A program made the position numbers and the translations under genes. Below, piece after piece: positions 1 to 64,000 of a DNA stretch of 64,000 bases; within the stretch, counting starts at the first letter, position 1; the number at the start of each line of letters is the position of its first letter. This DNA is from Clostridiales bacterium. Its GTDB lineage: Bacteria > Bacillota > Clostridia > Christensenellales > Aristaeellaceae. The notes beneath the pieces were generated by a model. The model made no database searches and was not told the origin of the DNA. It was given only the letters and a program-made list of their open reading frames with translations. The DNA lies in assembly GCA_012837525.1 (NCBI GenBank), contig DUQZ01000062.1, forward strand, positions 1 through 64,000. The letters are read 5' to 3'.

Positions 1-13
1 AACGGAGGACAAC

Positions 14-538
14 ATGGCACAAAACCCAGTATTTACCATCACCCTGGAAAACGGCAAAGTCTTAACCGGAGAACTGTACCCTGACATCGCGCCGGAAAGC
101 GTGGGCAACTTCATTGCCCTGGCGAACGAAAAATTTTATGACGGCTTGATTTTTCACCGCGTCATCCCTGGGTTTATGATCCAGGGCGGCTGCCCCTCCG
201 GCACCGGCATGGGCGGCCCCGGCTACAGCATCAAGGGCGAGTTTGATCAAAACGGCGTGAAAAACCCGCTGAAGCACACCCGCGGCGTGCTGAGCATGGC
301 CCGCAGCATGATGATGGACTCCGCCGGCAGCCAGTTTTTCATCATGGTGGCGGATTCACCGCACCTGGACGGTGCCTACGCAGCCTTTGGCAATGTGTTG
401 ACGGGCATGGACGCCGCGGATGAGATCGTCTCAACTGACCGCGACCGCTCCGACAAGCCGCTGACCGCGCAGGTAATCAAAAGCATCCGCGTAGAAACAA
501 ACGGCGTGGAGTACCCCTTCACACGTCTGTCAAAATGA
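14..538 (+). CDS. Cyclophilin-type peptidyl-prolyl cis-trans isomerase
   Basis: Catalyses cis-trans isomerisation of X-Pro bonds, helping protein folding. The 174 residues are one cyclophilin domain. FHRVIPGFMIQGG sits at about residues 47-59 and holds the catalytic Arg49, Phe54 and Gln57; SQFFI at 106-110 and the AAFG region near 123 are also typical. No signal peptide or membrane segment is visible, so it should be cytoplasmic. The ATG follows a GGAGGA ribosome site. Its last bases overlap the ATG of zapA (ATGA), so it leads the ppi-zapA-U32-mutS2 run. The promoter lies outside the window. The family call is firm; the substrate is unknown. Confidence 0.95.
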   Translation: MAQNPVFTITLENGKVLTGELYPDIAPESVGNFIALANEKFYDGLIFHRVIPGFMIQGGCPSGTGMGGPGYSIKGEFDQNGVKNPLKHTRGVLSMARSMMMDSAGSQFFIMVADSPHLDGAYAAFGNVLTGMDAADEIVSTDRDRSDKPLTAQVIKSIRVETNGVEYPFTRLSK

Positions 539-801
539 GCACTACTGTCACAGTTCAAGTCGCCGGGAAGAGCTACCAGCTCTCCGGCGCGGAGGAAGCC
601 GCTTATTTCCAGCGCCTGGCGGATATCGCGGACCGGCGCATCCGGGAAACCGCGCTGCAAAACCCATCACTTGACCAGGAGGCCTGCGCGGTAGCGACTG
701 CCCTTTCCCTGGCAGATGAGTTGGTCAAAGCACAGCAGCTTGCCAACAAACTGCGGCATGAACTGGAGGGCCTGAAAAAGGACCAACTGGATGAAGCCTG
801 A
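535..801 (+). CDS. zapA: Cell division protein ZapA
   Basis: Small FtsZ-ring associated protein that bundles FtsZ filaments at midcell. It is 88 residues long, normal for ZapA. A short N-terminal beta part (TVTVQVAGKSYQL) is followed by the characteristic ADIADRRIRE region and a long C-terminal helix that should form the coiled-coil dimer (about residues 45-85). The start overlaps the cyclophilin stop by 4 bp and the end overlaps the U32 gene by 11 bp, so the three genes are translationally coupled. zapA next to a U32 gene and mutS2 is a familiar Clostridia and Bacilli arrangement and supports the call. Confidence 0.9.
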   Translation: MSTTVTVQVAGKSYQLSGAEEAAYFQRLADIADRRIRETALQNPSLDQEACAVATALSLADELVKAQQLANKLRHELEGLKKDQLDEA

Positions 802-3118
802 ACTACTTTCCCCTGCCGGCAGTATGGACGCCATCCGCGCAGCGATTGCAGCTGGCGCGGATGCTGTCTATTTGGGCGCAGCCAGCCACGGCGCACGCGC
901 AACCGCCGGCTTTGATAATGACAGTTTGCGGGAAGCCATTCACCTATTGCACCTGCACAATAAGCGTGTTTATGTCACAGTCAATACCCTGCTGAAGCAA
1001 CAGGAAGTGGGCAGGGTGAAACAGCTTTTGGAACGCCTGATTGATTTGCGCGCGGACGCGGTAATCGTACAGGACCTGGGCTTGGTGCGCCTGATTAAGA
1101 ATGAATACCCAAACCTATGCGTACACGCCAGCACCCAGATGAGCGTGCACAACGCGGCTGGCGCGAAGGTATTGCAACACCTTGGCATCTCCCGCGTTGT
1201 CCTGGCGCGAGAGTGTGACCTAACAGACATTCATGGGGTCGCGCAAACTGGGATTGAGACAGAAGTCTTTGTGCATGGCGCCATGTGTGTTTCTGTCAGC
1301 GGGCAATGCCTATTATCCTCCCAGATTGGGGGCCGCAGCGGCAACCGCGGCAAGTGCGCCCAGCCCTGCCGGATGCAGTATTCCTTTAAAAACCACAGCG
1401 GCGCGCTGCTGTCCATGCATGATCTGAACACGCTTGCCCATGTCCCCACCTTGCTTGCGGCTGGCGCGCGCAGTTTTAAAATTGAAGGCCGGCTGAAACG
1501 GCCGGAGTATGTCTACCTGGTCACAAAGATGTACCGCAAAGCGCTGGATTTGGCGGAGCAGGGTATTCCCTATCACGATGTTCAGGCGGATACCCAAGCG
1601 CTTGCGCAGGTGTTTAGCCGCGGGTTTACGGCCGGCCACGCCTTTTTGGATCAGGACAGCAAACTGATTGGCGCGCAGCGTGTCTCCCACCTGGGCAGCC
1701 GCATCGGCCGCATCATCAATTTGCAGCAGCGGGACGGCTTTGTGCTGGCGGACGCGCGTATGGAACAATCCCTCAACAATGGGGATGGTCTTCAAATCAG
1801 GGGTGCTGACGAGCAGGACCTTATCTATTCCGGCCCGGCAGTCCTTAAAGGCCAAATCGCAACCCTGCGCCTGCGCATCATGCCCAAGGTGGGCGACAGC
1901 GTATGGCGGTTGCAGGATGAGGAGCAATTGACGCTTGCCCGCACAGGATATGAGCATTTGCCCAAACTGCCGTTTGACGCCTTACTGGTTTTACACCCTG
2001 GGCAGCCAGCGCAGCTGACTGTCACCCATCAGGACGTATCCGTAAGCGTCACCGGTAACGTGACACAGCCAGCGCAAAAGCAACCGCTTGATGAGACCAG
2101 CGCGCGGCGGCTGATTGCCAAAACGGGAAATACGCCGTTTGAACTGAGGGTTTTTTCTCTTCATGCCGACCAACCCGCCTTCATGCCCGCTTCCGCAGTG
2201 AACGCGCTGCGCAGGATGGCCCTGGACGCGCTGGAAGACAAAATCGTACAGGTCCATGAGCTTCCAGAGTCTGCCTCACCAAATATTTCACTGGTCGCAT
2301 CAAGGAAACAACAAGTCCAGCAGCCACGGCTGTTCGCAGTTGTCACAAAGGGCACAAACCGGGACGCGCTGTTGGCCAGTGGCGTTGACCAGATCATTGT
2401 CTATCCAACCAATTACAGGGATGGGCAGATGGACTCCTCATTCGCGCAGATAAACCGGGATGATTTTGTCCTGCTGCCCCCACAGATCAAGGATGCCGAC
2501 CTGCAAAACGCCCTTGATTTGATTCAGGAAAAGGGCTGCAAACTGGCCGCGAATAATATTGGCCAACTCTGGAAGAATCAAGCAACCCTTTCCTTTGAAG
2601 GCATTCCGGCCTGGAACGACAGTACACTGTCCCTGCTTGCCGGTTTGGGCGTACAATCCGTAGTCTTATCCCGTGAACTGAGCGAGGTGGACATCGACGC
2701 GCTGCCGCGGGACATCCCAGAGCTCATCTTGCCAGTGTATGGCCCGGCGCAGGTGATGCAGTTAAACCACTGCCCGGCGCGTGTGGCGCTGGGCTTAACC
2801 AGCAACAGGGCAAACTGCCGCATGTGTGAGCGCGGTGAAGGAGTCCTGGGCGAGCACCTGGTGGATCGGCTTGGCTGCCGCTATCCCCTTCTCTCCACAC
2901 ACTTTAACCACGGCTGCCTGATTAGCATGCATTATCATAAATCATTGCATTTGGCAGAACGTGCCCCGCGGGAACTTAGCTGGCTGATTGACCTGCGGCT
3001 TGAGACGCAAAAGAACGCCCAAACAATCGCAACATACTATGCCGGTTTGTTGCGGGGCGAGCGGCCGGAACCTATCGCCCCAACTGAACCTGGAAGATAT
3101 TTCCTGGGTGTAGAATAA
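791..3118 (+). CDS. U32 family peptidase-like protein (long form, RlhA-like)
   Basis: The 775 residues form the long U32 type: an N-terminal TIM-barrel-like U32 domain (ELLSPAGSMDAIRAAIAAGADAVYLG at the start, quoted here only as the family entry region) followed by a DUF3656-like C-terminal part. The U32 signature IGGRSGNRGKCAQPCRMQYS is near residue 180. Cysteines there, and a second group in the C-terminal third (CPARVALG then NCRMCERGEG), fit the metal cluster known for U32 RNA-hydroxylation proteins. E. coli RlhA, which makes 5-hydroxycytidine in 23S rRNA, has this long layout, so an RNA hydroxylation role is more likely than proteolysis. The exact substrate is inferred. Start ATG overlaps zapA. 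Confidence 0.85.
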   Translation: MKPELLSPAGSMDAIRAAIAAGADAVYLGAASHGARATAGFDNDSLREAIHLLHLHNKRVYVTVNTLLKQQEVGRVKQLLERLIDLRADAVIVQDLGLVRLIKNEYPNLCVHASTQMSVHNAAGAKVLQHLGISRVVLARECDLTDIHGVAQTGIETEVFVHGAMCVSVSGQCLLSSQIGGRSGNRGKCAQPCRMQYSFKNHSGALLSMHDLNTLAHVPTLLAAGARSFKIEGRLKRPEYVYLVTKMYRKALDLAEQGIPYHDVQADTQALAQVFSRGFTAGHAFLDQDSKLIGAQRVSHLGSRIGRIINLQQRDGFVLADARMEQSLNNGDGLQIRGADEQDLIYSGPAVLKGQIATLRLRIMPKVGDSVWRLQDEEQLTLARTGYEHLPKLPFDALLVLHPGQPAQLTVTHQDVSVSVTGNVTQPAQKQPLDETSARRLIAKTGNTPFELRVFSLHADQPAFMPASAVNALRRMALDALEDKIVQVHELPESASPNISLVASRKQQVQQPRLFAVVTKGTNRDALLASGVDQIIVYPTNYRDGQMDSSFAQINRDDFVLLPPQIKDADLQNALDLIQEKGCKLAANNIGQLWKNQATLSFEGIPAWNDSTLSLLAGLGVQSVVLSRELSEVDIDALPRDIPELILPVYGPAQVMQLNHCPARVALGLTSNRANCRMCERGEGVLGEHLVDRLGCRYPLLSTHFNHGCLISMHYHKSLHLAERAPRELSWLIDLRLETQKNAQTIATYYAGLLRGERPEPIAPTEPGRYFLGVE

Positions 3119-3134
3119 GTCATGGAGGCAGATT

Positions 3135-5483
3135 GTGAACGAGAAAGCACTCAGAACGCTTGAGTTTCATAAAATTATTGACCAACTGGCTGCGCTGGCC
3201 CTTACAGAGCCCGGCCAGGAACGCTGCCTGCGCCTGAAGCCCTACGACCGCATCGAGCAGGTGGAGCGCGCCCAGCATGAGACGGAGGAAGCGCTGCTGG
3301 TATTGTTGCGCCGCGGCGACAGCCCGCTGCAGTTTTTTAAGAATGTTTCACCCTGGCTTGGTTTGGCCAAGAAGGGCTCCACCCTATCCCCCCGTGCCCT
3401 GCTTGATATCGCGGAGTTGCTGCGCGCCGCACACGCGGTTCGCAACGCGCTGGGTGAGGATGAGGAACACCGCACACCTCAGCTGACGGCATTGGCCGGC
3501 AGGTTGACACCCCTGCGGCAGCTGGAGCGCGCGATTTCAGACGCCCTGATATCAGAAGAAGAGGTGGCGGACAACGCCAGCCCACAACTGGCCGACATCA
3601 GGCGCCATATGCGCCAATGCAATGAGCGCATCCGCGAGCGGCTGCAATCCATCGCGCATGGAACCAACAGCTCCAAATACCTGCAGGACAGCCTGATTAC
3701 CATGCGCAACGGCCGCTATGTACTGCCGGTACGGCAGGAGTTTCGCAGCATGGTGCCTGGCCTGGTGCACGACCAGTCCGCAACCGGCGCCACCCTGTTT
3801 ATCGAGCCCATGGCGGTGGTGGAAGCCGGTAATGAGTTAAAGGAACTGCAGTCAAAGGAACGCGTAGAGATTGAACGCATCCTGTCTGAGTTCTCAGGCA
3901 GGGTGGGCAATGAAGCGGATGTCATTGATAAAAACCTGGATGTGCTGATTGAACTGGACTTCCGCTTCGCGAAGGCAGGCCTCGCGCGCAGCATGCGGGC
4001 GATCAAGCCGGTGGTCAATAACCGCGGGTTCCTGAAATTTGTCAAAGTGCGCCACCCGCTGATCCCGGATGATCAGGTTGTGCCCTGTGACCTGTGGCTG
4101 GGCGACAGTTTTACCACCCTGGTCATCACTGGCCCCAACACCGGCGGCAAAACCGTCACCTTAAAAACAGTGGGGCTGATTACCTTAATGGCTTTGGCCG
4201 GCTTGCATGTGCCGGGACAGCTGGGCACGCAGGTTGCTATGTTTGAGAATGTCTACGCGGATATTGGGGATGAGCAAAGCATTGAGCAGTCCCTGTCCAC
4301 CTTCTCCTCCCACATGACCAACATCGTCTCCATCATTGAGGAAGCGGGCAGCGAGGATTTGGTGTTGTTTGACGAGTTGGGCGCGGGTACCGATCCCACT
4401 GAAGGCGCTGCCCTGGCGCAAGCCATCCTGCAGCGCATGCTTAAAATGAACATCCGTTCCGTCGCCACCACCCACTACAGCGAGCTGAAGGCCTTCGCCC
4501 TGGCGACGCCAGGCGCGGAGAACGCCAGCGTGGAGTTTGATGTGCAGACCCTGTCCCCCACCTATCGCCTGTCCATTGGCGTGCCGGGCAAATCAAACGC
4601 GTTTGAAATCTCAAGGCGCCTGGGGCTATCCAACAAACTGATTGAAGACGCGCAGCAGCTGCTTTCGCGCGAGACCTTGCTGTTTGAAGATGTCATCGCC
4701 AGCGCTCAGGACCAGCGCCAGGCAGCGGAGCGGGAACGGCAGCAGGCGGAGGCCGCCCACCAGGAATCTCTGCGGCTCAAAGCCGAAGCGCAGGAGTTGC
4801 ACAAGGAAATGGCCCAGCTGCGGGAAGGCGCGCGGGCCAAAGCGCGGGATGAGGCGCGGCGGATTATCGAAAAAGCCAAGCGGGAAAGCGCGGCTGTGCT
4901 GGATGAGTTGAAAAGCCTTAAATTGGCCGATCCCAACGCGGTCAACAAACTGCGCCGGCGCATGCGCGATTTGCAGGAGGAAAACTCCGGCGGGCTTCAG
5001 ATTGACGAATTTGATGATGAGCTGCGCGCAGACCAGATCAGCGTTGGGATGGATGTCATCCTGGCGGTGAACAACTCACCTGCCACCGTCCTGAGCCTGC
5101 CGGACGCCAAGGGAGAGGTGCAGGTGCAGGCTGGCATCATCAAAATGCGGGTTCCGATTGAGCAATTAAAACCAGCCGCCCAACAAAAACAAGCGCCCAA
5201 AGCAGTCGTGCGCACCAGCACCCAGACTTCCCAGCGCAGCGTGAAATCCGAATGCGATGTGCGCGGCATGGCGCTGGATGAGGCCATCGCCGCTGTTGAT
5301 CAATACCTGGACGGCGCCACGCTGGCAGGCCTGCACGAGGTATATATTATCCACGGCAAAGGCACGGGCACCCTGCGCGCCGGGCTGCGCGCGCATTTGA
5401 ACAAGCATCCCTTCATCGCTGGCCAGCGCACCGGCAAATACGGTGAAGGCGAAGCTGGCGTGACGGTCGTGACGCTTAAATAG
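3135..5483 (+). CDS. mutS2: MutS2 family ATPase/endonuclease with Smr domain
   Basis: MutS2 acts on recombination intermediates and, in Bacillus, on collided ribosomes; it is not part of mismatch repair. The 782 residues match the usual length. Walker A GPNTGGKT is at 333-340, Walker B reads LVLFDELGAGTDP, and a long charged coiled coil covers about 510-620. The C-terminal Smr domain (about 708-782) has CDVRGMALDEA and HGKGTGTLR, the nuclease-type motifs. The start is GTG at 3135, 7 bases after GGAGG. It follows the U32 gene by 16 bp and is the last gene of that run. No clear terminator follows. Confidence 0.95.
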   Translation: MNEKALRTLEFHKIIDQLAALALTEPGQERCLRLKPYDRIEQVERAQHETEEALLVLLRRGDSPLQFFKNVSPWLGLAKKGSTLSPRALLDIAELLRAAHAVRNALGEDEEHRTPQLTALAGRLTPLRQLERAISDALISEEEVADNASPQLADIRRHMRQCNERIRERLQSIAHGTNSSKYLQDSLITMRNGRYVLPVRQEFRSMVPGLVHDQSATGATLFIEPMAVVEAGNELKELQSKERVEIERILSEFSGRVGNEADVIDKNLDVLIELDFRFAKAGLARSMRAIKPVVNNRGFLKFVKVRHPLIPDDQVVPCDLWLGDSFTTLVITGPNTGGKTVTLKTVGLITLMALAGLHVPGQLGTQVAMFENVYADIGDEQSIEQSLSTFSSHMTNIVSIIEEAGSEDLVLFDELGAGTDPTEGAALAQAILQRMLKMNIRSVATTHYSELKAFALATPGAENASVEFDVQTLSPTYRLSIGVPGKSNAFEISRRLGLSNKLIEDAQQLLSRETLLFEDVIASAQDQRQAAERERQQAEAAHQESLRLKAEAQELHKEMAQLREGARAKARDEARRIIEKAKRESAAVLDELKSLKLADPNAVNKLRRRMRDLQEENSGGLQIDEFDDELRADQISVGMDVILAVNNSPATVLSLPDAKGEVQVQAGIIKMRVPIEQLKPAAQQKQAPKAVVRTSTQTSQRSVKSECDVRGMALDEAIAAVDQYLDGATLAGLHEVYIIHGKGTGTLRAGLRAHLNKHPFIAGQRTGKYGEGEAGVTVVTLK

Positions 5484-5534
5484 CCCACAATTCACGCATG
5501 ATTTACATTTTGCCTGCCAGTAGTCACAAATATC

Positions 5535-5543
5535 TGCTATGAT
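5535..5543 (+). promoter_or_regulatory. Extended -10 promoter for the two-component/ispE operon
   Basis: TGC-TATGAT is an extended -10 element about 33 bases before the response regulator ATG. No good -35 lies at the normal distance (TTGCCT at 5510 is 22 bp away), so the TGn extension would matter. It is the only promoter-like element in the 92-bp gap after mutS2. Confidence 0.5.
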
Positions 5544-5575
5544 ACATTCATCCAGAAGGAATTGGGAGTGAGACC

Positions 5576-6262
5576 ATGAACAAGCCATTGATTTTCATTG
5601 TGGATGATGACCCAAACATCGCCAAATTGATCCAGCTTTATTTGGAGCAGGAAGAGTACGATGTGCGTCATTTCGCGCGCGGGGATGAGACCCTGGTTGC
5701 CTTCCGGCAGGAGGAACCTGCCCTGGTGCTGCTTGATATCATGCTGCCCGGGATTGATGGCTGGGAGTTGTGCCGGGAAATCCGCAAGATCAGCCAGGTG
5801 CCCATCATCATGCTCAGCGCAAAGGAGGAAACCTTTGACAAGGTGAAAAGCCTGGAGCTGGGCGCGGACGACTATATCACCAAACCTTTTGACCCGGGCG
5901 AGATGATTGCCCGCATCAAGGCGGTCCTGCGCAGGAGCAGTACCGGCAATACCACAGATGACGCGCTGCGCTTCCCAGGGCTGTCCATCAGCCTCACCAG
6001 TTATGAGGTGGTCTTCGATGGCAATCCCGTGCAGATGCCGCCCAAGGAATTGGAGTTGCTGCATTTTTTGGCCCTGCATCAAAACCAGGTGTTCACCCGG
6101 GAGCAGTTGCTGGAGAAAGTCTGGGGTTTTGACTATTTTGGCGACAGCCGCACGGTAGACGTCCATGTCAAGCGCCTGCGCGAGAAGCTGCCGGACAGCG
6201 AACGCTTTGGCTGGACCATCCGCACCGTTTGGTCCGTAGGGTATAAATTTGAAATCAAATAA
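5576..6262 (+). CDS. OmpR/PhoB-family response regulator
   Basis: DNA-binding response regulator of 228 residues. The receiver domain (about 1-120) has the acidic cluster DDD at 10-12, the phospho-acceptor Asp54 in LLDIMLPGIDGW, and the conserved lysine in DYITKPF near 104. The C-terminal winged-helix domain (about 130-228) has REQLLEKVWGFD and the SRTVDVHVKRLREKL recognition helix region typical of OmpR/PhoB. The partner kinase starts inside its last codons, so the two are translationally coupled. The regulon is unknown. Its operon continues into ispE. Confidence 0.95.
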   Translation: MNKPLIFIVDDDPNIAKLIQLYLEQEEYDVRHFARGDETLVAFRQEEPALVLLDIMLPGIDGWELCREIRKISQVPIIMLSAKEETFDKVKSLELGADDYITKPFDPGEMIARIKAVLRRSSTGNTTDDALRFPGLSISLTSYEVVFDGNPVQMPPKELELLHFLALHQNQVFTREQLLEKVWGFDYFGDSRTVDVHVKRLREKLPDSERFGWTIRTVWSVGYKFEIK

Positions 6263-7727
6263 AGCACAGGTAGGTATGCTGCCGCGGCTGTTGATTATGT
6301 TCACCGCGATTATTTTGGTGAGCGTCATGCTGATGCTCACCTTTTTCGCGCTGAGCACCAGGCAGGCGCAGGTTGACAGCCGCATCTCCGCGCTGAAACT
6401 GCAGGCCTATGACATCGCCTATTTAGCCAGCACCTCCAGCGGCTCCCGGCTTGAGACCTTTTTTAACTATGGTTTCAGCGCCACACGCCAGATGCTGGAA
6501 CGCAAGCTGCGCGCCGTGTATGAGGAATATAATGCCTATTGCCTGGTGGTTGAGCGAAGTGGCCAGGTAACGGGCTATTATTCGGATGTCATCAGTCAAA
6601 ACCAAGAGCTGTCCAGCCAATGGGACCCGCAGGATGTGACACGGACCCTCAACCGGGTGCTGCTGGGCGAGGAAGTGATCCTGCAAACCAACGGGCAGAC
6701 AGGCCCCATGTTTACCGTGGCGGTCCCCTGGAAGCAGCAGGGCAAGGTAGTGGGCGCGGTGTATATCCAGACAGCGGAGCAAACCATCCAGGCCTCCTAT
6801 GCCAACCTGTGGCAACAGGCGGCGATTGTCTCCCTTTTAACCTTTATTCTGGCTGCCACCATCGCCATCCTTTATACCCGGCGCCTGGTGCTGCCGCTGA
6901 AGAAAATGGCCGCATCCGCCGGCTTGATGGCCAAGGGCTTGCCGGCACCCCAGGTGGATGACACAGGGTTCGCGGAGTTGAACGAGTTGTCCAACTCCTT
7001 CAACCACATGTCACGGCAGATTCAGGATACCGAAGCCACGCGCAAAGCCTTTATTGCCAACTTGTCACATGAGCTCCGCTCCCCCATGACCAGCATCCAG
7101 GGCTTTGTGCAAGGCATGCTGGACAAAACGGTAAAACCAGAAGACACCGAGCAAACGCTGCAAATTGTGCTGGACGAAACCAAGCGTTTAAACCATCTGG
7201 TCTCCGGGTTGCTTAACCTCTCCCGTGTGGAAGCAACAGAAAGCAAGCTGGAAACCCAGGTGTTCAATATCTGTGAGCTGATCCGCCTGGTGCTGATTAC
7301 CCGCATCCAGCCGCTGGAAGAAAAAAACATCCAGGTCATCACTCTGTTTGAGCAGGAGGAGATGTTCGCCCTGGCCGCGAAATCCCAGATTGAGCAGGTC
7401 TTGATCAACCTGATTGACAACGCGATCCGCTTCACCCCCAAAAACGGCCAGATCAAATGCAGCGTGGAGACGCTGGACCGGAAAACCCAGGCTGTCACCA
7501 TCGCGGACAACGGCATTGGTGTCGCCAAGGAGGACGAAGCCCAGATCTTTGACCGCTTTTACAAGGCGGATCAGTCCCACACAGTCGGTGAGGGCGTGGG
7601 CCTGGGATTGGCCATTTGCAAGGCAATTTTAGAGCGCCATGGCCAAACCATCCGCCTGCTGCCGCAGGAGACGGGCGCAGCCTTCCAATTCACCTTGCAA
7701 AAGGCGGCGGACAATGGCAAACGATAG
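6249..7727 (+). CDS. Sensor histidine kinase (HAMP, HisKA, HATPase)
   Basis: Membrane kinase of 492 residues paired with the preceding response regulator. TM1 is at about 12-34, an extracytoplasmic sensor region of about 150 residues follows, then TM2 (about 190-213, SLLTFILAATIAIL) and a HAMP linker. The phospho-accepting His274 lies in NLSHELRSPMTS. N box INLIDNAIRFTP and G boxes ADNGIGV and GVGLGLAICK complete an intact catalytic core. The start is TTG at 6249, 14 bp inside the regulator gene with AGGG upstream; ATG at 6276 is an alternative that also has an upstream AGG. The sensed signal cannot be read from the sequence. Confidence 0.93.
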   Translation: MKSNKAQVGMLPRLLIMFTAIILVSVMLMLTFFALSTRQAQVDSRISALKLQAYDIAYLASTSSGSRLETFFNYGFSATRQMLERKLRAVYEEYNAYCLVVERSGQVTGYYSDVISQNQELSSQWDPQDVTRTLNRVLLGEEVILQTNGQTGPMFTVAVPWKQQGKVVGAVYIQTAEQTIQASYANLWQQAAIVSLLTFILAATIAILYTRRLVLPLKKMAASAGLMAKGLPAPQVDDTGFAELNELSNSFNHMSRQIQDTEATRKAFIANLSHELRSPMTSIQGFVQGMLDKTVKPEDTEQTLQIVLDETKRLNHLVSGLLNLSRVEATESKLETQVFNICELIRLVLITRIQPLEEKNIQVITLFEQEEMFALAAKSQIEQVLINLIDNAIRFTPKNGQIKCSVETLDRKTQAVTIADNGIGVAKEDEAQIFDRFYKADQSHTVGEGVGLGLAICKAILERHGQTIRLLPQETGAAFQFTLQKAADNGKR

Positions 7728-8553
7728 TTTTTTGATCAAAGCGCACGCCAAAATCAACTGGGCGCTTAACGTGCTCAGCCGGCGCAGTGATGGCTATCAC
7801 ATCCTTGATATGCTGGTGCAACGAATTGATTTGGCGGATGAATTGGTGTTTGGGCATGCGGGTGACCTGCAACTGGAGGTTACCAACGCGCCAGCAGACC
7901 TCGACACACGCAACAACCTGGTAATGAAGGCCGCGTTGGCTTTAAAGCAGGCCACTGCGTATCAAGGCGGCGCGCGGATCACACTGAAAAAGAGGATTCC
8001 CTCACAGGCCGGGCTGGGCGGCGGCAGCGCGGACGCGGCTGCGGCTTTGGTGGGCTTGAACCAGCTGTGGGACACCGGGCTGACCATTGCGCAGCTTCAG
8101 GCAATCGGCATCAAACTGGGCGCGGATGTGCCCCCCTGTCTGTGCCAGGGCTTGATGCGTGTAACCGGGATTGGCGAGGAAATTACCCCAATCAAAGGCG
8201 CGCGGGAATACCCGCTGCTGCTGATACAGCCGGGCAAAGGCTTATCCACCGCCGAAGTATTCAAAGCATTTGATGCGGATTTGGACCTGGCTGCCAACGC
8301 TTTGATAAGTAGCAATCTTAATCAGCTTGACCAAGTATGCAAAAACCAACTGCAGCCCGTCGCAAGCAGGATGCTGCCTGCCATCGACCAAGCTGTCGCC
8401 GACCTATTGGCACATGGCGCCCTCTTTGCGCAGATGACTGGCAGCGGGTCTGTTGTATTTGGCGTGTTTGAATCACCTGAAAAGGTAAAGCAAGCGCATT
8501 CTGTACTGCGTGACCGATGGCCTGTCTGCATCCTTAGTAAAACACTTGGCTGA
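7714..8553 (+). CDS. ispE: 4-diphosphocytidyl-2-C-methyl-D-erythritol kinase
   Basis: IspE phosphorylates CDP-methylerythritol in the MEP route to isoprenoids, which supplies undecaprenyl carrier and quinone side chains. The protein is 279 residues, normal for the family. KAHAKINWALNVL at the N-terminus and the GHMP ATP-binding motif QAGLGGGSADAAAALVGL near residue 95 are diagnostic, and MTGSGSVVFGVF near 240 is the C-terminal glycine motif. I chose ATG 7714 because the open frame before it lies within the kinase gene and does not match IspE. The start overlaps the histidine kinase end by 14 bp, so ispE is co-transcribed with a two-component system. Confidence 0.95.
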   Translation: MANDSFLIKAHAKINWALNVLSRRSDGYHILDMLVQRIDLADELVFGHAGDLQLEVTNAPADLDTRNNLVMKAALALKQATAYQGGARITLKKRIPSQAGLGGGSADAAAALVGLNQLWDTGLTIAQLQAIGIKLGADVPPCLCQGLMRVTGIGEEITPIKGAREYPLLLIQPGKGLSTAEVFKAFDADLDLAANALISSNLNQLDQVCKNQLQPVASRMLPAIDQAVADLLAHGALFAQMTGSGSVVFGVFESPEKVKQAHSVLRDRWPVCILSKTLG

Positions 8554-8570
8554 TCAAACAGCCGCATTAA

Positions 8571-8605
8571 AAAACCGGAGGGACAGCTCAATCCCCTCCG
8601 GTTTT
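8571..8605. terminator. Bidirectional intrinsic terminator
   Basis: Perfect 12-bp inverted repeat AAAACCGGAGGG (8571-8582) and CCCTCCGGTTTT (8594-8605) with an 11-base loop. A-rich and T-rich ends flank both sides. It sits between the convergent ends of ispE and the flavin reductase gene and should stop transcription from both. Confidence 0.88.
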
Positions 8606-8617
8606 GGCTTAGTATGC

Positions 8618-9157
8618 TTACAGTTTTTGTACCAGGGCGTCCACGATGGACTGCAGGAAGGCGACTGTGTCAGCCTTCAGTTTGCCCTGATCGTCGATCA
8701 GCTCCGTTACGTTCCCGATATAGGCTTCCGGCTGCTGGACAGGGTTCATGTTCAAAAACATGAGTACCTGGCGCAGGTGATGATTGGCCCCAAAGCCGCC
8801 AATCGCGCCGGGAGACACGCTGAGGATGGCAAAGGGTTTGCCGTTCCATTTGCTTGACCCATAGGGACGTGACGCGATATCCAGCGCGTTTTTCAGGCTG
8901 GGTGTGTAGGAGCGGTTGTATTCGGGTGTCGCGAAAATAAAGCCGTCCAGGCCTTCAATCTGCTTACGGAATGCCGTATGGCTCTCCGGCGCGGTGGCAG
9001 GATCTTCAAAATCCTGGTTGAAAAACGGCAGGTGAGCGACCTCCACAAATTCTACGTTCACATCGCTGGGAAACAGCTTGGCTGCCTCTTTCGCGATGAA
9101 TTTCGTATATGAATCTTTACGTAAAGAGCCGACGAGAATACCAACTTTTTTGGACAT
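8618..9157 (-). CDS. NADPH-dependent FMN reductase / flavodoxin-like oxidoreductase
   Basis: A 179-residue flavodoxin-fold NAD(P)H:FMN or quinone reductase. The phosphate-binding loop GSLRKDSYTKFIAKEA at about residues 11-26 and PEYNRSYTPSLKNALD near 98-113 are signatures of the family that includes azoreductases and chromate or quinone reductases. There is no signal peptide; it is cytoplasmic. It stands alone as a single gene between a strong terminator and a promoter region with a palindrome, which suggests its own regulation, perhaps by redox or xenobiotic stress. The exact substrate is unknown. Confidence 0.9.
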   Translation of the reverse strand: MSKKVGILVGSLRKDSYTKFIAKEAAKLFPSDVNVEFVEVAHLPFFNQDFEDPATAPESHTAFRKQIEGLDGFIFATPEYNRSYTPSLKNALDIASRPYGSSKWNGKPFAILSVSPGAIGGFGANHHLRQVLMFLNMNPVQQPEAYIGNVTELIDDQGKLKADTVAFLQSIVDALVQKL

Positions 9158-9190
9158 GGGTGTGATTCCTTTCTTTTTGTCTTTCCTTAA

Positions 9191-9217
9191 CCTTAACGTA
9201 AGGACAAAGTCATCATA
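9191..9217 (-). promoter_or_regulatory. Promoter and palindromic operator candidate of the flavin reductase gene
   Basis: Read on the minus strand, TATGAT (9217-9212) is a -10 candidate. Just downstream, at 9203-9191, is the palindrome CCTTA-CGT-TAAGG, with a further TTAAGGA overlapping it. The position near the transcription start fits a repressor site. No protein was assigned to it. Confidence 0.4.
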
Positions 9218-9254
9218 CCCATTATGAGTGGTTTTTAACGCTTGTTGTTTTGGC

Positions 9255-9740
9255 TTATTCTTTGGTAAGCATCTCCTGCAAAGACATGAGATGGGTTAAT
9301 AACAGCGTGCGCAATTCCAGGGTGTTGCCTGTCGCGGTCTGCACCGCGACCTCATAGCGCTCCAGCACGCTGTACAAGGCAGTGATTGCCTCCTGCGGGA
9401 TGATGCGGCCTCCCTCCCCCTTCACCGCGATGCTGATGCCGTTAATCTGCTCCATGGCATAGATATGCTGGCGCACCTGGCTTAATTTGATGGCGGAGCT
9501 GGACTGCACGCTGCCCGTCAGCCGGCTCACGTGCCCAATGGCATCCACCAGATTGCTGTTGATTTTGCTTTCAAACTGTCTGTTTGCCTTGTTTTGATAG
9601 ACAGAGGTTGAGATATACAAGTAGCCAAACACCGCGGCAGCTGCGATGGAAATGACCAGCGCGATGAGCATCAGGCGCTGCTGCGTCTTTGTGCCGTAGG
9701 GTTGAAAGCTTGGTTTTTGCTGGAAACGATAGTAGTTCAT
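9255..9740 (-). CDS. Single-span membrane protein of unknown function
   Basis: I do not recognise this 161-residue protein. Residues 1-22 are polar and Tyr/Phe/Gln-rich, a hydrophobic segment (LMLIALVISIAAAAVFGYLY) lies at about 23-42, and the remaining 115 residues are mostly helical and hydrophilic, so it should have a cytoplasmic N-terminus and an external helical domain. No cysteine or enzymatic motif is visible. It has its own promoter and lies divergent from the ABC cluster that starts at 9875, but nothing ties it functionally to that cluster. Its helical tail resembles a sensor or adaptor domain only in general terms. Confidence 0.75.
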   Translation of the reverse strand: MNYYRFQQKPSFQPYGTKTQQRLMLIALVISIAAAAVFGYLYISTSVYQNKANRQFESKINSNLVDAIGHVSRLTGSVQSSSAIKLSQVRQHIYAMEQINGISIAVKGEGGRIIPQEAITALYSVLERYEVAVQTATGNTLELRTLLLTHLMSLQEMLTKE

Positions 9741-9766
9741 GGCGCCTCTTTTCCTTCAGATGCCCC

Positions 9767-9795
9767 ATTTTACCACGGAACACAAAAGCCCACAA
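9767..9795 (-). promoter_or_regulatory. Promoter of the 9255-9740 gene
   Basis: On the minus strand TTGTGG (9795-9790) and TAAAAT (9772-9767) are separated by 17 bp, and the -10 is preceded by TGG, an extended -10. It lies about 27 bases before the start codon. Confidence 0.55.
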
Positions 9796-9841
9796 GAACA
9801 GGTGTTTTCACAGTTTGTTCACCATAGGGCAAAACAAGCGT

Positions 9842-9849
9842 GGTATACT
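9842..9849 (+). promoter_or_regulatory. Extended -10 promoter of the Gld-like ABC operon
   Basis: TG-G-TATACT is an extended -10 element. The transcription start would be near 9856, just before the GGAGGT ribosome site at 9865-9870. Upstream TTGTTC (9815) is too far for a normal -35. Confidence 0.55.
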
Positions 9850-9874
9850 TTTTTTTGACATTGTGGAGGTTGCT

Positions 9875-10813
9875 TTGATTGTAGCGGAAGGACTCACCCG
9901 GTTTTATGGCAAGTTTGAAGCGGTAAGCGGTATCAGCTTTACCGCTGTTTCGGGTGAAGTGGTCGGTTTGTTGGGCCAAAACGGCGCGGGCAAAAGCACG
10001 GTGATGAACATGCTGGCCGGCTGCTTGACCCCAAGCCGGGGCCGTGTGTTTGTAGGCCAGCACGATCTGTCAAAAAACCCGCATGCGGCAAAGAACCTGG
10101 TTGGCTACTTGCCGGAGGTGCCACCTCTGTATCCGGAACTGACGGTAGCTGAATACTTAAAGTTCTGCTGCCGCATCAAAGGCGTCCATCCAAAGGACAT
10201 CAACCAGCACATCACAGAAATCATGGACCTGGCCGGCATCACGGAGGTGCAGCGCCAGGTGATCGGCAGTTTGTCAAAGGGCTATCGGCAGCGAACAGGA
10301 CTTGCGCAAGCCCTGTGCGGAAACCCGGATATCCTGCTGCTTGATGAACCCACCGCTGGCTTTGACCCCAAACAAGCTGTCGGCTTCCGCAAGCTGATTC
10401 GAAAACTGGCGAAGGACAAGACCATTTTATTCTCTTCCCATTTGCTCAGCGAGGTGCAGGAGATCTGTGACCGCGTCCTGATTATCCACCAGGGCAAACT
10501 GATGATGGACCACCGGATGAACCAGGAGGACGGCATCATCACCTACCGGCTGATTGCCCAGGCTGCCCCTGGCAGGGTGCTTGCGCCGCTGCGCCAGTTA
10601 AGCAGTGTGCAGCGCGTGAAGACCATTGGGGAGCCAAGGCCGGATCAAACCCGTGTGATGGTTCAGACAGACCAAAGCGCGGCGTTTACCAGCCAATTAT
10701 TTACCTTGCTGTCTGGCTTAAATGCTCCCATCATAGAGCTGACCCCCATGCAGGACACGCTGGAAAACCTGTTTTTGAATGTAACCGCGCAGACAGGGGC
10801 ACAGGGATTATGA
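9875..10813 (+). CDS. ABC transporter ATPase (GldA-like)
   Basis: ATPase of an ABC-2 type transporter, 312 residues. Walker A GQNGAGKS is at 34-41, the signature reads LSKGYRQRTGLAQAL, Walker B is ILLLDEPTAGFDP, and the H-loop is in LFSSHLLSEVQ; all catalytic residues are intact. A C-terminal extension of about 90 residues after the nucleotide-binding core is common in GldA-type subunits. I chose TTG 9875 (protein MIVAEGLTRFYG...) because GGAGGT ends 4 bases upstream; the longer frame back to 9689 would run through the promoter and the neighbouring divergent gene. It overlaps the permease gene by 4 bp. Confidence 0.9.
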   Translation: MIVAEGLTRFYGKFEAVSGISFTAVSGEVVGLLGQNGAGKSTVMNMLAGCLTPSRGRVFVGQHDLSKNPHAAKNLVGYLPEVPPLYPELTVAEYLKFCCRIKGVHPKDINQHITEIMDLAGITEVQRQVIGSLSKGYRQRTGLAQALCGNPDILLLDEPTAGFDPKQAVGFRKLIRKLAKDKTILFSSHLLSEVQEICDRVLIIHQGKLMMDHRMNQEDGIITYRLIAQAAPGRVLAPLRQLSSVQRVKTIGEPRPDQTRVMVQTDQSAAFTSQLFTLLSGLNAPIIELTPMQDTLENLFLNVTAQTGAQGL

Positions 10814-11523
10814 GCGCTATTTACAAAAAGGAAATGAAATCCTATTTTTACACTGCGACGGGGTGGCTGTTTATCGCAGTTTTTTTATCCATCGCCGGTT
10901 TGATATTCTATTTGAACAACCTGCTGCCCAGAAACAGTGAGTTGATCCAGTTCTTCAGCATGATGGGCTATGTGTGGATGCTGCTAACCCCCGTGTTGGT
11001 GATGCGGCTGTTCGCGGGTGAGAACAGGCAAAACACCTATCCCCTGCTGCGCAGCGCGCCACTTTCTGTGACCGGCCTTGTTGCCGGTAAATACCTGGCA
11101 GCAATCACCGTTTTGTTAATTGCGGTGGGCTTAAGCTTTCTATACCCTTTGCTTGTAGCGGTGTATGCCAAGCTGTATCTGCCTGAGATATTGACGGGTT
11201 ATATTGGTTTTTTCCTGCAGGGCTGCGCCTTCATCGCGCTGGACATGATGGTGACCAGCAACTTGAAAAGCCATGTATCAGCAGCCGCTCTGTCCTTTGG
11301 GGTCAACCTGTTTGTATGGCTCATCAGCATGCTGTCAAACAGCGCCGCCATACCGCGCTTGTTGAGCCGTCCCATTGCCTTTTTAAGCCTGTATGACCGC
11401 TTTGTGCCCTTCCTCAACGCGCAGTTCAGCTTCGCGAACACCCTGTTTTATCTGCTGTTCATCCTCTGCATGCTGACGCTGTCAACTTTCATCATCACGA
11501 CCTCAAGGGCGCGCAAATCATGA
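10810..11523 (+). CDS. ABC-2 type permease (GldF-like)
   Basis: Membrane subunit of 237 residues with about six transmembrane segments; the first is at about 18-37 (WLFIAVFLSIAGLIFYL). The N-terminal IYKKEMKSYFYTATGWLFIA is typical of the ABC-2 permeases annotated as gliding-motility GldF in Bacteroidetes and found widely elsewhere. It should pair with the ATPase before it. It overlaps both neighbours by 4 bp, so the subunits are made together. The substrate is unknown. Confidence 0.88.
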   Translation: MSAIYKKEMKSYFYTATGWLFIAVFLSIAGLIFYLNNLLPRNSELIQFFSMMGYVWMLLTPVLVMRLFAGENRQNTYPLLRSAPLSVTGLVAGKYLAAITVLLIAVGLSFLYPLLVAVYAKLYLPEILTGYIGFFLQGCAFIALDMMVTSNLKSHVSAAALSFGVNLFVWLISMLSNSAAIPRLLSRPIAFLSLYDRFVPFLNAQFSFANTLFYLLFILCMLTLSTFIITTSRARKS

Positions 11524-12956
11524 GACAGTTTTTCGTGAACCAGTCAAAACGCCTGCTGCCTGCCCTCATCACGCTGGCAATTCTTGCCGCCAGCATTTTC
11601 GCTGTCAGCCTGATGGATGAGCAGGAAAAGAAACGCGCGCTGCGGCTGGATTTCTCCTTCAACAGCATTACAACGCAAAGTGAGCAGACCAAGCGCGTGC
11701 TTGAAAGCCTGCAGCATCCTGTGCACGCCTATGCATTATTTACACCAGGGCGGGAGGACCAATCTTTGATCGGTTTGCTAAACCGCCTGTCAGCCCTGTC
11801 CCCCAATTTCACCTATACGGTAACCAGCCTGGTTGAAAACCCGATGCTGGTCAACACCCTGTCCTCCTCCTTACAGGATGAGCAGGTCACCGCGGATTCC
11901 CTGGTGCTCATGTGCGAACAAACCGGCAGAAACCGCGTGCTGAACACCTATGACTATTTGGCGCAAAGTTTTGACCAAACCCAACAGGCCTTTGTGCTTT
12001 CTGGCATATCCTATGAAAAGAGCATTGTGGAAGCCCTGCTGTACGTCACCCTGGATACAGTGCCCAGCATTAAGATTCTGACAGGTCATGGTGAGATCGG
12101 CGAGACGGATTCCAGCTACATGGAAAGCTTCCTAAAAGGCCATCATTTCCAGATCAGCCGCGTCAACCTGCTGGAGAAGCCGGACTTATCCCCGCAGGAT
12201 CTGCTGATGATTTTATCCCCGCAAAAGGACCTGCTGGACAGCGAGCTGCGCATCCTGACCGATTTTACCAGACAAGGCGGTGCTGTGCTCATCTCCACGG
12301 ACTACAATGACCCGGACAGCCTGCCGAATTTTGATGCCCTCTACCGTCAGATGGGTTTTGCGCGCCTGCCTGGAATTGTGGTTGCCGAAGGCGCTGATCT
12401 GAACGCCTATATTGAGAACCCCCTCTTTTTAACGCCGTATATGGGCATGACAGAACCCACCGCCGCCCTCATCGGCGCGGGGCAGACCCGTCTGCGCCTG
12501 CCCGGCGCCCGGGCGCTTCAGATTACGAGTACTGGCAGCGATGCTAAAGTTGATCCGCTGTTATTAAGCGGCGTTGCCTACATCAAGGATGTGCAAAGCG
12601 CCAGCCAAAGCATTGCCAAGGAAGAAGGCGATGAGGAAGGACAGTTTAACCTTGCCCTGCTGTCGGATTACGCCAGCCCGGACGGCACCCGGTCCCGTTC
12701 GATGATGATTGGCAACTCTGCCATCCTGCTTGATAGCTGGCTGCACCAGGTCACTTATGGCGGGCAGTTTTTGCTGCACATGGTCAACCACTTAAGTGTG
12801 AACGAGCCCATCAATTTGGACATCGCGCCCAAGCAGTTGGTCCGCGAACAGTTGCAAATCACCAATCCCGCTTTGCCCAATCTGGTGATTATCGCGCTGC
12901 CGCTGTTGGTCATCGTGCTGGCCATCCCCGTATTGTTGCGGCGCAGGCACAGATAA
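11520..12956 (+). CDS. GldG-like ABC-associated protein
   Basis: The 478 residues have a transmembrane segment at each end (about 13-31 and about 452-471) and a large extracytoplasmic middle. The layout, and content such as KILTGHGEIGE near residue 180 and FTRQGGAVLISTDYNDPDSL near 257, match the GldG / ABC_transp_aux family, whose middle domain resembles a glutamine-amidotransferase or intraflagellar fold and may bind ligand. It starts 4 bp inside the permease gene and directly abuts the DUF4340 gene. It probably completes the transporter as an extracytoplasmic partner. No catalytic triad could be assigned. Confidence 0.8.
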   Translation: MRQFFVNQSKRLLPALITLAILAASIFAVSLMDEQEKKRALRLDFSFNSITTQSEQTKRVLESLQHPVHAYALFTPGREDQSLIGLLNRLSALSPNFTYTVTSLVENPMLVNTLSSSLQDEQVTADSLVLMCEQTGRNRVLNTYDYLAQSFDQTQQAFVLSGISYEKSIVEALLYVTLDTVPSIKILTGHGEIGETDSSYMESFLKGHHFQISRVNLLEKPDLSPQDLLMILSPQKDLLDSELRILTDFTRQGGAVLISTDYNDPDSLPNFDALYRQMGFARLPGIVVAEGADLNAYIENPLFLTPYMGMTEPTAALIGAGQTRLRLPGARALQITSTGSDAKVDPLLLSGVAYIKDVQSASQSIAKEEGDEEGQFNLALLSDYASPDGTRSRSMMIGNSAILLDSWLHQVTYGGQFLLHMVNHLSVNEPINLDIAPKQLVREQLQITNPALPNLVIIALPLLVIVLAIPVLLRRRHR

Positions 12957-14414
12957 ATGCAACCCATTCGCAAAAAAAATAAATTGAGTCAACGCACACG
13001 CCTTTTGATGGTTGCGGCTGCGGCGGTACTGATTATTGTCACCGTCATTTTGCTTATACAAAATAAACCGCGTTTGGTGCCTCCTGTCCCCCAATCTTCG
13101 GATACCACCTATGAATTGATCAACAGACAAGAAGAGGAGTTGCTGTCATTTCAGGTCACCAACGCCAAAGGCGACCAGTTCACCATCAAGAGAATGGATG
13201 ACAAATATGTGCTTGACGGATTTCCGGACTTTCAGCTGGATGATACGCAAGTGAGGATGATGGTGAAGGACCTCACCCTGCTGATTGCAAGCGACCTGAG
13301 CGGGGACGCGCCGGAGGGGGAGAATTCCCTTGCCATTTTGGGCTTAGGACAGGACGCGCCGCGCGTTACCGCCCATTATCGCGACCAGACACAAACAACC
13401 CTGCGCTTTGGCTTTAACGCGCGGACAGAGATCCCGTCTGATTTCATCATGATTGAAGGCGACAGCAAAATCTACACGACCTCTCCGGAAACCCGTGATC
13501 ACTTTGACCGGGATGTCAGCACCCTGCACCATATCCCTGCCATCAACTTCAACAGCGACCTGATTGAGCGGATTCGCTTTGAGGGCAATGACGCGTTTGT
13601 ACTGCAGCAAACAGACGGATGGTGGGAAATGACACAACCCTACCCCCATGCCGTCAATCAGGCGGGTTTGTCCAGCTTGCTCAACAGCATTGGCAAAATG
13701 CGCTTTGCGCTGTATGTGTCAGAAGCCCACGAGGACAAGCTGGTAGACTTTGGTCTGAAACAACCCAGGCGCAGCATTACATTTGATCTGGCTGAAAGCA
13801 CCATTTCCAGCTATGACAGGGAGGACAAGCTGGTGCACAGCCAGGCAGTCCCCGCGCAGAGCATCCACATCGCGATTGGTGATGATTATGATCGGATTGG
13901 CCTGTATTGTCTGTATGACGGGAAAATTTATCTGTGCAGCAACGCGTCCATGGGTTTTTTGCGGGATGTAAGCAGCAAAGCGATGCAATCAAAAAGCCCC
14001 ATCAACATTCCGATTAACCGCTTACAGCGCATGTCAATCACTGAGCAGGGCGTGACCCAAACCTATGAGATTGACTTTGTGGAAAGCATCCTGCCCAATA
14101 ACGAACTGGCGCGGGACAAGGACGGAAACCTGCTGTTTGACACCTTGGTTTACAAGGATGAGCAGGAAGTAAACAGCCAAGCCTTCTTAAAAACCTACCT
14201 GAGCCTGATGGGCTTGCAGGGCGCAGGACCCCTGCCGGATGGTTTTGCGGCAGATGAAAAGAATGCTATTAAAACATATACTTTTGTGTTGCTGGATGGC
14301 TCATCACGGGAATTGGCCTTATTCCCCTTTGACGCGCTGCATTACGCCATGCGCGTGAATGGGGTGTTCATTGCCTATGTATCGCGTGACGTCGCGGACG
14401 CGATTGTGTTTTAG
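12957..14414 (+). CDS. DUF4340 domain protein, membrane-anchored
   Basis: The 485 residues begin with a positively charged stretch and one transmembrane segment (about 18-37, LLMVAAAAVLIIVTVILLIQ). The rest is extracytoplasmic with repeated beta-strand-like segments such as TTPSTETRDHF-type and DGWWEMTQPYPHAVN motifs of the DUF4340 family. This family regularly follows GldG-like genes, as here, where its ATG comes directly after the GldG stop. A scaffold or substrate-handling part of the transporter is the simplest reading. The stop codon abuts the stop of convergent mnmA with no gap. Confidence 0.8.
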   Translation: MQPIRKKNKLSQRTRLLMVAAAAVLIIVTVILLIQNKPRLVPPVPQSSDTTYELINRQEEELLSFQVTNAKGDQFTIKRMDDKYVLDGFPDFQLDDTQVRMMVKDLTLLIASDLSGDAPEGENSLAILGLGQDAPRVTAHYRDQTQTTLRFGFNARTEIPSDFIMIEGDSKIYTTSPETRDHFDRDVSTLHHIPAINFNSDLIERIRFEGNDAFVLQQTDGWWEMTQPYPHAVNQAGLSSLLNSIGKMRFALYVSEAHEDKLVDFGLKQPRRSITFDLAESTISSYDREDKLVHSQAVPAQSIHIAIGDDYDRIGLYCLYDGKIYLCSNASMGFLRDVSSKAMQSKSPINIPINRLQRMSITEQGVTQTYEIDFVESILPNNELARDKDGNLLFDTLVYKDEQEVNSQAFLKTYLSLMGLQGAGPLPDGFAADEKNAIKTYTFVLLDGSSRELALFPFDALHYAMRVNGVFIAYVSRDVADAIVF

Positions 14415-15476
14415 TTATTCGATGACAATCCCGCCGCCCAGGCAAATCTTTCCCTGATAAAACACAGCGCTTTGGCCGGGTGTGACCGCGCGCTGCGGCG
14501 CATCAAAGACCAGTTCACCTTCCTCACCATGAAAACGCAAGACCGCGCCCTGATCCTGTTGACGATAGCGCAGTTTGACTGACAACTGGATGGCTTGCCC
14601 GTCCGGGACAGGCGGCGCGTCAACCCAGGTGATCTGGTTCAGTTTGGCTTTTTCCTGAAACAGGCTGGGATGGTCTTCGCCCTGGACGACCACCAGTTGG
14701 TTCTTGCCCAGGTCCTTGCGCGCCACAAACCAACTGCGGCCATCCCCGCGCCCGCCGATACCCAGCCCTTTGCGCTGCCCGATGGTGTAATACATCAGGC
14801 CATCATGGCGGCCGATGACCTCCCCCTCAAGGGACACCATGTCGCCCGGCTGGGTGGGCAGATAATTCTTTAAAAACTGTTTAAACCGGCGCTCCCCAAT
14901 GAAGCATATGCCGGTAGAATCTTTTTTATCATAGATGGGGAGATTCGCTTCTTTCGCGATGGCGCGCACCTGGGATTTGAGCAGGCCGCCAACTGGAAAG
15001 AGGCTCTTTTTTAATTGCTCTTTTTTGAGCATGTACAGAAAATAGCTTTGCTCCTTGCCGGGGTCGTCCCCGCGCAGCAACTGGCCCGCCTCATTGGTCT
15101 TGACAAAGTGACCCGTCGCCATATGCTCAGCGCCAATCTTCATCGCGTAGTCCAGGAAGGCTTTGAACTTGATTTCCCGGTTGCACAGAACGTCCGGGTT
15201 GGGTGTTCTGCCAGCCTGGTATTCGCGCAAAAAATGGCTGAATACCCGGTCCTCATACTCTTTGGCAAAATTGACAGAGTAATATGGGATGCCAATCTGC
15301 TCGCAGACATCCTGAACATCGCTCCAGTCCTCCTGGGAGGTGCACACGCCGTGCTCATCCTTCTCTTCCCAGTTGTTCATGAACACGCCAATGACATCAA
15401 AGCCCTGCCGCTTCAGCAACAGGGCGCTGACGGCGGAATCCACCCCGCCGGATATTCCGACTACAACACGGCTCAT
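14415..15476 (-). CDS. mnmA: tRNA-specific 2-thiouridylase MnmA
   Basis: MnmA installs the 2-thio group on U34 of Lys, Glu and Gln tRNAs. At 353 residues it is standard size. The N-type PP-loop [15 protein letters not shown] is at residues 8-22; the first catalytic cysteine is in [12 protein letters not shown] and the second in [12 protein letters not shown], both present. The C-terminal beta domain is complete. Its ATG overlaps the end of the HAD-TMK gene, and it is the last gene of the greA-lysS operon, which places a tRNA(Lys) modifier with lysyl-tRNA synthetase. Confidence 0.97.
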
Positions 15477-16747
15477 ATCAATTGTTTCTCCATCAGCCGG
15501 GTTTGCGCCTGCTCATACACACGGGCCGCCACCTCATCAATGCTGCCGCTTGCGTCAATGGGCAAAAAGCGCTCCTCCCGCTGAATCATGTCTTTAAAGG
15601 CGTCAGCCACAGACTGGTGAAAGTCATCCCCGGCAATCTCAAGGCGATCGGCTTCCCGCGTCTGAACCAGGCGCTTAATGCCCTCATCCGGGTTTAAGGA
15701 CAGGAAGATCGTAACATCTGGCATGCACCCCGCGACCGCTGGCGCGTTGATGGCGCGCACCTGGTCAATCCCGATACCGCGGCCTGCCCCCTGGTAGGCG
15801 ATGCTGGAATCCACAAAGCGGTCGCTGATGACCAGTTTGCCTTCCTGTAGCGCGGGAAGTATAACCTGCTTCACATGCTGCGCGCGCGCGGCGGCAAACA
15901 GCAAGGCCTCTGTCACCTTATCCATTTCAAGGTTTTTAAAGTCCAGCAGCAGCTCTCGAATCTTCTCGCCAATTTGGGTACCGCCCGGCTCGCGGGTGAG
16001 CAACACGTCATGTCCGTTTTGACGCAGACGCTCTGCCAGCAATTTCGCCTGGGTGGATTTCCCTGTGCCGTCATTGCCCTCAAAGCTGAGGAAGATGCCG
16101 CGGTTTTTAATGGGCTTTACATCCAGCAGCTCATACAAGTCCTGCACACGATTGGCGTAAAACCTTGTTTCCACCTCTTCAAACTCTGCCCGGCTGCCGT
16201 AGCCGTACAAGGCAGCGATGCCGTCAACCCCGGCTTCCTGCGCGCCGATGACATCAGTGGCGCGGTCGCCAATCATGACTGTTTTGGCGTTCTTTTTCAT
16301 CGCGCGCTGGATCAACTCGCCCTTGCTGGGGTCTTCCCCCGGCTCCGGCCCCGCGACCGCGTCAAAGAAGCGGTATAGATCAAAGGCTTTTAAAATCTGA
16401 ATGCTGGTAGCAAGCGGTTTATGGGTGGCGACACCCAGGCTGACGCCCTGCTTTTTGAGGGCAACCAGCAGCTGCCGGATGCCTGGATACACGCTGTTGT
16501 TCATGGAACCGGTCGAGTTATAAAACTCCCGATAATAATCCTGTGCTTTTGCCGCTTCTTTCGTCGTCATGCCGGAAAACCGCGTAAAGCTGACCATCAG
16601 CGGCGGGCCCAAAAACAGCCGCTGTGTCGCGTCATCCGGCAGCGGCCAGTTCATTTTTTCGTGCGCGTAGCGAATCCCTGCCAGGATACCCGGCGCGGAA
16701 TCCGTCAGCGTGCCATCCAGATCAAAAATAACATTGGTATATTTCAT
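15473..16747 (-). CDS. tmk: Fused HAD phosphatase - thymidylate kinase
   Basis: One 424-residue open frame carries two enzymes. Residues 1-208 are a HAD-superfamily hydrolase of phosphoglycolate-phosphatase type: [12 protein letters not shown] with Asp9 and Asp11, a cap domain, and [17 protein letters not shown] near 157-173. Residues 214-424 are a complete dTMP kinase: Walker A GNDGTGKS 224-231, [18 protein letters not shown], and [20 protein letters not shown]. The kinase half alone is normal length (about 211), so this is a true fusion, not a readthrough. The HAD half may hydrolyse a nucleotide or phosphoglycolate. It lies 7 bp after the 16755 gene and overlaps mnmA. Confidence 0.93.
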
Positions 16748-16754
16748 GGGTTTC

Positions 16755-17447
16755 CTACTTGAAGAAATCGGGAATGGGCGCGCGCGTTGCCTGAATCAGC
16801 GCGTTGAGGAAGGTGATGGTGTCCTCCTCGTTCCCGCTGTTGGCGGCGACAGCCAGTACCATATCCCGGTTGTCAATCGCGAGGTCGGTCGCGAAGCGGT
16901 ACAGCCCACGCGCGGGGATACCAAACTGCTGCATTCCGCCAACGGGCACCAAATCACCCTTGTCGTTGGATTCCAGCAATTGCACCTTGCCGCTGTTAAG
17001 GGATAAATCGCCCGCGTCAATGATGCCCTGCTCAATGGCCTCATCCAGCGCCACAAAAGCGCCCTGCGCTGCCAGGCGCTTGAAATCCGCTGAGGAAAGC
17101 ATATAGATGTCCCCCTCCGCGGCCGCGATATAGGTCATCAGCTGGATGTTGGCGTAATAATCATTATCGCCCCCAGCGCCCATCAGCAAGACGGCGTTGA
17201 CAAGCTCTTCTTCCGGCACAGATGCCTTCCAGATTGGCTCCAAGAAGGCGTTGACCGCGTCCTGATCAGCGGTGGAGGACTGAATGTACACATCAATCCG
17301 CGCGTCCTGCGGCGGCCGGTAGGCGGTCTGGGCATAAATCAAGTTCCACAGGCCGAAGGACAAAACGGCGATCAGCACATAGACCCAACCAAAATACAAC
17401 AGATGGGTGCGCAGATCGCCTTTTGTGAGTTTGGTACGCAGTTTCAC
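16755..17447 (-). CDS. Membrane-anchored protein of unknown function
   Basis: I cannot name this 230-residue protein. A transmembrane segment lies at about 17-39 (LYFGWVYVLIAVLSFGLWNL), leaving an external domain of about 190 residues. Parts of that domain (ADFKRLAAQGAFVALDEAI, then a hydrophobic C-terminal half) have the feel of a type 2 substrate-binding protein, as in sugar ABC binding proteins, but it is shorter than usual and no transporter is next to it. The start is GTG 17447, with AGGG overlapping the lysS stop. It is locked into the lysS-tmk operon with gaps of 4 and 7 bp. Confidence 0.75.
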   Translation of the reverse strand: MKLRTKLTKGDLRTHLLYFGWVYVLIAVLSFGLWNLIYAQTAYRPPQDARIDVYIQSSTADQDAVNAFLEPIWKASVPEEELVNAVLLMGAGGDNDYYANIQLMTYIAAAEGDIYMLSSADFKRLAAQGAFVALDEAIEQGIIDAGDLSLNSGKVQLLESNDKGDLVPVGGMQQFGIPARGLYRFATDLAIDNRDMVLAVAANSGNEEDTITFLNALIQATRAPIPDFFK

Positions 17448-17451
17448 AGGG

Positions 17452-18936
17452 TTACCCTATGGGCTTCATGGTGGGGAACAACAACACATCGCGGATGGAT
17501 GGATTGTCCGTGAGCAGCATAATGAGCCGGTCAACGCCAATGCCGATGCCGCCGGTGGGGGGCAGACCATACTCCAGCGCGTTGAGGTAATCCTCATCCA
17601 CAGAGGCGTTCGCGCCGCCCAACTTCCTGCGCTCCTCCACCTGGCGGGTAAAGCGCTCGCGCTGGTCGATTGGGTCATTTAATTCGGAGAACCCGTTGGC
17701 GAACTCCGCGCCAACGATGAACAGCTCAAAGCGTTCCGTCAAACGCGGATCCGAGGGCTTGCGCTTGGCCAGGGGGGAGATTTCAACCGGGTAGTCCACA
17801 ATGAAGGTGGGCTGGACCAGCTTGTGCTCCACATACTCGTCAAACAATTCCGCCAGGCAGTCACCGCGCGTGAAATGCGGCTCCGTCTTGATGTTGCGTT
17901 CCTTCAGGCAGGCCCTGGCTTCCTCATCGGATTGCCAGGCGAAAAAATCAATGCCGGATTCTTTTTTGACCGCTTCCGCCATGCCAATACGCGGCCAGGG
18001 CGAGGTGAAATCCACCTCCTGCCCCTGGTAGGTGATCTTTGTACTGCCGCAGACTTCCAGCGCGGTTTCACGGATCAAGTCCTCACACAGGTTCATGATG
18101 TCCTCATAATCCGCGTAAGCCTGGTACATTTCAATGGTGGTAAACTCCGGATTGTGCTTGGTGGACATACCCTCGTTGCGGAAGATGCGGCCCAGCTCAT
18201 ACACCTTGTCAAAGCCGCCAACCACCAGGCGTTTTAAATACAACTCGGTCTCCACGCGCAGGAACATATCAATATCCAGCGTGTTGTGATGGGTCTTGAA
18301 AGGGCGGGCGGCCGCGCCGATTTCCAGCGTGTGCAAAATGGGCGTGTCCACTTCCAAAAAGCCGCGGCTGTCAGAAAAGCGGCGGATGGCGTTGATGATT
18401 TTGGTGCGTTTGATAAAGGTCTCACGCACCTCCGGGTTGACGATCATATCCAGATACCGCTGACGGTAGCGCAGGTCCATATCCTGCAGGCCGTGCCATT
18501 TTTCCGGCAGGGGCTTTAAGCATTTGCACAGCAGCTCCAACTTCTCCGCATGCACGCTTACCTCACCAGTTTTGGTGATGAAAGCCTTGCCCGTGATGCC
18601 CAGGATGTCGCCCAGGTCGTAATTTTTAAACATGGTATAGGCATCCACACCAATATCATCCCTGCGGACGTACACCTGGATTTTGCCTTCCTGGTCCTGA
18701 ATATGGCCGAAGGACGCCTTGCCCATCACCCTGCGGCTCATCATACGGCCAGCGATGGCCACCTGCTGGCCGTCCAGCTGCTCTATGCCATCCTTGATGT
18801 CCTTGCTGGTATGGCTGACGGGGTAGCTGGTCACCTGGTAGGGGCTGTTATCCTGCGCGATGAGTTCCGCCAATTTGGCGCGGCGGATGCCCTCCTGCTC
18901 GGAAAAGGATTGGACCTGCTCGGTATGCTCTGACAT
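17452..18936 (-). CDS. lysS: Lysyl-tRNA synthetase (class II)
   Basis: Charges tRNA(Lys). The 494 residues include the N-terminal OB-fold anticodon domain (about 60-170) and the class II catalytic core: motif 2 FRNEGMSTKHNPEFTTIEMY near 270 and motif 3 GIGIGVDRLIMLLTD near the C-terminus. Length and motifs are complete. ATG follows AAGGAGC and lies 9 bp after greA. greA-lysS adjacency is known in several Firmicutes. No T-box leader is seen, so control is presumably through the greA promoter. Confidence 0.98.
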   Translation of the reverse strand: MSEHTEQVQSFSEQEGIRRAKLAELIAQDNSPYQVTSYPVSHTSKDIKDGIEQLDGQQVAIAGRMMSRRVMGKASFGHIQDQEGKIQVYVRRDDIGVDAYTMFKNYDLGDILGITGKAFITKTGEVSVHAEKLELLCKCLKPLPEKWHGLQDMDLRYRQRYLDMIVNPEVRETFIKRTKIINAIRRFSDSRGFLEVDTPILHTLEIGAAARPFKTHHNTLDIDMFLRVETELYLKRLVVGGFDKVYELGRIFRNEGMSTKHNPEFTTIEMYQAYADYEDIMNLCEDLIRETALEVCGSTKITYQGQEVDFTSPWPRIGMAEAVKKESGIDFFAWQSDEEARACLKERNIKTEPHFTRGDCLAELFDEYVEHKLVQPTFIVDYPVEISPLAKRKPSDPRLTERFELFIVGAEFANGFSELNDPIDQRERFTRQVEERRKLGGANASVDEDYLNALEYGLPPTGGIGIGVDRLIMLLTDNPSIRDVLLFPTMKPIG

Positions 18937-18945
18937 GGATGCTCC

Positions 18946-19443
18946 TTATTTTTTGTGTTGGATATCTTTGATCTTGAGGGTAATCATCCCGCCCGGCGCG
19001 TTCACCTTGACGGTCTGCCCCTTCTTTTTGCCCAGCAGGGCAGCGCCCATGGGGCTTTCGTTGGAGATGCGGTTGTTCAAGGGGTCGGATTCCCTGGCGC
19101 CGACGATGGTGTATTCCACCTCTTCCTTGAACTCGTCATCATACACGCGCACTGTGGTGCCGATGTTGACGCGGTCCGTGGCGACCTCGGAATCATCAAT
19201 CACTAGGGCTGTGCGGATGGTGTTCTCCAGGTCGATGATCTCCGCTTCCAAACGGGATTGCTCGTTCTTGGCTTCGTCATATTCAGCGTTCTCACTTAAA
19301 TCACCAAAACCGCGCGCGATAGCGATTTGCTCGGCCACTTCAGCCCGGCGGATGGTGGAGAGGTATTGCAGCTTCTCCTCCAGCTTTTTCATGCCTTCAA
19401 CGGATACAACCGTTTTATTGCTGTGTTCGTGTACATTACTCAT
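18946..19443 (-). CDS. greA: Transcription elongation factor GreA
   Basis: GreA rescues backtracked RNA polymerase by stimulating transcript cleavage. The N-terminal coiled coil (about 15-80) carries the tip motif GFGDLSENAEYDEAK with the acidic residues needed for activity; the C-terminal FKBP-like domain has NRISNESPMGAALLGKKKG. I prefer ATG 19443 (165 residues) because GGAG lies 8 bases upstream; a GTG 9 bases earlier overlaps that site. It heads the greA-lysS-unknown-HAD/tmk-mnmA operon, with a good promoter at 19551-19579 and a structured leader. Confidence 0.95.
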   Translation of the reverse strand: MSNVHEHSNKTVVSVEGMKKLEEKLQYLSTIRRAEVAEQIAIARGFGDLSENAEYDEAKNEQSRLEAEIIDLENTIRTALVIDDSEVATDRVNIGTTVRVYDDEFKEEVEYTIVGARESDPLNNRISNESPMGAALLGKKKGQTVKVNAPGGMITLKIKDIQHKK

Positions 19444-19484
19444 TGGCTTCACTCCAGTTTCTTGCTTTCACAATAATGATGTAT

Positions 19485-19504
19485 CGGCTGCCATCTGGCA
19501 GCCG
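19485..19504 (-). other. Perfect hairpin in the greA leader
   Basis: CGGCTGCCA-TC-TGGCAGCCG, two 9-base arms with a two-base centre, lies in the 5' leader of greA. On the greA strand it is not followed by a T-run, so it is not a simple terminator. A second inverted repeat (AGCATTC 19511-19517, GAATGCT 19539-19545) lies between it and the promoter. Confidence 0.6.
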
Positions 19505-19550
19505 TTAACAAGCATTCCAGAAAATAAAACATATTCAAGAATGCTGGCCT

Positions 19551-19579
19551 ATTATACTGAATTTGTAAAATAAATGCAA
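19551..19579 (-). promoter_or_regulatory. Promoter of the greA-lysS operon
   Basis: Minus strand TTGCAT (19579-19574) and TATAAT (19556-19551) with 17-bp spacing, an excellent housekeeping promoter. Its -35 begins 14 bp after the stop of the upstream ABC gene. The predicted start gives a leader of about 100 bases. Confidence 0.8.
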
Positions 19580-19592
19580 GCAATCACCCAGT

Positions 19593-21374
19593 TTATGCCT
19601 GCATGAAGCGCGCCTGCGCCTCACACAGCTGCCGGTAATGCCCATTTGGCAAGCGGATCAATTCCTCATGGCTGCCCTGCTCCGCGATTTTGCCGTCTTC
19701 AATCACCAAAATCAAGTCAGCGTTACGGATGGTGGATAGGCGGTGGGCGATGACAAAACTGGTACGGTTCTTCAGCAGGATATCAAGCGCCCGCTGGATT
19801 TCAAGCTCGGTCTTGGTATCAACGGAGGAGGTCGCTTCATCCAGAATTAAAATCTTTGGGTCATTCAACAGCGCGCGGGCAAAGGATACCAGCTGCTTTT
19901 GGCCCGTGGACAGGGAGGTCCCCCGTTCGCTCACTTCGGTTTGGTAACCCTTTGGCATCTGCATAATAAACGCGTCAGCGCCTACCGCGCGCGCGGCGGC
20001 GATGACCTCCTCATCGCTGGCATTCAGCCGTCCGTAGCGGATGTTTTCCATGATGGTGCCGGAAAAAGTGAAGCTGTCCTGCTGCATGACGCTCATCTGG
20101 GTGCGCAGGCTGTCAAGTTTGACATCCCGGATGTCGTACCCGTCAATCTTCACACTGCCTTTTGTCACGTCATAAAAGCGGCTGATCAGGTTGACGATGG
20201 TGGTCTTTCCCGCCCCTGTCTCACCCACCAGGGCGACGGTCTGCCCAGGCTTGACATGCAGGCTGACATCATTTAACACCACCTTGTCCTGGTTGTAGGC
20301 GAAGGTGACGTGGTCAAACACGACCTGGCCAGATATGGGCGGCAGGTCCTTCGCCTGGTCGCTGTCACGCACCCTGGGTACCTCATCCATGATTTCATAG
20401 ATGCGTTCCAGGGACGCGGAGGCGGCAAGCAGGTTGTTGTAAAAATTGCTCAACATATTCAGCGGCATCCAGATGCGGTTGAGATACCATAACACCAACA
20501 GCAAATCTGCCAGCTGCAAGCCCTGGTCCATGAACTGCACGCCGAAATAGTACACCAAGACCGTGCCGATGGTGCCAGTGACATCCAGGGAGGACCAGAA
20601 GCCCGCGTTGTACTTGATGGCGCGCATCCAGCCGGTGCGGATCTCATCATTGGCGCCTTCAAAAATCTGCGCGTTTTCTTCCTCGCGCACAAAGAACTGG
20701 GTTACGCGCACGCCGGAGAGCGCTTCGTGCAAATAGCCGTTCATGTTGCTGCGTTTGCTGCGCACAAATTGCCAGTTTTTGCTCATGACGCGCTTGAAAC
20801 GGAAGATAAGGTACAGCAGCAGGGGCATGATGCACAGGCCGATTAGGGTAAGCTTCCAGTTAACCGCCAGCATAATTGCCAACAACAGGATCACCGTGAG
20901 CGCGTTGATTAATACATCCACAATGCCGTTTGTGAACAGGTCATTGAGCGCGTTGACGTCATTCACCACGCGCACCAGGATTTTGCCCGCCGAATGGGTG
21001 TCAAAGAAACTGAAGGACAGGGACTGGATATGCGCGAACAAGTCCTCCCGCAGGGTGGACAAGGCCCTGCGCCCCGAGAAATCCATCAGCCGCACACGGT
21101 AGCGCGTAAACAGCGCGCCCAAAGCCGCCAGCGCTGCCATCCCCAGCAGGATAACCCAAATGCCGCTGTACTCGCCCTCCTCCAGCATGCCAATGGCCCG
21201 GCTCATCAGATAAGGGGAGCCAAGGGAGGCGAAGGTGGCGATAACCATCACCAAAAGCGCCAGCATGACCTGCTTTTTGTATGGCTTGAGGTAGCCCATC
21301 AGCCGCATGAACTGACTTTTATTAAACGGACGCTCCAGGACTTCATCGTCCAGTTGACGCAAGGCGCGGGCCAT
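19593..21374 (-). CDS. Heterodimeric ABC exporter, second half-transporter
   Basis: 593 residues: a six-helix ABC exporter domain (about 1-330) and an ATPase domain. Walker A GETGAGKT and Walker B LILDEATSSVD are canonical, with the catalytic Glu. The signature is the variant LSTGQ instead of LSGGQ. This pairs with the Asp-substituted site of the upstream subunit, as in heterodimeric exporters with one weak and one active site. I chose ATG 21374 because its TAATG overlap with the upstream stop and GGAGG site fit; the longer frame lies inside the neighbour. The substrate (drug, lipid or peptide) cannot be told. Confidence 0.92.
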   Translation of the reverse strand: MARALRQLDDEVLERPFNKSQFMRLMGYLKPYKKQVMLALLVMVIATFASLGSPYLMSRAIGMLEEGEYSGIWVILLGMAALAALGALFTRYRVRLMDFSGRRALSTLREDLFAHIQSLSFSFFDTHSAGKILVRVVNDVNALNDLFTNGIVDVLINALTVILLLAIMLAVNWKLTLIGLCIMPLLLYLIFRFKRVMSKNWQFVRSKRSNMNGYLHEALSGVRVTQFFVREEENAQIFEGANDEIRTGWMRAIKYNAGFWSSLDVTGTIGTVLVYYFGVQFMDQGLQLADLLLVLWYLNRIWMPLNMLSNFYNNLLAASASLERIYEIMDEVPRVRDSDQAKDLPPISGQVVFDHVTFAYNQDKVVLNDVSLHVKPGQTVALVGETGAGKTTIVNLISRFYDVTKGSVKIDGYDIRDVKLDSLRTQMSVMQQDSFTFSGTIMENIRYGRLNASDEEVIAAARAVGADAFIMQMPKGYQTEVSERGTSLSTGQKQLVSFARALLNDPKILILDEATSSVDTKTELEIQRALDILLKNRTSFVIAHRLSTIRNADLILVIEDGKIAEQGSHEELIRLPNGHYRQLCEAQARFMQA

Positions 21375-23116
21375 TAGGCAACACCTCCTTCCCCGGTGAT
21401 CGCCGTCAGTTGATCCTGCCACATCTGGTAGTATTCCCCTTTTTTGGCCAGCAGCTCTGCATGTGTGCCGCGCTCCACAATCTCCCCCTGGTTGAGGACA
21501 AGAATCAGATCCGCGTTTTTGACGGAGGAAATGCGGTGGGCAATGATGAAGGTGGTCTTGCCCTTTGAGGAGTGCTCCAGGTGTTGCTGAATCAAATATT
21601 CCGTTTGCATATCAACAGCACTTGTGGAATCATCAAACACCAGGATGTTTGGCTCAATCAACAGGGCGCGGGCAATGGCTGTGCGCTGCTTTTGACCGCC
21701 GGAGAGACCGATGCCCCGCTCACCCACCACGGTTTCGTACTTGTGCGGCATCTCCTCAATAAAGTCTTCTGCCTGCGCGGCACGGGCGGCTGTGACCACC
21801 TCTTCCAGCTGCGCGTTTGGTTTGCCAAAGCGGATGTTTTCAAACAGGGATTCGGAGAAAAGGAAGGTTTCCTGCGGCACATACCCGATATGTTTACGCA
21901 GGTCCTGCAACCTTTGCTTGCGCACATCAACCCCGTCCACCAGCACACGGCCGGCGTTCACATCATAGCTGCGCGCCATCAGGCGTACGAGGCTGGTTTT
22001 CCCGGCCCCTGTCGCGCCCATGATGCCAATGGTCTGGCCGGCCTCCGCCACAAAGCTGATGTCCTTTAAAACAGCCTGATCATCGTACTGGAAAGTGACA
22101 TTCTCAAACTCTACCCTGCCGCTGCGCTGCGGAACCTGCACAGGCTGCTCATCATCCTTGATTCTGGGGCCCAGATCCATATAGAAAAAGACCTTTTCTG
22201 CGCTTGTGGATGCCATTGTCATGCCGTTGATGAGCTGTGACAGCATGCGCATGGGTTGGGTAAGCATCCAGATATAGCCAGTTACACCAACCAGGGTGCC
22301 CAGATCCATCTGCCCAGCGGCCATCAAAATGGCGCCTGTAGCCAGCACCAGCGGCGTGCAGATCTCAGACAACCCCTGCATGATGGGGACATAGGTGGAC
22401 CAGACGTCAGTCACCTTGAGGTTCATTTCCAGCAGTTTCTGGTTTTCTTTGGTGAAGAGCTCTTTCTCATGCTCTTCCCTCACGAAGGCCTTCACGACAT
22501 GAATGCCGGACAGGTTTTCCTGCACCCTTGTGTTTAACTCGGCGCTTTGCTCACGCACTTCACGGAACATGGGCCGGACCCGCTTGCGGAAACGGAAGGC
22601 AACAATCGCGATGAAAGGCAGGGTGCTGAGAATGCTGAGCGCTGCCTGCCAGGAAAGTGTAAACATAAAGATTAAGGCGCCAAAAAAGGTGACGCCCTGC
22701 TCAAACAAGGTGATGAGGCCAACCGCCAGATAATTCCGGATGCCCTCCAAATCCCCTGTCATGCGGGACATGATCTCACCCACGCGGTTTTGATCAAAAA
22801 AACTGAAGGACAGCCGCTGCAGATGACGGAACAAGCCAGTCCGCAGATCGTAAGCGACACACTGTGACGCGCGTTCCATCAAGAGGACGCGCAAAAACCC
22901 GCTGATTGCGCGGAAGACAACCAGCCCCAGCAGCGCGATGCACAGCTGAACCAAGATGTCATGCTGGCCCGCGATGATGACATCATTGACAATCATCCGG
23001 GTAATCAGCGGCTGAACCAGACGGCTGATGATGACAATAATCTGGAAGAAAAATGCGGAATATACCAAAAGCCGATAGGGTTTGAGCAAGCCCAAAATCC
23101 GGCGCATCGAACTCAT
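21374..23116 (-). CDS. Heterodimeric ABC exporter, first half-transporter
   Basis: 580 residues: six transmembrane helices (about 1-310) followed by an ATPase domain. Walker A GATGAGKT and signature LSGGQKQRTAIARAL are canonical, but Walker B reads ILVFDDSTSAVD, with Asp where the catalytic Glu should be. That marks this as the degenerate half of a heterodimer, and the next gene supplies the Glu. SD GGGAGGG lies 5 bases before the ATG. The stop overlaps the next ATG by one base. Its promoter overlaps the preceding terminator (see 23145-23173). Confidence 0.92.
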   Translation of the reverse strand: MSSMRRILGLLKPYRLLVYSAFFFQIIVIISRLVQPLITRMIVNDVIIAGQHDILVQLCIALLGLVVFRAISGFLRVLLMERASQCVAYDLRTGLFRHLQRLSFSFFDQNRVGEIMSRMTGDLEGIRNYLAVGLITLFEQGVTFFGALIFMFTLSWQAALSILSTLPFIAIVAFRFRKRVRPMFREVREQSAELNTRVQENLSGIHVVKAFVREEHEKELFTKENQKLLEMNLKVTDVWSTYVPIMQGLSEICTPLVLATGAILMAAGQMDLGTLVGVTGYIWMLTQPMRMLSQLINGMTMASTSAEKVFFYMDLGPRIKDDEQPVQVPQRSGRVEFENVTFQYDDQAVLKDISFVAEAGQTIGIMGATGAGKTSLVRLMARSYDVNAGRVLVDGVDVRKQRLQDLRKHIGYVPQETFLFSESLFENIRFGKPNAQLEEVVTAARAAQAEDFIEEMPHKYETVVGERGIGLSGGQKQRTAIARALLIEPNILVFDDSTSAVDMQTEYLIQQHLEHSSKGKTTFIIAHRISSVKNADLILVLNQGEIVERGTHAELLAKKGEYYQMWQDQLTAITGEGGVA

Positions 23117-23144
23117 GAAAACCCTCCCAACCCCTTTTTACTGC

Positions 23145-23173
23145 ATAATAACAAGGAGAAGGGAGCGCGTCAA
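23145..23173 (-). promoter_or_regulatory. Promoter of the ABC exporter pair
   Basis: Minus strand TTGACG (23173-23168) and TATTAT (23150-23145) spaced by 17 bp. The -35 hexamer lies inside the loop and descending arm of the terminator hairpin at 23161-23189. Confidence 0.65.
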
Positions 23174-23189
23174 GGAATGACGCGCTCCC
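23161..23189 (-). terminator. Terminator of the GH65-M55-isomerase operon
   Basis: Perfect 12-bp arms GGGAGCGCGTCA (23161-23172) and TGACGCGCTCCC (23178-23189) with a 5-base loop. On the minus strand the stem is followed by TTCTCCTTGTTATT, moderately T-rich. Confidence 0.75.
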
Positions 23190-23227
23190 AGTTGGATTAT
23201 GCTTGTATTTAATTTAATAAGTTTAAA

Positions 23228-24070
23228 TTAAACAAAGAATGTGCGCAAATACTCAACCGCCTTACGGATGTCGCCTTCGGGGTCCTCCCCCACTTCGCGC
23301 TCAATGGTCAGAAAGCCTGTATAGCCAATGTCCTCAAGCGCCTGCAGATAGCGTTTGAAATCCACATCGCCCTCACCCAGCGGCAACTCCTGGAAGGAGG
23401 AGCTGTCCAGGGACTCCTCATACACGATGCCGTATACCTTCTCTGGCTCACGGTAGTACAGCCGCTTGCCATCCTTGGCGTGCGTGTGCACGATATAATC
23501 CTTCAGGGTATGCACCGCCTCAACCGGGTCATCCCCCGTCACCATCACCAGGTTGGCTGGGTCCATGTTGACGGATACACCGCGGGAGTTGAGTGAATCC
23601 AAAAAGCCCTTCAACACCTTTGAGGTTTCCGGCCCTGTTTCCACCGCGAAGCGCGCTTTGACGCTGTCGGCATATTGCGCCAGTTCACTGCAGGCATCCT
23701 GCATGATCTTGTACCGCGGGTGGTTGTTGTCCTCCGGCACCACGCCGATGTGGGTGGTCACAATGCCGCATTCCCATTCCAGGGACAGGTCCACAATCCG
23801 CTTTGACTGCTCAATCAATTCAGGGTTCTTTTCCAGGTTGCCAAAGCCATGGCCCAAATCCCCGCATAAGGCGGAGATCACAAGCCCCTTGTCCTTCACC
23901 TGCTGCAAAAATTCCTTGCGCTGGCTGGCGTTTAAGTTTTGCGGGGCCAATTCACCCCGGGTTGTATACACCTGAATGCCCTGCACGCCCAGGTCATGGG
24001 CTTTGTTGAGCGCCTCGTTGATAGGCAGGCGGAAGGACTCCAGCATGACACCGATTGGAAAACTACGCAT
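23228..24070 (-). CDS. Sugar phosphate isomerase/epimerase (TIM barrel)
   Basis: 280 residues of the AP-endonuclease-2-like TIM-barrel family (COG1082), cytoplasmic enzymes that isomerise or epimerise sugars with a divalent metal. Metal-ligand candidates are Glu in FAVETGPETS, Asp in SVNMDPANLVMV, His in HTHAKDGKR and Glu in LTIEREVGEDP, each in the expected order. ATG follows AAAGGAGG. It comes 30 bp after the M55 gene and is the last gene before the terminator. With a GH65 phosphorylase upstream it is probably part of sugar use, but its true substrate is not readable. Confidence 0.88.
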   Translation of the reverse strand: MRSFPIGVMLESFRLPINEALNKAHDLGVQGIQVYTTRGELAPQNLNASQRKEFLQQVKDKGLVISALCGDLGHGFGNLEKNPELIEQSKRIVDLSLEWECGIVTTHIGVVPEDNNHPRYKIMQDACSELAQYADSVKARFAVETGPETSKVLKGFLDSLNSRGVSVNMDPANLVMVTGDDPVEAVHTLKDYIVHTHAKDGKRLYYREPEKVYGIVYEESLDSSSFQELPLGEGDVDFKRYLQALEDIGYTGFLTIEREVGEDPEGDIRKAVEYLRTFFV

Positions 24071-24100
24071 CTTGTTTCCTCCTTTTTTACATGTATTATA

Positions 24101-24901
24101 TCACAGACAAAAGTGCATCATGCGCAGGACCTCGTACCAATCCTCCGCCTCATAGCGCAGGGTATGCGCGTCCATGCGCTTCACACCCGGATAAAAGCCG
24201 GACTGATAGGCCTTCGCGTGATCGCGGAAACGCACATCCACCCGGAAGGTTTCCGGCAGCTTGATCATAAACTCTTCCCGCGGCTCCATGCAGGCGGTTT
24301 TGACCGCCTCCTTGATCTGCGCGATGGCCTTCTCCGGGTGGATGCTGAGCACCAGGTTGCCGGTACCCCGGTTGACCTCCACCGTTTTGAGGGAAGGGAT
24401 GATGGTTTTCATCTTGCCGCAGATGCCGACATCACCCGACATCGCGATGACTGGCACCTGCACCCTGGCGGCGGTGTAGGCGTTGATCTGCCCTTCGCTC
24501 AAGGGCTCCCCGTTGAGGGAAATCCAGGATATTCCCAGGCTCATCGTGTGCGCAAGCGGCGTCTCACCGCTGCCGGCCGCGTCGTGATAGCCGGTGAACA
24601 CAGCGGCATGGTAGGAATCGTCAATACCTGTCATCATGCACAAGGGGTCCTGCCCCCAGCCGCGCATCAATTGCACCTGCTTGGGCAGAAAGGACCAGTC
24701 AATGTTGCGCGCGCTGTCGTGGGCGTCCCGCACCAGCACAAAATCCATGCCGCCTTCCAGCGCGCCCTCGCAGGCGGCGCCGACCTCACGGCTCATGCGC
24801 TGGGCAAATTTATCATAATCCAGTTTGCCCTTGGTGACCTCATCCCAGGTGCCTGCCCCGCACGTACCCTCCATATCGGCGGAAATAAACAGCTTTTTCA
24901 A
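24101..24901 (-). CDS. M55 family D-aminopeptidase (DppA-like)
   Basis: 266 residues, close to B. subtilis DppA (274). DppA is a zinc enzyme that removes D-amino acids from D-Ala peptides. The family start KLFISADMEGTCG supplies Asp and Glu; further ligand candidates are His in VRDAHDSARN, His in FTGYHDAAGS and Glu in NGEPLSEGQINAY. I chose TTG 24901 because it gives the canonical DppA beginning and GGAGG lies 7 bases upstream; the longer ATG form starts inside the GH65 gene. It overlaps that gene's stop as TTGA. A role in recycling peptidoglycan peptides is likely. Confidence 0.92.
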   Translation of the reverse strand: MKKLFISADMEGTCGAGTWDEVTKGKLDYDKFAQRMSREVGAACEGALEGGMDFVLVRDAHDSARNIDWSFLPKQVQLMRGWGQDPLCMMTGIDDSYHAAVFTGYHDAAGSGETPLAHTMSLGISWISLNGEPLSEGQINAYTAARVQVPVIAMSGDVGICGKMKTIIPSLKTVEVNRGTGNLVLSIHPEKAIAQIKEAVKTACMEPREEFMIKLPETFRVDVRFRDHAKAYQSGFYPGVKRMDAHTLRYEAEDWYEVLRMMHFCL

Positions 24902-27174
24902 ACAGATGCCCTCCTTTTGCGCCAAACAGCGTCCAATAAAATCAATTCATCCCACACCCTAACCTCAAGCGGATCGCCAGAGACCAGGGTCATTTGTACG
25001 CCATCCTGCCCCATTTCAAAACGAATCACCCGGCCGCGGTACTCAAACCGGAAGGCGTATGAAGTCCAGCCTTCTGGCAGGAAGGGTGAAAAGGACAAGC
25101 CTGCCTGTGTCCTCATCCCGGCAAAGCCCTGCGCGATCACCAGCCATGAGCCAGACATGCTGGTTACATGCAGGCCGTCTTCCGTGTCGTTGTTGATGTT
25201 GTCCAGATCCAGCCGCGCGGTGCGGTGATACAATTCCACCGCCTTGTCCTCATAGCCCAGCTCCACGGCCAAAATGGCGTGGACACAAGGTGAGAGCGAG
25301 GACTCATGCACGGTCATGGGTTCGTAGAAATCAAAGTTTCGTTTTTTGGTCTCCGCGTCATACAGGTGCCCCAGGAAGTACATCCCCTGCAGTACATCTG
25401 CCTGCTTGATGAAGCAGGAGCGCAGGATGCGGTCCCAGCTCCAATTTTGGTTCAGCGGCCGGTCCTTCTTTTTTAGCGCGGACGCCGGCATCAAATCCTT
25501 ATCCAGGAAGGTGTCGTGCTGCACAAAGATGCCAAGGTCCTCATCCACCGGGTAATACATCCTGCGCGATATATCGCGCATCTGCTTGCGCTCGTTTTCA
25601 TCAATCCCCAACTCTTGCTGCCTGCCCTCTGGCGCGGCATCAAAGGTCTCAAGGAAGAAGTCCAGGCACCAGGCAGCAATGCGGTTGGTGTACCAGTTGT
25701 TGTTGACATTGTTCTCATACTCATTGGGCCCGGTCACGCCATGCATCATAAAACTGTCGGTGCGCTTGTTGTAATGCACCCGCCCTGCCCAAAAGCGCGC
25801 GATGCCCAGCAGCACCTCCAGCCCTTCCTGGTACAGATAGCTGGTATCGCCGGTATACGTGGTGAAGTTGTAAATGGCATGCGCGATGGCGCCGTTTCGG
25901 TGCAGCTCCATAAAGGTGATTTCCCATTCGTTATGGCACTCAATGCCATTGAAGGTGACCATGGGGTACAGGGCACCGGGCAGGCCTTGCTGGGCCGCGT
26001 TGTGATAGGCGCCGGGCAATTGCTGATGGCGGTAATGCAGCAATTGCCTGGCGACTTGCTCCCCCGCTGTTGCCATATAAACCGGGAAGCAGTAAGCCTC
26101 CGTATCCCAATAGGTCGCGCCGCCGTATTTCTCCCCGGTGAAGCCCTTAGGGCCGATGTTGAGCCTGGCGTCATCCCCTGTATAGGTGCACAGCATGTGA
26201 AACAGATTAAAACGAATGCCCTGCTGAGCCGCGTCGTCGCCTTTAATGGTGACGTCCGCGCGCTCCCACTTGTGCGCCCAGGCGGCAATATGGCGCGCTT
26301 TGAGTGCCTCATAGCCAAGGTTTGACGCGTCCTTGGCCTTGTTGGCAGCGATGTTGATGAGCTCCTGCTCATCATAATCCCGGTCTGTCGCCACCGCAAT
26401 GATCTTGTCAAGCGCAGCGCGCTCCCCCGCCTTGACATCCTTTGAAAATACGCGCTGCACAAAGGTTTCCTGGACTGCTTGCTCAACCTGTGCCATGTCC
26501 GCGCGCGCGACAAAAGCGCCTGCGACTGTAAAGCGCGGTGTGCCAAAGGGGTTTTCCTTGGTCTTGCTTAGCAAATAGCCACCTGGCACATTGTCCATCA
26601 ATCCCGCGTCCAGCTGGTCCCAGAAGGTTTCCTCGTAGTTGCTGTCCTCGTTGTGCACGTCCCCATCCAAATAGGCCGCGATGCGGACCGTCGCGTCAAA
26701 GGATGGAATGACCTCATACCGCAGCGCGATGCAGGCGGAATCCGCCATTGACACAAAGCGCTCGGCAATGATGTCCACCTCACCTTTATAGGTTTTCACG
26801 CTCATTTTGCGCAGCAGGATGCCCGTTTGCATGTCCAGCTCACGGTAAAACCGCACGATATCCATCTTGGCCGCGTCTATGCGCATATCATCCACCCACA
26901 CGTCCAGGCCGATCAACTTCATCGCGTTGATGACCTTGCCAAAGTAGTGCGGGTAGCCGTTCTTCCACCAGCCTACGCGGGTTTTATCGGGGAACCACAC
27001 ACCACCGATGTACATGCCCTGGTGGTGATCCCCGCTGTAATGCTCCTCAAAATTGCCGCGCAGGCCCATGGCGCCGTTGCCTTGTGACATCAGGCTTTCC
27101 GCGAAGCGCTGCTCCTCTTTTACAAACTGTGTCTGAATCACCTTCCATGGATGCACTTTGAAAACGGCATTCAT
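24898..27174 (-). CDS. Glycoside hydrolase family 65 disaccharide phosphorylase
   Basis: 758 residues with the GH65 layout: N-terminal beta-sandwich, helical linker, (alpha/alpha)6 barrel and C-terminal beta domain. The general acid is Glu485 in GVTGPNEYENN (maltose phosphorylase has Glu487), and the phosphate site is VHESSLSPCVHA near 600. These inverting enzymes split alpha-glucosides (maltose, trehalose, kojibiose, nigerose) into beta-glucose 1-phosphate and a sugar; which one cannot be told here. ATG 27174 is preferred with AAGGAG 7 bases upstream. No beta-phosphoglucomutase gene is in the window, unlike many GH65 loci. Confidence 0.93.
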   Translation of the reverse strand: MNAVFKVHPWKVIQTQFVKEEQRFAESLMSQGNGAMGLRGNFEEHYSGDHHQGMYIGGVWFPDKTRVGWWKNGYPHYFGKVINAMKLIGLDVWVDDMRIDAAKMDIVRFYRELDMQTGILLRKMSVKTYKGEVDIIAERFVSMADSACIALRYEVIPSFDATVRIAAYLDGDVHNEDSNYEETFWDQLDAGLMDNVPGGYLLSKTKENPFGTPRFTVAGAFVARADMAQVEQAVQETFVQRVFSKDVKAGERAALDKIIAVATDRDYDEQELINIAANKAKDASNLGYEALKARHIAAWAHKWERADVTIKGDDAAQQGIRFNLFHMLCTYTGDDARLNIGPKGFTGEKYGGATYWDTEAYCFPVYMATAGEQVARQLLHYRHQQLPGAYHNAAQQGLPGALYPMVTFNGIECHNEWEITFMELHRNGAIAHAIYNFTTYTGDTSYLYQEGLEVLLGIARFWAGRVHYNKRTDSFMMHGVTGPNEYENNVNNNWYTNRIAAWCLDFFLETFDAAPEGRQQELGIDENERKQMRDISRRMYYPVDEDLGIFVQHDTFLDKDLMPASALKKKDRPLNQNWSWDRILRSCFIKQADVLQGMYFLGHLYDAETKKRNFDFYEPMTVHESSLSPCVHAILAVELGYEDKAVELYHRTARLDLDNINNDTEDGLHVTSMSGSWLVIAQGFAGMRTQAGLSFSPFLPEGWTSYAFRFEYRGRVIRFEMGQDGVQMTLVSGDPLEVRVWDELILLDAVWRKRRASV

Positions 27175-27185
27175 CACGATACTCC

Positions 27186-27962
27186 TTATAACTCACGCCT
27201 GGAAAAGGCAAAAAGGGACGCCGCAACAAGGAAGCCAGACAGACCCAGCGCGATGAGCGCCATGTCCACGCCGCCGCTTCCAAAAGCCAGCCTGACCCCG
27301 TCAAAGAGAGACCAGATGGTAAGGTAGCGCAGGTAACTGGTCCAGCCTGGCAAACGGGACAGCAACAAACACAACAAAAACACGAAGGCAATGACCCGTG
27401 CAGAACGTTTCATCTGCAACTCATCCACCGATATCTGGGCGATGAAGAAACAAATGGCTGTAAACAAGACCACCACCGCGCCAAACCCCAACAGCATGCG
27501 CAGCAAAGCCAGGATATCAGCGCCTTTGAAGAAAATTAGTACCATGGCCATCTGCCCGATAAATACACTGATTAACAATAGGATCACACCCAGCAATTGC
27601 GCCCAGAAATGGGTGAGTAAAATGGCGAACCTGCGGTGGCGGGAGGCGATCAGCATGGCCATGCGCCCGTCATCCATGGGCCGGGACAGCAAGCTTCTTG
27701 TGGCAGCGATGCCATAAAAACTAAAGAACACAGGCAGGATAAACCCGTACAAATAACTGAGTGTGAAGGTGGGCAGGTTGCTCTCCCCAAGGAAACCAAA
27801 AAAGGTGAACAGCTCCGGCATTTCGCCGCGCACATATTGCAGACTGGCAAGCGGCGCGGGCGTGTACAAAAATACCGCGCCCGCGCTTAGGATAAGCGCG
27901 AAGAACATCCATACCAGCAGGCGTTTTACATTGAACTTTAGGAAAAATAAAGAAGCAATCAT
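27186..27962 (-). CDS. ABC-2 type permease
   Basis: 258-residue membrane protein with about six transmembrane segments; the first is at about 14-34 (LLVWMFFALILSAGAVFLY). GFILPVFFSFYGIAATRSLLSRPMDDGRM is the region where ABC-2 permeases couple to the ATPase. It overlaps the ATPase gene by 4 bp (ATGA) and precedes GH65 by 11 bp. It should pair with the unusual ATPase upstream. The substrate is unknown. Confidence 0.85.
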   Translation of the reverse strand: MIASLFFLKFNVKRLLVWMFFALILSAGAVFLYTPAPLASLQYVRGEMPELFTFFGFLGESNLPTFTLSYLYGFILPVFFSFYGIAATRSLLSRPMDDGRMAMLIASRHRRFAILLTHFWAQLLGVILLLISVFIGQMAMVLIFFKGADILALLRMLLGFGAVVVLFTAICFFIAQISVDELQMKRSARVIAFVFLLCLLLSRLPGWTSYLRYLTIWSLFDGVRLAFGSGGVDMALIALGLSGFLVAASLFAFSRREL

Positions 27963-28837
27963 ATCAGCTCATCCCCATAAAAGCGCAGGAAGCCCTCCTC
28001 CGCGTCCTCGCGCCCGCCGATTAAATCGACCACCTCATAGCGCGCCAGGGTGCGCAGCAGGGGCTGCGGGCTGGCGGGGATGGCAACCAGGGCGCGGGCG
28101 CCGATCAGCTCCACGCCGCTTTCCCACTCACTGGCAAAGGCTGCCGCCTCTGTCGGTGACTGGAAGGTGATGTGGTACACTTTCTGGCGCGTTAAGCTTA
28201 AGGATTCCACAGGCTGGGTGACCACCAAACGGCCCCGCCTGATGATGGCGACGTGGGTGCAGGTGCGGCGAACCTCCTCCAACACGTGGGAGGTCATCAA
28301 GATGGCGGCATCCCGGGCGCGGATTTCAGCCAGCACGTCAATCAGCGCATTTTTTGCCATGACAGACAAGCCGTTCATAGGTTCATCCAGCAAAAAGACA
28401 TCCGCATCCATGGACAGTGCTGTCAAAAGCCCCAGCTTTTTGCGGTCCTCAATGGTCATTTTGTGGCATTGGCCGGTGAGGGCGACATCCATCTTCTCAC
28501 TCAAATCGCGCGCTTTTTGCGGGTTGAACAAGCCATGATACTGCGCGAAAAATTTGAGGTATTCTTCCCCCGTCAGCCCTGGCTCCAGCGCTGGCGCGGC
28601 CGGCGCGTACACTGCCTTTTTGAAAATCTGATGCCGCCTGGACCAGCACTCCAGCCCAAAGATGCTGGCCCTGCCCTCATGCGCCGCCAGTTGCCCGGAC
28701 AGCACACGCAGCAAAACGGACTTGCCAGCGCCAGCCGGGCCAAGCAGCCCAAGGGCTTCGCCGCCCTTTACGTGGATATTGACATCAAAGACACCGTCCC
28801 CATCAAACTCGCGGGTGACGTTTTCACATCGGATCAA
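27959..28837 (-). CDS. ABC transporter ATPase with degenerate signature
   Basis: 292 residues from TTG 28837. Walker A GPAGAGKS (33-40) and Walker B DVFLLDEPMNG are intact, so ATP binding is expected. The signature position reads MTIEDRKK instead of LSGGQ, and the D-loop position reads NGLSV instead of SGLD. TTG is preferred because AAGGAG precedes it by 6 bases; ATG 28882 has no proper ribosome site. The start lies 14 bp within the AI-2E gene end. The C-terminal 80 residues resemble the regulatory tail of ABC-2 ATPases. Likely works with the next permease. Confidence 0.85.
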   Translation of the reverse strand: MIRCENVTREFDGDGVFDVNIHVKGGEALGLLGPAGAGKSVLLRVLSGQLAAHEGRASIFGLECWSRRHQIFKKAVYAPAAPALEPGLTGEEYLKFFAQYHGLFNPQKARDLSEKMDVALTGQCHKMTIEDRKKLGLLTALSMDADVFLLDEPMNGLSVMAKNALIDVLAEIRARDAAILMTSHVLEEVRRTCTHVAIIRRGRLVVTQPVESLSLTRQKVYHITFQSPTEAAAFASEWESGVELIGARALVAIPASPQPLLRTLARYEVVDLIGGREDAEEGFLRFYGDELI

Positions 28838-29960
28838 TCGGAACTCCTTTTTCTGCCTTTTGCTGTTCTTTCTTTTCGACATACTCCGCCGTCAAGTGGA
28901 AAAGAACCGCTGTCAAGGGGATGAAGAGCAGCATGCCGGGGATGCCCAGGATGCCGCCGCCAACCGTCACCGCCACCAGCACCCAGATGGAAGGAATATC
29001 GATCGCCGTTGACATGATGCGCGGATAGATGACAGAGCCAGCGATCTGCTGCACGATGAAGAAGGCCAGCAAAAACCACAGGGTCTGGCCGGGATCCTCC
29101 GTCAGCACCAGCAGCATGCCCAGAATGCCCGAAATAAAGGGGCCAAACACGGGGATAAAGGCCGCTACAAAGGTAATCAGGCCAATTAAGACGGGGTACG
29201 GGAAAGCGAAGAGCATCAGCACAAGGCCTGTCATAATGGAGGAGATAAACGCCTGCAGCAATTGGCCTGACAGGAAATTGGAGTAGGCTTTGGTCAGCAT
29301 GTTCAGTATGCGCAGCACCTGTGTACTGATATTTGCCGGGAATACCGCGTTGATGAGGCGGGTTACCTGCTCCTTCACCTGCTCTTTGCTAAACAGCAGA
29401 TAAATCGCGAACACCAGCCCTACCACCAGGTTAAGCAAATGCTGCGCTGCGGAAATGACCATCCCGGATGAGTAGCTCAGCCCGCCGATTAAGAACTGGT
29501 AGGCCTGTTGGAAGATGCTGCGCACCTCCCGCTCATCCGTCTCGATCAAGCCCAGGGATTCGCGGATGTTGGTGTTGCGCTCCACAAGCCAGACCTCCAG
29601 CTCCTTGAGCAGACCGGGAATGCCGCTGATTAAGCGGTTGACCGCCGCGACAATCTCTGGAATGATGACCACCATCAACAGGGAGATGATGACGGAGACA
29701 ATCAAGACTGACAAGGTGAGCGTAATCGCGCGGCGCATCTTCCTGAGGGATTCGCTGCGGTCCATCAACACAAAAGCCTGATCCAATTTGCGCATGGGCA
29801 GGTTGATGATCAGCGCCATGAAGAGGCCGATGATGAAGGGTGAAATAATCGCGATGAACGCCTGCACCAGCGTGATGATCGCGTCCAGCCGGTACAAGCC
29901 AAATGCAAACAGCATCAGGCCAATGACAAGGGGAAGCCAGCGGTGTTTGTTTTGCAGCAT
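28824..29960 (-). CDS. AI-2E family transporter (PF01594)
   Basis: 378-residue membrane protein with about eight transmembrane helices. Segments near LPLVIGLMLFAFGLYRLD, FLIGGLSYSSGMVISAAQHL and the LVAVTVGGGILGIPGMLLFI region near the C-terminus are typical of the family. Members range from the E. coli TqsA protein to sporulation and sodium/proton antiporter types, so the family name does not mean AI-2 export. ATG 29960 is chosen with AGGGGGAG upstream; the TTG 21 bases earlier covers that site. It heads the operon that leads to GH65. Confidence 0.88.
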   Translation of the reverse strand: MLQNKHRWLPLVIGLMLFAFGLYRLDAIITLVQAFIAIISPFIIGLFMALIINLPMRKLDQAFVLMDRSESLRKMRRAITLTLSVLIVSVIISLLMVVIIPEIVAAVNRLISGIPGLLKELEVWLVERNTNIRESLGLIETDEREVRSIFQQAYQFLIGGLSYSSGMVISAAQHLLNLVVGLVFAIYLLFSKEQVKEQVTRLINAVFPANISTQVLRILNMLTKAYSNFLSGQLLQAFISSIMTGLVLMLFAFPYPVLIGLITFVAAFIPVFGPFISGILGMLLVLTEDPGQTLWFLLAFFIVQQIAGSVIYPRIMSTAIDIPSIWVLVAVTVGGGILGIPGMLLFIPLTAVLFHLTAEYVEKKEQQKAEKGVPIDPM

Positions 29961-29996
29961 GTTGCGAGCTCCCCCTTTCAAATTGATGTAGTTTGA

Positions 29997-30025
29997 AGTA
30001 TATCAGCAGGGTTTGATGAACACAA
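29997..30025 (-). promoter_or_regulatory. Promoter of the AI-2E/GH65 operon
   Basis: Minus strand TTGTGT (30025-30020) and TATACT (30002-29997) with 17-bp spacing and a TGA extended -10. Located 37 bp before ATG 29960. Confidence 0.7.
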
Positions 30026-30138
30026 GCGGTTTGCCGGTCTCTGTTTAAACTGGCTGAATGCAACTTAATTCTACCTTGTTTTTAACCATGCCAGCCATCT
30101 TGTCAACGCGGGAACGCGCTGAAAATCCAATGGGGTTG

Positions 30139-30186
30139 GTCCTGTCCAAGAATCACATAAAAATTTGTCAAACCGCTTGACAGGAC
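30139..30186 (+). repeat. Inverted repeat around the clpB -35
   Basis: GTCCTGTC-C-AAG (30139-30150) and CTTGACAGGAC (30176-30186) are complementary except for one extra C. The second arm contains the clpB -35 TTGACA. Inside it, TGTCAA-N5-TTGACA (30166-30182) is a smaller inverted repeat. Confidence 0.6.
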
Positions 30187-30204
30187 ATGGGGTTGGTGTA
30201 TAAT
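30177..30204 (+). promoter_or_regulatory. clpB promoter
   Basis: Consensus TTGACA (30177-30182) and TATAAT (30199-30204) with 16-bp spacing, so housekeeping sigma rather than a heat-shock sigma. The start of transcription would be near 30211, at the edge of the operator at 30213-30237. Confidence 0.85.
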
Positions 30205-30212
30205 TGAATCAA

Positions 30213-30237
30213 GGTCAAAGATGGTCAGTCTTTGACC
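30213..30237 (+). promoter_or_regulatory. CtsR-like operator / perfect inverted repeat at clpB
   Basis: GGTCAAA-GAT-GGTCAGT (30213-30229) matches the CtsR direct-repeat box (RGTCAAA-NAN-RGTCAAA) except for its last two bases. The same stretch is also a perfect inverted repeat, GGTCAAAGA and TCTTTGACC with 7 bases between. It covers the predicted transcription start of clpB, the right place for a repressor. Confidence 0.65.
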
Positions 30238-30259
30238 CGCAACATGGAGGTGAATTGGT

Positions 30260-32881
<2,622 letters not shown>

Positions 32882-32901
32882 AACGAACAAACCAAGAAAC
32901 G

Positions 32902-32929
32902 AACCAGCAGGCGAACATGCCCGCTGGTT
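32902..32929. terminator. Terminator between clpB and lrgB
   Basis: AACCAGCAGGC (32902-32912) and GCCCGCTGGTT (32919-32929) form an 11-bp stem with one mismatch and a 6-base loop, followed by TTATTATAT on the plus strand. It lies 20 bp after the clpB stop and touches the end of convergent lrgB. Confidence 0.8.
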
Positions 32930-32932
32930 TTA

Positions 32933-33634
32933 TTATATGCCAAAGAGTGAGACGAGCAGCGGCATGAATATAGTGGTCAGCACGCCCGCGACGCCGATGG
33001 CCAGTGAGCTCATCGCGCCTTCTTCCTCCCCCATCTCAAGCGCTCTGCGGGTACCCAATGCGTGCGCGGAGGTGCCCAGGCCGATGCCCTTGGCGACAGG
33101 GCTGGTAATTTTTAACAATTGATAGGCTTTGATCGCGACCATATACCCAAAGATGCCTGCGATGTTGACAAAGGTGACCGTCATGGAAGCGTCCCCGCCC
33201 TGCAGCTGTGACAGGTTCATCGAGATGGCGCTGGTCGCCCCCTTAGGCGCCATGGAGACGATGACCTCCCGGCTCAAGCCAAACAGCTGGCTGAGCAGAA
33301 TGCCGCTTGAGATGGATACAATCACCCCGATGCTGATGCCAGCCAGGATAGGAACGGCGTTGGCTTTTGATTTATCAAACTGCTTGTACAAGGGAACAGC
33401 CAGCGCGACGATGGTGGGCCCCAAAAAGAATGAGAGGATGGATGCCCCGGCGCGGTAGTGCTCATACGGGATGCCTGTCAGCATCAAAAACGCGATGATG
33501 CTGACCATGGAAAACAGCATGGGATTGAGCAGGGAGGATTTCGCGCGCCTGAAAATATACTGGTAAAACAGCATGACCGCGATGGTAAGCGTGAACCCAA
33601 AAAGCGGGCTTGTAGTAATCAGCTCCAACTTCAT
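32933..33634 (-). CDS. lrgB: LrgB family protein
   Basis: 233 residues, six or more transmembrane segments, COG1346. LrgB partners LrgA; the pair was first described as antiholin-like and in Bacillus (PftAB) and streptococci transports pyruvate. Family-typical runs are LSFFLGPTIVALAVPLYKQ and GTSAHALGTRRALEMGEEEG (near 190-209). It starts 4 bp inside lrgA. Here the pair is downstream of an esterase and an ATP-grasp gene, unlike the usual lytSR-linked arrangement. Confidence 0.93.
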   Translation of the reverse strand: MKLELITTSPLFGFTLTIAVMLFYQYIFRRAKSSLLNPMLFSMVSIIAFLMLTGIPYEHYRAGASILSFFLGPTIVALAVPLYKQFDKSKANAVPILAGISIGVIVSISSGILLSQLFGLSREVIVSMAPKGATSAISMNLSQLQGGDASMTVTFVNIAGIFGYMVAIKAYQLLKITSPVAKGIGLGTSAHALGTRRALEMGEEEGAMSSLAIGVAGVLTTIFMPLLVSLFGI

Positions 33635-34005
33635 GGGTGTTTGCCCTCCCCCGCCCTCTTTTTAAATCTGCTTGAAAGGAACTGGGCCACCAGGGACGAG
33701 GAGGCCATGGTCAACATGGTGGACAGTACCGCGATGACCAGCACCTGGTTCACAATGCCTTCAAACTTGTGAAAGCTGTTCATCAGGTTGACGCCATCGG
33801 GTAGAATAAACAGCAGCATAAACGCGATCAGCAGGCTGGCCGCCGGCTCCACAGTTTCCAGCTTGACGCGCTTTGTTAGCAGCAAAACCAGCAGGATTAA
33901 CATGCCCAGCACAGACCCCGGCACCGGCAGCCCGCTTAACATAATTAAGATATTGCCGGCAAAATTGCACAGCAGGATGATTAGAAAGCCTTTTAAACGC
34001 TCCAC
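33631..34005 (-). CDS. lrgA: LrgA/CidA family holin-like protein
   Basis: 124 residues with four transmembrane segments, the usual CidA/LrgA size. Motifs PVPGSVLGMLILLVLLLT and FILPDGVNLMNSF are characteristic. The start is GTG 34005 because AAGGA lies 6 bases upstream; a TTG 18 bases earlier has no ribosome site. It overlaps lrgB by 4 bp and lies 21 bp after the esterase gene in the same operon. It should form a membrane complex with LrgB. Confidence 0.9.
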   Translation of the reverse strand: MERLKGFLIILLCNFAGNILIMLSGLPVPGSVLGMLILLVLLLTKRVKLETVEPAASLLIAFMLLFILPDGVNLMNSFHKFEGIVNQVLVIAVLSTMLTMASSSLVAQFLSSRFKKRAGEGKHP

Positions 34006-34026
34006 TTGTTGTCCTTTCGACAAAAA

Positions 34027-34767
34027 CTAATTAAACAGCACGCTCAGAAAATAGGCCAGCTGCCTGCGCCACCAGTCCCAATCGTGGTTGACATCATACC
34101 CCCAGATATCCACCCAGGCATTAATACCCTTCTCCGCCATCGCGGTTTCAAGCAGGCGCAGGGAGCGCTGCATCTCGTCCTCCCAGGCGCCCTGGCCGCA
34201 GCACAGGATGATCTTGCTGTCATTGTACTTCTTGATGAAGGGGTGGCCATGTGGCATGCCCTGGATGCTGTGCAGCGGGGAATTAAGGTAGACCAGCTCA
34301 TCCATATAGCCATACAGCAGCCAGCGTGCGTCATAGGCGCCGGAAAGGGAAATGACCGTTCCAAACAGATCCGGGAAGCGCAGGAGGGTGTTGGCCGCGT
34401 GAAAGGCGCCCAGGCTGCAGCCGGTGGTGGCCAGCCTTCCCTGATAGCCGCTGTCCCGGTAGATAAACGGCACAAACTCCTGGGTGATGTGCTTCATCCA
34501 TGCTTCCTGGCGCTCCATTCGCGCATGGGGCGGGCGATTGTAGTCCGACCAGGTTTGCTCATCCAGGCTGTCGATGCAGTACAGGCGCAGTTTGCCCGCG
34601 TCCATCAACGGCTGAAAGACGTCCACCATGCCAAAGCCGGCATAATCGTTGCATTTGCCGTTTTGGGAGGGGAACACCAAAAAGGGCAAGCCGGCATTCC
34701 CATACATCATCACGCCCAATTCCTGCCCCAGAATATGGCTGTAAAAGGCAGTGTACCGGCCGCTCAT
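34027..34767 (-). CDS. Esterase family alpha/beta hydrolase (PF00756-like, COG4947)
   Basis: 246 residues. The nucleophile elbow is GCSLGAFHA with Ser118, and the C-terminal HDWDWWRRQL supplies the likely catalytic His. The family includes esterase D and mycolyltransferases. No signal peptide is present, so it is cytoplasmic. It overlaps the ATP-grasp gene by 4 bp and that pairing is known in other Firmicutes; I infer they act in one pathway, with the esterase releasing or transferring an acyl group made by the ATP-grasp enzyme. The substrate is unknown. Confidence 0.85.
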   Translation of the reverse strand: MSGRYTAFYSHILGQELGVMMYGNAGLPFLVFPSQNGKCNDYAGFGMVDVFQPLMDAGKLRLYCIDSLDEQTWSDYNRPPHARMERQEAWMKHITQEFVPFIYRDSGYQGRLATTGCSLGAFHAANTLLRFPDLFGTVISLSGAYDARWLLYGYMDELVYLNSPLHSIQGMPHGHPFIKKYNDSKIILCCGQGAWEDEMQRSLRLLETAMAEKGINAWVDIWGYDVNHDWDWWRRQLAYFLSVLFN

Positions 34768-35957
34768 GCCAGTCTCTTGCAGGTGTAGTCGATAAAGGCG
34801 TCCACCTCATCCTGGTTGATGCATTTGGCCAGGTAGATGGTATTGCCCATGGCGCCGGAGAGCGCTTCGGGCATTCGGTCGGTATACATGATGCGGTGGC
34901 CCCAGTCGCGCAGCACCTCCTCATGGTCGTGCGCGTAGGCGCGTACGTCCTGACGGCCCACAAACACGCAGAAGAAGGTTCTGCGGTCCTCCTGCAGGAA
35001 GATGCGGTCATGCAGCACCATATCCGCCCACAGACGGAAGATGTCGACACTGCCGGCGTAGTTGATCATGTCCGGTGTAAAACCGCCGGAAGGCCGCATG
35101 TTAACCTCCAGCCCGACAATCTCCCCCGCCTTGCCTAGGCCTTCCTGGTCATGCGACAGGCGAAAATACTCAAAATGAACCAGCCTGCCCTTCACCCCAA
35201 AGGCAGCCACGGTGCGTCTGCCCGCGTCGCGGATGTCCTCTGCCACCTCCGGCACAATCATGTAGATGGACTCAATCTTCTCATTCACAATATCCATCAC
35301 AGATACCTTGGTGATGTTACCGGTTTCATACAACGGCTGGCCCTGCTGGCCTACAAGCGCGTCATAGGAGCAGATTTCGCCGTGGACAAATTGCTCAATA
35401 ATATAGGGCGTCAGCGGCAGCTTGGCAAAAAACTTGCGCAGGTCCTGCTCGTCACGCAGCCGGAAGGTATCATTGGCACCCACGCCAACATCCGGCTTGG
35501 CCACCAGCGGGTAGCCGTACTTGGCCGCGAAATCAAGCGCTTTGTCTATGTTCTCTGCCATGATATAGGCCGCAGTTTTGATGCCTGCCTTGTGGTATAT
35601 CGCTTTCATGGCAGACTTTTTCTTATAGCTTTCCATGACCGCCAGCTGCGGCCCTGTCCGGACATTGAACATGGTGCGCAGCCAGGCATCCTGGGCAAGC
35701 CAATGCTCGTTGTTGGACTCTATCCAGTCAATGGCGCCATGCCGGTTGATAAACCAGCCAATCGCGCGCAAAATGGCGTTGCCGTCCTCCAGGCTATGCA
35801 CCTGGTAGTAATCTGTCAGGGCATCGCGCAACTCGGGCAATAAATGCTCATAGGGCGTATCCGCGATGCCCAGCACGTTGATGCCATTTTCTTTGAGCGC
35901 CGCGCAAAAACGCCAGTAGTGCGACGGAAAATGCGGAGAAATAAAAACGAAGTTCAT
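34764..35957 (-). CDS. ATP-grasp domain ligase-like protein
   Basis: 397 residues. The N-terminal NFVFISPHFPSHYWRF is a Rossmann-like preATP-grasp domain; the ATP-grasp core spans about 110-310, with PLVAKPDVGVGANDTFRL near 174 as the ATP-binding loop and VNMRPSGGFTPDMINYAG near 285 as the metal-binding end. Such enzymes join a carboxylate to an amine through an acyl phosphate. ATG 35957 is chosen with GAGG 6 bases upstream; a GTG 12 bases earlier is less good. First gene of an operon with esterase and LrgAB; the product is unknown. Confidence 0.88.
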   Translation of the reverse strand: MNFVFISPHFPSHYWRFCAALKENGINVLGIADTPYEHLLPELRDALTDYYQVHSLEDGNAILRAIGWFINRHGAIDWIESNNEHWLAQDAWLRTMFNVRTGPQLAVMESYKKKSAMKAIYHKAGIKTAAYIMAENIDKALDFAAKYGYPLVAKPDVGVGANDTFRLRDEQDLRKFFAKLPLTPYIIEQFVHGEICSYDALVGQQGQPLYETGNITKVSVMDIVNEKIESIYMIVPEVAEDIRDAGRRTVAAFGVKGRLVHFEYFRLSHDQEGLGKAGEIVGLEVNMRPSGGFTPDMINYAGSVDIFRLWADMVLHDRIFLQEDRRTFFCVFVGRQDVRAYAHDHEEVLRDWGHRIMYTDRMPEALSGAMGNTIYLAKCINQDEVDAFIDYTCKRLA

Positions 35958-35980
35958 ACCAGTCCTCACTAAGTCTAATC

Positions 35981-36001
35981 AGGAAAAGGATGCCTTTTCC
36001 T
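35981..36001. repeat. Perfect inverted repeat in the ATP-grasp operon leader
   Basis: AGGAAAAGG-ATG-CCTTTTCCT, two 9-base arms with 3 bases between, lies between the minus-strand promoter (36009-36037) and the ATP-grasp start. Could be an operator or a small hairpin. Confidence 0.6.
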
Positions 36002-36008
36002 TTTGGTG

Positions 36009-36037
36009 AGAATATCACGCAAGGGTAGGAGCGTCAA
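36009..36037 (-). promoter_or_regulatory. Promoter of the ATP-grasp/esterase/LrgAB operon
   Basis: Minus strand TTGACG (36037-36032) and TATTCT (36014-36009), spacing 17 bp, with a TGA extended -10. Confidence 0.65.
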
Positions 36038-36113
36038 ACACCCGCAAACCAGGCCCGCTGCCAGAAATGTTTAAAACATGTACTGTTTGAAGGAACACAG
36101 GCCGGGATTTTCA

Positions 36114-36143
36114 TTGTATCCCTTCGCGGTCTCGTGATATAAT
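36114..36143 (+). promoter_or_regulatory. Promoter of pgsA-guaB
   Basis: TTGTAT (36114-36119) and TATAAT (36138-36143) with 18-bp spacing and TGA before the -10. Start of transcription would be near 36150, 18 bp before the pgsA ATG. Confidence 0.75.
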
Positions 36144-36167
36144 ACGCGCAGTCACAAGGAGGGTCAC

Positions 36168-38223
<2,056 letters not shown>

Positions 38224-38235
38224 TCAAAAGTAGAC

Positions 38236-38269
38236 AAAAATCCCGGAGCAAGCGCGCCCCGGGATTTTT
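38236..38269. terminator. Bidirectional terminator after guaB and nnrDE
   Basis: AAAAATCCCGG (38236-38246) and CCGGGATTTTT (38259-38269) with a 12-base loop and A/T tails on both sides, between convergent guaB and nnrDE. Confidence 0.85.
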
Positions 38270-38283
38270 TATGCTGTTTGCGG

Positions 38284-39771
38284 TTATTCGGCTGTAAAGG
38301 CAGCGACAATACCCAAATGGTCAATTACGTCTTTGGTCAACGGCGACAGCAAGCCCAGTTGTCTGGCTGCGGACCTGCCTGCCATCCCATGCCAGAGGCT
38401 GGCGGTTCTTGCTGCGTTGAACAAACCTTTCCCCGGTTCCTGAGCAATGAGGGTGGCAATCATCCCTGCCAAGGCGTCCCCGCTGCCGCCCTTGGCGAGG
38501 GCGGGCGAGCCCACCAGGTTGAAGGCTGTTTCATTTTCTGACTGGATGGTGCTGACATCGCCTTTCAGAAGAACGATACCGCCAAAGGTTTTCTGCAGCC
38601 GCTCCGCCGCGGATAGTGGGTTATCAATGACCTTTGCTGCCGAGGTGTTCAGTAACCGGGCTGCCTCCCCCGGATGCGGCGTCATCACAGCGTGTTCGCC
38701 CAGGCGCATCGGGTTTTTGGCCAGCAGATTCAGCGCGTCCGCGTCCCACACGCTGGGCAAATCCGGCGACCAGAGTTTTACTATGTTTTCCCAGATTGCG
38801 TCTGATTGCCCCAAGCCGCATCCCACCGCGAACACATCATACCGCGGTCTGCTTTTAACTGCCTCCTCAATTGGCACACACATGGCGTTGGGCACAAGTG
38901 ACTGCAGAATCGGGATAATCTCCCGCTCACAGACAATGGTCACCAGACCCGCTCCCGAACGCAGGCAGGCCAGCGCTGCCTGAGCAGCCATACCCGCCGC
39001 ACCGGCCATGCCCAGGGAGCCCATGTACATCAGGACGCGGCCATTGTCCCCCTTGTGCGCGTCTGGCGCGCGCTTGGGCAGATAATCTTTTAAATCTGTT
39101 TCCTCAAGCGAGGTAATCAAGCGGTCTTGGCCCAGTGATTCATACGCCTTCTTCGGCAAGCCAATGGGAACCACTCTTATTTTGCCAAGTTTTGTCTTAT
39201 CCTTTGCCAGGCAGTGACCGGTCTTCAAATGCCCCAGCGCGATGGTGTGGGTTGCGTGAAAACAGCCTTGGCTCATTAGACCGCCCGAGCTGTCCAGGCC
39301 GCTGGGCACATCCACCGCAATGCGCGGTACATCCCACTCGTTCACCGTGTTGATGATCGATGCGGTTTCCTGAGGCAATTCACCATGAAAGCCTGTACCA
39401 AACAGGGCATCCACAACGGCGTCAACTTCTTGTGCATGCCTTGTAATAAAATCTATGAACGGTATTTCCAAGGTTTTGGCATAGGCATAGTTTGCTTGCG
39501 CGTCCTTGGTTTTCGGATCACCAAGCATCACAACCCGCGGTTTGCCGCCGGCAAGCAGGCACAGCCGGGCCATGGCCAAACCGTCGCCGCCGTTGTTGCC
39601 GGTACCGATCAGAAAAAGAATGGTCTTGCCATCAATACCGCCCAAAACGTCTTGTAAGGCCTGAAAGGCTTCCCGCGCCGCGTTTTCCATCACAAGCAGG
39701 CTGGGTACACCCAGACTGAAGGCATGCTCCTCCAGCATTTTCATCTGTTGCGGTGTCAAGATGGTTTGCAT
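38284..39771 (-). CDS. nnr: Bifunctional NAD(P)H-hydrate epimerase / ADP-dependent dehydratase
   Basis: Repairs hydrated NAD(P)H. The 495 residues join an N-terminal YjeF epimerase domain (about 1-215, with GTGNNGGDGLAMARLC near 55) and a C-terminal ribokinase-like dehydratase domain (about 225-495, with AKGGSGDALAGMIATL near 435 as the catalytic GSGD). Both domains are complete. Its ATG follows the acpS stop with no gap; the same pairing is common in Firmicutes and actinobacteria. It is the last gene of the tdh-to-nnr operon. Confidence 0.95.
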   Translation of the reverse strand: MQTILTPQQMKMLEEHAFSLGVPSLLVMENAAREAFQALQDVLGGIDGKTILFLIGTGNNGGDGLAMARLCLLAGGKPRVVMLGDPKTKDAQANYAYAKTLEIPFIDFITRHAQEVDAVVDALFGTGFHGELPQETASIINTVNEWDVPRIAVDVPSGLDSSGGLMSQGCFHATHTIALGHLKTGHCLAKDKTKLGKIRVVPIGLPKKAYESLGQDRLITSLEETDLKDYLPKRAPDAHKGDNGRVLMYMGSLGMAGAAGMAAQAALACLRSGAGLVTIVCEREIIPILQSLVPNAMCVPIEEAVKSRPRYDVFAVGCGLGQSDAIWENIVKLWSPDLPSVWDADALNLLAKNPMRLGEHAVMTPHPGEAARLLNTSAAKVIDNPLSAAERLQKTFGGIVLLKGDVSTIQSENETAFNLVGSPALAKGGSGDALAGMIATLIAQEPGKGLFNAARTASLWHGMAGRSAARQLGLLSPLTKDVIDHLGIVAAFTAE

Positions 39772-40146
39772 CTATTCCCCTTCCAAAACCGTAAACGCGA
39801 TGGCCAGGCCGCCGTCGTGTGAGATGCTCAGGTGTGCCTGGGTGACACCCAAGCTGTCTGCCAGATCTTTAGCAGTACCCTTGAGGTGATAAGACGGCGC
39901 GCCCTTGTCATCATGCTGGATGACGATATCCTGCAGCCGCACGCCATCAAGGCCAGTGCCCAGCGCTTTTGCCAGCGCTTCCTTGGCCGCGAAATGCCCA
40001 GCCATGGAATCGGCTGCCAACTTGCCGCGGGACAGGATGTACGCCTGCTCGCCGGGGTCAAAGTATCGCGTTAAAAAAGACGAATCCGCAAGCAGGCTGG
40101 CCATCCGGCTCACCTGGCACAGATCCGTCCCGATGCCTTTGATCAC
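39772..40146 (-). CDS. acpS: Holo-acyl carrier protein synthase
   Basis: Transfers 4'-phosphopantetheine from CoA to acyl carrier protein. 124 residues. The start IKGIGTDLCQVSRM supplies the magnesium-binding Asp (residue 7 or so), and HFAAKEALAKALGTG holds the second acidic ligand; C-terminal AHLSISHDGGLAIAF is also typical. I chose GTG 40146 because it gives the canonical AcpS beginning and overlaps the upstream stop as GTGA; the long open frame up to 40656 lies inside the P1 peptidase gene. Coupling to that gene replaces a ribosome site. Confidence 0.95.
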   Translation of the reverse strand: MIKGIGTDLCQVSRMASLLADSSFLTRYFDPGEQAYILSRGKLAADSMAGHFAAKEALAKALGTGLDGVRLQDIVIQHDDKGAPSYHLKGTAKDLADSLGVTQAHLSISHDGGLAIAFTVLEGE

Positions 40147-41096
40147 TTGTTTGAATACAGCACTGCGTTGATCACCGCGCGGGCTGTGACTTCCTGGGCT
40201 GCAGCGCACAGCTTGACAAAATTGACTTCCCGCATCACGCGCTCCGTGGCCAGGGCAAACATGGTATCCCCATCCATCTGGGTGTGGCTGGGCCGAATCG
40301 CCCGCGCGAGGCCGCCATGCGCGACATCCGCCAGCCGCGTTGCCTGGTCCTTGGTCAGCTTGCAGTCCACCGCCACCACGCCGATGGTGGTGTTGGTGCC
40401 GGGCGCCGGGATGCGCACTTGCATGGGCATGGGCGAGCTGCCATACAGCAGGCCATCCGCCTTCACCGGGGTGCCGTCCTGCGTGCGCGCGCAGGCAATG
40501 CATTGCCCGCTGTCGGGGTGATAAACATCGCCAACGGCATTCACCGCGACAATCGCGCCGATGGTGATGCCTTCCTGCAGCATCATGGAGGCAGACCCGA
40601 TACCGCCGCGGACAGGGATGGTATTTTGCACCAATTTGCCGATGGTGCAGCCGCAACCGGCTCCGTGCGGGCCTTGCTGAACACCCTTTGCTGCTGCCGT
40701 CACCGCCGCGCGGCCCATGGCCGCGTCCGGGGTCACATTGGCATCCCCCACGCCCAGGTCAAACAGGACCGCTGCCGGTACGATGGGGACACGCGCGATG
40801 CCCATATCAATGCCGATGCCGGACTGCGCCAAAAAGCGCATGACGCCATCCGCGGCAGCCAGACCGAAGGCGCTGCCGCCGCTTAATACAACAGCGTGCG
40901 CCTGCTCCACCAGGTTGCCGGGACGCAGGACATCTGTCTCCCGTGTGCCGGGCGCGGCGCCGCGCACGCTGACGCCGGCAATCGCGCCTTCACGCGGGCC
41001 TAATACAACAGTGACACCGGTGCGGGCGGATTCGTTCTCCATCTGCCCCACGCGGATGCCATGTACATTCGTAATATCGCCAGGATATGGCTGCAT
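40143..41096 (-). CDS. P1 (DmpA) family peptidase
   Basis: 317 residues of the PF03576 family (L-aminopeptidase D-esterase, beta-peptidyl aminopeptidase, nylon-oligomer hydrolase). These are N-terminal-nucleophile enzymes that cut themselves into two chains. Typical elements are ITNVHGIRVGQMEN near the start, VLSGGSAFGLAAADGVMRFL near 69, and GAGCGCTIGKL near 145. The nucleophile is probably in PSHTQMDGDTMFALA near 270, not proved here. No signal peptide. TAATG overlap with the hydrolase gene before it and GTGA overlap with acpS after it. The substrate is unknown. Confidence 0.88.
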   Translation of the reverse strand: MQPYPGDITNVHGIRVGQMENESARTGVTVVLGPREGAIAGVSVRGAAPGTRETDVLRPGNLVEQAHAVVLSGGSAFGLAAADGVMRFLAQSGIGIDMGIARVPIVPAAVLFDLGVGDANVTPDAAMGRAAVTAAAKGVQQGPHGAGCGCTIGKLVQNTIPVRGGIGSASMMLQEGITIGAIVAVNAVGDVYHPDSGQCIACARTQDGTPVKADGLLYGSSPMPMQVRIPAPGTNTTIGVVAVDCKLTKDQATRLADVAHGGLARAIRPSHTQMDGDTMFALATERVMREVNFVKLCAAAQEVTARAVINAVLYSNK

Positions 41097-42028
41097 TAAA
41101 CGCTCCTTTCCCTGGACGAGACCAGCGCATCAAGCCAATCCGCCAGCTCGTCCATGACTTCGTTTCGATTGGTTTCGTTGAAGATTTCATGCCGGCCGCC
41201 CTCGTATAGCACCATGCTGACATCGGTTAAACCGGCGTCCTTATATTGGTCGCGCACTGTCCTCACGCCCTCACCCATGCCGCCAACCGGGTCCATATCA
41301 CCAGAAATGATATGAACGGGCAGGTCTTTGGGGAGGCGCTTCAAGCGGTTCACATCCGACAAGGCGACCAGGCCATTAAACAAATCCCTGAAGCCGCCAG
41401 CGGTGAAGACAAAGCCGCACAGCGGGTCGTCCGCATACTTCTGTACCTCTGCCTTATCCCGGCTAAGCCAGTCATAGACAAGGCCGTCCTTTTTCTTAAA
41501 CGGCTTGTTGTTGGAGGAGAAGGCCAGGGTGTCCAGGAATTTGGACTTCTTTTTCTCCCGCCCCAGGGCGCATAGGATTTTGGCGGGCAGCAGGCCTGCT
41601 TTGGCAAGCTGTTTTGGATACCAGCCTGTGCCGCACAGCACCAGGGCATCCAGGCTGTCCGGATGGCGCAGGACAAATTCACGGGAAAGGAAACTGCCCA
41701 TGCTGTGGCCCAATAAAATGTGCGGGATGGATGGGTATTGCGCTTGAAGCCAGCTCATCACCTGGTGAAGATCTTCCACCGCGTGCCCCCAGCCATCCTG
41801 CTCGGCGTACCAGCCCTTGATGGGTGCTTCTGCCCCATGCCCCAGGTGGTTATAGCCTGCCACCAGATATCCACGCGCGGTGAGGTGTTTGCCCAGCCGG
41901 TCGTAGCGATCGATATGCTCCGCCATGCCGTGGGAAATCAGGATGACTGCGAGGGGCGCGCCCATTGGCTCCCAGAGGCGAACCGCCCGCGGGTAAGGTG
42001 TTGTGCCTGGAAAAGGTACTTTCTTCAT
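41096..42028 (-). CDS. Alpha/beta hydrolase, monoacylglycerol lipase-like
   Basis: 310 residues of the lysophospholipase / monoacylglycerol lipase type (COG2267). The nucleophile elbow is LLGHSMGSFLSREF with its Ser near residue 110; an Asp in IISGDMDPVGG (about 242) and a His in LYEGGRHEIFNE (about 272) complete the triad. There is no signal peptide, so it acts on cytoplasmic lipids or esters. It lies 9 bp after trpS in a long tightly packed operon. Confidence 0.9.
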   Translation of the reverse strand: MKKVPFPGTTPYPRAVRLWEPMGAPLAVILISHGMAEHIDRYDRLGKHLTARGYLVAGYNHLGHGAEAPIKGWYAEQDGWGHAVEDLHQVMSWLQAQYPSIPHILLGHSMGSFLSREFVLRHPDSLDALVLCGTGWYPKQLAKAGLLPAKILCALGREKKKSKFLDTLAFSSNNKPFKKKDGLVYDWLSRDKAEVQKYADDPLCGFVFTAGGFRDLFNGLVALSDVNRLKRLPKDLPVHIISGDMDPVGGMGEGVRTVRDQYKDAGLTDVSMVLYEGGRHEIFNETNRNEVMDELADWLDALVSSRERSV

Positions 42029-42037
42029 AGGCTGTCC

Positions 42038-43042
42038 TCAGGGCTGGTACAAGCCCAGTTTCTTGTACACCTTGCGCAATGTGCGAATGGCCATGGCCTG
42101 CGCGCGCTCTGCGTTGTGCTTGAGGATGGTGGACATATAGTCCTTGTCCTTCACAAGCTGATGAAAGCGTTCCTGGATGGGTTTTAAGGTTTCAATTGCG
42201 GCCTGGGCCACCTCTTCCTTGAGCTTGCCATAGCCTTGACCGGACAGGCGGTTGACGATGTCCTCGATGCGCTCGCCTGAAAGAGCGGAATGCATGGCCA
42301 GCAAGTTGGATACCCCCGGCTTGTTCTGCGGATCATAGCGGATTTCCATGTCGGAGTCCGTCACCGCGCGCTTGAACTTGCGCATCACCACATCCGGGCT
42401 GTCTGTGAGGGAGATGGAACTGTCCTCCACGTCGGACTTGGACATCTTGCGCTCTGGATCCGCCAGGCTCATGATACGGGCCGTCTGCTTGGGGATATAG
42501 GGCTCCGGCACCTTAAACAGCCCCGGGTGGATGGCGTTGAGCCGCTCCGCGATGTCGCGGGTGATCTCCAGATGCTGTTTCTGGTCCGCGCCCACCGGCA
42601 CCAGATCGGTCTGATACAGCAGGATGTCCGCCGCCATCAAGACAGGGTAGGTAAATAAGCCCGCGTTGATGTTGTCCTTGTGCTGCAGGGACTTGTCCTT
42701 AAACTGGGTCATGCGGTTGAGTTCACCCATGTAGGTGAAGCAGTTGAGGATCCATGCCAACTCCGCGTGCTGGGGCACGTTGCTTTGGCAATAGATGATG
42801 CTGCGCTCGGGGTTCAAGCCGCAGGCAATATACAGGGCGGCCAACTCCAGGGACTTGCGGCGCAGGCCCGCCGGGTCCTGCCGGACGGTGAGCGCGTGCA
42901 GGTCAACGATGGAGAACAGGCAGTCATACTCATCCTCCAGGCGGATGAAGTTGGTGATGGCGCCGATGTAGTTGCCCAGGTGAATGTGGCCTGAGGGCTG
43001 GATGCCGGAAAACAAGACCGGCTTTCTGGTCGTCTGGCTCAT
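42038..43042 (-). CDS. trpS: Tryptophanyl-tRNA synthetase
   Basis: Class I synthetase of 334 residues. The HIGH-like motif is SGHIHLGNYIGA near residue 17 and KMSKSD near 190, both intact. ATG 43042 is preferred because AAAGGA lies 7 bases upstream; an earlier GTG at 43057 overlaps that site. No T-box or trp attenuator precedes it: only 29 bp separate it from kbl. It seems to be carried by the threonine-catabolism operon promoter, which is unusual for a trpS gene. Confidence 0.97.
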   Translation of the reverse strand: MSQTTRKPVLFSGIQPSGHIHLGNYIGAITNFIRLEDEYDCLFSIVDLHALTVRQDPAGLRRKSLELAALYIACGLNPERSIIYCQSNVPQHAELAWILNCFTYMGELNRMTQFKDKSLQHKDNINAGLFTYPVLMAADILLYQTDLVPVGADQKQHLEITRDIAERLNAIHPGLFKVPEPYIPKQTARIMSLADPERKMSKSDVEDSSISLTDSPDVVMRKFKRAVTDSDMEIRYDPQNKPGVSNLLAMHSALSGERIEDIVNRLSGQGYGKLKEEVAQAAIETLKPIQERFHQLVKDKDYMSTILKHNAERAQAMAIRTLRKVYKKLGLYQP

Positions 43043-43071
43043 TGGTGTTCCTTTCACTTAAGGGATATTGA

Positions 43072-44262
43072 TTACAGGTTCATCTCTTCTTTCACAAGGC
43101 GGAAGGCTTCTACAGCCTTGTCCAAATCCTCATGGCTGTGGGCTGCGGAAATCTGGGTACGGATGCGCGCCTTGCCCATGGGCACAACGGGGTAGCTGAA
43201 AGCGATGACATAGACGCCGTGCGCCAGCATCCTGGTTGCCATCTCCTGCGCGACATGCGCGTCATACAGCATCACCGGCACGATGGGGTGCTCACCCGGC
43301 AGGAGGTCAAAGCCCAGCTTGCTCATCTTTTCGCGGAAGTATTCCGCATTTTCATGCACCTTGTCGCGCAGTTGCGTGGACGCCTCCAACAGGTCCAGGG
43401 CTTTGAGGGTAGCCGTGCAGATGGCCGGAGCCACTGAGTTGGAGAACAAATAGGGCCTGGAGCGCTGACGCAGCAGGTCCACAATGGGTTGGCGCGCGGC
43501 AGTGAACCCACCGGATGCCCCGCCCAGGGCTTTGCCAAAGGTGCTGGTGATGATGTCCACCCTGCCCATCACGCCGCAGGCCTCATGCGTGCCGCGGCCG
43601 GTCTGGCCGATAAAACCAGTGGCATGGCTGTCATCCACCATGACCAGGGCATCGTATTTGTCTGCCAAATCGCAGATCTCCTGCAGCTTGGCCAGATAGC
43701 CGTCCATGGAAAACACGCCGTCGGTCACGATCAGGCGCATGCGGCTGGACTGAGCGTCCTTCAAGTGCTGCTCCAGCTCCGCCATATCGCTGTTCTTGTA
43801 GCGGTAGCGCTGTGCCTTGCACAGGCGGACGCCGTCGATGATGGAGGCGTGGTTCAACTCATCCGAAATCACCGCGTCCTCGGCTGTGAGCAAGGTCTCA
43901 AACAAGCCGCCGTTGGCGTCAAAGCAGGAGGAATACAGGATGACATCATCCATCTGCAGGAAATTGGCCAGGCGCTGCTCCAACTGTTTGTGGATGAGCT
44001 GTGTGCCGCAGATAAAGCGCACACTGGACAGGCCAAATCCCCAGGAATCATACGCGTTGCGCGCCGCCTGAATCACCCGGTAGTCATTGGACAGGCCCAG
44101 GTAGTTGTTGGCACAGAGGTTCAATACACCCTGGCTTTGGGTGGTGTTGATGCGGCTCATCTGCGGGGTGGTGATAACGCGCTCCTCCCGCCAGGTGCCG
44201 GCCTTACGGATGTCCTCCAGCTGCTCCTTGAAGATGTCTAAGGCTTTTTTTGTGTTGCTCAT
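43072..44262 (-). CDS. kbl: Glycine C-acetyltransferase (2-amino-3-ketobutyrate CoA ligase)
   Basis: PLP enzyme that splits 2-amino-3-ketobutyrate with CoA into glycine and acetyl-CoA. The 396 residues match the family. The PLP lysine is in [28 protein letters not shown] is the cofactor-contact region and [14 protein letters not shown] is typical. It follows tdh, which makes its substrate, 37 bp downstream. Together they turn threonine into glycine and acetyl-CoA. Confidence 0.96.
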
Positions 44263-44299
44263 ATCCGTATCCCTTCTATGTTGTTCATCTTACGCGTGC

Positions 44300-45334
44300 T
44301 TATTTACTCCACTCAAGGATGATCTTTCCGCTTTCTCCAGTGTTCATGATGTCAAAGGCTTCCTCAAACTGGGTGTAGTGGAAACGATGGGTGATCAGCG
44401 GCTTTAGGTCAAGCCCGGCTTGCACCATAGCCGCCATCTTGTACCAGGTCTCATACATTTTGCGGCCATAGATGCCCTGCATGTTCAGGCCCTTGAAAAT
44501 GAAGGTGTCCAGGTCAATCTGCGGGTGTTTCCCAAACAGGCCCAACAGGGCAACCTGGCCGCCGTTGCGCATCACACCCAGCATTTGCTTGAGCGCGACT
44601 TCGGCGCCGGACATCTCAAGCCCCACATCAAAGCCTTCAACCATATGAAGTTCCTTCATCACATCATTCAGGTCTTCCTTGGTGACATTGACGGTGCGGG
44701 TGGCGCCCAGCTTCTTCGCCAGATCAAGGCGGTAATCTTTGAGGTCGGTGATGACCACATGCCGCGCGCCGTTTTGGCGGCAGATAGCGGCGGCCATTAC
44801 GCCAATGGGGCCAGCGCCTGTGATGAGCACATCCTCCCCCACCACGTCATACATCAGCGCGGTATGGGTCGCATTGCCAAAGGCGTCAAAGAAGGAAACG
44901 ACTTCCTCGTCCAAATCTTCGCTGATGGGAATGCAGTTGGAGGCCGGGATGCACAGGTACTCCGCGAACGCGCCGTTGCGGTTGACCCCGACGCCTTCGG
45001 TATATTTGCACCACTGCCCGCGGCCCGCACGGCAGTTGCGGCATTGGCCGCAGACCAGGTGCCCTTCGCCGGACACGGTTTGTCCGATTTCAAAATGCTT
45101 GACCGCGCTGCCGATCTCGGCAATTTCACCCACATACTCGTGCCCAATCACAATGGGCGGGTTGATGTGCGCCTGGCTCCAGGCGTCCCAGTTGTAGATG
45201 TGCAGGTCGGTCCCGCAGATTGCCGTTTTGTGGATCTTGATCAGCACCTCATCCGGTCCGGACACGGGGCGTTCCACCTTTTTGAGCACCAAGCCTGGCT
45301 GCGCAGCCTGTTTTACCAAAGCGTCCATCAACAT
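44300..45334 (-). CDS. tdh: L-threonine 3-dehydrogenase
   Basis: Zinc medium-chain dehydrogenase that oxidises threonine to 2-amino-3-ketobutyrate with NAD. 344 residues. Catalytic zinc ligands are Cys40 ([13 protein letters not shown]) and His65-Glu66; the structural zinc is bound by the [15 protein letters not shown] cluster near 97-111; the Rossmann fold begins at [17 protein letters not shown] 45334 is chosen: AAAGGAGGA lies 10 bases upstream, and a second ATG two codons in is an alternative. Next gene kbl completes the pathway. Confidence 0.96.
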
Positions 45335-45362
45335 GAAGATACAATCCTCCTTTAATACTTAA

Positions 45363-45382
45363 GTGCCGGTCACACCGGGCAC
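45363..45382. other. Hairpin between the secreted-protein gene and tdh
   Basis: GTGCCGGT and ACC-G-GGCAC form an 8-bp stem with one bulged G. On the minus strand only TTAAGTATTAAA follows, so it is at best a weak terminator of the upstream operon or a leader hairpin for tdh. Confidence 0.35.
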
Positions 45383-45422
45383 ATATGAACTACTCAGGCT
45401 CCCGCCGGATGGCGCCTTGCCA

Positions 45423-46466
45423 TCACCCCATGGAATGGCTGTACACGACAAAGGAATTGTCCAGGAAGGTCATGTACAGGCTGAACTCATGCTCCTTGAG
45501 GTAGGGAAAGGTAACTTCCAGCACCAGGCAGGTATCCTCCCCGTTTTGTGGATCAAAATACGCAATGCGGAAGGAAGAATTAAAGCGATACAGGAGGCGG
45601 TTGTTCTCAATAAAACCACCCCAGGTGCCCTCCTGCTCCGCGTTTTCCTTGCGGGATTCTTCCAGCAGGTCTTCCAATGTCCCTTTGTATTCCCTCACCC
45701 GCAGGGTGACGGATTCATCCGCGTTTGTGAACAGCAACAGTTCGTCCGCAGCCGCTTCGCGCTGGGTTAAGAAATCTGGATACTGAAACTCAAATCGATT
45801 TTTATCTACGTATTGCACCATCTTGGCTTCCGTATAGCGCTCCGGCACGGCGAAACTGGCCAAGGTGAAACCTGTTAATGAATCGGCGTCAGGCTTCAAG
45901 CGCATCCCCATGTGGCCCAGCCAGGTCAGACTGTCCTCCGGCGCGTCCACAGCGAGCGCCTCAATGCCGCTTAGGCGGTAGATGTCCGCGCGCAGCAGCA
46001 GCTCCTCCTCATCCAGGGCAAACTCATAGATATGCGCGCCGATGAAGTCGCCGGGGTTGCTTACATCAAAGGTGAGCGTTCCATCTGCCAGCTGCAGGCC
46101 TGGGTATTCCGCCTGGTTGATAACAGGTAAATCCTTATGATAAAAAAGGCGTTTGAGGGTGCTCTTGGCTTCATCCAGCCCCATCCTGGCCATCCCTTCC
46201 TGGTTTTCGATCACAACCAGGTGGTTTTTGACCGCTTCATACAAAAGACCCTGTACAAGGACAGGTTCCGGCGTGGTTTCGTTGCGGAACATGCGGATAT
46301 CCTGCTTGATGGCAACCGCTGCCGCCGCGTTACACAAGGGTTGGATCTGCGCGACCAGGTCCGGGTTTTCTAAAACATTTGTGCCAACGTCACGGGTCGG
46401 CGCGGCAAACGCGACATTCGTGAACAATAAACATAAAACAACTGTCAGTGTCAATAATTTTTTCAT
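45423..46466 (-). CDS. Secreted protein of unknown function
   Basis: 347 residues with a clear type I signal peptide (KKLLTLTVVLCLLFTNVAFA, cleavage near residue 21) and no lipobox or other membrane span. I do not recognise a family. The mature part is rich in charged residues and carries patterns such as LTWLGHMGMRLKPDADSLTG and a C-terminal beta-rich third. The start ATG overlaps the flavoprotein stop by 4 bp, so it is coupled to a CNNM-type membrane protein and a thioredoxin-reductase-like flavoprotein, which may point to an envelope role. Confidence 0.8.
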   Translation of the reverse strand: MKKLLTLTVVLCLLFTNVAFAAPTRDVGTNVLENPDLVAQIQPLCNAAAAVAIKQDIRMFRNETTPEPVLVQGLLYEAVKNHLVVIENQEGMARMGLDEAKSTLKRLFYHKDLPVINQAEYPGLQLADGTLTFDVSNPGDFIGAHIYEFALDEEELLLRADIYRLSGIEALAVDAPEDSLTWLGHMGMRLKPDADSLTGFTLASFAVPERYTEAKMVQYVDKNRFEFQYPDFLTQREAAADELLLFTNADESVTLRVREYKGTLEDLLEESRKENAEQEGTWGGFIENNRLLYRFNSSFRIAYFDPQNGEDTCLVLEVTFPYLKEHEFSLYMTFLDNSFVVYSHSMG

Positions 46467-47341
46467 GCTTTTTCTCCTGTGGTGCCAGCGCCCTTTTTCA
46501 TCAGGTAGCGCGCGGCGGCCAGCACGGCAACATTGCCGTCCCCCGCCGCTTTGGCCGCCTGCAGCGGCGCGCCGGCGATATCCCCCGCGGCGTAGACGCC
46601 CGGGATGCTGGTCATCAAGTCCTCATCCAGCACGATTTTGTTATCCTGTACCTCAACCTCCGGAATCAGCTGCGTCATGGCGACCGCGGGGCGCAATACA
46701 AAGGCGCCATCTGCTGATATTTCTCCCTGATCGGTTGTGAGAATGATGTGTTCACCCTCTGCCCGCAGTGATAGGGGCTTGCCGGGCACCTGCGTGATGT
46801 TGGTTTCAGGCAATTCATTGGTGTCGTGCGGGCGCTCCTTCACATACAGCACTTTTGCCAGCGTGGACAGGTAGATGGCTTCCTCAATCGCCTCGTAATC
46901 TGACGCGATGACCAGCACTGTGCCGTCCTTGTAAAACATGCCGTCACAGGTAGCGCAGTAGCTTACGCCCTGGCCGACCAGCTCCTCCTCGCCCTCAATC
47001 ATGCGTACACGCGCGGTACCCATGGCCAGGATGATGGCTTTGCCCATAAACAGGTCGTTGCCAGCCAGGACAGAAAACGCGTCGCCCAGGGGCATCACCC
47101 TGCGCACGAGGGCGCGGGTAAACTGCGCCCCCATGCTGATGGCATGGTCACGCAGACGCTGCAATAAATCCGGCCCCGATATGTGCGGGAAGCCAGGGTA
47201 GTTGTCAATCAATTTGGTTTTGCCAAGCGCGCCGTCCCCGGCGTACAAAACCAGGGTGTTCAGGTTGCGCTGGCGCGCGGTAATCGCAGCGGAACAGCCT
47301 GCCACGCCGCCGCCGATGATGATCAGATCATATTCATTCAA
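46463..47341 (-). CDS. Thioredoxin-reductase-like flavoprotein lacking an NAD(P)H motif
   Basis: 292 residues. The FAD-binding N-terminal GGGVAGCSAAITARQRN (about 10-26), redox pair CATC with Cys129 and Cys132, and C-terminal GDIAGAPLQAAKAAGDG are those of thioredoxin reductase. But the second nucleotide-binding motif, normally GGGDSA after the CATC, reads IASDYEA at 145-151, and the HRR-type NADPH-phosphate motif is missing. Clostridial ferredoxin-dependent flavin thioredoxin reductases share this loss, so ferredoxin may be the electron donor. It overlaps neighbours on both sides. Confidence 0.88.
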   Translation of the reverse strand: MNEYDLIIIGGGVAGCSAAITARQRNLNTLVLYAGDGALGKTKLIDNYPGFPHISGPDLLQRLRDHAISMGAQFTRALVRRVMPLGDAFSVLAGNDLFMGKAIILAMGTARVRMIEGEEELVGQGVSYCATCDGMFYKDGTVLVIASDYEAIEEAIYLSTLAKVLYVKERPHDTNELPETNITQVPGKPLSLRAEGEHIILTTDQGEISADGAFVLRPAVAMTQLIPEVEVQDNKIVLDEDLMTSIPGVYAAGDIAGAPLQAAKAAGDGNVAVLAAARYLMKKGAGTTGEKA

Positions 47342-48650
47342 GGATGCTTACCTCCACCCACTCAATGCGGCGGCCCTGCACGCTTTCCACCTGGAAGCGC
47401 ACGCCGTCGCTCTCAATCACCGGCTGGCTGCCGTCCTCTGGAATGCTGGACATCTGGCTTAGGATAAGCCCGCCGATGGTGTCATACTCTTCGTTGATTG
47501 GTAGATTCAGGCCGCTTTTTTCGTTGAAGGTTTCAACATCCAGCGTGCCTGCCACCCGCCAGCGGCCTTCTGACAACTGCTCAAACTCCTGCTGATCCTG
47601 CGGGTCATACTCATCGTAGATGTTGCCCACGATTTCCTCGAGCAAGTCCTCCATGGTAATCAGGCCGCTGGTGCCGCCGTATTCATCCACAACAATGGCC
47701 ATGTGGAACTTGTTGCGCTGCATGTCACGGAACAATAAATCTGTCCGGACGGTTTCGGGCACAAAGCGCGCGGGCCGGATAATCTCCCGCAGGGGCAGGG
47801 GGTGCTCCTTTTGCAGGTTAAGCAAAAACTCTCGCGTTGAGACCGTGCCGATGATGTGGTCCAGGTCTTCCTCATACACCGGGAAACGGGACAGGCCGGT
47901 TTTGTCGATCAGCTCGATGATCTCTTCTTTGCTGTCCTCTACCCAAATGGTGTACATGTCGGTGCGGTGCGTCATGCACTCGGCGGCGGACATGTTGTTA
48001 AACTCAAAGACGTTTTTGATCATCTCGCGCTCAGCCTGCTCAATCGCGCCTTTTTCCTCGCCCACGTCCACCAGCATGCGGATCTCGTCCTCGGTGATTT
48101 CGGGCGTGGGTAGCATGATGTCCACCTTGAACAGCTTTAGGATGAGCAGGGACAGCTTGTCCAACGCGATGCTCATGGGCTTAAAGAAGCGGTTGATACG
48201 CATCGCCGGGCCAAACAGAAACCGGGCGGTTGTGCGCGGCTTGTGCAGCGCGAAACGCCGGGGCAGCACTACCGCCAGCAGCTGGAAGACAAAGGTCATC
48301 ACAATGAGCAAAAGCAGGCTGATGAGCGCTGTTAAAATACCTGGATGCAAAAAGGTCCATCCCCAGGCGGTCATCGCGTGCGACGACAGCGGCAGGGCGT
48401 AGGACCATACGGTGATGCTGGCCACCAGCATCACAAGCAGCAGCATGCACACCCGGATACCCGAGGGCATCAGCACCAGGCTGGCTGCCCTGGCCTCCAG
48501 GGAATCGGCCTGCTCATCACTCGCGTCCAGCGCGTGCCGGTAGCTATAACTGAGGTGCTGGGCAGCCGCCTCCGCAGCGCACAGCAAGGCATACAACAGG
48601 ATAAAAACCAGTTGGAGAATCACCATCAAGCCGGAAGGCTCAGAATCCAT
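47334..48650 (-). CDS. CNNM/CorC family membrane protein (hemolysin-C-like)
   Basis: 438 residues: a DUF21 membrane domain with about four helices (about 1-190), a CBS pair (about 200-330, with MTHRTDMYTIWVEDSKEEI and MAIVVDEYGGTSGLITMEDL), and a C-terminal CorC_HlyC domain. Members of this family export or sense magnesium or cobalt; the hemolysin name is historical. ATG 48650 is preferred, about 10 bases after AAGGGGAG; the open frame before it is not family-like. The promoter at 48678-48706 drives it and two following coupled genes. Confidence 0.92.
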   Translation of the reverse strand: MDSEPSGLMVILQLVFILLYALLCAAEAAAQHLSYSYRHALDASDEQADSLEARAASLVLMPSGIRVCMLLLVMLVASITVWSYALPLSSHAMTAWGWTFLHPGILTALISLLLLIVMTFVFQLLAVVLPRRFALHKPRTTARFLFGPAMRINRFFKPMSIALDKLSLLILKLFKVDIMLPTPEITEDEIRMLVDVGEEKGAIEQAEREMIKNVFEFNNMSAAECMTHRTDMYTIWVEDSKEEIIELIDKTGLSRFPVYEEDLDHIIGTVSTREFLLNLQKEHPLPLREIIRPARFVPETVRTDLLFRDMQRNKFHMAIVVDEYGGTSGLITMEDLLEEIVGNIYDEYDPQDQQEFEQLSEGRWRVAGTLDVETFNEKSGLNLPINEEYDTIGGLILSQMSSIPEDGSQPVIESDGVRFQVESVQGRRIEWVEVSILE

Positions 48651-48677
48651 AAGGCATAAACTCCCCTTTCTGCACAG

Positions 48678-48706
48678 ATTATAGCATATAACCACCTTTT
48701 TTGTAA
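48678..48706 (-). promoter_or_regulatory. Promoter of the CNNM operon
   Basis: Minus strand TTACAA (48706-48701) and TATAAT (48683-48678) with 17-bp spacing and TGC before the -10. Confidence 0.75.
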
Positions 48707-48750
48707 CCTGTTTCAAGCAGCCCTTATTCTGCACGCCTTGATGGAAAAAC

Positions 48751-48780
48751 TTGTCGCGTATAGCCCCGCTGTGATACGAT
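48751..48780 (+). promoter_or_regulatory. Promoter of the DUF5685 operon
   Basis: TTGTCG (48751-48756) and TACGAT (48775-48780), 18-bp spacing, with a TGA extended -10. It would give a leader of about 80 bases before ATG 48868. Confidence 0.6.
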
Positions 48781-48867
48781 AGAACCCGTATTCTAATGTG
48801 CGCTTCACGGTTTATTCACAGCCGTCTGGCATACTGAAAATACATGCTTGAAAGGGTGGGGTTTGTC

Positions 48868-49686
48868 ATGTTTGGGTATGTGGTCGCCAATGTGGACGCC
48901 TTGTCTGTTTTTGACAAGGACCGCTACCGCGCGGTGTATTGCGGGCTGTGCAAGGCCCTGGGTCAGGAGCATGGCCGGCTGGGACGGCTTACGCTCACCT
49001 ATGACATGACCTTTTTAATCCTGCTGCTTTCCTCACTTGATCAAACCGAGTTCGCAGAAGTATCCTCCTTCCGCTGCATGCTGCATCCGCTTCAAAAGCG
49101 TGAGGCCTTCATCAACAAGCACACCCGTTACGCCGCGGATATGAATTTGATGCTGGCCTATCACCAGCGCATGGACGACTGGGCGGACGACCGCAAAGCC
49201 AGCGCCTTCTTCCAGGCCAAAGCCTTGGGCGGTAAAATTGACGCGCTGAAGAAAAAACACCCCGCGCAGACAAAGGCGATTGTGGATGGCCTTTTAGAAT
49301 TATCCAAAATGGAATCAGACGGCGAAACCACACCCGATTTACCGGCCGCCGCTTTTGGCAGCATTCTGGGCGCGGTATTTGTGCCGGATGGGCACGAAAA
49401 CGCGGCTGCCCTGTATGACTTTGGCGACAAGCTGGGCCGGTTTGTCTACCTGATGGACGCGGCGGTGGATTTGAAGAAAGACTTGAAAAAGATGAAGTAC
49501 AACCCGCTGATCATGGTTCCCAGCGAGCGGCATCTGGAGTTGCTGCAAATGCTGATGGCGGACTGTGTCAGCGCGTATGAGACCTTGCCGATCAAAAAGG
49601 ACAAAAAACTGATGGACAACATCCTCTATTCCGGCGTCTGGTCCCGCTTCCCAACCCGCCCCGTGGATGAGGAGGAGACAGCATGA
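48868..49686 (+). CDS. DUF5685 family protein with isoprenoid-synthase-like Asp motifs
   Basis: 272 residues, mostly helical, of unknown function. The N-terminal YCGLCKALG has a Cys pair (25, 28). Two acidic motifs stand out: [11 protein letters not shown] at 98-108 and [19 protein letters not shown] around 196-214. Their spacing and flanks resemble the two Asp-rich motifs of squalene/phytoene synthases (YCRxxDDxVDD and NILRDVGEDxRRGRxYLP). No other evidence of such activity is visible. ATG 48868 is chosen because GGTGGGG lies just upstream; ATG 48844 has no ribosome site. It overlaps the DnaJ gene by 4 bp. Confidence 0.82.
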
Positions 49687-50345
49687 GAGACCCGTATGAG
49701 GTGCTGGGCGTCTCCCGCGACGCGAGTGAGCAGGAGATCACCGCGGCCTACCGCAAACTGGCAAAGAAGTATCACCCGGACTTGAACCCGGGTGACGCGA
49801 GCGCGCAGAAGAAAATGGCGGAAGTCAATGTCGCCTATGAGGAGATCAAGTCCGGTCGCGCCCGCTATCAGGATTATTCCAGGCCGCAAGCAGGGCCGCA
49901 GCAGCGCCCCTACGGCGGCTATGGGCAGTATGGCGGCTTTGACCCCTTTGAGGCCTTCCGCAACAGCTGGCAGCAAGCGCAGCAGCAACAGCAACGCAGC
50001 AGTTTTGACGGCTTTGACCCTGTCAGGCGCTACATGAACGCGATGCGCTACAACGAGGCGCTCTACGCCCTGAGCCAGATGAAGGACAGAACGGCCGAAT
50101 GGTATTATTTAAGCGCGGTCGCCAACTTCAATCTGGGCAACAGGGTCACCGCGCTCAACCATATTGATGAGGCGGTGCGCATGGCGCCGGACAATTACAA
50201 CTATGTGCAAACCCGCATGCAAATCCAGGGCAATGCCCAGCAATACACCCAGCGCAGCCAGATGTTTGGCATGCCGGACATCACCAGCCTCAACACCCTG
50301 TGCATGGGCCTGTGCTTGGCCCGGCTGTGCTGCAGGTGCTTTTAA
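49683..50345 (+). CDS. DnaJ-domain protein with C-terminal helical repeats
   Basis: 220 residues. The J domain (about 1-65) has the intact HPD tripeptide in [11 protein letters not shown], so it should stimulate DnaK. A Gly/Tyr/Gln-rich linker with a run of glutamines follows (about 70-105). The C-terminal part ([20 protein letters not shown]..., about 112-180) looks like a few TPR-like helices. There is no cysteine-rich or canonical DnaJ client domain, so this is a specialised J protein. It is coupled to the DUF5685 gene and followed 17 bp later by a membrane zinc-ribbon gene. Confidence 0.9.
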
Positions 50346-50362
50346 ATAAGGAAGGACAATCG

Positions 50363-50776
50363 ATGAACTTGAACAACTTAAAATACCGCCTGGCCAACAT
50401 GATGCGCGGCCGCTACGGCCCTGATGCCTTGTACCGTTTTTTGATGGGCATGATGATTTTCTTCCTGGTACTGAACATCTTCTTCCCTTCGATGGTATTT
50501 TATCTGTTTACGCTCATGTCAGGCGTGTTTGCCATGTACCGCATGATGTCTAAAAAGCACGCCCAGCGCGCGAAGGAAAACGAAACCTATCTGACGCTGC
50601 GCAGCAAAATCCAGCAAAGCGCTATGCAGTTTGTCAATCGCTTCCGGGACCGCAAGACCCACCGCTATGTCAACTGCCCTGCCTGCCGCCAGAGCCTGCG
50701 CCTGAAGCGCAAGCCCGGCTTGAACCACATCAAATGCCCGATGTGCTCCAACGAGTTCGACATCCACATCCGCTGA
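50363..50776 (+). CDS. Membrane-anchored zinc-ribbon protein
   Basis: 137 residues. Two hydrophobic segments lie at about 27-46 and 48-66 (LMGMMIFFLVLNIFFPSMVF, then FTLMSGVFAMYRM), followed by a basic stretch and a C-terminal zinc ribbon with CPACRQSLRLK and IKCPMCSNEFD (two CxxC pairs). ATG 50363 follows AAGGAAGGA; the longer frame to 50300 is inside the DnaJ gene. The function is unknown; the ribbon sits in the cytoplasm next to the J protein, suggesting a membrane-tied complex. A terminator follows. Confidence 0.85.
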   Translation: MNLNNLKYRLANMMRGRYGPDALYRFLMGMMIFFLVLNIFFPSMVFYLFTLMSGVFAMYRMMSKKHAQRAKENETYLTLRSKIQQSAMQFVNRFRDRKTHRYVNCPACRQSLRLKRKPGLNHIKCPMCSNEFDIHIR

Positions 50777-50811
50777 TTCACATATAACACAAGCCAATTT
50801 GAACTGATACC

Positions 50812-50836
50812 AAGGTACCGGCAAGTCCGGTGCCTT
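50812..50836 (+). terminator. Terminator of the DUF5685-DnaJ-zinc ribbon operon
   Basis: AAGGTACCGG (50812-50821) and CCGGTGCCTT (50827-50836), 10-bp stem with one T-G pair and a 5-base loop, followed by TTTC. Confidence 0.85.
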
Positions 50837-50860
50837 TTTCATTTTCAACAACGAAAACGC

Positions 50861-50889
50861 TTGCAAAACAGCTTAAAAAGGTGTACGAT
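50861..50889 (+). promoter_or_regulatory. Promoter of xpt
   Basis: TTGCAA (50861-50866) and TACGAT (50884-50889), spacing 17 bp, 42 bp before the xpt ATG. The leader is too short for a purine riboswitch. Confidence 0.65.
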
Positions 50890-50930
50890 TTTAGCGTCTT
50901 TCTTTTTAATGTTCGTGTTTTGGAGGGTGT

Positions 50931-51509
50931 ATGCGGGCACTGCGGCAGGCCATCAAGGAATCCGGAATCGGCATTGGCACTGACATCGTCAAAGTCAGCA
51001 GCTTCCTTAACCACGGCTTGGATACCGGATTGCTCTTTGAGATGGGCGAAGCAGTCGCGCGGCATTTTGAAGCGGACCACCCGGAATTGGTGATGACCGT
51101 TGAGGCATCCGGCATCGCGCTGGCGCTCACCACTGCCCACGCGCTGGGCAACCTGCCCGTTGTCTTCTGTAAAAAGACGCCCGCCAAAAACCTGGACGAC
51201 GCGTCCTATACCACCAGCTGCACATCCTTCACCCGCGGCACAAACTACATGATGCGCTGTGAGAAAAACCTGATCAAACCAAACACCCGTGTGCTGATTG
51301 TGGATGACTTTTTAGCCAACGGCGCGGCCATCCGCGGTATGCTGGATATTATCAGCCAGGCACAGGCCATCCCGGTGGGTGCCGCTGTAGCGATTGAAAA
51401 AGGCTTTCAGCCAGGTGGGCAGCAATTGCGCCATGAAGGCATCAAATTACTCAGTTTGTCCATCGTCCAGGAAATCAGGGATGGCGTTATCCACCTGAAG
51501 GACGATTGA
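50931..51509 (+). CDS. xpt: Xanthine phosphoribosyltransferase
   Basis: Salvages xanthine to XMP with PRPP. The 192 residues match B. subtilis Xpt (194). The PRPP-binding motif VLIVDDFLANGAAIRGMLD is near residue 121, and the region IGTDIVKVSSFLNHGLDTGL at 18-37 is typical of Xpt. GGAGGG precedes the ATG. It lies 23 bp before the BMP-family binding protein gene, so it probably shares a transcript with the nucleoside importer. No guanine riboswitch is present upstream, unlike in Bacillus. Confidence 0.95.
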   Translation: MRALRQAIKESGIGIGTDIVKVSSFLNHGLDTGLLFEMGEAVARHFEADHPELVMTVEASGIALALTTAHALGNLPVVFCKKTPAKNLDDASYTTSCTSFTRGTNYMMRCEKNLIKPNTRVLIVDDFLANGAAIRGMLDIISQAQAIPVGAAVAIEKGFQPGGQQLRHEGIKLLSLSIVQEIRDGVIHLKDD

Positions 51510-51532
51510 TCAATAAACAATAGGAGGGCCCC

Positions 51533-52660
51533 ATGAACATCTTCAAAAAACCCCTGTTCTCCAAACTGATCCCCTTTGTGATGGCACTCACCCTTTTGAT
51601 GGCCGGCCTGATCACAGTCAGCGCCGAAAGCGCCTTCCCGGCGGTTCCCGCCAGCGACATCAAGGTTGGTATGGTCCTGATTGGACCGCAGGACGACGGA
51701 TTTTCCGGCGCGCATTACAATGGCCTGGAAGGCATGAAGGAAGCCCTGGGTTTGCGGGATGATCAGGTCCTGTACAAATTCAACGTGCCGGAGAACGCCG
51801 AGTGCGACGCCGCCCTGCGCGAATTGGTGGAAGCGGGCTGCAACATCATCTTCGGCAACTCCTGGGGCTTTATGAACTTCATGGAAGAGCTTGCGGAAGA
51901 ATATCCCGAGGTTATCTTCTCCCACTGCTCCGGCTACAAGAACAACGGCGTCAACTTCAACAACTATTTTGGCCGCATCTACCAAGCCCGCTACCTGGCT
52001 GGCATCGCCGCCGGGCTGAAGACAAAGACCAACAAGATCGGCTTTGTGGCCGCCTGGGCAGACAACGCGGAAGTCAACGGCGGCATCAATGCCTTCGCCT
52101 TGGGCGTGCAGTCCGTCAACCCGGACGCCGTGGTGTATGTGAAGTACATCTCCTCCTGGTATGAGCCGACCCTGGAAAAGCAGACCGCGGTTGCCCTGCT
52201 GGCGCTTGACTGCGACGTGATTGCCCAGCACGTGGATACAGCCATGCCCCAGGTCGCGGCGGAAGAAGCCGGCAAGTTTGGCGTGGGTTACAACACCGAC
52301 ATGACCCCCGCTGCCCCGAAGGCCCATCTGACCGCGCCCATCTGGCACTGGAGCAGTGTGTACATCGCGCAGGTGCAGGATGTGATCAACGGCACTTGGG
52401 TGCCCAACAACTACTTCCTGGGCTTGAAGGAAGGCATGGTAGACCTGTCTCCCTTGAGCGAAAACGTTGCGGAAGGCACGGAGGAGAAAATCGAAGCAGC
52501 CCGCGAGCGCATCATGTCCGGCGAGTGGGATGTCTTCACCGGCCCGATTTACAGCAACACGGGTGAACTGGTCCTGGAAGAGGGCAAGGTGCTTGAAGAC
52601 GCCGACATCACCGGCGGCCTCATGACCAACCTGCTCATCAAGGGCGTGGAAGCCAAATAA
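51533..52660 (+). CDS. BMP family nucleoside ABC transporter substrate-binding protein
   Basis: 375 residues, the periplasmic-binding-protein-like partner of the ATPase and permeases that follow. Start of the mature part KVGMVLIGPQDDGFSGAHYN and NNYFGRIYQARYLAGIAAGL near 142-160 are BMP hallmarks. BMP proteins bind purine or pyrimidine nucleosides. The signal peptide (about 1-34) ends VSAES with no lipobox cysteine, so it is not an ordinary lipoprotein. GGAGGG lies upstream. A hairpin at 52675-52711 after the gene would give this protein more transcript than the membrane subunits. Confidence 0.93.
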   Translation: MNIFKKPLFSKLIPFVMALTLLMAGLITVSAESAFPAVPASDIKVGMVLIGPQDDGFSGAHYNGLEGMKEALGLRDDQVLYKFNVPENAECDAALRELVEAGCNIIFGNSWGFMNFMEELAEEYPEVIFSHCSGYKNNGVNFNNYFGRIYQARYLAGIAAGLKTKTNKIGFVAAWADNAEVNGGINAFALGVQSVNPDAVVYVKYISSWYEPTLEKQTAVALLALDCDVIAQHVDTAMPQVAAEEAGKFGVGYNTDMTPAAPKAHLTAPIWHWSSVYIAQVQDVINGTWVPNNYFLGLKEGMVDLSPLSENVAEGTEEKIEAARERIMSGEWDVFTGPIYSNTGELVLEEGKVLEDADITGGLMTNLLIKGVEAK

Positions 52661-52674
52661 ACTTTCATAAAATC

Positions 52675-52711
52675 AAGGCGGGGCTGATGAATGCGAAAAC
52701 AGCCCCGCCTT
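52675..52711 (+). terminator. Terminator or attenuating hairpin after the BMP gene
   Basis: AAGGCGGGGCTG (52675-52686) and CAGCCCCGCCTT (52700-52711), a perfect 12-bp stem with a 13-base loop, followed by CTCTTTATTT. Probably reduces readthrough into the transporter subunits. Confidence 0.75.
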
Positions 52712-52734
52712 CTCTTTATTTCAGGGTTGAAATA

Positions 52735-52743
52735 TGCTATAAA
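52735..52743 (+). promoter_or_regulatory. Extended -10 promoter before the nucleoside importer ATPase
   Basis: TGC-TATAAA, 31 bp before the ATPase ATG and after the hairpin. No good -35 lies at 17 bp. It could supplement readthrough. Confidence 0.4.
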
Positions 52744-52773
52744 CAGAGGTAATTAAACCATGAAGGAGCCCGC

Positions 52774-54279
52774 ATGCCAGAGACACCTGCCATAGAGTTG
52801 ATACGCCTGACCAAATGCTTTGACAAGGTCACGGCCTGCGACTGCATTGACATGGATGTCCGCCGGGGTGAGGTGCTGGCGCTGCTGGGCGAGAACGGCT
52901 CCGGCAAAACCACGCTGACCAATATGCTCTCTGGCATTTACCAGCCAGACGCAGGGCAAATCATCCTTGACGGGAAGCCGGTCACCATCCGTTCCCCCCG
53001 GGATGCCATCCGCCTGGGCATCGGCATGATTCACCAGCATTTCAAACTGGTGGAGGTATTGACCGCGCGGGAGAACATCCTGCTGGGCCAGGCGGGGCTG
53101 ATCAAGACAAGCCCGGAGGAAGCTGTCAGTACCTTTGGCTTCCAGGTGGATCTGGACAAAAAGATCTATGACATGTCCGTCAGCGAAAAGCAGGCAGTGG
53201 AGATTTTGAAGGTCCTTTGCCGGGGCGCAGACAAGCTGATTTTGGACGAACCGACCGCTGTGTTGACCCCCCAGGAAATCCGCGCCCTGTTTGACGCCCT
53301 GGACCGCATGCGCAAGGAAGGCAAGGCCATTATCATCATCACCCATAAGCTGGAAGAGGTGATGGCGGTGTCTGACCGCGTCACTGTGCTGCGCAAGGGC
53401 GTAAATGTGGGCACGGTTGAAACCAGGGAAACCAACCGCTTTTTGCTGACAGAGATGATGGTGGGCAAGCCCATCTCCCTGGATGTGGAGCATGTGGACA
53501 TGCCGCCGGGCAGGACGCTGCTGCGGGTCAAGAACCTGTCCGCGACGGATGAAGGCGGGCGGCAGTTGATTCAGGACATCAACTTTGATTTAAAAGCGGG
53601 TGAAATCCTGGGTGTTGCCGGTGTCGCGGGCTCTGGCCAAAAAGCTTTGTGTGAGTTGATTGCCGGCATTGAAAAACCGGACTCTGGCACCATCCATATT
53701 GGTGAGACGCGCATTGACGGCATGAGCCCGGGTGAGATCATCAAGCAGGGCATCTCCATGGCCTTTATTCCGGAGGACCGCCTGGGCATGGGCTTGGTGG
53801 GCGGGATGGACATGCCTGACAACCTGCTGCTGAAAACCTATAACGACCAGAGGGGCTTCTTTTTAAACCGCAAGGAGGCGCGAAAGGAAGCCGCCGACAT
53901 GGTGGAGCGGCTGCGCATTGTGACACCTGGGCTGCATGTAAACATCCAAAAGCTGTCCGGCGGCAACGTGCAGAAGATCCTGTTGGGGCGGGAGATCAAC
54001 CTTAACCCGCGTGTGCTGATTACTGCCTACCCGGTACGGGGGCTTGATATCGGCGCCTCGATGACGATCTATGACATGCTGAATGAGCAAAAGCGCAAGG
54101 GCGTGGGCATCCTGTTTGTGGGCGAGGATTTGGATGTGATGCTGGGCCTGTGTGACCGCATCATGGTGTTGTGCGCAGGCCGCGTGAGCGCGATTGTAGA
54201 AAGCCAGTTTGCCACCAAGGCGCTGCTGGGCATGAAAATGGCCGGCCTGGTAACGGACAAGGAGGATGAATATGCCTAA
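52774..54279 (+). CDS. Nucleoside ABC importer ATPase (NupA/RbsA-type, two ATPase domains)
   Basis: 501 residues with two tandem ATPase domains, as in carbohydrate and nucleoside uptake (CUT2) ATPases. Domain 1 has Walker A GENGSGKT near 36 and a signature YDMSVSEKQAVEIL; domain 2 has the usual degenerate Walker A GVAGSGQK near 288 and signature LSGGNVQKILLGREI near 395. This asymmetry is normal for the family. SD GGAGC precedes the ATG. The end overlaps the permease gene start by 8 bp. It energises the two permeases that follow. Confidence 0.95.
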   Translation: MPETPAIELIRLTKCFDKVTACDCIDMDVRRGEVLALLGENGSGKTTLTNMLSGIYQPDAGQIILDGKPVTIRSPRDAIRLGIGMIHQHFKLVEVLTARENILLGQAGLIKTSPEEAVSTFGFQVDLDKKIYDMSVSEKQAVEILKVLCRGADKLILDEPTAVLTPQEIRALFDALDRMRKEGKAIIIITHKLEEVMAVSDRVTVLRKGVNVGTVETRETNRFLLTEMMVGKPISLDVEHVDMPPGRTLLRVKNLSATDEGGRQLIQDINFDLKAGEILGVAGVAGSGQKALCELIAGIEKPDSGTIHIGETRIDGMSPGEIIKQGISMAFIPEDRLGMGLVGGMDMPDNLLLKTYNDQRGFFLNRKEARKEAADMVERLRIVTPGLHVNIQKLSGGNVQKILLGREINLNPRVLITAYPVRGLDIGASMTIYDMLNEQKRKGVGILFVGEDLDVMLGLCDRIMVLCAGRVSAIVESQFATKALLGMKMAGLVTDKEDEYA

Positions 54280-55360
54280 GCCCTGGGTGATGCCGCATAT
54301 CGTCCAGCGGGGCGAGGTCAAGCCCGTGGTTGCCTGGAGCTACCGCGCGCTGGCGGTTGTGTTCGCCCTGGCGATGGGCGGCGCCTTTTTGGCTGCGCTT
54401 GGCTATAACCCCTTCCAGGTATACAGCACCATGCTGCGCGGCGCGCTGGGCACGCCGGGGATGCAAAAGGAAACCCTGAAGCTGACCATTCCCCTGGCCC
54501 TTACCAGTTTGGGTGTGCTGCTGGCCTTCAAAATGAAGTTTTGGAACATCGGCGCGGAAGGACAGATCGCGGCCGGCGCGATCGCCGCCAGCTATTTCGC
54601 CTATTTCCAGGCGCATCTGCCCCCTGCCCTGCTGCTGCCCCTCATGGCCGTCGCTGCCATTGTATTTGGCGGCCTGTGGGGCTTGATTCCGGCCTGGTTT
54701 AAGACCAAGTTTGGCACCAACGAAACGCTGTTTACCCTGATGCTCAACTACATCATGTTTTATTTCATCACCTATTTGCGCGAAGGCCCCTGGCGCGATC
54801 CGGGCGGCGGTTTCGCGGCCATGCCGCGTTTCCCCAAACAAGCCCGCCTGCCGGAGGTACCCTTCCCCTTTGTGGGCAACCTGCATGTAGGCTGGATTGT
54901 GCTGCTTGTGATGGTGGTGCTGGTCTTCATTTATCTGCGCTACACCAAGCACGGGTATGAGCTGACTGTCGTGGGCGAAAACGTGCGCACCGCGCGTTAT
55001 GCCGGCATGCCGGTGAAGAAGATCATCCTGCGCACGATGTTCCTGTCCGCGGGGCTGTGCGGCTTGGCCGGCATGCTGCAGGTGGCGGGCCCCGACCGCC
55101 AATTGACAGACGCGGTGGCGGGCGGGCGCGGGTTTACCGCGGTCAGCGTGGTCTGGCTGGCGCGCTTGTCGCCTGCCGGCTGCCTGGGCGTCTCCTTCCT
55201 GTTTGCCGCGATGCAAAAGGGCTGCAGCATGATGCAAACGGAGTACCGCATCCCCGCCTCCATGTCCGACATCTTGCAGGGCATCATCCTCTTTAGTGTG
55301 CTGGGCGCGGAGTTCTTTTTGCAGTACCGGCTTACCTCCCGCAAGGAGGTGGTGGTATGA
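54272..55360 (+). CDS. Nucleoside ABC importer permease 1 (NupB-type)
   Basis: 362-residue membrane protein with about eight to ten helices, BPD_transp_2 family, homologous to branched-chain and sugar CUT2 permeases. Typical runs are NIGAEGQIAAGAIAASYFAY near 90 and ARYAGMPVKKIILRTMFLSA near 243. ATG 54272 is chosen with GGAGG 6 bases upstream; ATG 54266 overlaps that site. It pairs with the following permease in one transporter. Confidence 0.93.
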   Translation: MPKPWVMPHIVQRGEVKPVVAWSYRALAVVFALAMGGAFLAALGYNPFQVYSTMLRGALGTPGMQKETLKLTIPLALTSLGVLLAFKMKFWNIGAEGQIAAGAIAASYFAYFQAHLPPALLLPLMAVAAIVFGGLWGLIPAWFKTKFGTNETLFTLMLNYIMFYFITYLREGPWRDPGGGFAAMPRFPKQARLPEVPFPFVGNLHVGWIVLLVMVVLVFIYLRYTKHGYELTVVGENVRTARYAGMPVKKIILRTMFLSAGLCGLAGMLQVAGPDRQLTDAVAGGRGFTAVSVVWLARLSPAGCLGVSFLFAAMQKGCSMMQTEYRIPASMSDILQGIILFSVLGAEFFLQYRLTSRKEVVV

Positions 55361-56325
55361 GCGGCTTTATGGAGCAGGCAATCGCCTTTTTGTACGCCGC
55401 CATCTTAGCCAGCGTGCCCCTGCTGTATGGCACCCTGGGCGAGATTTTAACGCAGAAGGCCGGCAACCTGAACCTGGGTGTGGAAGGCATGATGTACCTG
55501 GGCGCCATCGCGGGCTTTTTAGCCGGCTTTTATACCGATTCGTTTATTTTGACCATCCTCTTTGGCATGCTGGCCGGCGCGCTGGGCGCTGGTATTTACG
55601 CTTTTTTAACTGTCAGCTTGAAGGCCAACCAGAATGTGACCGGCCTGACGCTGACCATCTTTGGTACCGGGGTCGCGAACTTCCTGGGCGAAAAAACCAA
55701 GCTGGGCGTACCGGTGGACACCATGTTCATGTCTGCGCGGCTCAAGTCCCTCATGTCACCCCTGCACCTGGGCGCGCTGAGTGATGTGCCCGTCATCGGC
55801 ACCCTGCTGTTTCGCCACAGCATCTTAACCTATCTGGCGGTGCTGATTGGCATCGTGATGTCCATCTATTTAAAGCGCAGCCGCATGGGCTTAAACCTGC
55901 GCGCGGTGGGCGAAAACCCTGCCGCGGCGGATGCTATGGGTATCCCGGTGAATGCCTATAAATACGCGCATGTTTTGGTGGGCGGCGCCCTGTGCGGCCT
56001 GGGCGGTGTGTATGTAAGCATGGTGACCGCCCTGGGCAACTGGCAGCCCAACATCATCTCCGGCCAGGGGTGGATTGCCATCGCGCTGGTCATCTTCGCC
56101 TCCTGGAAGCCTTTGCGCGCCATTTTGGGCAGCCTGGCCTTTGGCGCGCTGTCTGTCCTGCGCCTGTATGTGCCCAAGGAAGTCGCGGATATCCCGGGCG
56201 CCCTCTTCTCCATGCTGCCCTTTGTGGTCACTTGCATGGTGCTGGTATTATCCTCCATTCGCATGAAGCGGGAAAACCAGCAGCCCGCCTCCTGCGGGAT
56301 CAACTACTTCCGGGAGGAACGCTGA
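55357..56325 (+). CDS. Nucleoside ABC importer permease 2 (NupC-type)
   Basis: 322-residue membrane protein with about eight helices, second permease of the importer. The NLNLGVEGMMYLGAIAGFLA region near 33 and ADAMGIPVNAYKYAHVLVGG near 190 are characteristic of BPD_transp_2. It overlaps permease 1 by 4 bp, with GGAGG before its ATG, and the kinase gene by one base. Together with BMP and the ATPase this completes a nucleoside uptake system. Confidence 0.93.
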   Translation: MSGFMEQAIAFLYAAILASVPLLYGTLGEILTQKAGNLNLGVEGMMYLGAIAGFLAGFYTDSFILTILFGMLAGALGAGIYAFLTVSLKANQNVTGLTLTIFGTGVANFLGEKTKLGVPVDTMFMSARLKSLMSPLHLGALSDVPVIGTLLFRHSILTYLAVLIGIVMSIYLKRSRMGLNLRAVGENPAAADAMGIPVNAYKYAHVLVGGALCGLGGVYVSMVTALGNWQPNIISGQGWIAIALVIFASWKPLRAILGSLAFGALSVLRLYVPKEVADIPGALFSMLPFVVTCMVLVLSSIRMKRENQQPASCGINYFREER

Positions 56326-56888
56326 TGGATGACTACCAGGCTTTATGCGCGCGCATAGCTGATTTGCAGAAGGCCAAAACGCCGCTTGTGGTGGCCATTG
56401 ACGGCCCCTGCGGCGGTGGCAAGACCACCCTGGCATTTAAACTGCACAAAGCGTTTCCTGACAGCGTGATCATCCACGCTGATGATTTCTTCCTGCGGCC
56501 GCATCAACGAACAGAAGAACGCCTAAAAGAACCCGGCGGCAATATGGACCGGGAGCGCCTGCAGGAAGAAGTGCTACAGAAGGTGCCGCTTGGAGAACCC
56601 TTCACCTATTCCAGCTATGACTGCCAACAAGATGTGATGGTGCCGGTGCGATACGAACCGCGCAGCCTGGTGATTGTGGAAGGCTCCTACAGCCATCATC
56701 CGGACCTTAAACCTTCCTATGACCTGCTGGTGTTTGTGGATGTGGATGCCGACACACAGCTGGACAGGCTGAAGATGCGGGTGCCGGGCAAGATGCTGCC
56801 CAATTTCATCAACCAATGGATCCCGCTTGAACACAGGTATTTTGACGCGTTTCATATCAAAGCGAACAGCGATTTTGTTTTAACATAA
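56325..56888 (+). CDS. P-loop kinase, uridine kinase-like
   Basis: 187 residues with Walker A IDGPCGGGKTTLAFKLHK near residue 26, a likely nucleoside-binding HADDFFLRPHQRTEERL and an RLKMRVPGKML region. It resembles uridine kinase and AAA-type small-molecule kinases but is short and lacks clear uridine-specific loops, so the substrate is inferred from context. GGGAGG precedes the ATG, which overlaps the permease stop (TGATG). The open frame before ATG 56325 lies within the permease gene. The likely role is trapping imported nucleosides as monophosphates. Confidence 0.85.
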   Translation: MDDYQALCARIADLQKAKTPLVVAIDGPCGGGKTTLAFKLHKAFPDSVIIHADDFFLRPHQRTEERLKEPGGNMDRERLQEEVLQKVPLGEPFTYSSYDCQQDVMVPVRYEPRSLVIVEGSYSHHPDLKPSYDLLVFVDVDADTQLDRLKMRVPGKMLPNFINQWIPLEHRYFDAFHIKANSDFVLT

Positions 56889-56923
56889 TAATTGCATCAT
56901 CCCCCAACAGAAAGGAGAGCGCC

Positions 56924-57823
56924 ATGAAAACCAAAGCCTGTGTCCTGTTGCTGTCCCTCATCCTTTTGCTGTCGCCCCTTTTGGTCAGCGCGTCCAATTT
57001 CTATATCTTTCCGGAATCAGACCGCAAGCACCTGAGCTATGAAGAGGTGTGGGCGTGGCAGTATGACGCGCTGGGCTATGCCTTCAATGAGCTGTTTGCG
57101 CGCTATGGCCGGCCTTTTAATGCGGGCAGCAAATATGACAACTACTTCCAGTGCCAGACCTGGTACAAGGTGGACCCGAACTATCCGGGTGACGGCTATG
57201 TCCTTTCCAATCTGGAATGGGACAACTATAAGCTGATCAAGCAGGTGCGGGAGGAGATGCGTTCTCTGGGCACCAAAAACCTGGACGGCAAACCGCTTCC
57301 GCCTGTGTTTGATGACGAGATCTTTGAACTCTTATCCGGCTTTAAAGAAGCCTATTTCCAACCCAACCAGAGCCTGCCCGTATTTGACGGGCCTGGCGCG
57401 CATTACCGGCGCGGCGCTGGCGGCAAAGCCGCTGTGGGCACCAATGGGCGGGTGTACGTCGCAGGCTGGGAAGCCGGCTGGCTGATGGTGATGTATCAGT
57501 TGAGCAAGGGCGGCGTGCGCGTAGGCTTTGTCAACCCCGCCAACATCAAAAACACCACCGTCATCGCCCCGCAGCTGGCTTTTGAGAATGTCATAACCAA
57601 AACAGTGTCCGCCGCGACCTTGACGGAGGACCCGCTGATGACGCTGAACACAGTCGCGCAGCTGCCTGCCGGCGCGTCGGTTGTGTGGCTGACGCGCTAC
57701 CACACCGCGACCGGCATTTGGGACTATGTTGAAACCACTGTGAACGGCCAGGTCTGCCGCGGGTTTTTACCCCAGGGCGTGACCGATCTGGGCTGGTTCA
57801 TCGACTCCCCCATCAACAAATAA
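56924..57823 (+). CDS. Secreted protein with SH3-like domains
   Basis: 299 residues with a type I signal peptide (KTKACVLLLSLILLLSPLLV, about 2-23). The N-terminal half is rich in Tyr/Trp with SYEEVWAWQYDALGYAFN; the C-terminal half has two SH3-like beta segments (about 165-215, TNGRVYVAGWEAGWLMVMYQ, and about 225-295). Bacterial SH3 domains often bind cell-wall peptidoglycan. No catalytic motif is visible. It lies 35 bp after the kinase gene but has AAAGGAG and no clear promoter, so it may share that transcript. Confidence 0.75.
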   Translation: MKTKACVLLLSLILLLSPLLVSASNFYIFPESDRKHLSYEEVWAWQYDALGYAFNELFARYGRPFNAGSKYDNYFQCQTWYKVDPNYPGDGYVLSNLEWDNYKLIKQVREEMRSLGTKNLDGKPLPPVFDDEIFELLSGFKEAYFQPNQSLPVFDGPGAHYRRGAGGKAAVGTNGRVYVAGWEAGWLMVMYQLSKGGVRVGFVNPANIKNTTVIAPQLAFENVITKTVSAATLTEDPLMTLNTVAQLPAGASVVWLTRYHTATGIWDYVETTVNGQVCRGFLPQGVTDLGWFIDSPINK

Positions 57824-57831
57824 AACAAACG

Positions 57832-57875
57832 GCCACCAAAAATGCTGGGCGTTTGGACCCAGCATTTTTTGTGGC
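57832..57875. terminator. Bidirectional terminator after the SH3 protein gene
   Basis: AAAAATGCTGGG (57838-57849) and CCCAGCATTTTT (57858-57869) form a 12-bp stem, extended by outer arms GCCAC (57832-57836) and GTGGC (57871-57875). Lies between convergent ends and serves both sides. Confidence 0.88.
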
Positions 57876-57888
57876 TTGGCGCAATGCG

Positions 57889-58974
57889 TCAAGGCGTTTG
57901 CAGCGATAACAAAAACTGCGCGATGGCCTGATGGGATTTGGCTTCCGTCCAGGGGGCGTAGTGGGGGCCTTCCAGGAGGACAAACTCCGCGTTGGGGTAG
58001 AGCGCTGCCAGGTGCTCTGCCTGCTCGTAGGGAATCATTGTGTCCTGTTTTGCGCCCAACACCAGGGTTTTCATGGTGGCGGGACTGGTTTTGGCATATT
58101 GATCGTTTGGATACTTGTTGCGAACAAACAAGGACGACACCGTCCGCGCCAGGCCAGTGACCTTGAACTCCTGCTGCAGGTGCGACTTGACCATCTCTGT
58201 CCCATTGAAAAACGGCGACATCAAAATCAACCCGGCGGCCTGGTTGTCCGCGGCGAGTTTGGCAGCGGGCCCGCTGCCCAGGCTCCAACCCGCCAGGACA
58301 ATCCTGTCCGCGCGCACGTCCTCCCGCTTCACGGCGTAATCATAGGCCAGCTGTGCCATATCAAGGATGGATTTTTCTGTGGGCTCACCCGCGCTTTGCC
58401 CATAACCCGGGTAATCCACCATCATAAAGTGGTAGCCAGTTAAAAGCTGCGCAGCCTGAATGCGTTTGAGCTCCGTGATTCTGCCCGAGGCCAGTTCCCC
58501 ATTGCCGCCAAAGTATAAAATCAACCCGGCCTGCTCTGCTGTTGTTTTCCAGAAATAGCCCTGGTAGGTGACGCCCTCCGCGTTTTGGATTTTTATTGCC
58601 TCCACATCCGGTTCCCCTTCGAGGAAAGCTTCCGCGTTCACCTCCCGCCGGCCGGGGAAATACAGCACATCATTTTGCGCGATATAAAAGCCGCCAATGC
58701 CCCAGACCAGCGCCACCAGCACCGCCATGATGACCAGCCGCCAAAGCCACTTGAACAGGCGGAAAGGTTTATTGGCCGGAAACAGCAAAAACAGCGCGAT
58801 CAGCAGGGCGCTGATGCCTGCCAGGATAAAGAAGGGCTCCCGCAGCGCGCTTTTCTCAAGGGCAGTCTGATAAAACTGCTGCACCATCATCAAAATGCCG
58901 CCGCTTGCGATTAACCCGATAAAGACGGTAAACAGAAAGCGCAGGAAGGTTGGCCGTTTTTTTGTGAAACTCAT
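57889..58974 (-). CDS. Membrane-anchored alpha/beta hydrolase
   Basis: 361 residues. Two or three hydrophobic segments lie in the first 105 residues (about 14-33, 40-60 and 72-92), then a BAAT/serine aminopeptidase-type alpha/beta hydrolase domain. The nucleophile elbow is LAGWSLGSGPAAKLA with Ser near 231; Asp in KQDTMIPYEQ near 308 and His in EGPHYAPWTE near 338 complete the triad. The catalytic domain may face outward or inward; topology was not settled. ATG 58974 has GAGGTGG 5 bases upstream. Single gene with its own promoter. Confidence 0.88.
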   Translation of the reverse strand: MSFTKKRPTFLRFLFTVFIGLIASGGILMMVQQFYQTALEKSALREPFFILAGISALLIALFLLFPANKPFRLFKWLWRLVIMAVLVALVWGIGGFYIAQNDVLYFPGRREVNAEAFLEGEPDVEAIKIQNAEGVTYQGYFWKTTAEQAGLILYFGGNGELASGRITELKRIQAAQLLTGYHFMMVDYPGYGQSAGEPTEKSILDMAQLAYDYAVKREDVRADRIVLAGWSLGSGPAAKLAADNQAAGLILMSPFFNGTEMVKSHLQQEFKVTGLARTVSSLFVRNKYPNDQYAKTSPATMKTLVLGAKQDTMIPYEQAEHLAALYPNAEFVLLEGPHYAPWTEAKSHQAIAQFLLSLQTP

Positions 58975-59009
58975 GATTTCCACCTCATCTCATTCAAAAC
59001 CTATACTTT

Positions 59010-59025
59010 CCGTGATTATACACGG
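59010..59025 (-). promoter_or_regulatory. -10 box flanked by an inverted repeat
   Basis: TATAAT (minus strand, 59020-59015) lies exactly between CCGTG and CACGG (59010-59014 and 59021-59025). No strong -35 is visible. The gene served is the hydrolase at 57889-58974. A bound repressor would cover the -10. Confidence 0.5.
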
Positions 59026-59041
59026 TTTTGGCAAATAAAAA

Positions 59042-59068
59042 AACCGAAGGAGCAGGGCCCCTCCGGTT
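59042..59068 (-). terminator. Terminator of the GGGtGRT operon
   Basis: On the minus strand AACCGGAGG and CCTTCGGTT form a 9-bp stem with one G-U pair, followed by TTTTTATTT. It lies 18 bp past the GGGtGRT stop. Confidence 0.8.
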
Positions 59069-59085
59069 GATTGGTCCATCCGTGC

Positions 59086-60081
59086 TTAGTTGGCTTCCTC
59101 AATCGCGACCGCGACAGCGACTGTCGCGCCGACCATGGGGTTGTTGCCCATGCCGATGAGGCCCATCATTTCCACGTGCGCGGGCACGGAAGAGGAGCCG
59201 GCGAACTGCGCGTCGGAATGCATACGGCCCATGGTGTCCGTCATGCCGTAGGAGGCGGGGCCGGCAGCCATGTTGTCCGGATGCAGGGTACGGCCGGTGC
59301 CGCCGCCGGAAGCGACGGAGAAATATTTCTTGCCGTGCTCGTTGGCCCACTTCTTGTAGGTACCGGCAACCGGATGCTGGAAGCGGGTGGGGTTGGTGGA
59401 GTTGCCGGTGATGGATACGTCCACCTTCTCATGGCGCATGACGGCCACGCCTTCGCTGACGTCGTTGGAGCCATAGCAGCGCACCTTGGCTTTCTCACCG
59501 TCAGAGAACGCGCGCTCGCTGACCACGGCCAGCTTGCCGGTGGCATAGTCATACTGCGTTTCCACATAGGTGAAGCCGTTGATGCGGCTGATGATATAGG
59601 CCGCGTCCTTGCCCAGGCCGTTCAGAATGACGCGCAGGGGCTTTTTGCGCACCTTGTTGGCGGTGCGGGCAATGCCAATGGCGCCTTCGGCGGCGGCAAA
59701 GGATTCATGCCCGGCCAGGAAGGCAAAGCACTCGGTCTCTTCCCGCAACAGCATCGCGCCCAGGTTGCCGTGGCCGATGCCCACCTCACGCTGGTCGGCG
59801 ACAGAACCGGGGATGCAGAAGGCCTGCAGGCCATCGCCAATCGCCTCGGCGGCTTCCGCCGCGTTTTTCAGGCCGCGCTTCACCGCCAGGCCTGCCCCCA
59901 GGGTGTAGGCCCACACGGCGTTCTCAAACGCGATGGGCTGGATGCCGTGCACGATTTTGCGCACGTCGATGCCTTTTTCAAGCAGCATCTCGTTGACTTC
60001 TTCCAAAGAGGAAAACCCATTGTCCTTCAGCACCTGATTGATTTGCTTTTCACGGCGCTCATATCCTTCAAACTGTGGCAT
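59086..60081 (-). CDS. GGGtGRT family protein
   Basis: 331 residues, named for the motif ASGGGTGRTLHPDN near residue 259. The function of this family is unknown. It has one cysteine (CFAFLAGHESF near 136), several glycine-rich turns and no signal or membrane segment, so it is cytoplasmic. GGAGG precedes the ATG. It lies 14 bp after the NifU-like gene, and the pair is repeatedly found together in anaerobes, so they probably act in one process. I do not assign a reaction. Confidence 0.9.
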   Translation of the reverse strand: MPQFEGYERREKQINQVLKDNGFSSLEEVNEMLLEKGIDVRKIVHGIQPIAFENAVWAYTLGAGLAVKRGLKNAAEAAEAIGDGLQAFCIPGSVADQREVGIGHGNLGAMLLREETECFAFLAGHESFAAAEGAIGIARTANKVRKKPLRVILNGLGKDAAYIISRINGFTYVETQYDYATGKLAVVSERAFSDGEKAKVRCYGSNDVSEGVAVMRHEKVDVSITGNSTNPTRFQHPVAGTYKKWANEHGKKYFSVASGGGTGRTLHPDNMAAGPASYGMTDTMGRMHSDAQFAGSSSVPAHVEMMGLIGMGNNPMVGATVAVAVAIEEAN

Positions 60082-60095
60082 ATGTCTTTCCCTCC

Positions 60096-60788
60096 TTATT
60101 CGTGGCGTGGGTCGATGTAGGACGCGGCATCCTCAAAGCGGCCATAGGTGGCGATGTTCTTCTCATAGGCTTCCTTGGGGTCAACGCCCTTTTTAATAGC
60201 CTCCATCATCTTGCCCAGGTGGCAGAACTGATAGCCGCAGATCTCCTGGTTCTCATCCAGCGCCAGCTTCATCACATAGCCTTCGGCCATCTCAAGGTAG
60301 CGCGGGCCTTTGAGCAGGGAGCCGTACATGGTCGCGATCTGGCTGCGCAGGCCCTTGCCCAAGTCCTCCATGCCGGCGCCCACGGGCAGACCGCCTTCGG
60401 AGAAAGCGCTTTGCGTGCGGCCATAGGCAATCTGCAGGAAAAGCTCCCGCATGGCGGTGTTGATGGCGTCACATACCAGGTCGGTATTGAGGGCTTCCAG
60501 CACGGTCTTGCCAGGCAGAATCTCGCTAGCCATGGCGGCGGAATGCGTCATGCCGGAGCAACCAATGCACTCCACCAGCGCTTCCTGGATGGTGCCTTCC
60601 TTGACGTTGAGCGTCAGCTTGCAGGCGCCCTGCTGAGGCGCGCACCAGCCCACACCATGAGTTAAGCCGCTGATGTCCTTGACTTCGCGCGCCTGCACCC
60701 ACTTCCCTTCCTGCGGGATGGGCGCGGCGCCGTGGATGGGACCACGCTTGACGCAGGACATTTCTTCCAGTTCTTTGGAATACTGCAT
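60096..60788 (-). CDS. NifU/IscU-like iron-sulfur scaffold family protein
   Basis: 230 residues, longer than ordinary IscU (about 130). Conserved cysteines are C12, C49, C56, C74 and C77; the ECIGCSGMTHSAAM run near 73-86 resembles the CxxC part of NifU scaffolds. A conserved SEGGLPVGAGMEDLGKGLRS stretch follows near 136. The C-terminal third (GYVMKLALDENQ...) is extra. GGAGG precedes the ATG. Together with GGGtGRT this may form a specialised iron-sulfur or metal assembly step; that is inference. Confidence 0.85.
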   Translation of the reverse strand: MQYSKELEEMSCVKRGPIHGAAPIPQEGKWVQAREVKDISGLTHGVGWCAPQQGACKLTLNVKEGTIQEALVECIGCSGMTHSAAMASEILPGKTVLEALNTDLVCDAINTAMRELFLQIAYGRTQSAFSEGGLPVGAGMEDLGKGLRSQIATMYGSLLKGPRYLEMAEGYVMKLALDENQEICGYQFCHLGKMMEAIKKGVDPKEAYEKNIATYGRFEDAASYIDPRHE

Positions 60789-60831
60789 GTGAATCCTCCT
60801 CTTTCATCGGTAAAATAAGGCGTACTGATAT

Positions 60832-60837
60832 AGTTTA
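60832..60837 (-). promoter_or_regulatory. Weak promoter candidate of the NifU-like/GGGtGRT operon
   Basis: Minus strand TAAACT preceded by TGA gives a possible extended -10 44 bp before the ATG. No convincing -35. The 122-bp gap (60789-60910) otherwise holds only the ribosome site GAGGAGG. Confidence 0.3.
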
Positions 60838-60910
60838 TCACAAGCTGAGCAAATTTTCACCCGCTTGGGACATTTTTGATCCAGGAAGATTTACTTGTTG
60901 TGTGGATGAA

Positions 60911-61540
60911 TTAAACCAAAAGACTGGCCGCCAGCAGAAACTGCGCCGAATAATACAAGAGGATACAGGCGCGGTCCCAGGGGCTTTTGTCCGGGAACAC
61001 CAGGCGCCTGGCGATGATGGCGTCAGACACCACAAAGAGCGTCGCGCCAATAAAGGTCAGAACGGGCTGCGCCAAAGCGACGGAGGCCATCAGGCTTATG
61101 AGCAGCGAATAGGCAAAATGCGGCAGGGTTGAAAAGCCGACCTTCTTTTGCGCGCGCTGTCTCATGTAGCATGTAAATAGCAACAGGGCAAGGAAAAGAA
61201 TAAGCGAGGGAAGCCCTGGTGGTGTGCGCATCCAAAAGGAGATGATGTACAGGATGTGCCCCAGCGCGAAGATACCCATGCCGGACAAAAAATGAAGTTC
61301 CAGCATCACATCCGCCGCGGCGCAAACGGCGATGCCAATGGCCATGATGAGCGCGTAGGGTTGCCCTGTCTGCGTATAGGCATATACCGCCAGCAGGGCC
61401 GCCAGCAGGGTTGTAAGCCCTTTGAAGAACAGAATGGTTCTTTTGCTGTACCATTTCTGCTCGCCGCCCACCTGGTAGCTGATGCCGGTTGCTGTCATCA
61501 TGACCAGCACACACAGGCTGATGATCAAATGCGTGCTCAC
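60911..61540 (-). CDS. YhhN/TMEM86-family lysoplasmalogenase-like protein
   Basis: 209 residues with about eight transmembrane helices, PF07947 type. LFFKGLTTLLAALLAVYAYT near 32 and the GATLFVVSDAIIARRLVF segment near 165 match the family, whose characterised members cleave lysoplasmalogens. Plasmalogens occur in many Clostridia, so a lipid-turnover role is plausible. The GTG start overlaps the MATE stop as GTGA, so the two are co-translated. No clear terminator follows. Confidence 0.82.
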   Translation of the reverse strand: MSTHLIISLCVLVMMTATGISYQVGGEQKWYSKRTILFFKGLTTLLAALLAVYAYTQTGQPYALIMAIGIAVCAAADVMLELHFLSGMGIFALGHILYIISFWMRTPPGLPSLILFLALLLFTCYMRQRAQKKVGFSTLPHFAYSLLISLMASVALAQPVLTFIGATLFVVSDAIIARRLVFPDKSPWDRACILLYYSAQFLLAASLLV

Positions 61541-62985
61541 AGCTGATTTGCCTCCGCCAGCTCTGTCGCGGCGTCCAGCGCCTGTGTGCTTTGGATGGCC
61601 TCAATCCGCTCCCGCGCGCGCTTGCGCCACCGGCCGTATTTAAAGGCAAAATAGTTGATGGTGGCGCCTGCCAGCCAGGTGGCCAGCATCGCGTAATAAA
61701 TAGACTCTGGTCTGCCCAGTGGTGTCTCCGGCGTTTTGGTCCAGGCCACCAGCAAATAGGACAGCGGCACCCGCAGCAGCACTGAGGTGATGAGCGAAAT
61801 CCACATTGGCGTCATCGCGTCCCCTGCCCCGCGCATCACACCGGACATCGTCTGAATGACTGCCATGGCAATAAAACCAAGGGACAGGATGCGGATAAAG
61901 CGCATGCCCAGGTCGATGATCGCCTCTGTGCGGGTGAACAAACTCATGATGGAGCGGCCAAAGAGCAGCACCGCCAGCGTCATCACCGTTGCCACACCCA
62001 CCGCGAGGATGGCCCCCTGGGTGGCACCTTTTTGCACCCGCTCCACCTTGCCGGCACCGATGTTCTGGCCGGTGAAGGTGGTCATCGCCATGCCGAAGGA
62101 GAAGTTGGGCATCATCGCGAAGCCATCCACCCGCATGGAGATGATGGCAGTGGCGACCACATCCGGCCCGAAGCTGTTTTGCAGCCGCTGTACCAGAATC
62201 ATCGCCATGGAGAAGATAGCCTGCGTAAAGCCGGAGGGCATACCCAGGCGCAAAATCTCCCGGACGGTTTGCTGCTTTAGCTTCATGGTGCCCAGGCTGA
62301 TGTCAAAGGTCTGCTGCATGCGGGACAGTTTTAGATAGCACAGCACAGCCGAAACCGACTGCGCGATGACGGTTGCCCAGGCTACGCCGGGGACACCCAG
62401 GCGGAAGCCAATTACAAACCACAAGTCCAGCACGATATTTAAAACGCTGGTCAAGATTAAAAAGCCCAGAGCGGAAAAGCTGTCCCCCAGCCCGCGCAGG
62501 ACGCCGGATAGCACGTTATAAAAGGTAAAGCCGGCAATACCCAAAAAGTAAATCTGCAAATAGCTGATGGCACCTTCGATGATGGCCTCCGGCGTATCCA
62601 GCGCGCGGAGGATAAGGGGTGAGAGCGGCACTCCGATGGCCGTGATAATGAGGGAAACAATCGCAGTGAGTGTGATGCAGTTGCCAATCGCGGTCGAAAG
62701 CAGCTTGCGGTCCCTTGCGCCAAAGGCCTGGGAGACCAGGATGCCAGCGCCGGTTGAAATGCCGATGAACAGGGCAATCATGAACATCAAGATGGGGCCT
62801 GTGCTGCCAACGGAGGCAAGGGCATTGTCTCCCACGTACTGCCCGACCACCGCGGAGTCGGTGGAGGCATAGAGTTGCTGCGCGATATTGCCCACCAGCA
62901 TGGGCAGCGCGAACTCCAGAATCCGCTTCCATGGTGTGCCCACCGTCATATCCCGCGGAGAAAAAAGGGTTTTCAGCCTTTGCAT
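61537..62985 (-). CDS. MATE family efflux transporter
   Basis: 482 residues with twelve predicted membrane helices in two halves, the usual MATE layout. Typical runs are LPMLVGNIAQQLYASTDSAV near 28 and a matching LLRVPLSYLLVA region in the second half. MATE proteins export cationic drugs or metabolites with sodium or protons. It has a good promoter (63011-63044) divergent from a small basic protein gene. Its stop overlaps the lysoplasmalogenase-like gene. Confidence 0.95.
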   Translation of the reverse strand: MQRLKTLFSPRDMTVGTPWKRILEFALPMLVGNIAQQLYASTDSAVVGQYVGDNALASVGSTGPILMFMIALFIGISTGAGILVSQAFGARDRKLLSTAIGNCITLTAIVSLIITAIGVPLSPLILRALDTPEAIIEGAISYLQIYFLGIAGFTFYNVLSGVLRGLGDSFSALGFLILTSVLNIVLDLWFVIGFRLGVPGVAWATVIAQSVSAVLCYLKLSRMQQTFDISLGTMKLKQQTVREILRLGMPSGFTQAIFSMAMILVQRLQNSFGPDVVATAIISMRVDGFAMMPNFSFGMAMTTFTGQNIGAGKVERVQKGATQGAILAVGVATVMTLAVLLFGRSIMSLFTRTEAIIDLGMRFIRILSLGFIAMAVIQTMSGVMRGAGDAMTPMWISLITSVLLRVPLSYLLVAWTKTPETPLGRPESIYYAMLATWLAGATINYFAFKYGRWRKRARERIEAIQSTQALDAATELAEANQL

Positions 62986-63015
62986 AGTCTACCTGCTCTT
63001 TCTATATTGAAGTAT

Positions 63016-63044
63016 AGTATAAACCGTATGAATCAGGGATTCAA
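63016..63044 (-). promoter_or_regulatory. Promoter of the MATE operon
   Basis: Minus strand TTGAAT (63044-63039) and TATACT (63021-63016) with 17-bp spacing. A second TATACT overlaps it at 63016-63011. Confidence 0.7.
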
Positions 63045-63082
63045 GTTGCACAAAGACCGGGTAAAATCAAATGAGGTGTGAT

Positions 63083-63253
63083 ATGAACAAGAAAACAACC
63101 CCGGTATCAAAGATGAGTAAAAAAGACAAACAGAAAATCCACGCGAAACAGCGTGTGACCTGGTCTTTTTCGCCGGTGAGCCGGGTGAAACAGAGCAAAA
63201 AAGTGTATAAACGCAGTAAAATGAAGCGCCATTTTAAAGAGCAGGACAGCTGA
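63083..63253 (+). CDS. Small basic protein of unknown function
   Basis: 56 residues, 19 of them Lys or Arg, with no acidic cluster, signal peptide or membrane segment. Center SPVSRVKQSKKVYKRSKMK is strongly basic with one Trp and one Tyr. GAGG lies 6 bases before the ATG. The size and charge suggest nucleic acid or ribosome binding, but no family was recognised. It is between divergent MATE and downstream uppP, with 84 bp to the latter. Real translation is likely from the ribosome site and clean frame but is not certain. Confidence 0.65.
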   Translation: MNKKTTPVSKMSKKDKQKIHAKQRVTWSFSPVSRVKQSKKVYKRSKMKRHFKEQDS

Positions 63254-63267
63254 AACCCCATCTTTCA

Positions 63268-63297
63268 TTGACTGCGCGCAGCATATAGGGATAAAAT
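63268..63297 (+). promoter_or_regulatory. Promoter of uppP
   Basis: TTGACT (63268-63273) and TAAAAT (63292-63297) with 18-bp spacing, 40 bp before the uppP ATG. Confidence 0.65.
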
Positions 63298-63337
63298 AGC
63301 GCTGCCGGTTCAAGTTCTTTTCATGAAAGGAAGCACC

Positions 63338-64000
63338 ATGAGTTATCTGTTTTCTGCGATTGTGGGCATTGTGCAAGGTTTGGCCGAGTTTTTGCCCATC
63401 TCCTCCTCCGGACATATTATTGTGGCGGAGAAACTGCTGTCTCTTTTAGGATATGAAGGCAGCGCCAACCCCCTGGCCTTCTCCGTCATGCTGCACATGG
63501 GCACCCTGCTTGCGGTCGCGGTGATTTTCTGGAAGGACTGGATTGACATGATCCTGCATCCGGTTAAAAACCGGACCCTGCTGCTGCTGTTCATTGCCTC
63601 CCTGCCAGCGCTGCTTTTTGTAATCGCCTTTGGGGACGCCATCGACAGCCTGTTTGAAGGCTGGTTTTTGGGAATCGCCTTCCTGATTACCGCGGCCTTC
63701 CTTGTGCTCATTGAGATGGTTGGGCGCTGGAATACCGGACGCGCTAAAAAGACCGAAGTCAACATCCCTACCGCCGTTACCATGGGCGTCTTCCAGGGCA
63801 TCGCCCTCTTGCCCGGGGTGAGCCGCAGCGGCTCTACCCTGTTGGGCGGTGTGGCAAGCGGGCTGAACCGGCAGACCGCCGCTAAGTTCTCCTTTATGAT
63901 GTCTGCCCCGGCCATCCTGGGCGGCTTCTTGTCCGAAGGGAAAAAGGCGCTGGAGCAGGACGCGCTGCCCGCGATGTTCAGCCCCGAAAGCCTGATCGGC
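63338..64000 (+). CDS. uppP: Undecaprenyl-diphosphatase, 3' end cut by window
   Basis: Recycles undecaprenyl diphosphate to the monophosphate lipid carrier of cell-wall synthesis; loss of activity or overexpression changes bacitracin sensitivity. The visible 221 residues contain the first motif EFLPISSSGH near 17-26 and the second PGVSRSGSTLLGG near 162, with about six membrane helices so far. Typical family length is about 265-280, so roughly 50 residues are missing. ATG follows AAAGGA by 7 bases. No stop is reached before the window end. Confidence 0.95.
   Translation, partial: MSYLFSAIVGIVQGLAEFLPISSSGHIIVAEKLLSLLGYEGSANPLAFSVMLHMGTLLAVAVIFWKDWIDMILHPVKNRTLLLLFIASLPALLFVIAFGDAIDSLFEGWFLGIAFLITAAFLVLIEMVGRWNTGRAKKTEVNIPTAVTMGVFQGIALLPGVSRSGSTLLGGVASGLNRQTAAKFSFMMSAPAILGGFLSEGKKALEQDALPAMFSPESLIG

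Follow-up and report, generated by a model that had tools for sequence, protein, structure and literature searches.

The 64,000-nucleotide window, that is, the whole stretch of DNA that was analyzed, contains a clpB gene preceded by TTGACA and TATAAT promoter elements, a CtsR-type direct repeat close to the predicted transcription start and a Shine-Dalgarno sequence, with a divergent transporter open reading frame on the other flank of the promoter region (Table 1). Beside clpB, at 32933–34023 on the minus strand, are two adjoining small membrane-protein-like open reading frames that we take to resemble an LrgA/LrgB (CidA/CidB) pair. The first-pass annotation of this DNA described a perfect inverted repeat with an N7 spacer at the clpB start, a CtsR-like direct repeat of the GGTCAAANANGGTCA type within the region of this palindrome, a large inverted repeat overlapping the −35 element, and a smaller TGTCAA-N5-TTGACA repeat. 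Every one of these motifs was recovered at its annotated position, and the first half-site of the direct repeat also forms the left arm of the start-site palindrome.

Table 1. Features of the clpB promoter region, with positions in the window.
Feature	Position	Strand	Remark	Basis
Divergent AI-2E-type transporter ORF	28824–29981	−	other flank of the clpB promoter region	
Upstream inverted repeat, left arm GTCCTGTCCAAG	30139–30150	+	not conserved	
Small repeat, left arm TGTCAA	30166–30171		N5 spacer	
Upstream inverted repeat, right arm CTTGACAGGAC	30176–30186	+	overlaps −35; not conserved	
Small repeat, right arm TTGACA	30177–30182			
clpB −35 element TTGACA	30177–30182	+		sequence
clpB −10 element TATAAT	30199–30204	+	16-bp spacer after −35	sequence
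Predicted transcription start	30211	+	7th base after −10	inference
CtsR box GGTCAAAGATGGTCA	30213–30227	+	two direct GGTCA half-sites, 10 bp apart	
Left arm GGTCAAAGA of predicted 5'-terminal RNA hairpin	30213–30221	+	bases shared with half-site 1	
Right arm TCTTTGACC of predicted hairpin	30229–30237	+		
Shine-Dalgarno GGAGG	30246–30250	+	outside hairpin	sequence
clpB, 873 aa	30260–32881	+	Pfam ClpB_D2-small, Clp_N, AAA_2	

A CtsR homologue and further copies of the box, both proposed as checks in the first-pass annotation, were found in the genome, which is 96.6% complete and 2.0 Mb in size. The single CtsR match (PF05848, 4.1e-32) contains both the N- and C-terminal Pfam domains. The gene beside ctsR has a weak UVR match, under the Pfam cut-off, that would fit mcsA, and the same contig carries an open reading frame of ~847 aa that is related to ClpB and is presumably ClpC. 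The sequence RGTCAAAGANRGTCA is present at three places (clpB, ctsR and hsp20), while its backwards control is present at none. A box with no mismatch to GGTCAAANANGGTCA occurs only once in the 2.0-Mb genome; thus, the CtsR box is more distinctive than the palindrome.

In PMC12634643, the CtsR consensus is given as A/GGTCAAA NAN A/GGTCAAA and start-site CtsR boxes are already established. The clpB locus resembles the class III CtsR operator of Bacillota in its tandem RGTCAAA-NAN-RGTCA over the predicted start site, in the location of ctsR beside the gene with the weak UVR match, and in the sites at ctsR, clpB and hsp20. It differs in that the second heptad is GGTCAGT rather than GGTCAAA, and in that many clpB and some ctsR sites in the family add a downstream arm complementary to a transcribed half-site. 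At the level of sequence, CtsR control of clpB is well supported, since the genome encodes a CtsR protein with both domains and its ctsR and hsp20 genes carry boxes that match. In all 10 genus clpB leaders examined, the −10 element is followed by the box after 8 bp (an eleventh genus genome, G002, has a partial match only and is outside this count), and a box with at most two mismatches is found in 78 of the 92 family clpB leaders examined. The 14 leaders without a box (G017, G022, G034, G037, G041, G051, G052, G075, G079, G083, G097, G099, G119 and G122) suggest that clpB may have left, or never joined, the CtsR regulon in several lineages.

Several further occurrences of box-like sequences were noted. 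Weak matches to GGTCAAANANGGTCA number 29 across the window, against 15 expected. Exact copies of GGTCAAAGATGGTCA are present in four places in genus genomes (L320, L326, L330 and L331), within coding sequence that looks conserved; in L331 it translates into a similar protein end, VDTWKKMT, and codon constraint rather than regulation is the most likely cause. A reversed CtsR box is located upstream of a gene that is peroxiredoxin-like, as judged from its N-terminus, in one genus member (G006:C31:3695–3709, L329). The family hsp20 promoters L353, L355, L357 and L364 contain a second CtsR-box-like repeat ~25–30 bp from the first. The hsp20 proteins on G006:C55 (L340, L342) and on G000:C36 of the window genome (L007, L341) are 100% identical and share the same promoter context in the part shown, although ClpB of G006 is only 84% identical to that of the window genome; a misbinned contig in one assembly is the probable explanation, or else a very recent transfer. 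Additionally, Candidatus Alectryocaccomicrobium excrementavium (L238), whose genus is Clostridia incertae sedis, has a clpB leader identical to that of the family member G062.

In the clpB transcript, the two arms at the predicted start are predicted to form a hairpin with a 9-bp stem and a 7-nt loop, preceded by two unpaired 5' bases. The leader of the window folds with −14.3 kcal/mol (z −1.5), a modest result against shuffled sequences (p 0.047). Eight bases separate the end of the hairpin from GGAGG, which is partly in a weak 3-bp pairing in the minimum free energy fold and unpaired in the centroid. The window contains 33 listed inverted-repeat pairs with exact 9-bp arms and spacers of 3–20, some of which represent a single longer repeat read at different offsets, and 208 pairs with 6-bp arms and spacers of 3–10, TGTCAA-N5-TTGACA among them. 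Therefore, the two smaller repeats at clpB are not rare by themselves, and the start-site palindrome alone proves nothing, as repeats of this size are common in the window.

The arm was analyzed across related genomes. The clpB leaders came from the 10 genus genomes and a 120-genome family sample. A clpB match was obtained in 104 genomes of the family or genus; the 92 leaders in which the match begins within the first 5 residues were kept, and 78 of them are boxed. For ctsR, 91 leaders were used of 107 genomes with a match, and removal of four with two mismatches left 87. The hsp20 set consists of 25 of 30 loci from 106 genomes with a match, two loci without a box, two with two mismatches and one duplicate (G006) having been dropped. 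Among other Clostridia families, 157 of 391 genomes matched, and 108 distinct and usable boxes, located 4–11 bp after TATAAT, were obtained from 110 places among the matches listed; by the look of the N-termini, these are mostly ctsR, DnaJ-like and hsp20 genes, with few or no clpB. A helix was counted at a score of at least 6.8, and was called start-anchored if it begins 0–3 bases from the predicted start. Two layouts are found in the family, with the box either starting 5–11 bp after the −10 element or abutting it. Kinship was handled by genus counts and by swaps.

A complementary downstream arm is in excess over shuffled sequences at both genes. Helices anywhere in the box plus 24 nt are present in 35 of 78 clpB leaders (17 of 32 genera; null mean 2.6) and 27 of 87 ctsR leaders (18 of 36 genera; null mean 2.2). 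Start-anchored helices, as judged with predicted starts, are present in 32 of 77 clpB leaders (shuffled mean 0.83) and 19 of 67 ctsR leaders (shuffled mean 0.40), and among the 58 clpB leaders with a helix, 35 have their best one beginning at 0 to +3 of the predicted start. When the box was fixed and the downstream leader shuffled, 26 of 77 clpB leaders folded better at p<0.05 (KS p=1.5e-21, if each genome counts as independent). The arms differ in sequence, as for example GAAGATCAA/TTGATCTTC (G021), GCAAGG/CCTTGC (G057 and G082) and GATGGTCAA/TTGACCATC (G124), and 42 of the 78 clpB boxes have no helix of at least seven Watson-Crick pairs. Other promoters of the same genomes gave 4/37, or 2/35 once two clpB leaders missed by the filter are set aside, and clpB differs from them with a Fisher p=1e-4. 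Measured against shuffles, folding is modestly better for the sense strand than for the antisense strand (p=0.010 and 0.004). G.U is only weakly preferred over A.C in the stems (28 to 12, with 71 to 48 for shuffled sequences), a comparison confounded by the similarity of the two half-sites.

The register of the pairing at clpB differs between layouts. When only the 4-bp core was used to choose the register, pairing in leaders with a gap of 9–11 between −10 and box extends outward from the GGTC core over three bases (62–73%), with 31% paired at the next base out, in the predicted start region. Where the box abuts the −10 element (gap 0–3), the partner pairs half-site 2 and extends outward over three bases (77–92%), with 8% paired at the predicted start; the half-site-1 register is also paired there at −2 to −4, because the half-sites are alike. 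In both of these layouts, pairing is thus down to the background level at the predicted start. In leaders with a gap of 6–8, the class of the window, pairing extends inward (67–87%) and not outward. By itself, a match to the 4-bp core shows no excess in two of the clpB layouts (26/35 against a null of 21.2, and 15/19 against 12.1). Further out, positions −6 (gap 9–11) and +2 (abutting) are nominally significant, which we read as chance among many positions. The position of the helix correlates with that of the start site at clpB (rho 0.62), and no such correlation is seen at ctsR (rho −0.03), where the profile of the abutting layout (gap 0–3) is flat beside the core and without signal. Thus the register appears to follow the start site at clpB, with start sites as predicted.

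The arm also tracks bases that flank the half-site, as in GAA/TTC and GCAA/TTGC. Boxes score higher with their own arm than with a swapped arm at both clpB (6.26 vs 5.52) and ctsR (5.15 vs 4.66), with 0/2000 permutations reaching the observed value in either case. Among subsets, the swap test holds for clpB leaders with gaps of 9–11 (0/2000) and 0–4 (1/2000), and fails for clpB leaders with gaps of 5–8, which include the window (1374/2000), and for ctsR leaders with gaps of 0–4 (723/2000).

Our preferred reading, held tentatively and with close to even confidence, is that the clpB operator is built into a 5'-terminal mRNA stem-loop that probably slows decay from the 5' end. As DNA, the tandem half-sites would bind CtsR, and transcription would be blocked until heat shock. 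Once CtsR is released, the first transcribed half-site would pair with the downstream arm and close the 5' end of the RNA; the closed end would impede both the removal of pyrophosphate and RNase J acting in the 5'-to-3' direction, resulting in a longer-lived heat-shock mRNA. Binding by CtsR, the real start sites, the hairpin in cells and its stabilizing role are steps that we infer. RNase J is present in the genome. According to a review of mRNA decay in bacteria (PMC3997798), long downstream regions can be stabilized by a 5' hairpin in Bacillus subtilis, whose RppH requires two or more unpaired 5' bases and prefers three. A stem that begins at 0 to +3 is thus compatible with protection of the 5' end of mRNA made after derepression. 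Known 5' stabilizing stem-loops (ompA-type in E. coli, and those of B. subtilis) are similar in that the predicted stem at clpB would begin 0–3 bases from the predicted start, and differ in that one arm at clpB is a repressor operator and stabilization is putative.

A wider reading, in which we have somewhat less confidence, is that the CtsR operator of the family is a possible dual DNA/RNA element, whose partner arm would have evolved in several registers following the start site; in the same reading, the operator would contain a second level of class III heat-shock control that acts after transcription. A similar idea linking operator and mRNA stability has been discussed for CIRCE, and Yuan and Wong reportedly described an effect of CIRCE on mRNA stability in 1995. 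CIRCE has the consensus TTAGCACTC-N9-GAGTGCTAA, and HrcA reads the palindrome. CIRCE and the clpB site are alike in being inverted repeats close to a heat-shock gene start, with an operator role as DNA and the capacity to form a hairpin as RNA; at clpB, unlike at CIRCE, the sequence read by the repressor is a direct repeat, to which the symmetry is added. HrcA is encoded in the genome, with a perfect CIRCE beside hrcA, and CIRCE itself was rejected at clpB, where the sequence differs from the consensus. No description of a CtsR-operator hairpin was found among the papers listed for CtsR with stem-loops or with mRNA stability and clpB, as judged by titles and the openings of abstracts. If the dual role is real, the repression of a heat-shock gene and the lifetime of its mRNA are both determined by one short sequence, and the evolution of the repressor site is tied to that of mRNA decay. 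An independent case at CtsR would suggest that start-site operators are reusable as 5' mRNA caps, and the layouts found in nature, which differ in the half-site that is paired (1 or 2) and in whether there is an arm, provide a ready test set.

The right arm could instead be a reversed third CtsR half-site that serves a second dimer or raises affinity, with the RNA hairpin as a by-product; we consider this unlikely. In the window, the right arm is indeed GGTCAAA reversed, and promoters with several CtsR sites are known, such as clpE with five (PMC12634643). The hsp20 promoters serve as a negative control. Their box is reversed in 28/28 of the loci having one (30 loci in all) and is followed, in the direction of the gene, by a −10-like hexamer (at most one mismatch) 0–13 nt past the box in 22 of the 28, with an overlap of up to 2 in one; hence the box should be untranscribed. 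Still, 6 of 25 hsp20 boxes have a complementary arm (null 2.55), or 4 of 25 at a stricter cut (null 0.78), a result that fits a third half-site and makes this control only mild support for an RNA element. Arms in any register are likewise in mild excess elsewhere in Clostridia (L372–L481; 15/108 vs a null of 4.8).

Start-anchored helices, in contrast, are found in just 3 of the 108 equally placed boxes from other families (null 0.47), in 1/108 by best-helix count (null 0.62), and in 0/29 of the ctsR-like genes among them, which argues against a third half-site. Thus, CtsR sites as such seem to have no need of the arm. Under a restriction to an exact TATAAT and a gap of 4–11, the family itself gives 16/32 for clpB and only 2/16 for ctsR, to be set beside the 0/29 elsewhere; this ctsR result counts against the preferred reading. 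A third half-site is also at odds with the pairing at clpB, which ends near the predicted start and, in the abutting layout, shifts to half-site 2, with arms that track bases beyond the half-site, and with the higher overall scores of own arms. As a separate observation, several arms in other Clostridia pair with AGTCAAA of half-site 2 or with a third direct repeat.

We regard it as improbable that the hairpin acts on translation instead of decay, for instance by masking or exposing the Shine-Dalgarno sequence as a thermosensor. It lies close upstream of that sequence, and in some leaders the CCTTC arm could, by sequence, pair instead with the purine-rich site. However, predicted accessibility of the Shine-Dalgarno sequence across 72 leaders is 0.49, against 0.51 in shuffled leaders, which gives no indication of a thermosensor that sequesters it; sequestration was rejected for lack of signal. 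The position of the window hairpin, with GGAGG outside it, and the stability of its leader (both given above) speak against it as well; such a hairpin would be so stable that growth temperature would not melt it.

It is just as doubtful that the arm is without function, a by-product of relatedness combined with sequence limits near start sites. Room for this explanation is left by the kinship of the genomes, by the tendency of leaders with one layout to have an arm in common, by the many leaders in which the helix is missing, and by covariation statistics that are swaps rather than tree-aware tests. The spread of the helices over about half of the genera for each gene is against it, as are the comparisons with composition-matched shuffles and with other promoters, the overall covariation, and the occurrence of the arm in several registers. 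A 5'-terminal stem-loop remains the reading that we favor.

The upstream inverted repeat consists of 8 bp of exact pairing, a 1-nt bulge and 3 further bp. Two repeats of this type are present in the window and none in one shuffle. Both it and TGTCAA-N5-TTGACA are found in 1/10 genus leaders, that of the window itself, and the closest relative (L034, with a 92% identical ClpB) lacks either. To judge from this distribution, the upstream inverted repeat is probably not functional, and the layered operator that the first-pass annotation saw in these repeats is not supported. For the palindrome at +1, the balance of evidence tilts toward an RNA hairpin over a second DNA operator.

An HspR-type architecture, which had been suggested from the spacer of seven, shares with the window palindrome only this 7-bp spacer. 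The HAIR consensus half-site is unlike that at clpB, the hairpin loops within the genus are 7, 9, 11 and 16 nt long, and MerR_1 (PF13411) and MerR (PF00376) have no match in the 96.6%-complete genome, while in a set of 14 named control genomes each model matched 12. HspR/HAIR is accordingly unlikely at clpB and was rejected. More generally, a second repressor (HspR or an unknown dimeric regulator) reading the N7 palindrome together with the upstream repeat is very improbable: the perfect 9-bp palindrome and the scarcity of the 8+bulge+3 repeat in the window would suit it, against which stand the missing MerR-family matches, the varying loops and the restriction of the upstream repeat to one genus leader.

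An 11-bp direct repeat, ATGGGGTTGGT, flanks the upstream inverted repeat at 30130–30140 and 30187–30197, and its second copy stops just short of the −10 element.

Follow-up and report, generated by a model that had tools for sequence, protein, structure and literature searches.

What role does a DUF5685 protein play beside a J-domain co-chaperone? The window analysed here, a stretch of 64,000 nucleotides from a Clostridiales bacterium, carries three genes in tandem on the + strand, arranged and positioned as a first, sequence-only reading of this DNA had given them: a DUF5685 gene (48868..49686; 272 aa), a gene for a J-domain/TPR protein with a Cys tail (49683..50345; 220 aa), and a gene for a small membrane protein with a C-terminal zinc ribbon (CxxC...CxxC; 50363..50776; 137 aa). 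We found no described function for DUF5685 in the full-text literature searched, where the family is named in a domain list. The protein in the window matches PF18937 over its full length (residues 1-261; 289.9 bits against a cut-off of 26.7; E 2.5e-86), and we set its start at 48868, not at the in-frame ATG at 48844, because family members begin MFGY. The start codon of the J-protein gene overlaps the stop codon of the DUF5685 gene (ATGA). Its product has a J domain (PF00226, E 5.5e-20) and weak TPR signals; besides the J domain, its AF2 model contains helical repeats, a linker of low confidence and a short helix in the tail. Two CxxC pairs and a hydrophobic stretch are present in the third protein, which matches no Pfam family above cut-off. 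A hairpin resembling an intrinsic terminator lies 3′ of the three-gene unit (50812..50836, + strand); this is a pattern match only, and the region contains 5 such hairpins where 2.9 are expected from shuffled sequence. Further along the window (50931-55360), translations reveal a phosphoribosyltransferase-like gene followed by genes for a BMP-type substrate-binding protein, an ABC ATPase and a permease, a set that resembles a purine/nucleoside uptake operon.

Conserved residues and predicted fold of DUF5685

The sequence-only reading had likened two stretches of DUF5685, Y98-D108 and 196-K210, to the two Asp motifs of squalene/phytoene synthases. Both stretches sit where they had been placed and in the correct order, with a measured distance from D103 to D201 of 98 residues, close to the 95 or so that had been claimed. 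We aligned 44 divergent members of the family (272 columns), and used 65 closer relatives as a second set. In the divergent set, 22 of the 272 columns are conserved in at least 90% of members: M1, F2, G3, Y24, C25, G26, L27, C28, C70, D103, D107, E149, G190, Y194, D197, A198, D201, D205, N212, L226, L240 and N251. DUF5685 has 24 Asp residues, and those that pass this threshold are exactly the five motif residues D103, D107, D197, D201 and D205. In the first motif, D103-D104-x-x-D107 (DDxxD-like; 49174..49188, + strand), D103 is found in 44/44 divergent members and D107 in 43/44. In the second motif region, G190-x3-Y194-x2-D197-x3-D201-x3-D205-x6-N212 (49435..49503, + strand), all of the named residues are invariant across the 44 members. 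Thus, four of the five Asp residues singled out by the sequence-only reading (D103, D107, D201 and D205) fall in conserved columns (hypergeometric P about 1.6e-4, for 22/272 columns); the fifth, D104, is present in only 29/44 divergent members, although in 61/65 closer relatives, and D197, missing from that list, is invariant.

An additional acid, E149 (49312..49314, + strand), lies between the two Asp motifs and is present in 44/44 members. DUF5685 also has a set of three Cys residues that is a candidate Zn or Fe-S site. Two of these form C25-G-L-C28 (48940..48951, + strand) and are invariant in both the divergent (44/44) and closer (65/65) sets; the third belongs to C70-x2-H73 (49075..49086, + strand), in which C70 is invariant and H73 is found in 32/44 divergent members and 63/65 closer relatives. 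No Arg or Lys is invariant among the 44 divergent members, the best position being R/K191 (39/44), whereas the SQS_PSY and polyprenyl synthase alignments with which we compared DUF5685 do have invariant basic residues. We conclude from these alignments that D103/D107 and D197/D201/D205 correspond to the pair of metal-binding motifs found in class I isoprenoid synthases, and that the missing invariant basic residue, which could have bound a diphosphate, weakens the claim of enzymatic activity more than it weakens the predicted fold.

An AF2 model of DUF5685 built from 65 sequences (pLDDT 91.9, pTM 0.90) is helical almost throughout, apart from short strands at residues 64-69 and 77-82. When we compared this model with the PDB using Foldseek, 50 of the 50 matches listed were isoprenoid synthases or UbiA proteins (E 2.4e-3 to 0.11; probability 0.77-1.00; TM(query) 0.29-0.56). 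By class, the matches listed are trans-polyprenyl synthases, MoeN5, UbiA and one terpene synthase; they include A3MSH1, E. coli FPP synthase and GGPP synthases, and several have a TM near 0.3 and high rmsd. Given that no match listed reaches E 1e-3, the link suggested by the model is remote but consistent, and it agrees with the independent evidence from the motifs. A viral fold library yielded only weak matches to trans-prenyltransferases and UbiA, sequence-only searches of the PDB with DUF5685 found nothing, and a profile-profile test against polyprenyl_synt (PF00348) was not significant. Because the profile-profile tests were not significant, the relationship to isoprenoid synthases rests on fold and motifs together. 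We conclude that DUF5685 very probably adopts the class I isoprenoid synthase fold and belongs to that superfamily (IPR008949), in line with the broader suggestion of the first reading: neither of the two outcomes named there as counting against it, a different fold or poorly conserved Asp residues, was observed. MoeN5 and polyprenyl diphosphate synthases (PF00348) are among the top matches, but they share only ~10-17% identity with DUF5685 in structural alignments, give no profile match and lack the Cys set. MoeN5 prenylates an acceptor other than IPP, so the fold can serve other acceptors.

The narrower assignment to squalene/phytoene synthases is not supported: DUF5685 has no SQS_PSY Pfam match, hhalign to SQS_PSY gives a probability of 3.5%, and there is no SQS/PSY among the 50 fold matches listed. 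Nonetheless, SQS_PSY (PF00494) and DUF5685 both have a DDxxD-type first motif, and their second motifs have identical spacing, G-x3-[QY]-x2-[ND]-x3-D-x3-D (G142, Q146, N149, D153 and D157 in SQS_PSY; G190, Y194, D197, D201 and D205 in DUF5685). However, SQS_PSY has an Arg three residues before the DDxxD, where position 100 of DUF5685 is K, Q or N; the second motif is Q..N..RD in SQS_PSY but Y..D..xD in DUF5685, such that the conserved Arg, Gln and Asn positions are absent; and the two motifs are 120 residues apart in the SQS_PSY alignment, compared with 98 in DUF5685. A true SQS_PSY gene is found elsewhere in the genome of the window, separate from DUF5685 (G000:C78:1246-2073, L141; E 5.7e-55); such genes are rare in the phylum sample (5/149).

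A Cys-rich tail on the neighbouring protein

The J-protein of the window ends in an 18-residue tail that includes five Cys residues (50289..50342, + strand), and the rest of the protein is Cys-free. The Cys-rich tail, which tracks DUF5685, is the key feature of the locus, and was missed by the first reading. We compared 80 DUF5685 loci from named genomes, predominantly Clostridia but including a few Spirochaetes/Treponema and one Erysipelotrichaceae. A J-protein is encoded directly downstream of DUF5685 in 80/80 loci, although this does not represent 80 independent events, since the loci were picked for their resemblance to relatives of the window and are phylogenetically clustered. All 80 partners have an HPD J domain, and their last 45 residues contain 2-9 Cys. 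The density of Cys in these last 45 residues is 0.141 per residue, versus 0.0016 in the rest of the protein, and in 60/80 partners Cys is absent outside the tail altogether. Cys is the last residue in 50/80 tails and the second-last in 47/80, compared with a tail average of 14%, and 67/80 partners have a Cys within the last two residues. In a further 18 DUF5685-positive loci, drawn from the window's order, the last 55 residues of every partner include 5-11 Cys. The type of tail varies, being hydrophobic in the window and of a hydrophilic, CECMGGD type elsewhere. The tails matched no family in Pfam or NCBIfam, and have no conserved Trp; Cys is found instead.

Among divergent genomes, the tail occurs on partners that have a J domain but no TPR (L236 and L243), and on TPR-like partners that have no J domain (L237, L244, L245 and L246); in L240, it is DUF5685 itself that ends in a Cys-rich stretch. 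We conclude that the Cys tail, and not the J domain, is the constant feature of the partner as judged from these sequences. A Cys-tailed neighbour was not seen in some divergent genomes with DUF5685 (G113, G194, G216 and G284). We also searched 249 genomes of the phylum with a 21-base degenerate DNA pattern for CECMGGD, using the reversed pattern as a control. The pattern was found in 8/249 genomes, once in each and always at the C-terminus of a DUF5685 neighbour, and the reversed pattern had zero matches.

DUF5685 is present in 26 of the same 249 genomes. Strong matches to a J/TPR-tail profile, defined as E<1e-12, were found in 16/26 genomes with DUF5685 and 0/223 genomes without it (Fisher P 8e-19, uncorrected for phylogeny). 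In an apparent exception, G001, the J-protein gene is at the end of a contig, where DUF5685 would be cut off. Within the window's order, 186/218 genomes encode DUF5685, and in one family with small genomes (f181) both DUF5685 and the J/TPR-tail protein are absent. More widely, many anaerobic and gut Clostridia encode DUF5685, as do Spirochaetes and Thermotoga maritima. J/TPR homologues in the DUF5685-negative genomes that we examined have 0-2 Cys in their last 55 residues. One such genome, G044, has kept a cluster of zinc-ribbon, J/TPR and DnaK-like genes, and its J-protein ends in a hydrophobic, TM-like stretch, TILWRLFIGFLILQLISNLFMCGI. This is what a membrane helix that replaces a lipid anchor would look like, a suggestive observation from one case. 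The E<1e-12 cut-off separated a Cys-less J/TPR paralogue that is encoded in the window's genome but outside the window (G000:C21:971-1153, L235; E 7.7e-11, repeat part only); similar Cys-less paralogues are found in relatives both with and without DUF5685. We conclude that DUF5685 and the Cys-tailed partner are almost certainly a functional pair.

Other neighbours are less constant. A homologue of the zinc-ribbon protein is encoded near DUF5685, upstream or downstream, in 39/80 loci, and zinc-ribbon, J/TPR and DnaK-like genes are consecutive in a genome that lacks DUF5685 (L234:2244-5396), which suggests an association of the zinc-ribbon protein with the chaperone and not with DUF5685. The proposal that all three genes form a membrane-associated folding or lipid module is plausible in outline, but vague, and the zinc-ribbon gene is an occasional, optional companion. 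A DnaK-like (Hsp70-like) gene, recognised by sequence, adjoins some loci (L234, and as a cluster in 5/80). Polyprenyl synthase genes (PF00348) lie close to divergent DUF5685 genes in G209 (0.4 kb, same strand), G284 (~1.1 kb) and G216 (~2.2-2.3 kb); neighbourhood clustering of the 80 loci did not find polyprenyl synthase as a recurrent neighbour in the main clade. In polyprenyl synthases that neighbour divergent members of DUF5685 (L240:5117-6061, L241:3-740 and L242:1498-2640), the second motif is unusual, with FQxxDD replaced by FQIMNDLNN, FQVINDLNN and FQTINDINN, respectively. A small membrane protein is repeatedly encoded close to the Cys-tailed partner or immediately downstream of it (L236, L243, L244, L247, L249 and L250), in some cases with a weak match to DUF2232 (PF09991).

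Possible roles of the pair

Our computations show the predicted fold of DUF5685, the conservation of its metal motifs, its close genetic linkage to the partner, the make-up of the tail, and co-absence. The best explanation of these features, to which we assign a probability of a little under one half (roughly 0.45), is that DUF5685 is a prenyltransferase-like enzyme that lipidates the Cys tail of its partner, and so anchors the co-chaperone at the membrane. More tentatively, DUF5685 may be a bacterial cysteine S-prenyltransferase with an isoprenoid synthase fold that lipidates a cysteine-string J-protein and is unrelated to the eukaryotic farnesyl/geranylgeranyl transferases. We infer a prenyl donor, a thiol acceptor, zinc and membrane anchoring, as follows. 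DUF5685 would be a soluble enzyme of the class I (trans-type, all-alpha) superfamily, specialised for one Cys-tailed protein encoded by a neighbouring gene; this gene is its exclusive adjacent partner, and the product would be its substrate. A prenyl diphosphate would be bound via Mg2+ at D103/D107 and D197/D201/D205, and the prenyl group would be moved onto at least one thiol in the Cys-rich C-terminus of the partner; C25, C28 and C70 may hold a zinc to bind or activate the thiol. Once lipidated, the tail would keep the J/TPR co-chaperone at the membrane, and Hsp70 would be recruited there. The polyprenyl synthase and Hsp70-like genes beside some loci fit this scheme.

This arrangement resembles that of ComQ and ComX. 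ComQ belongs to the isoprenoid synthase superfamily, requires its first Asp motif, and modifies the C-terminal region of a peptide encoded next door (PMC5331326). ComQ/ComX and PalQ-type systems have the superfamily and the conserved first Asp motif in common with DUF5685 (PMC5331326, PMC13290415), and the logic of the proposed pairing is similar: ComQ has a substrate that is encoded by an adjacent gene and modified near its C-terminus, as the Cys-tailed partner would be. In contrast, the second Asp motif is lost in ComQ (pseudo-SARM) but invariant in DUF5685, and the invariant three-Cys set is extra relative to ComQ/PalQ-type enzymes. Moreover, ComQ/PalQ-type enzymes modify Trp of small peptides, whereas DUF5685 is paired with a Cys-tailed J/TPR protein; that all characterised trans-IDS-like peptide prenyltransferases target Trp (PMC13290415) is a point against modification of Cys. 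Further points against thiol lipidation are the modest Foldseek E-values, the variation among tails, the divergent genomes in which a Cys-tailed neighbour was not seen, and the failure of polyprenyl synthase to recur as a neighbour in the main clade. Two points weigh most: no basic residue is invariant in DUF5685, and some tails are of the hydrophilic CECMGGD type. Cys-dense hydrophilic tails look equally like metal-binding sites or lipid sites.

These same points favour a metal or redox module, in which the Cys tail would bind Zn or Fe-S, and DUF5685 would use repurposed carboxylates and its three Cys residues to handle or insert the metal. The invariance of C25, C28 and C70, hydrophilic tails with many Cys such as ADCCCECMGGDLISCC, and the lack of any invariant basic residue that could bind a diphosphate are all consistent with this possibility. 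However, the DDxxD-like and DxxxDxxxD motifs are retained at class I spacing, tails of the window's type are hydrophobic with few CxxC, Cys is concentrated at the last two residues, and the DUF5685-negative G044 has a TM-like tail. We therefore consider a metal or redox module unlikely. Another possibility is that the J/Cys-rich protein serves as a dedicated chaperone for DUF5685, which would itself produce a small terpenoid or prenyl lipid. There is a precedent in plants, where the DnaJ-type chaperone ORANGE stabilises phytoene synthase (PMC5025653, PMC12063368). The isoprenoid synthase fold predicted for DUF5685 is in keeping with such a role, as are the genes for polyprenyl synthases and DUF2232-like membrane proteins that lie close by in some genomes. 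Nevertheless, we regard it as improbable: the partner can lose the J domain yet keep the tail, the tail is on DUF5685 itself in L240, the tail is not of the CxxCxGxG type, and clustering of the 80 loci identified no terpenoid-tailoring genes that recur near DUF5685. Less probable still is that another enzyme fatty-acylates the Cys string, as in palmitoylation of eukaryotic CSP (PMC4447612), and that DUF5685 is a lipid-binding escort or pseudoenzyme. The lack of an invariant basic residue in DUF5685 fits this reading, but a pseudoenzyme would not need invariant Asp motifs, and clustering of the 80 loci revealed no further enzyme family as a recurrent neighbour of the pair.

Lipidation of the tail by DUF5685 thus remains our preferred reading, and its proposed outcome has eukaryotic counterparts: palmitoylation targets CSP (DNAJC5) to membranes (PMC4447612), and Ydj1 is isoprenylated at its C-terminus (PMC5014548). 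The partners of DUF5685 have a CSP-like layout, a J domain plus a Cys string, but we claim no homology of the tails, nor any relation to CSP or Ydj1 outside the J domain. To our knowledge, neither the DHHC enzymes nor the protein farnesyltransferase that lipidate these eukaryotic proteins resemble DUF5685. The pairing with a Cys-tailed partner gives DUF5685 a testable role. If the preferred reading is true, protein-cysteine prenylation would be added to the bacterial repertoire, and bacteria would have independently invented a J-protein with a lipid anchor, a counterpart to CSP and Ydj1 of eukaryotes. Given the wide spread of DUF5685, a result in one system would inform many genomes.
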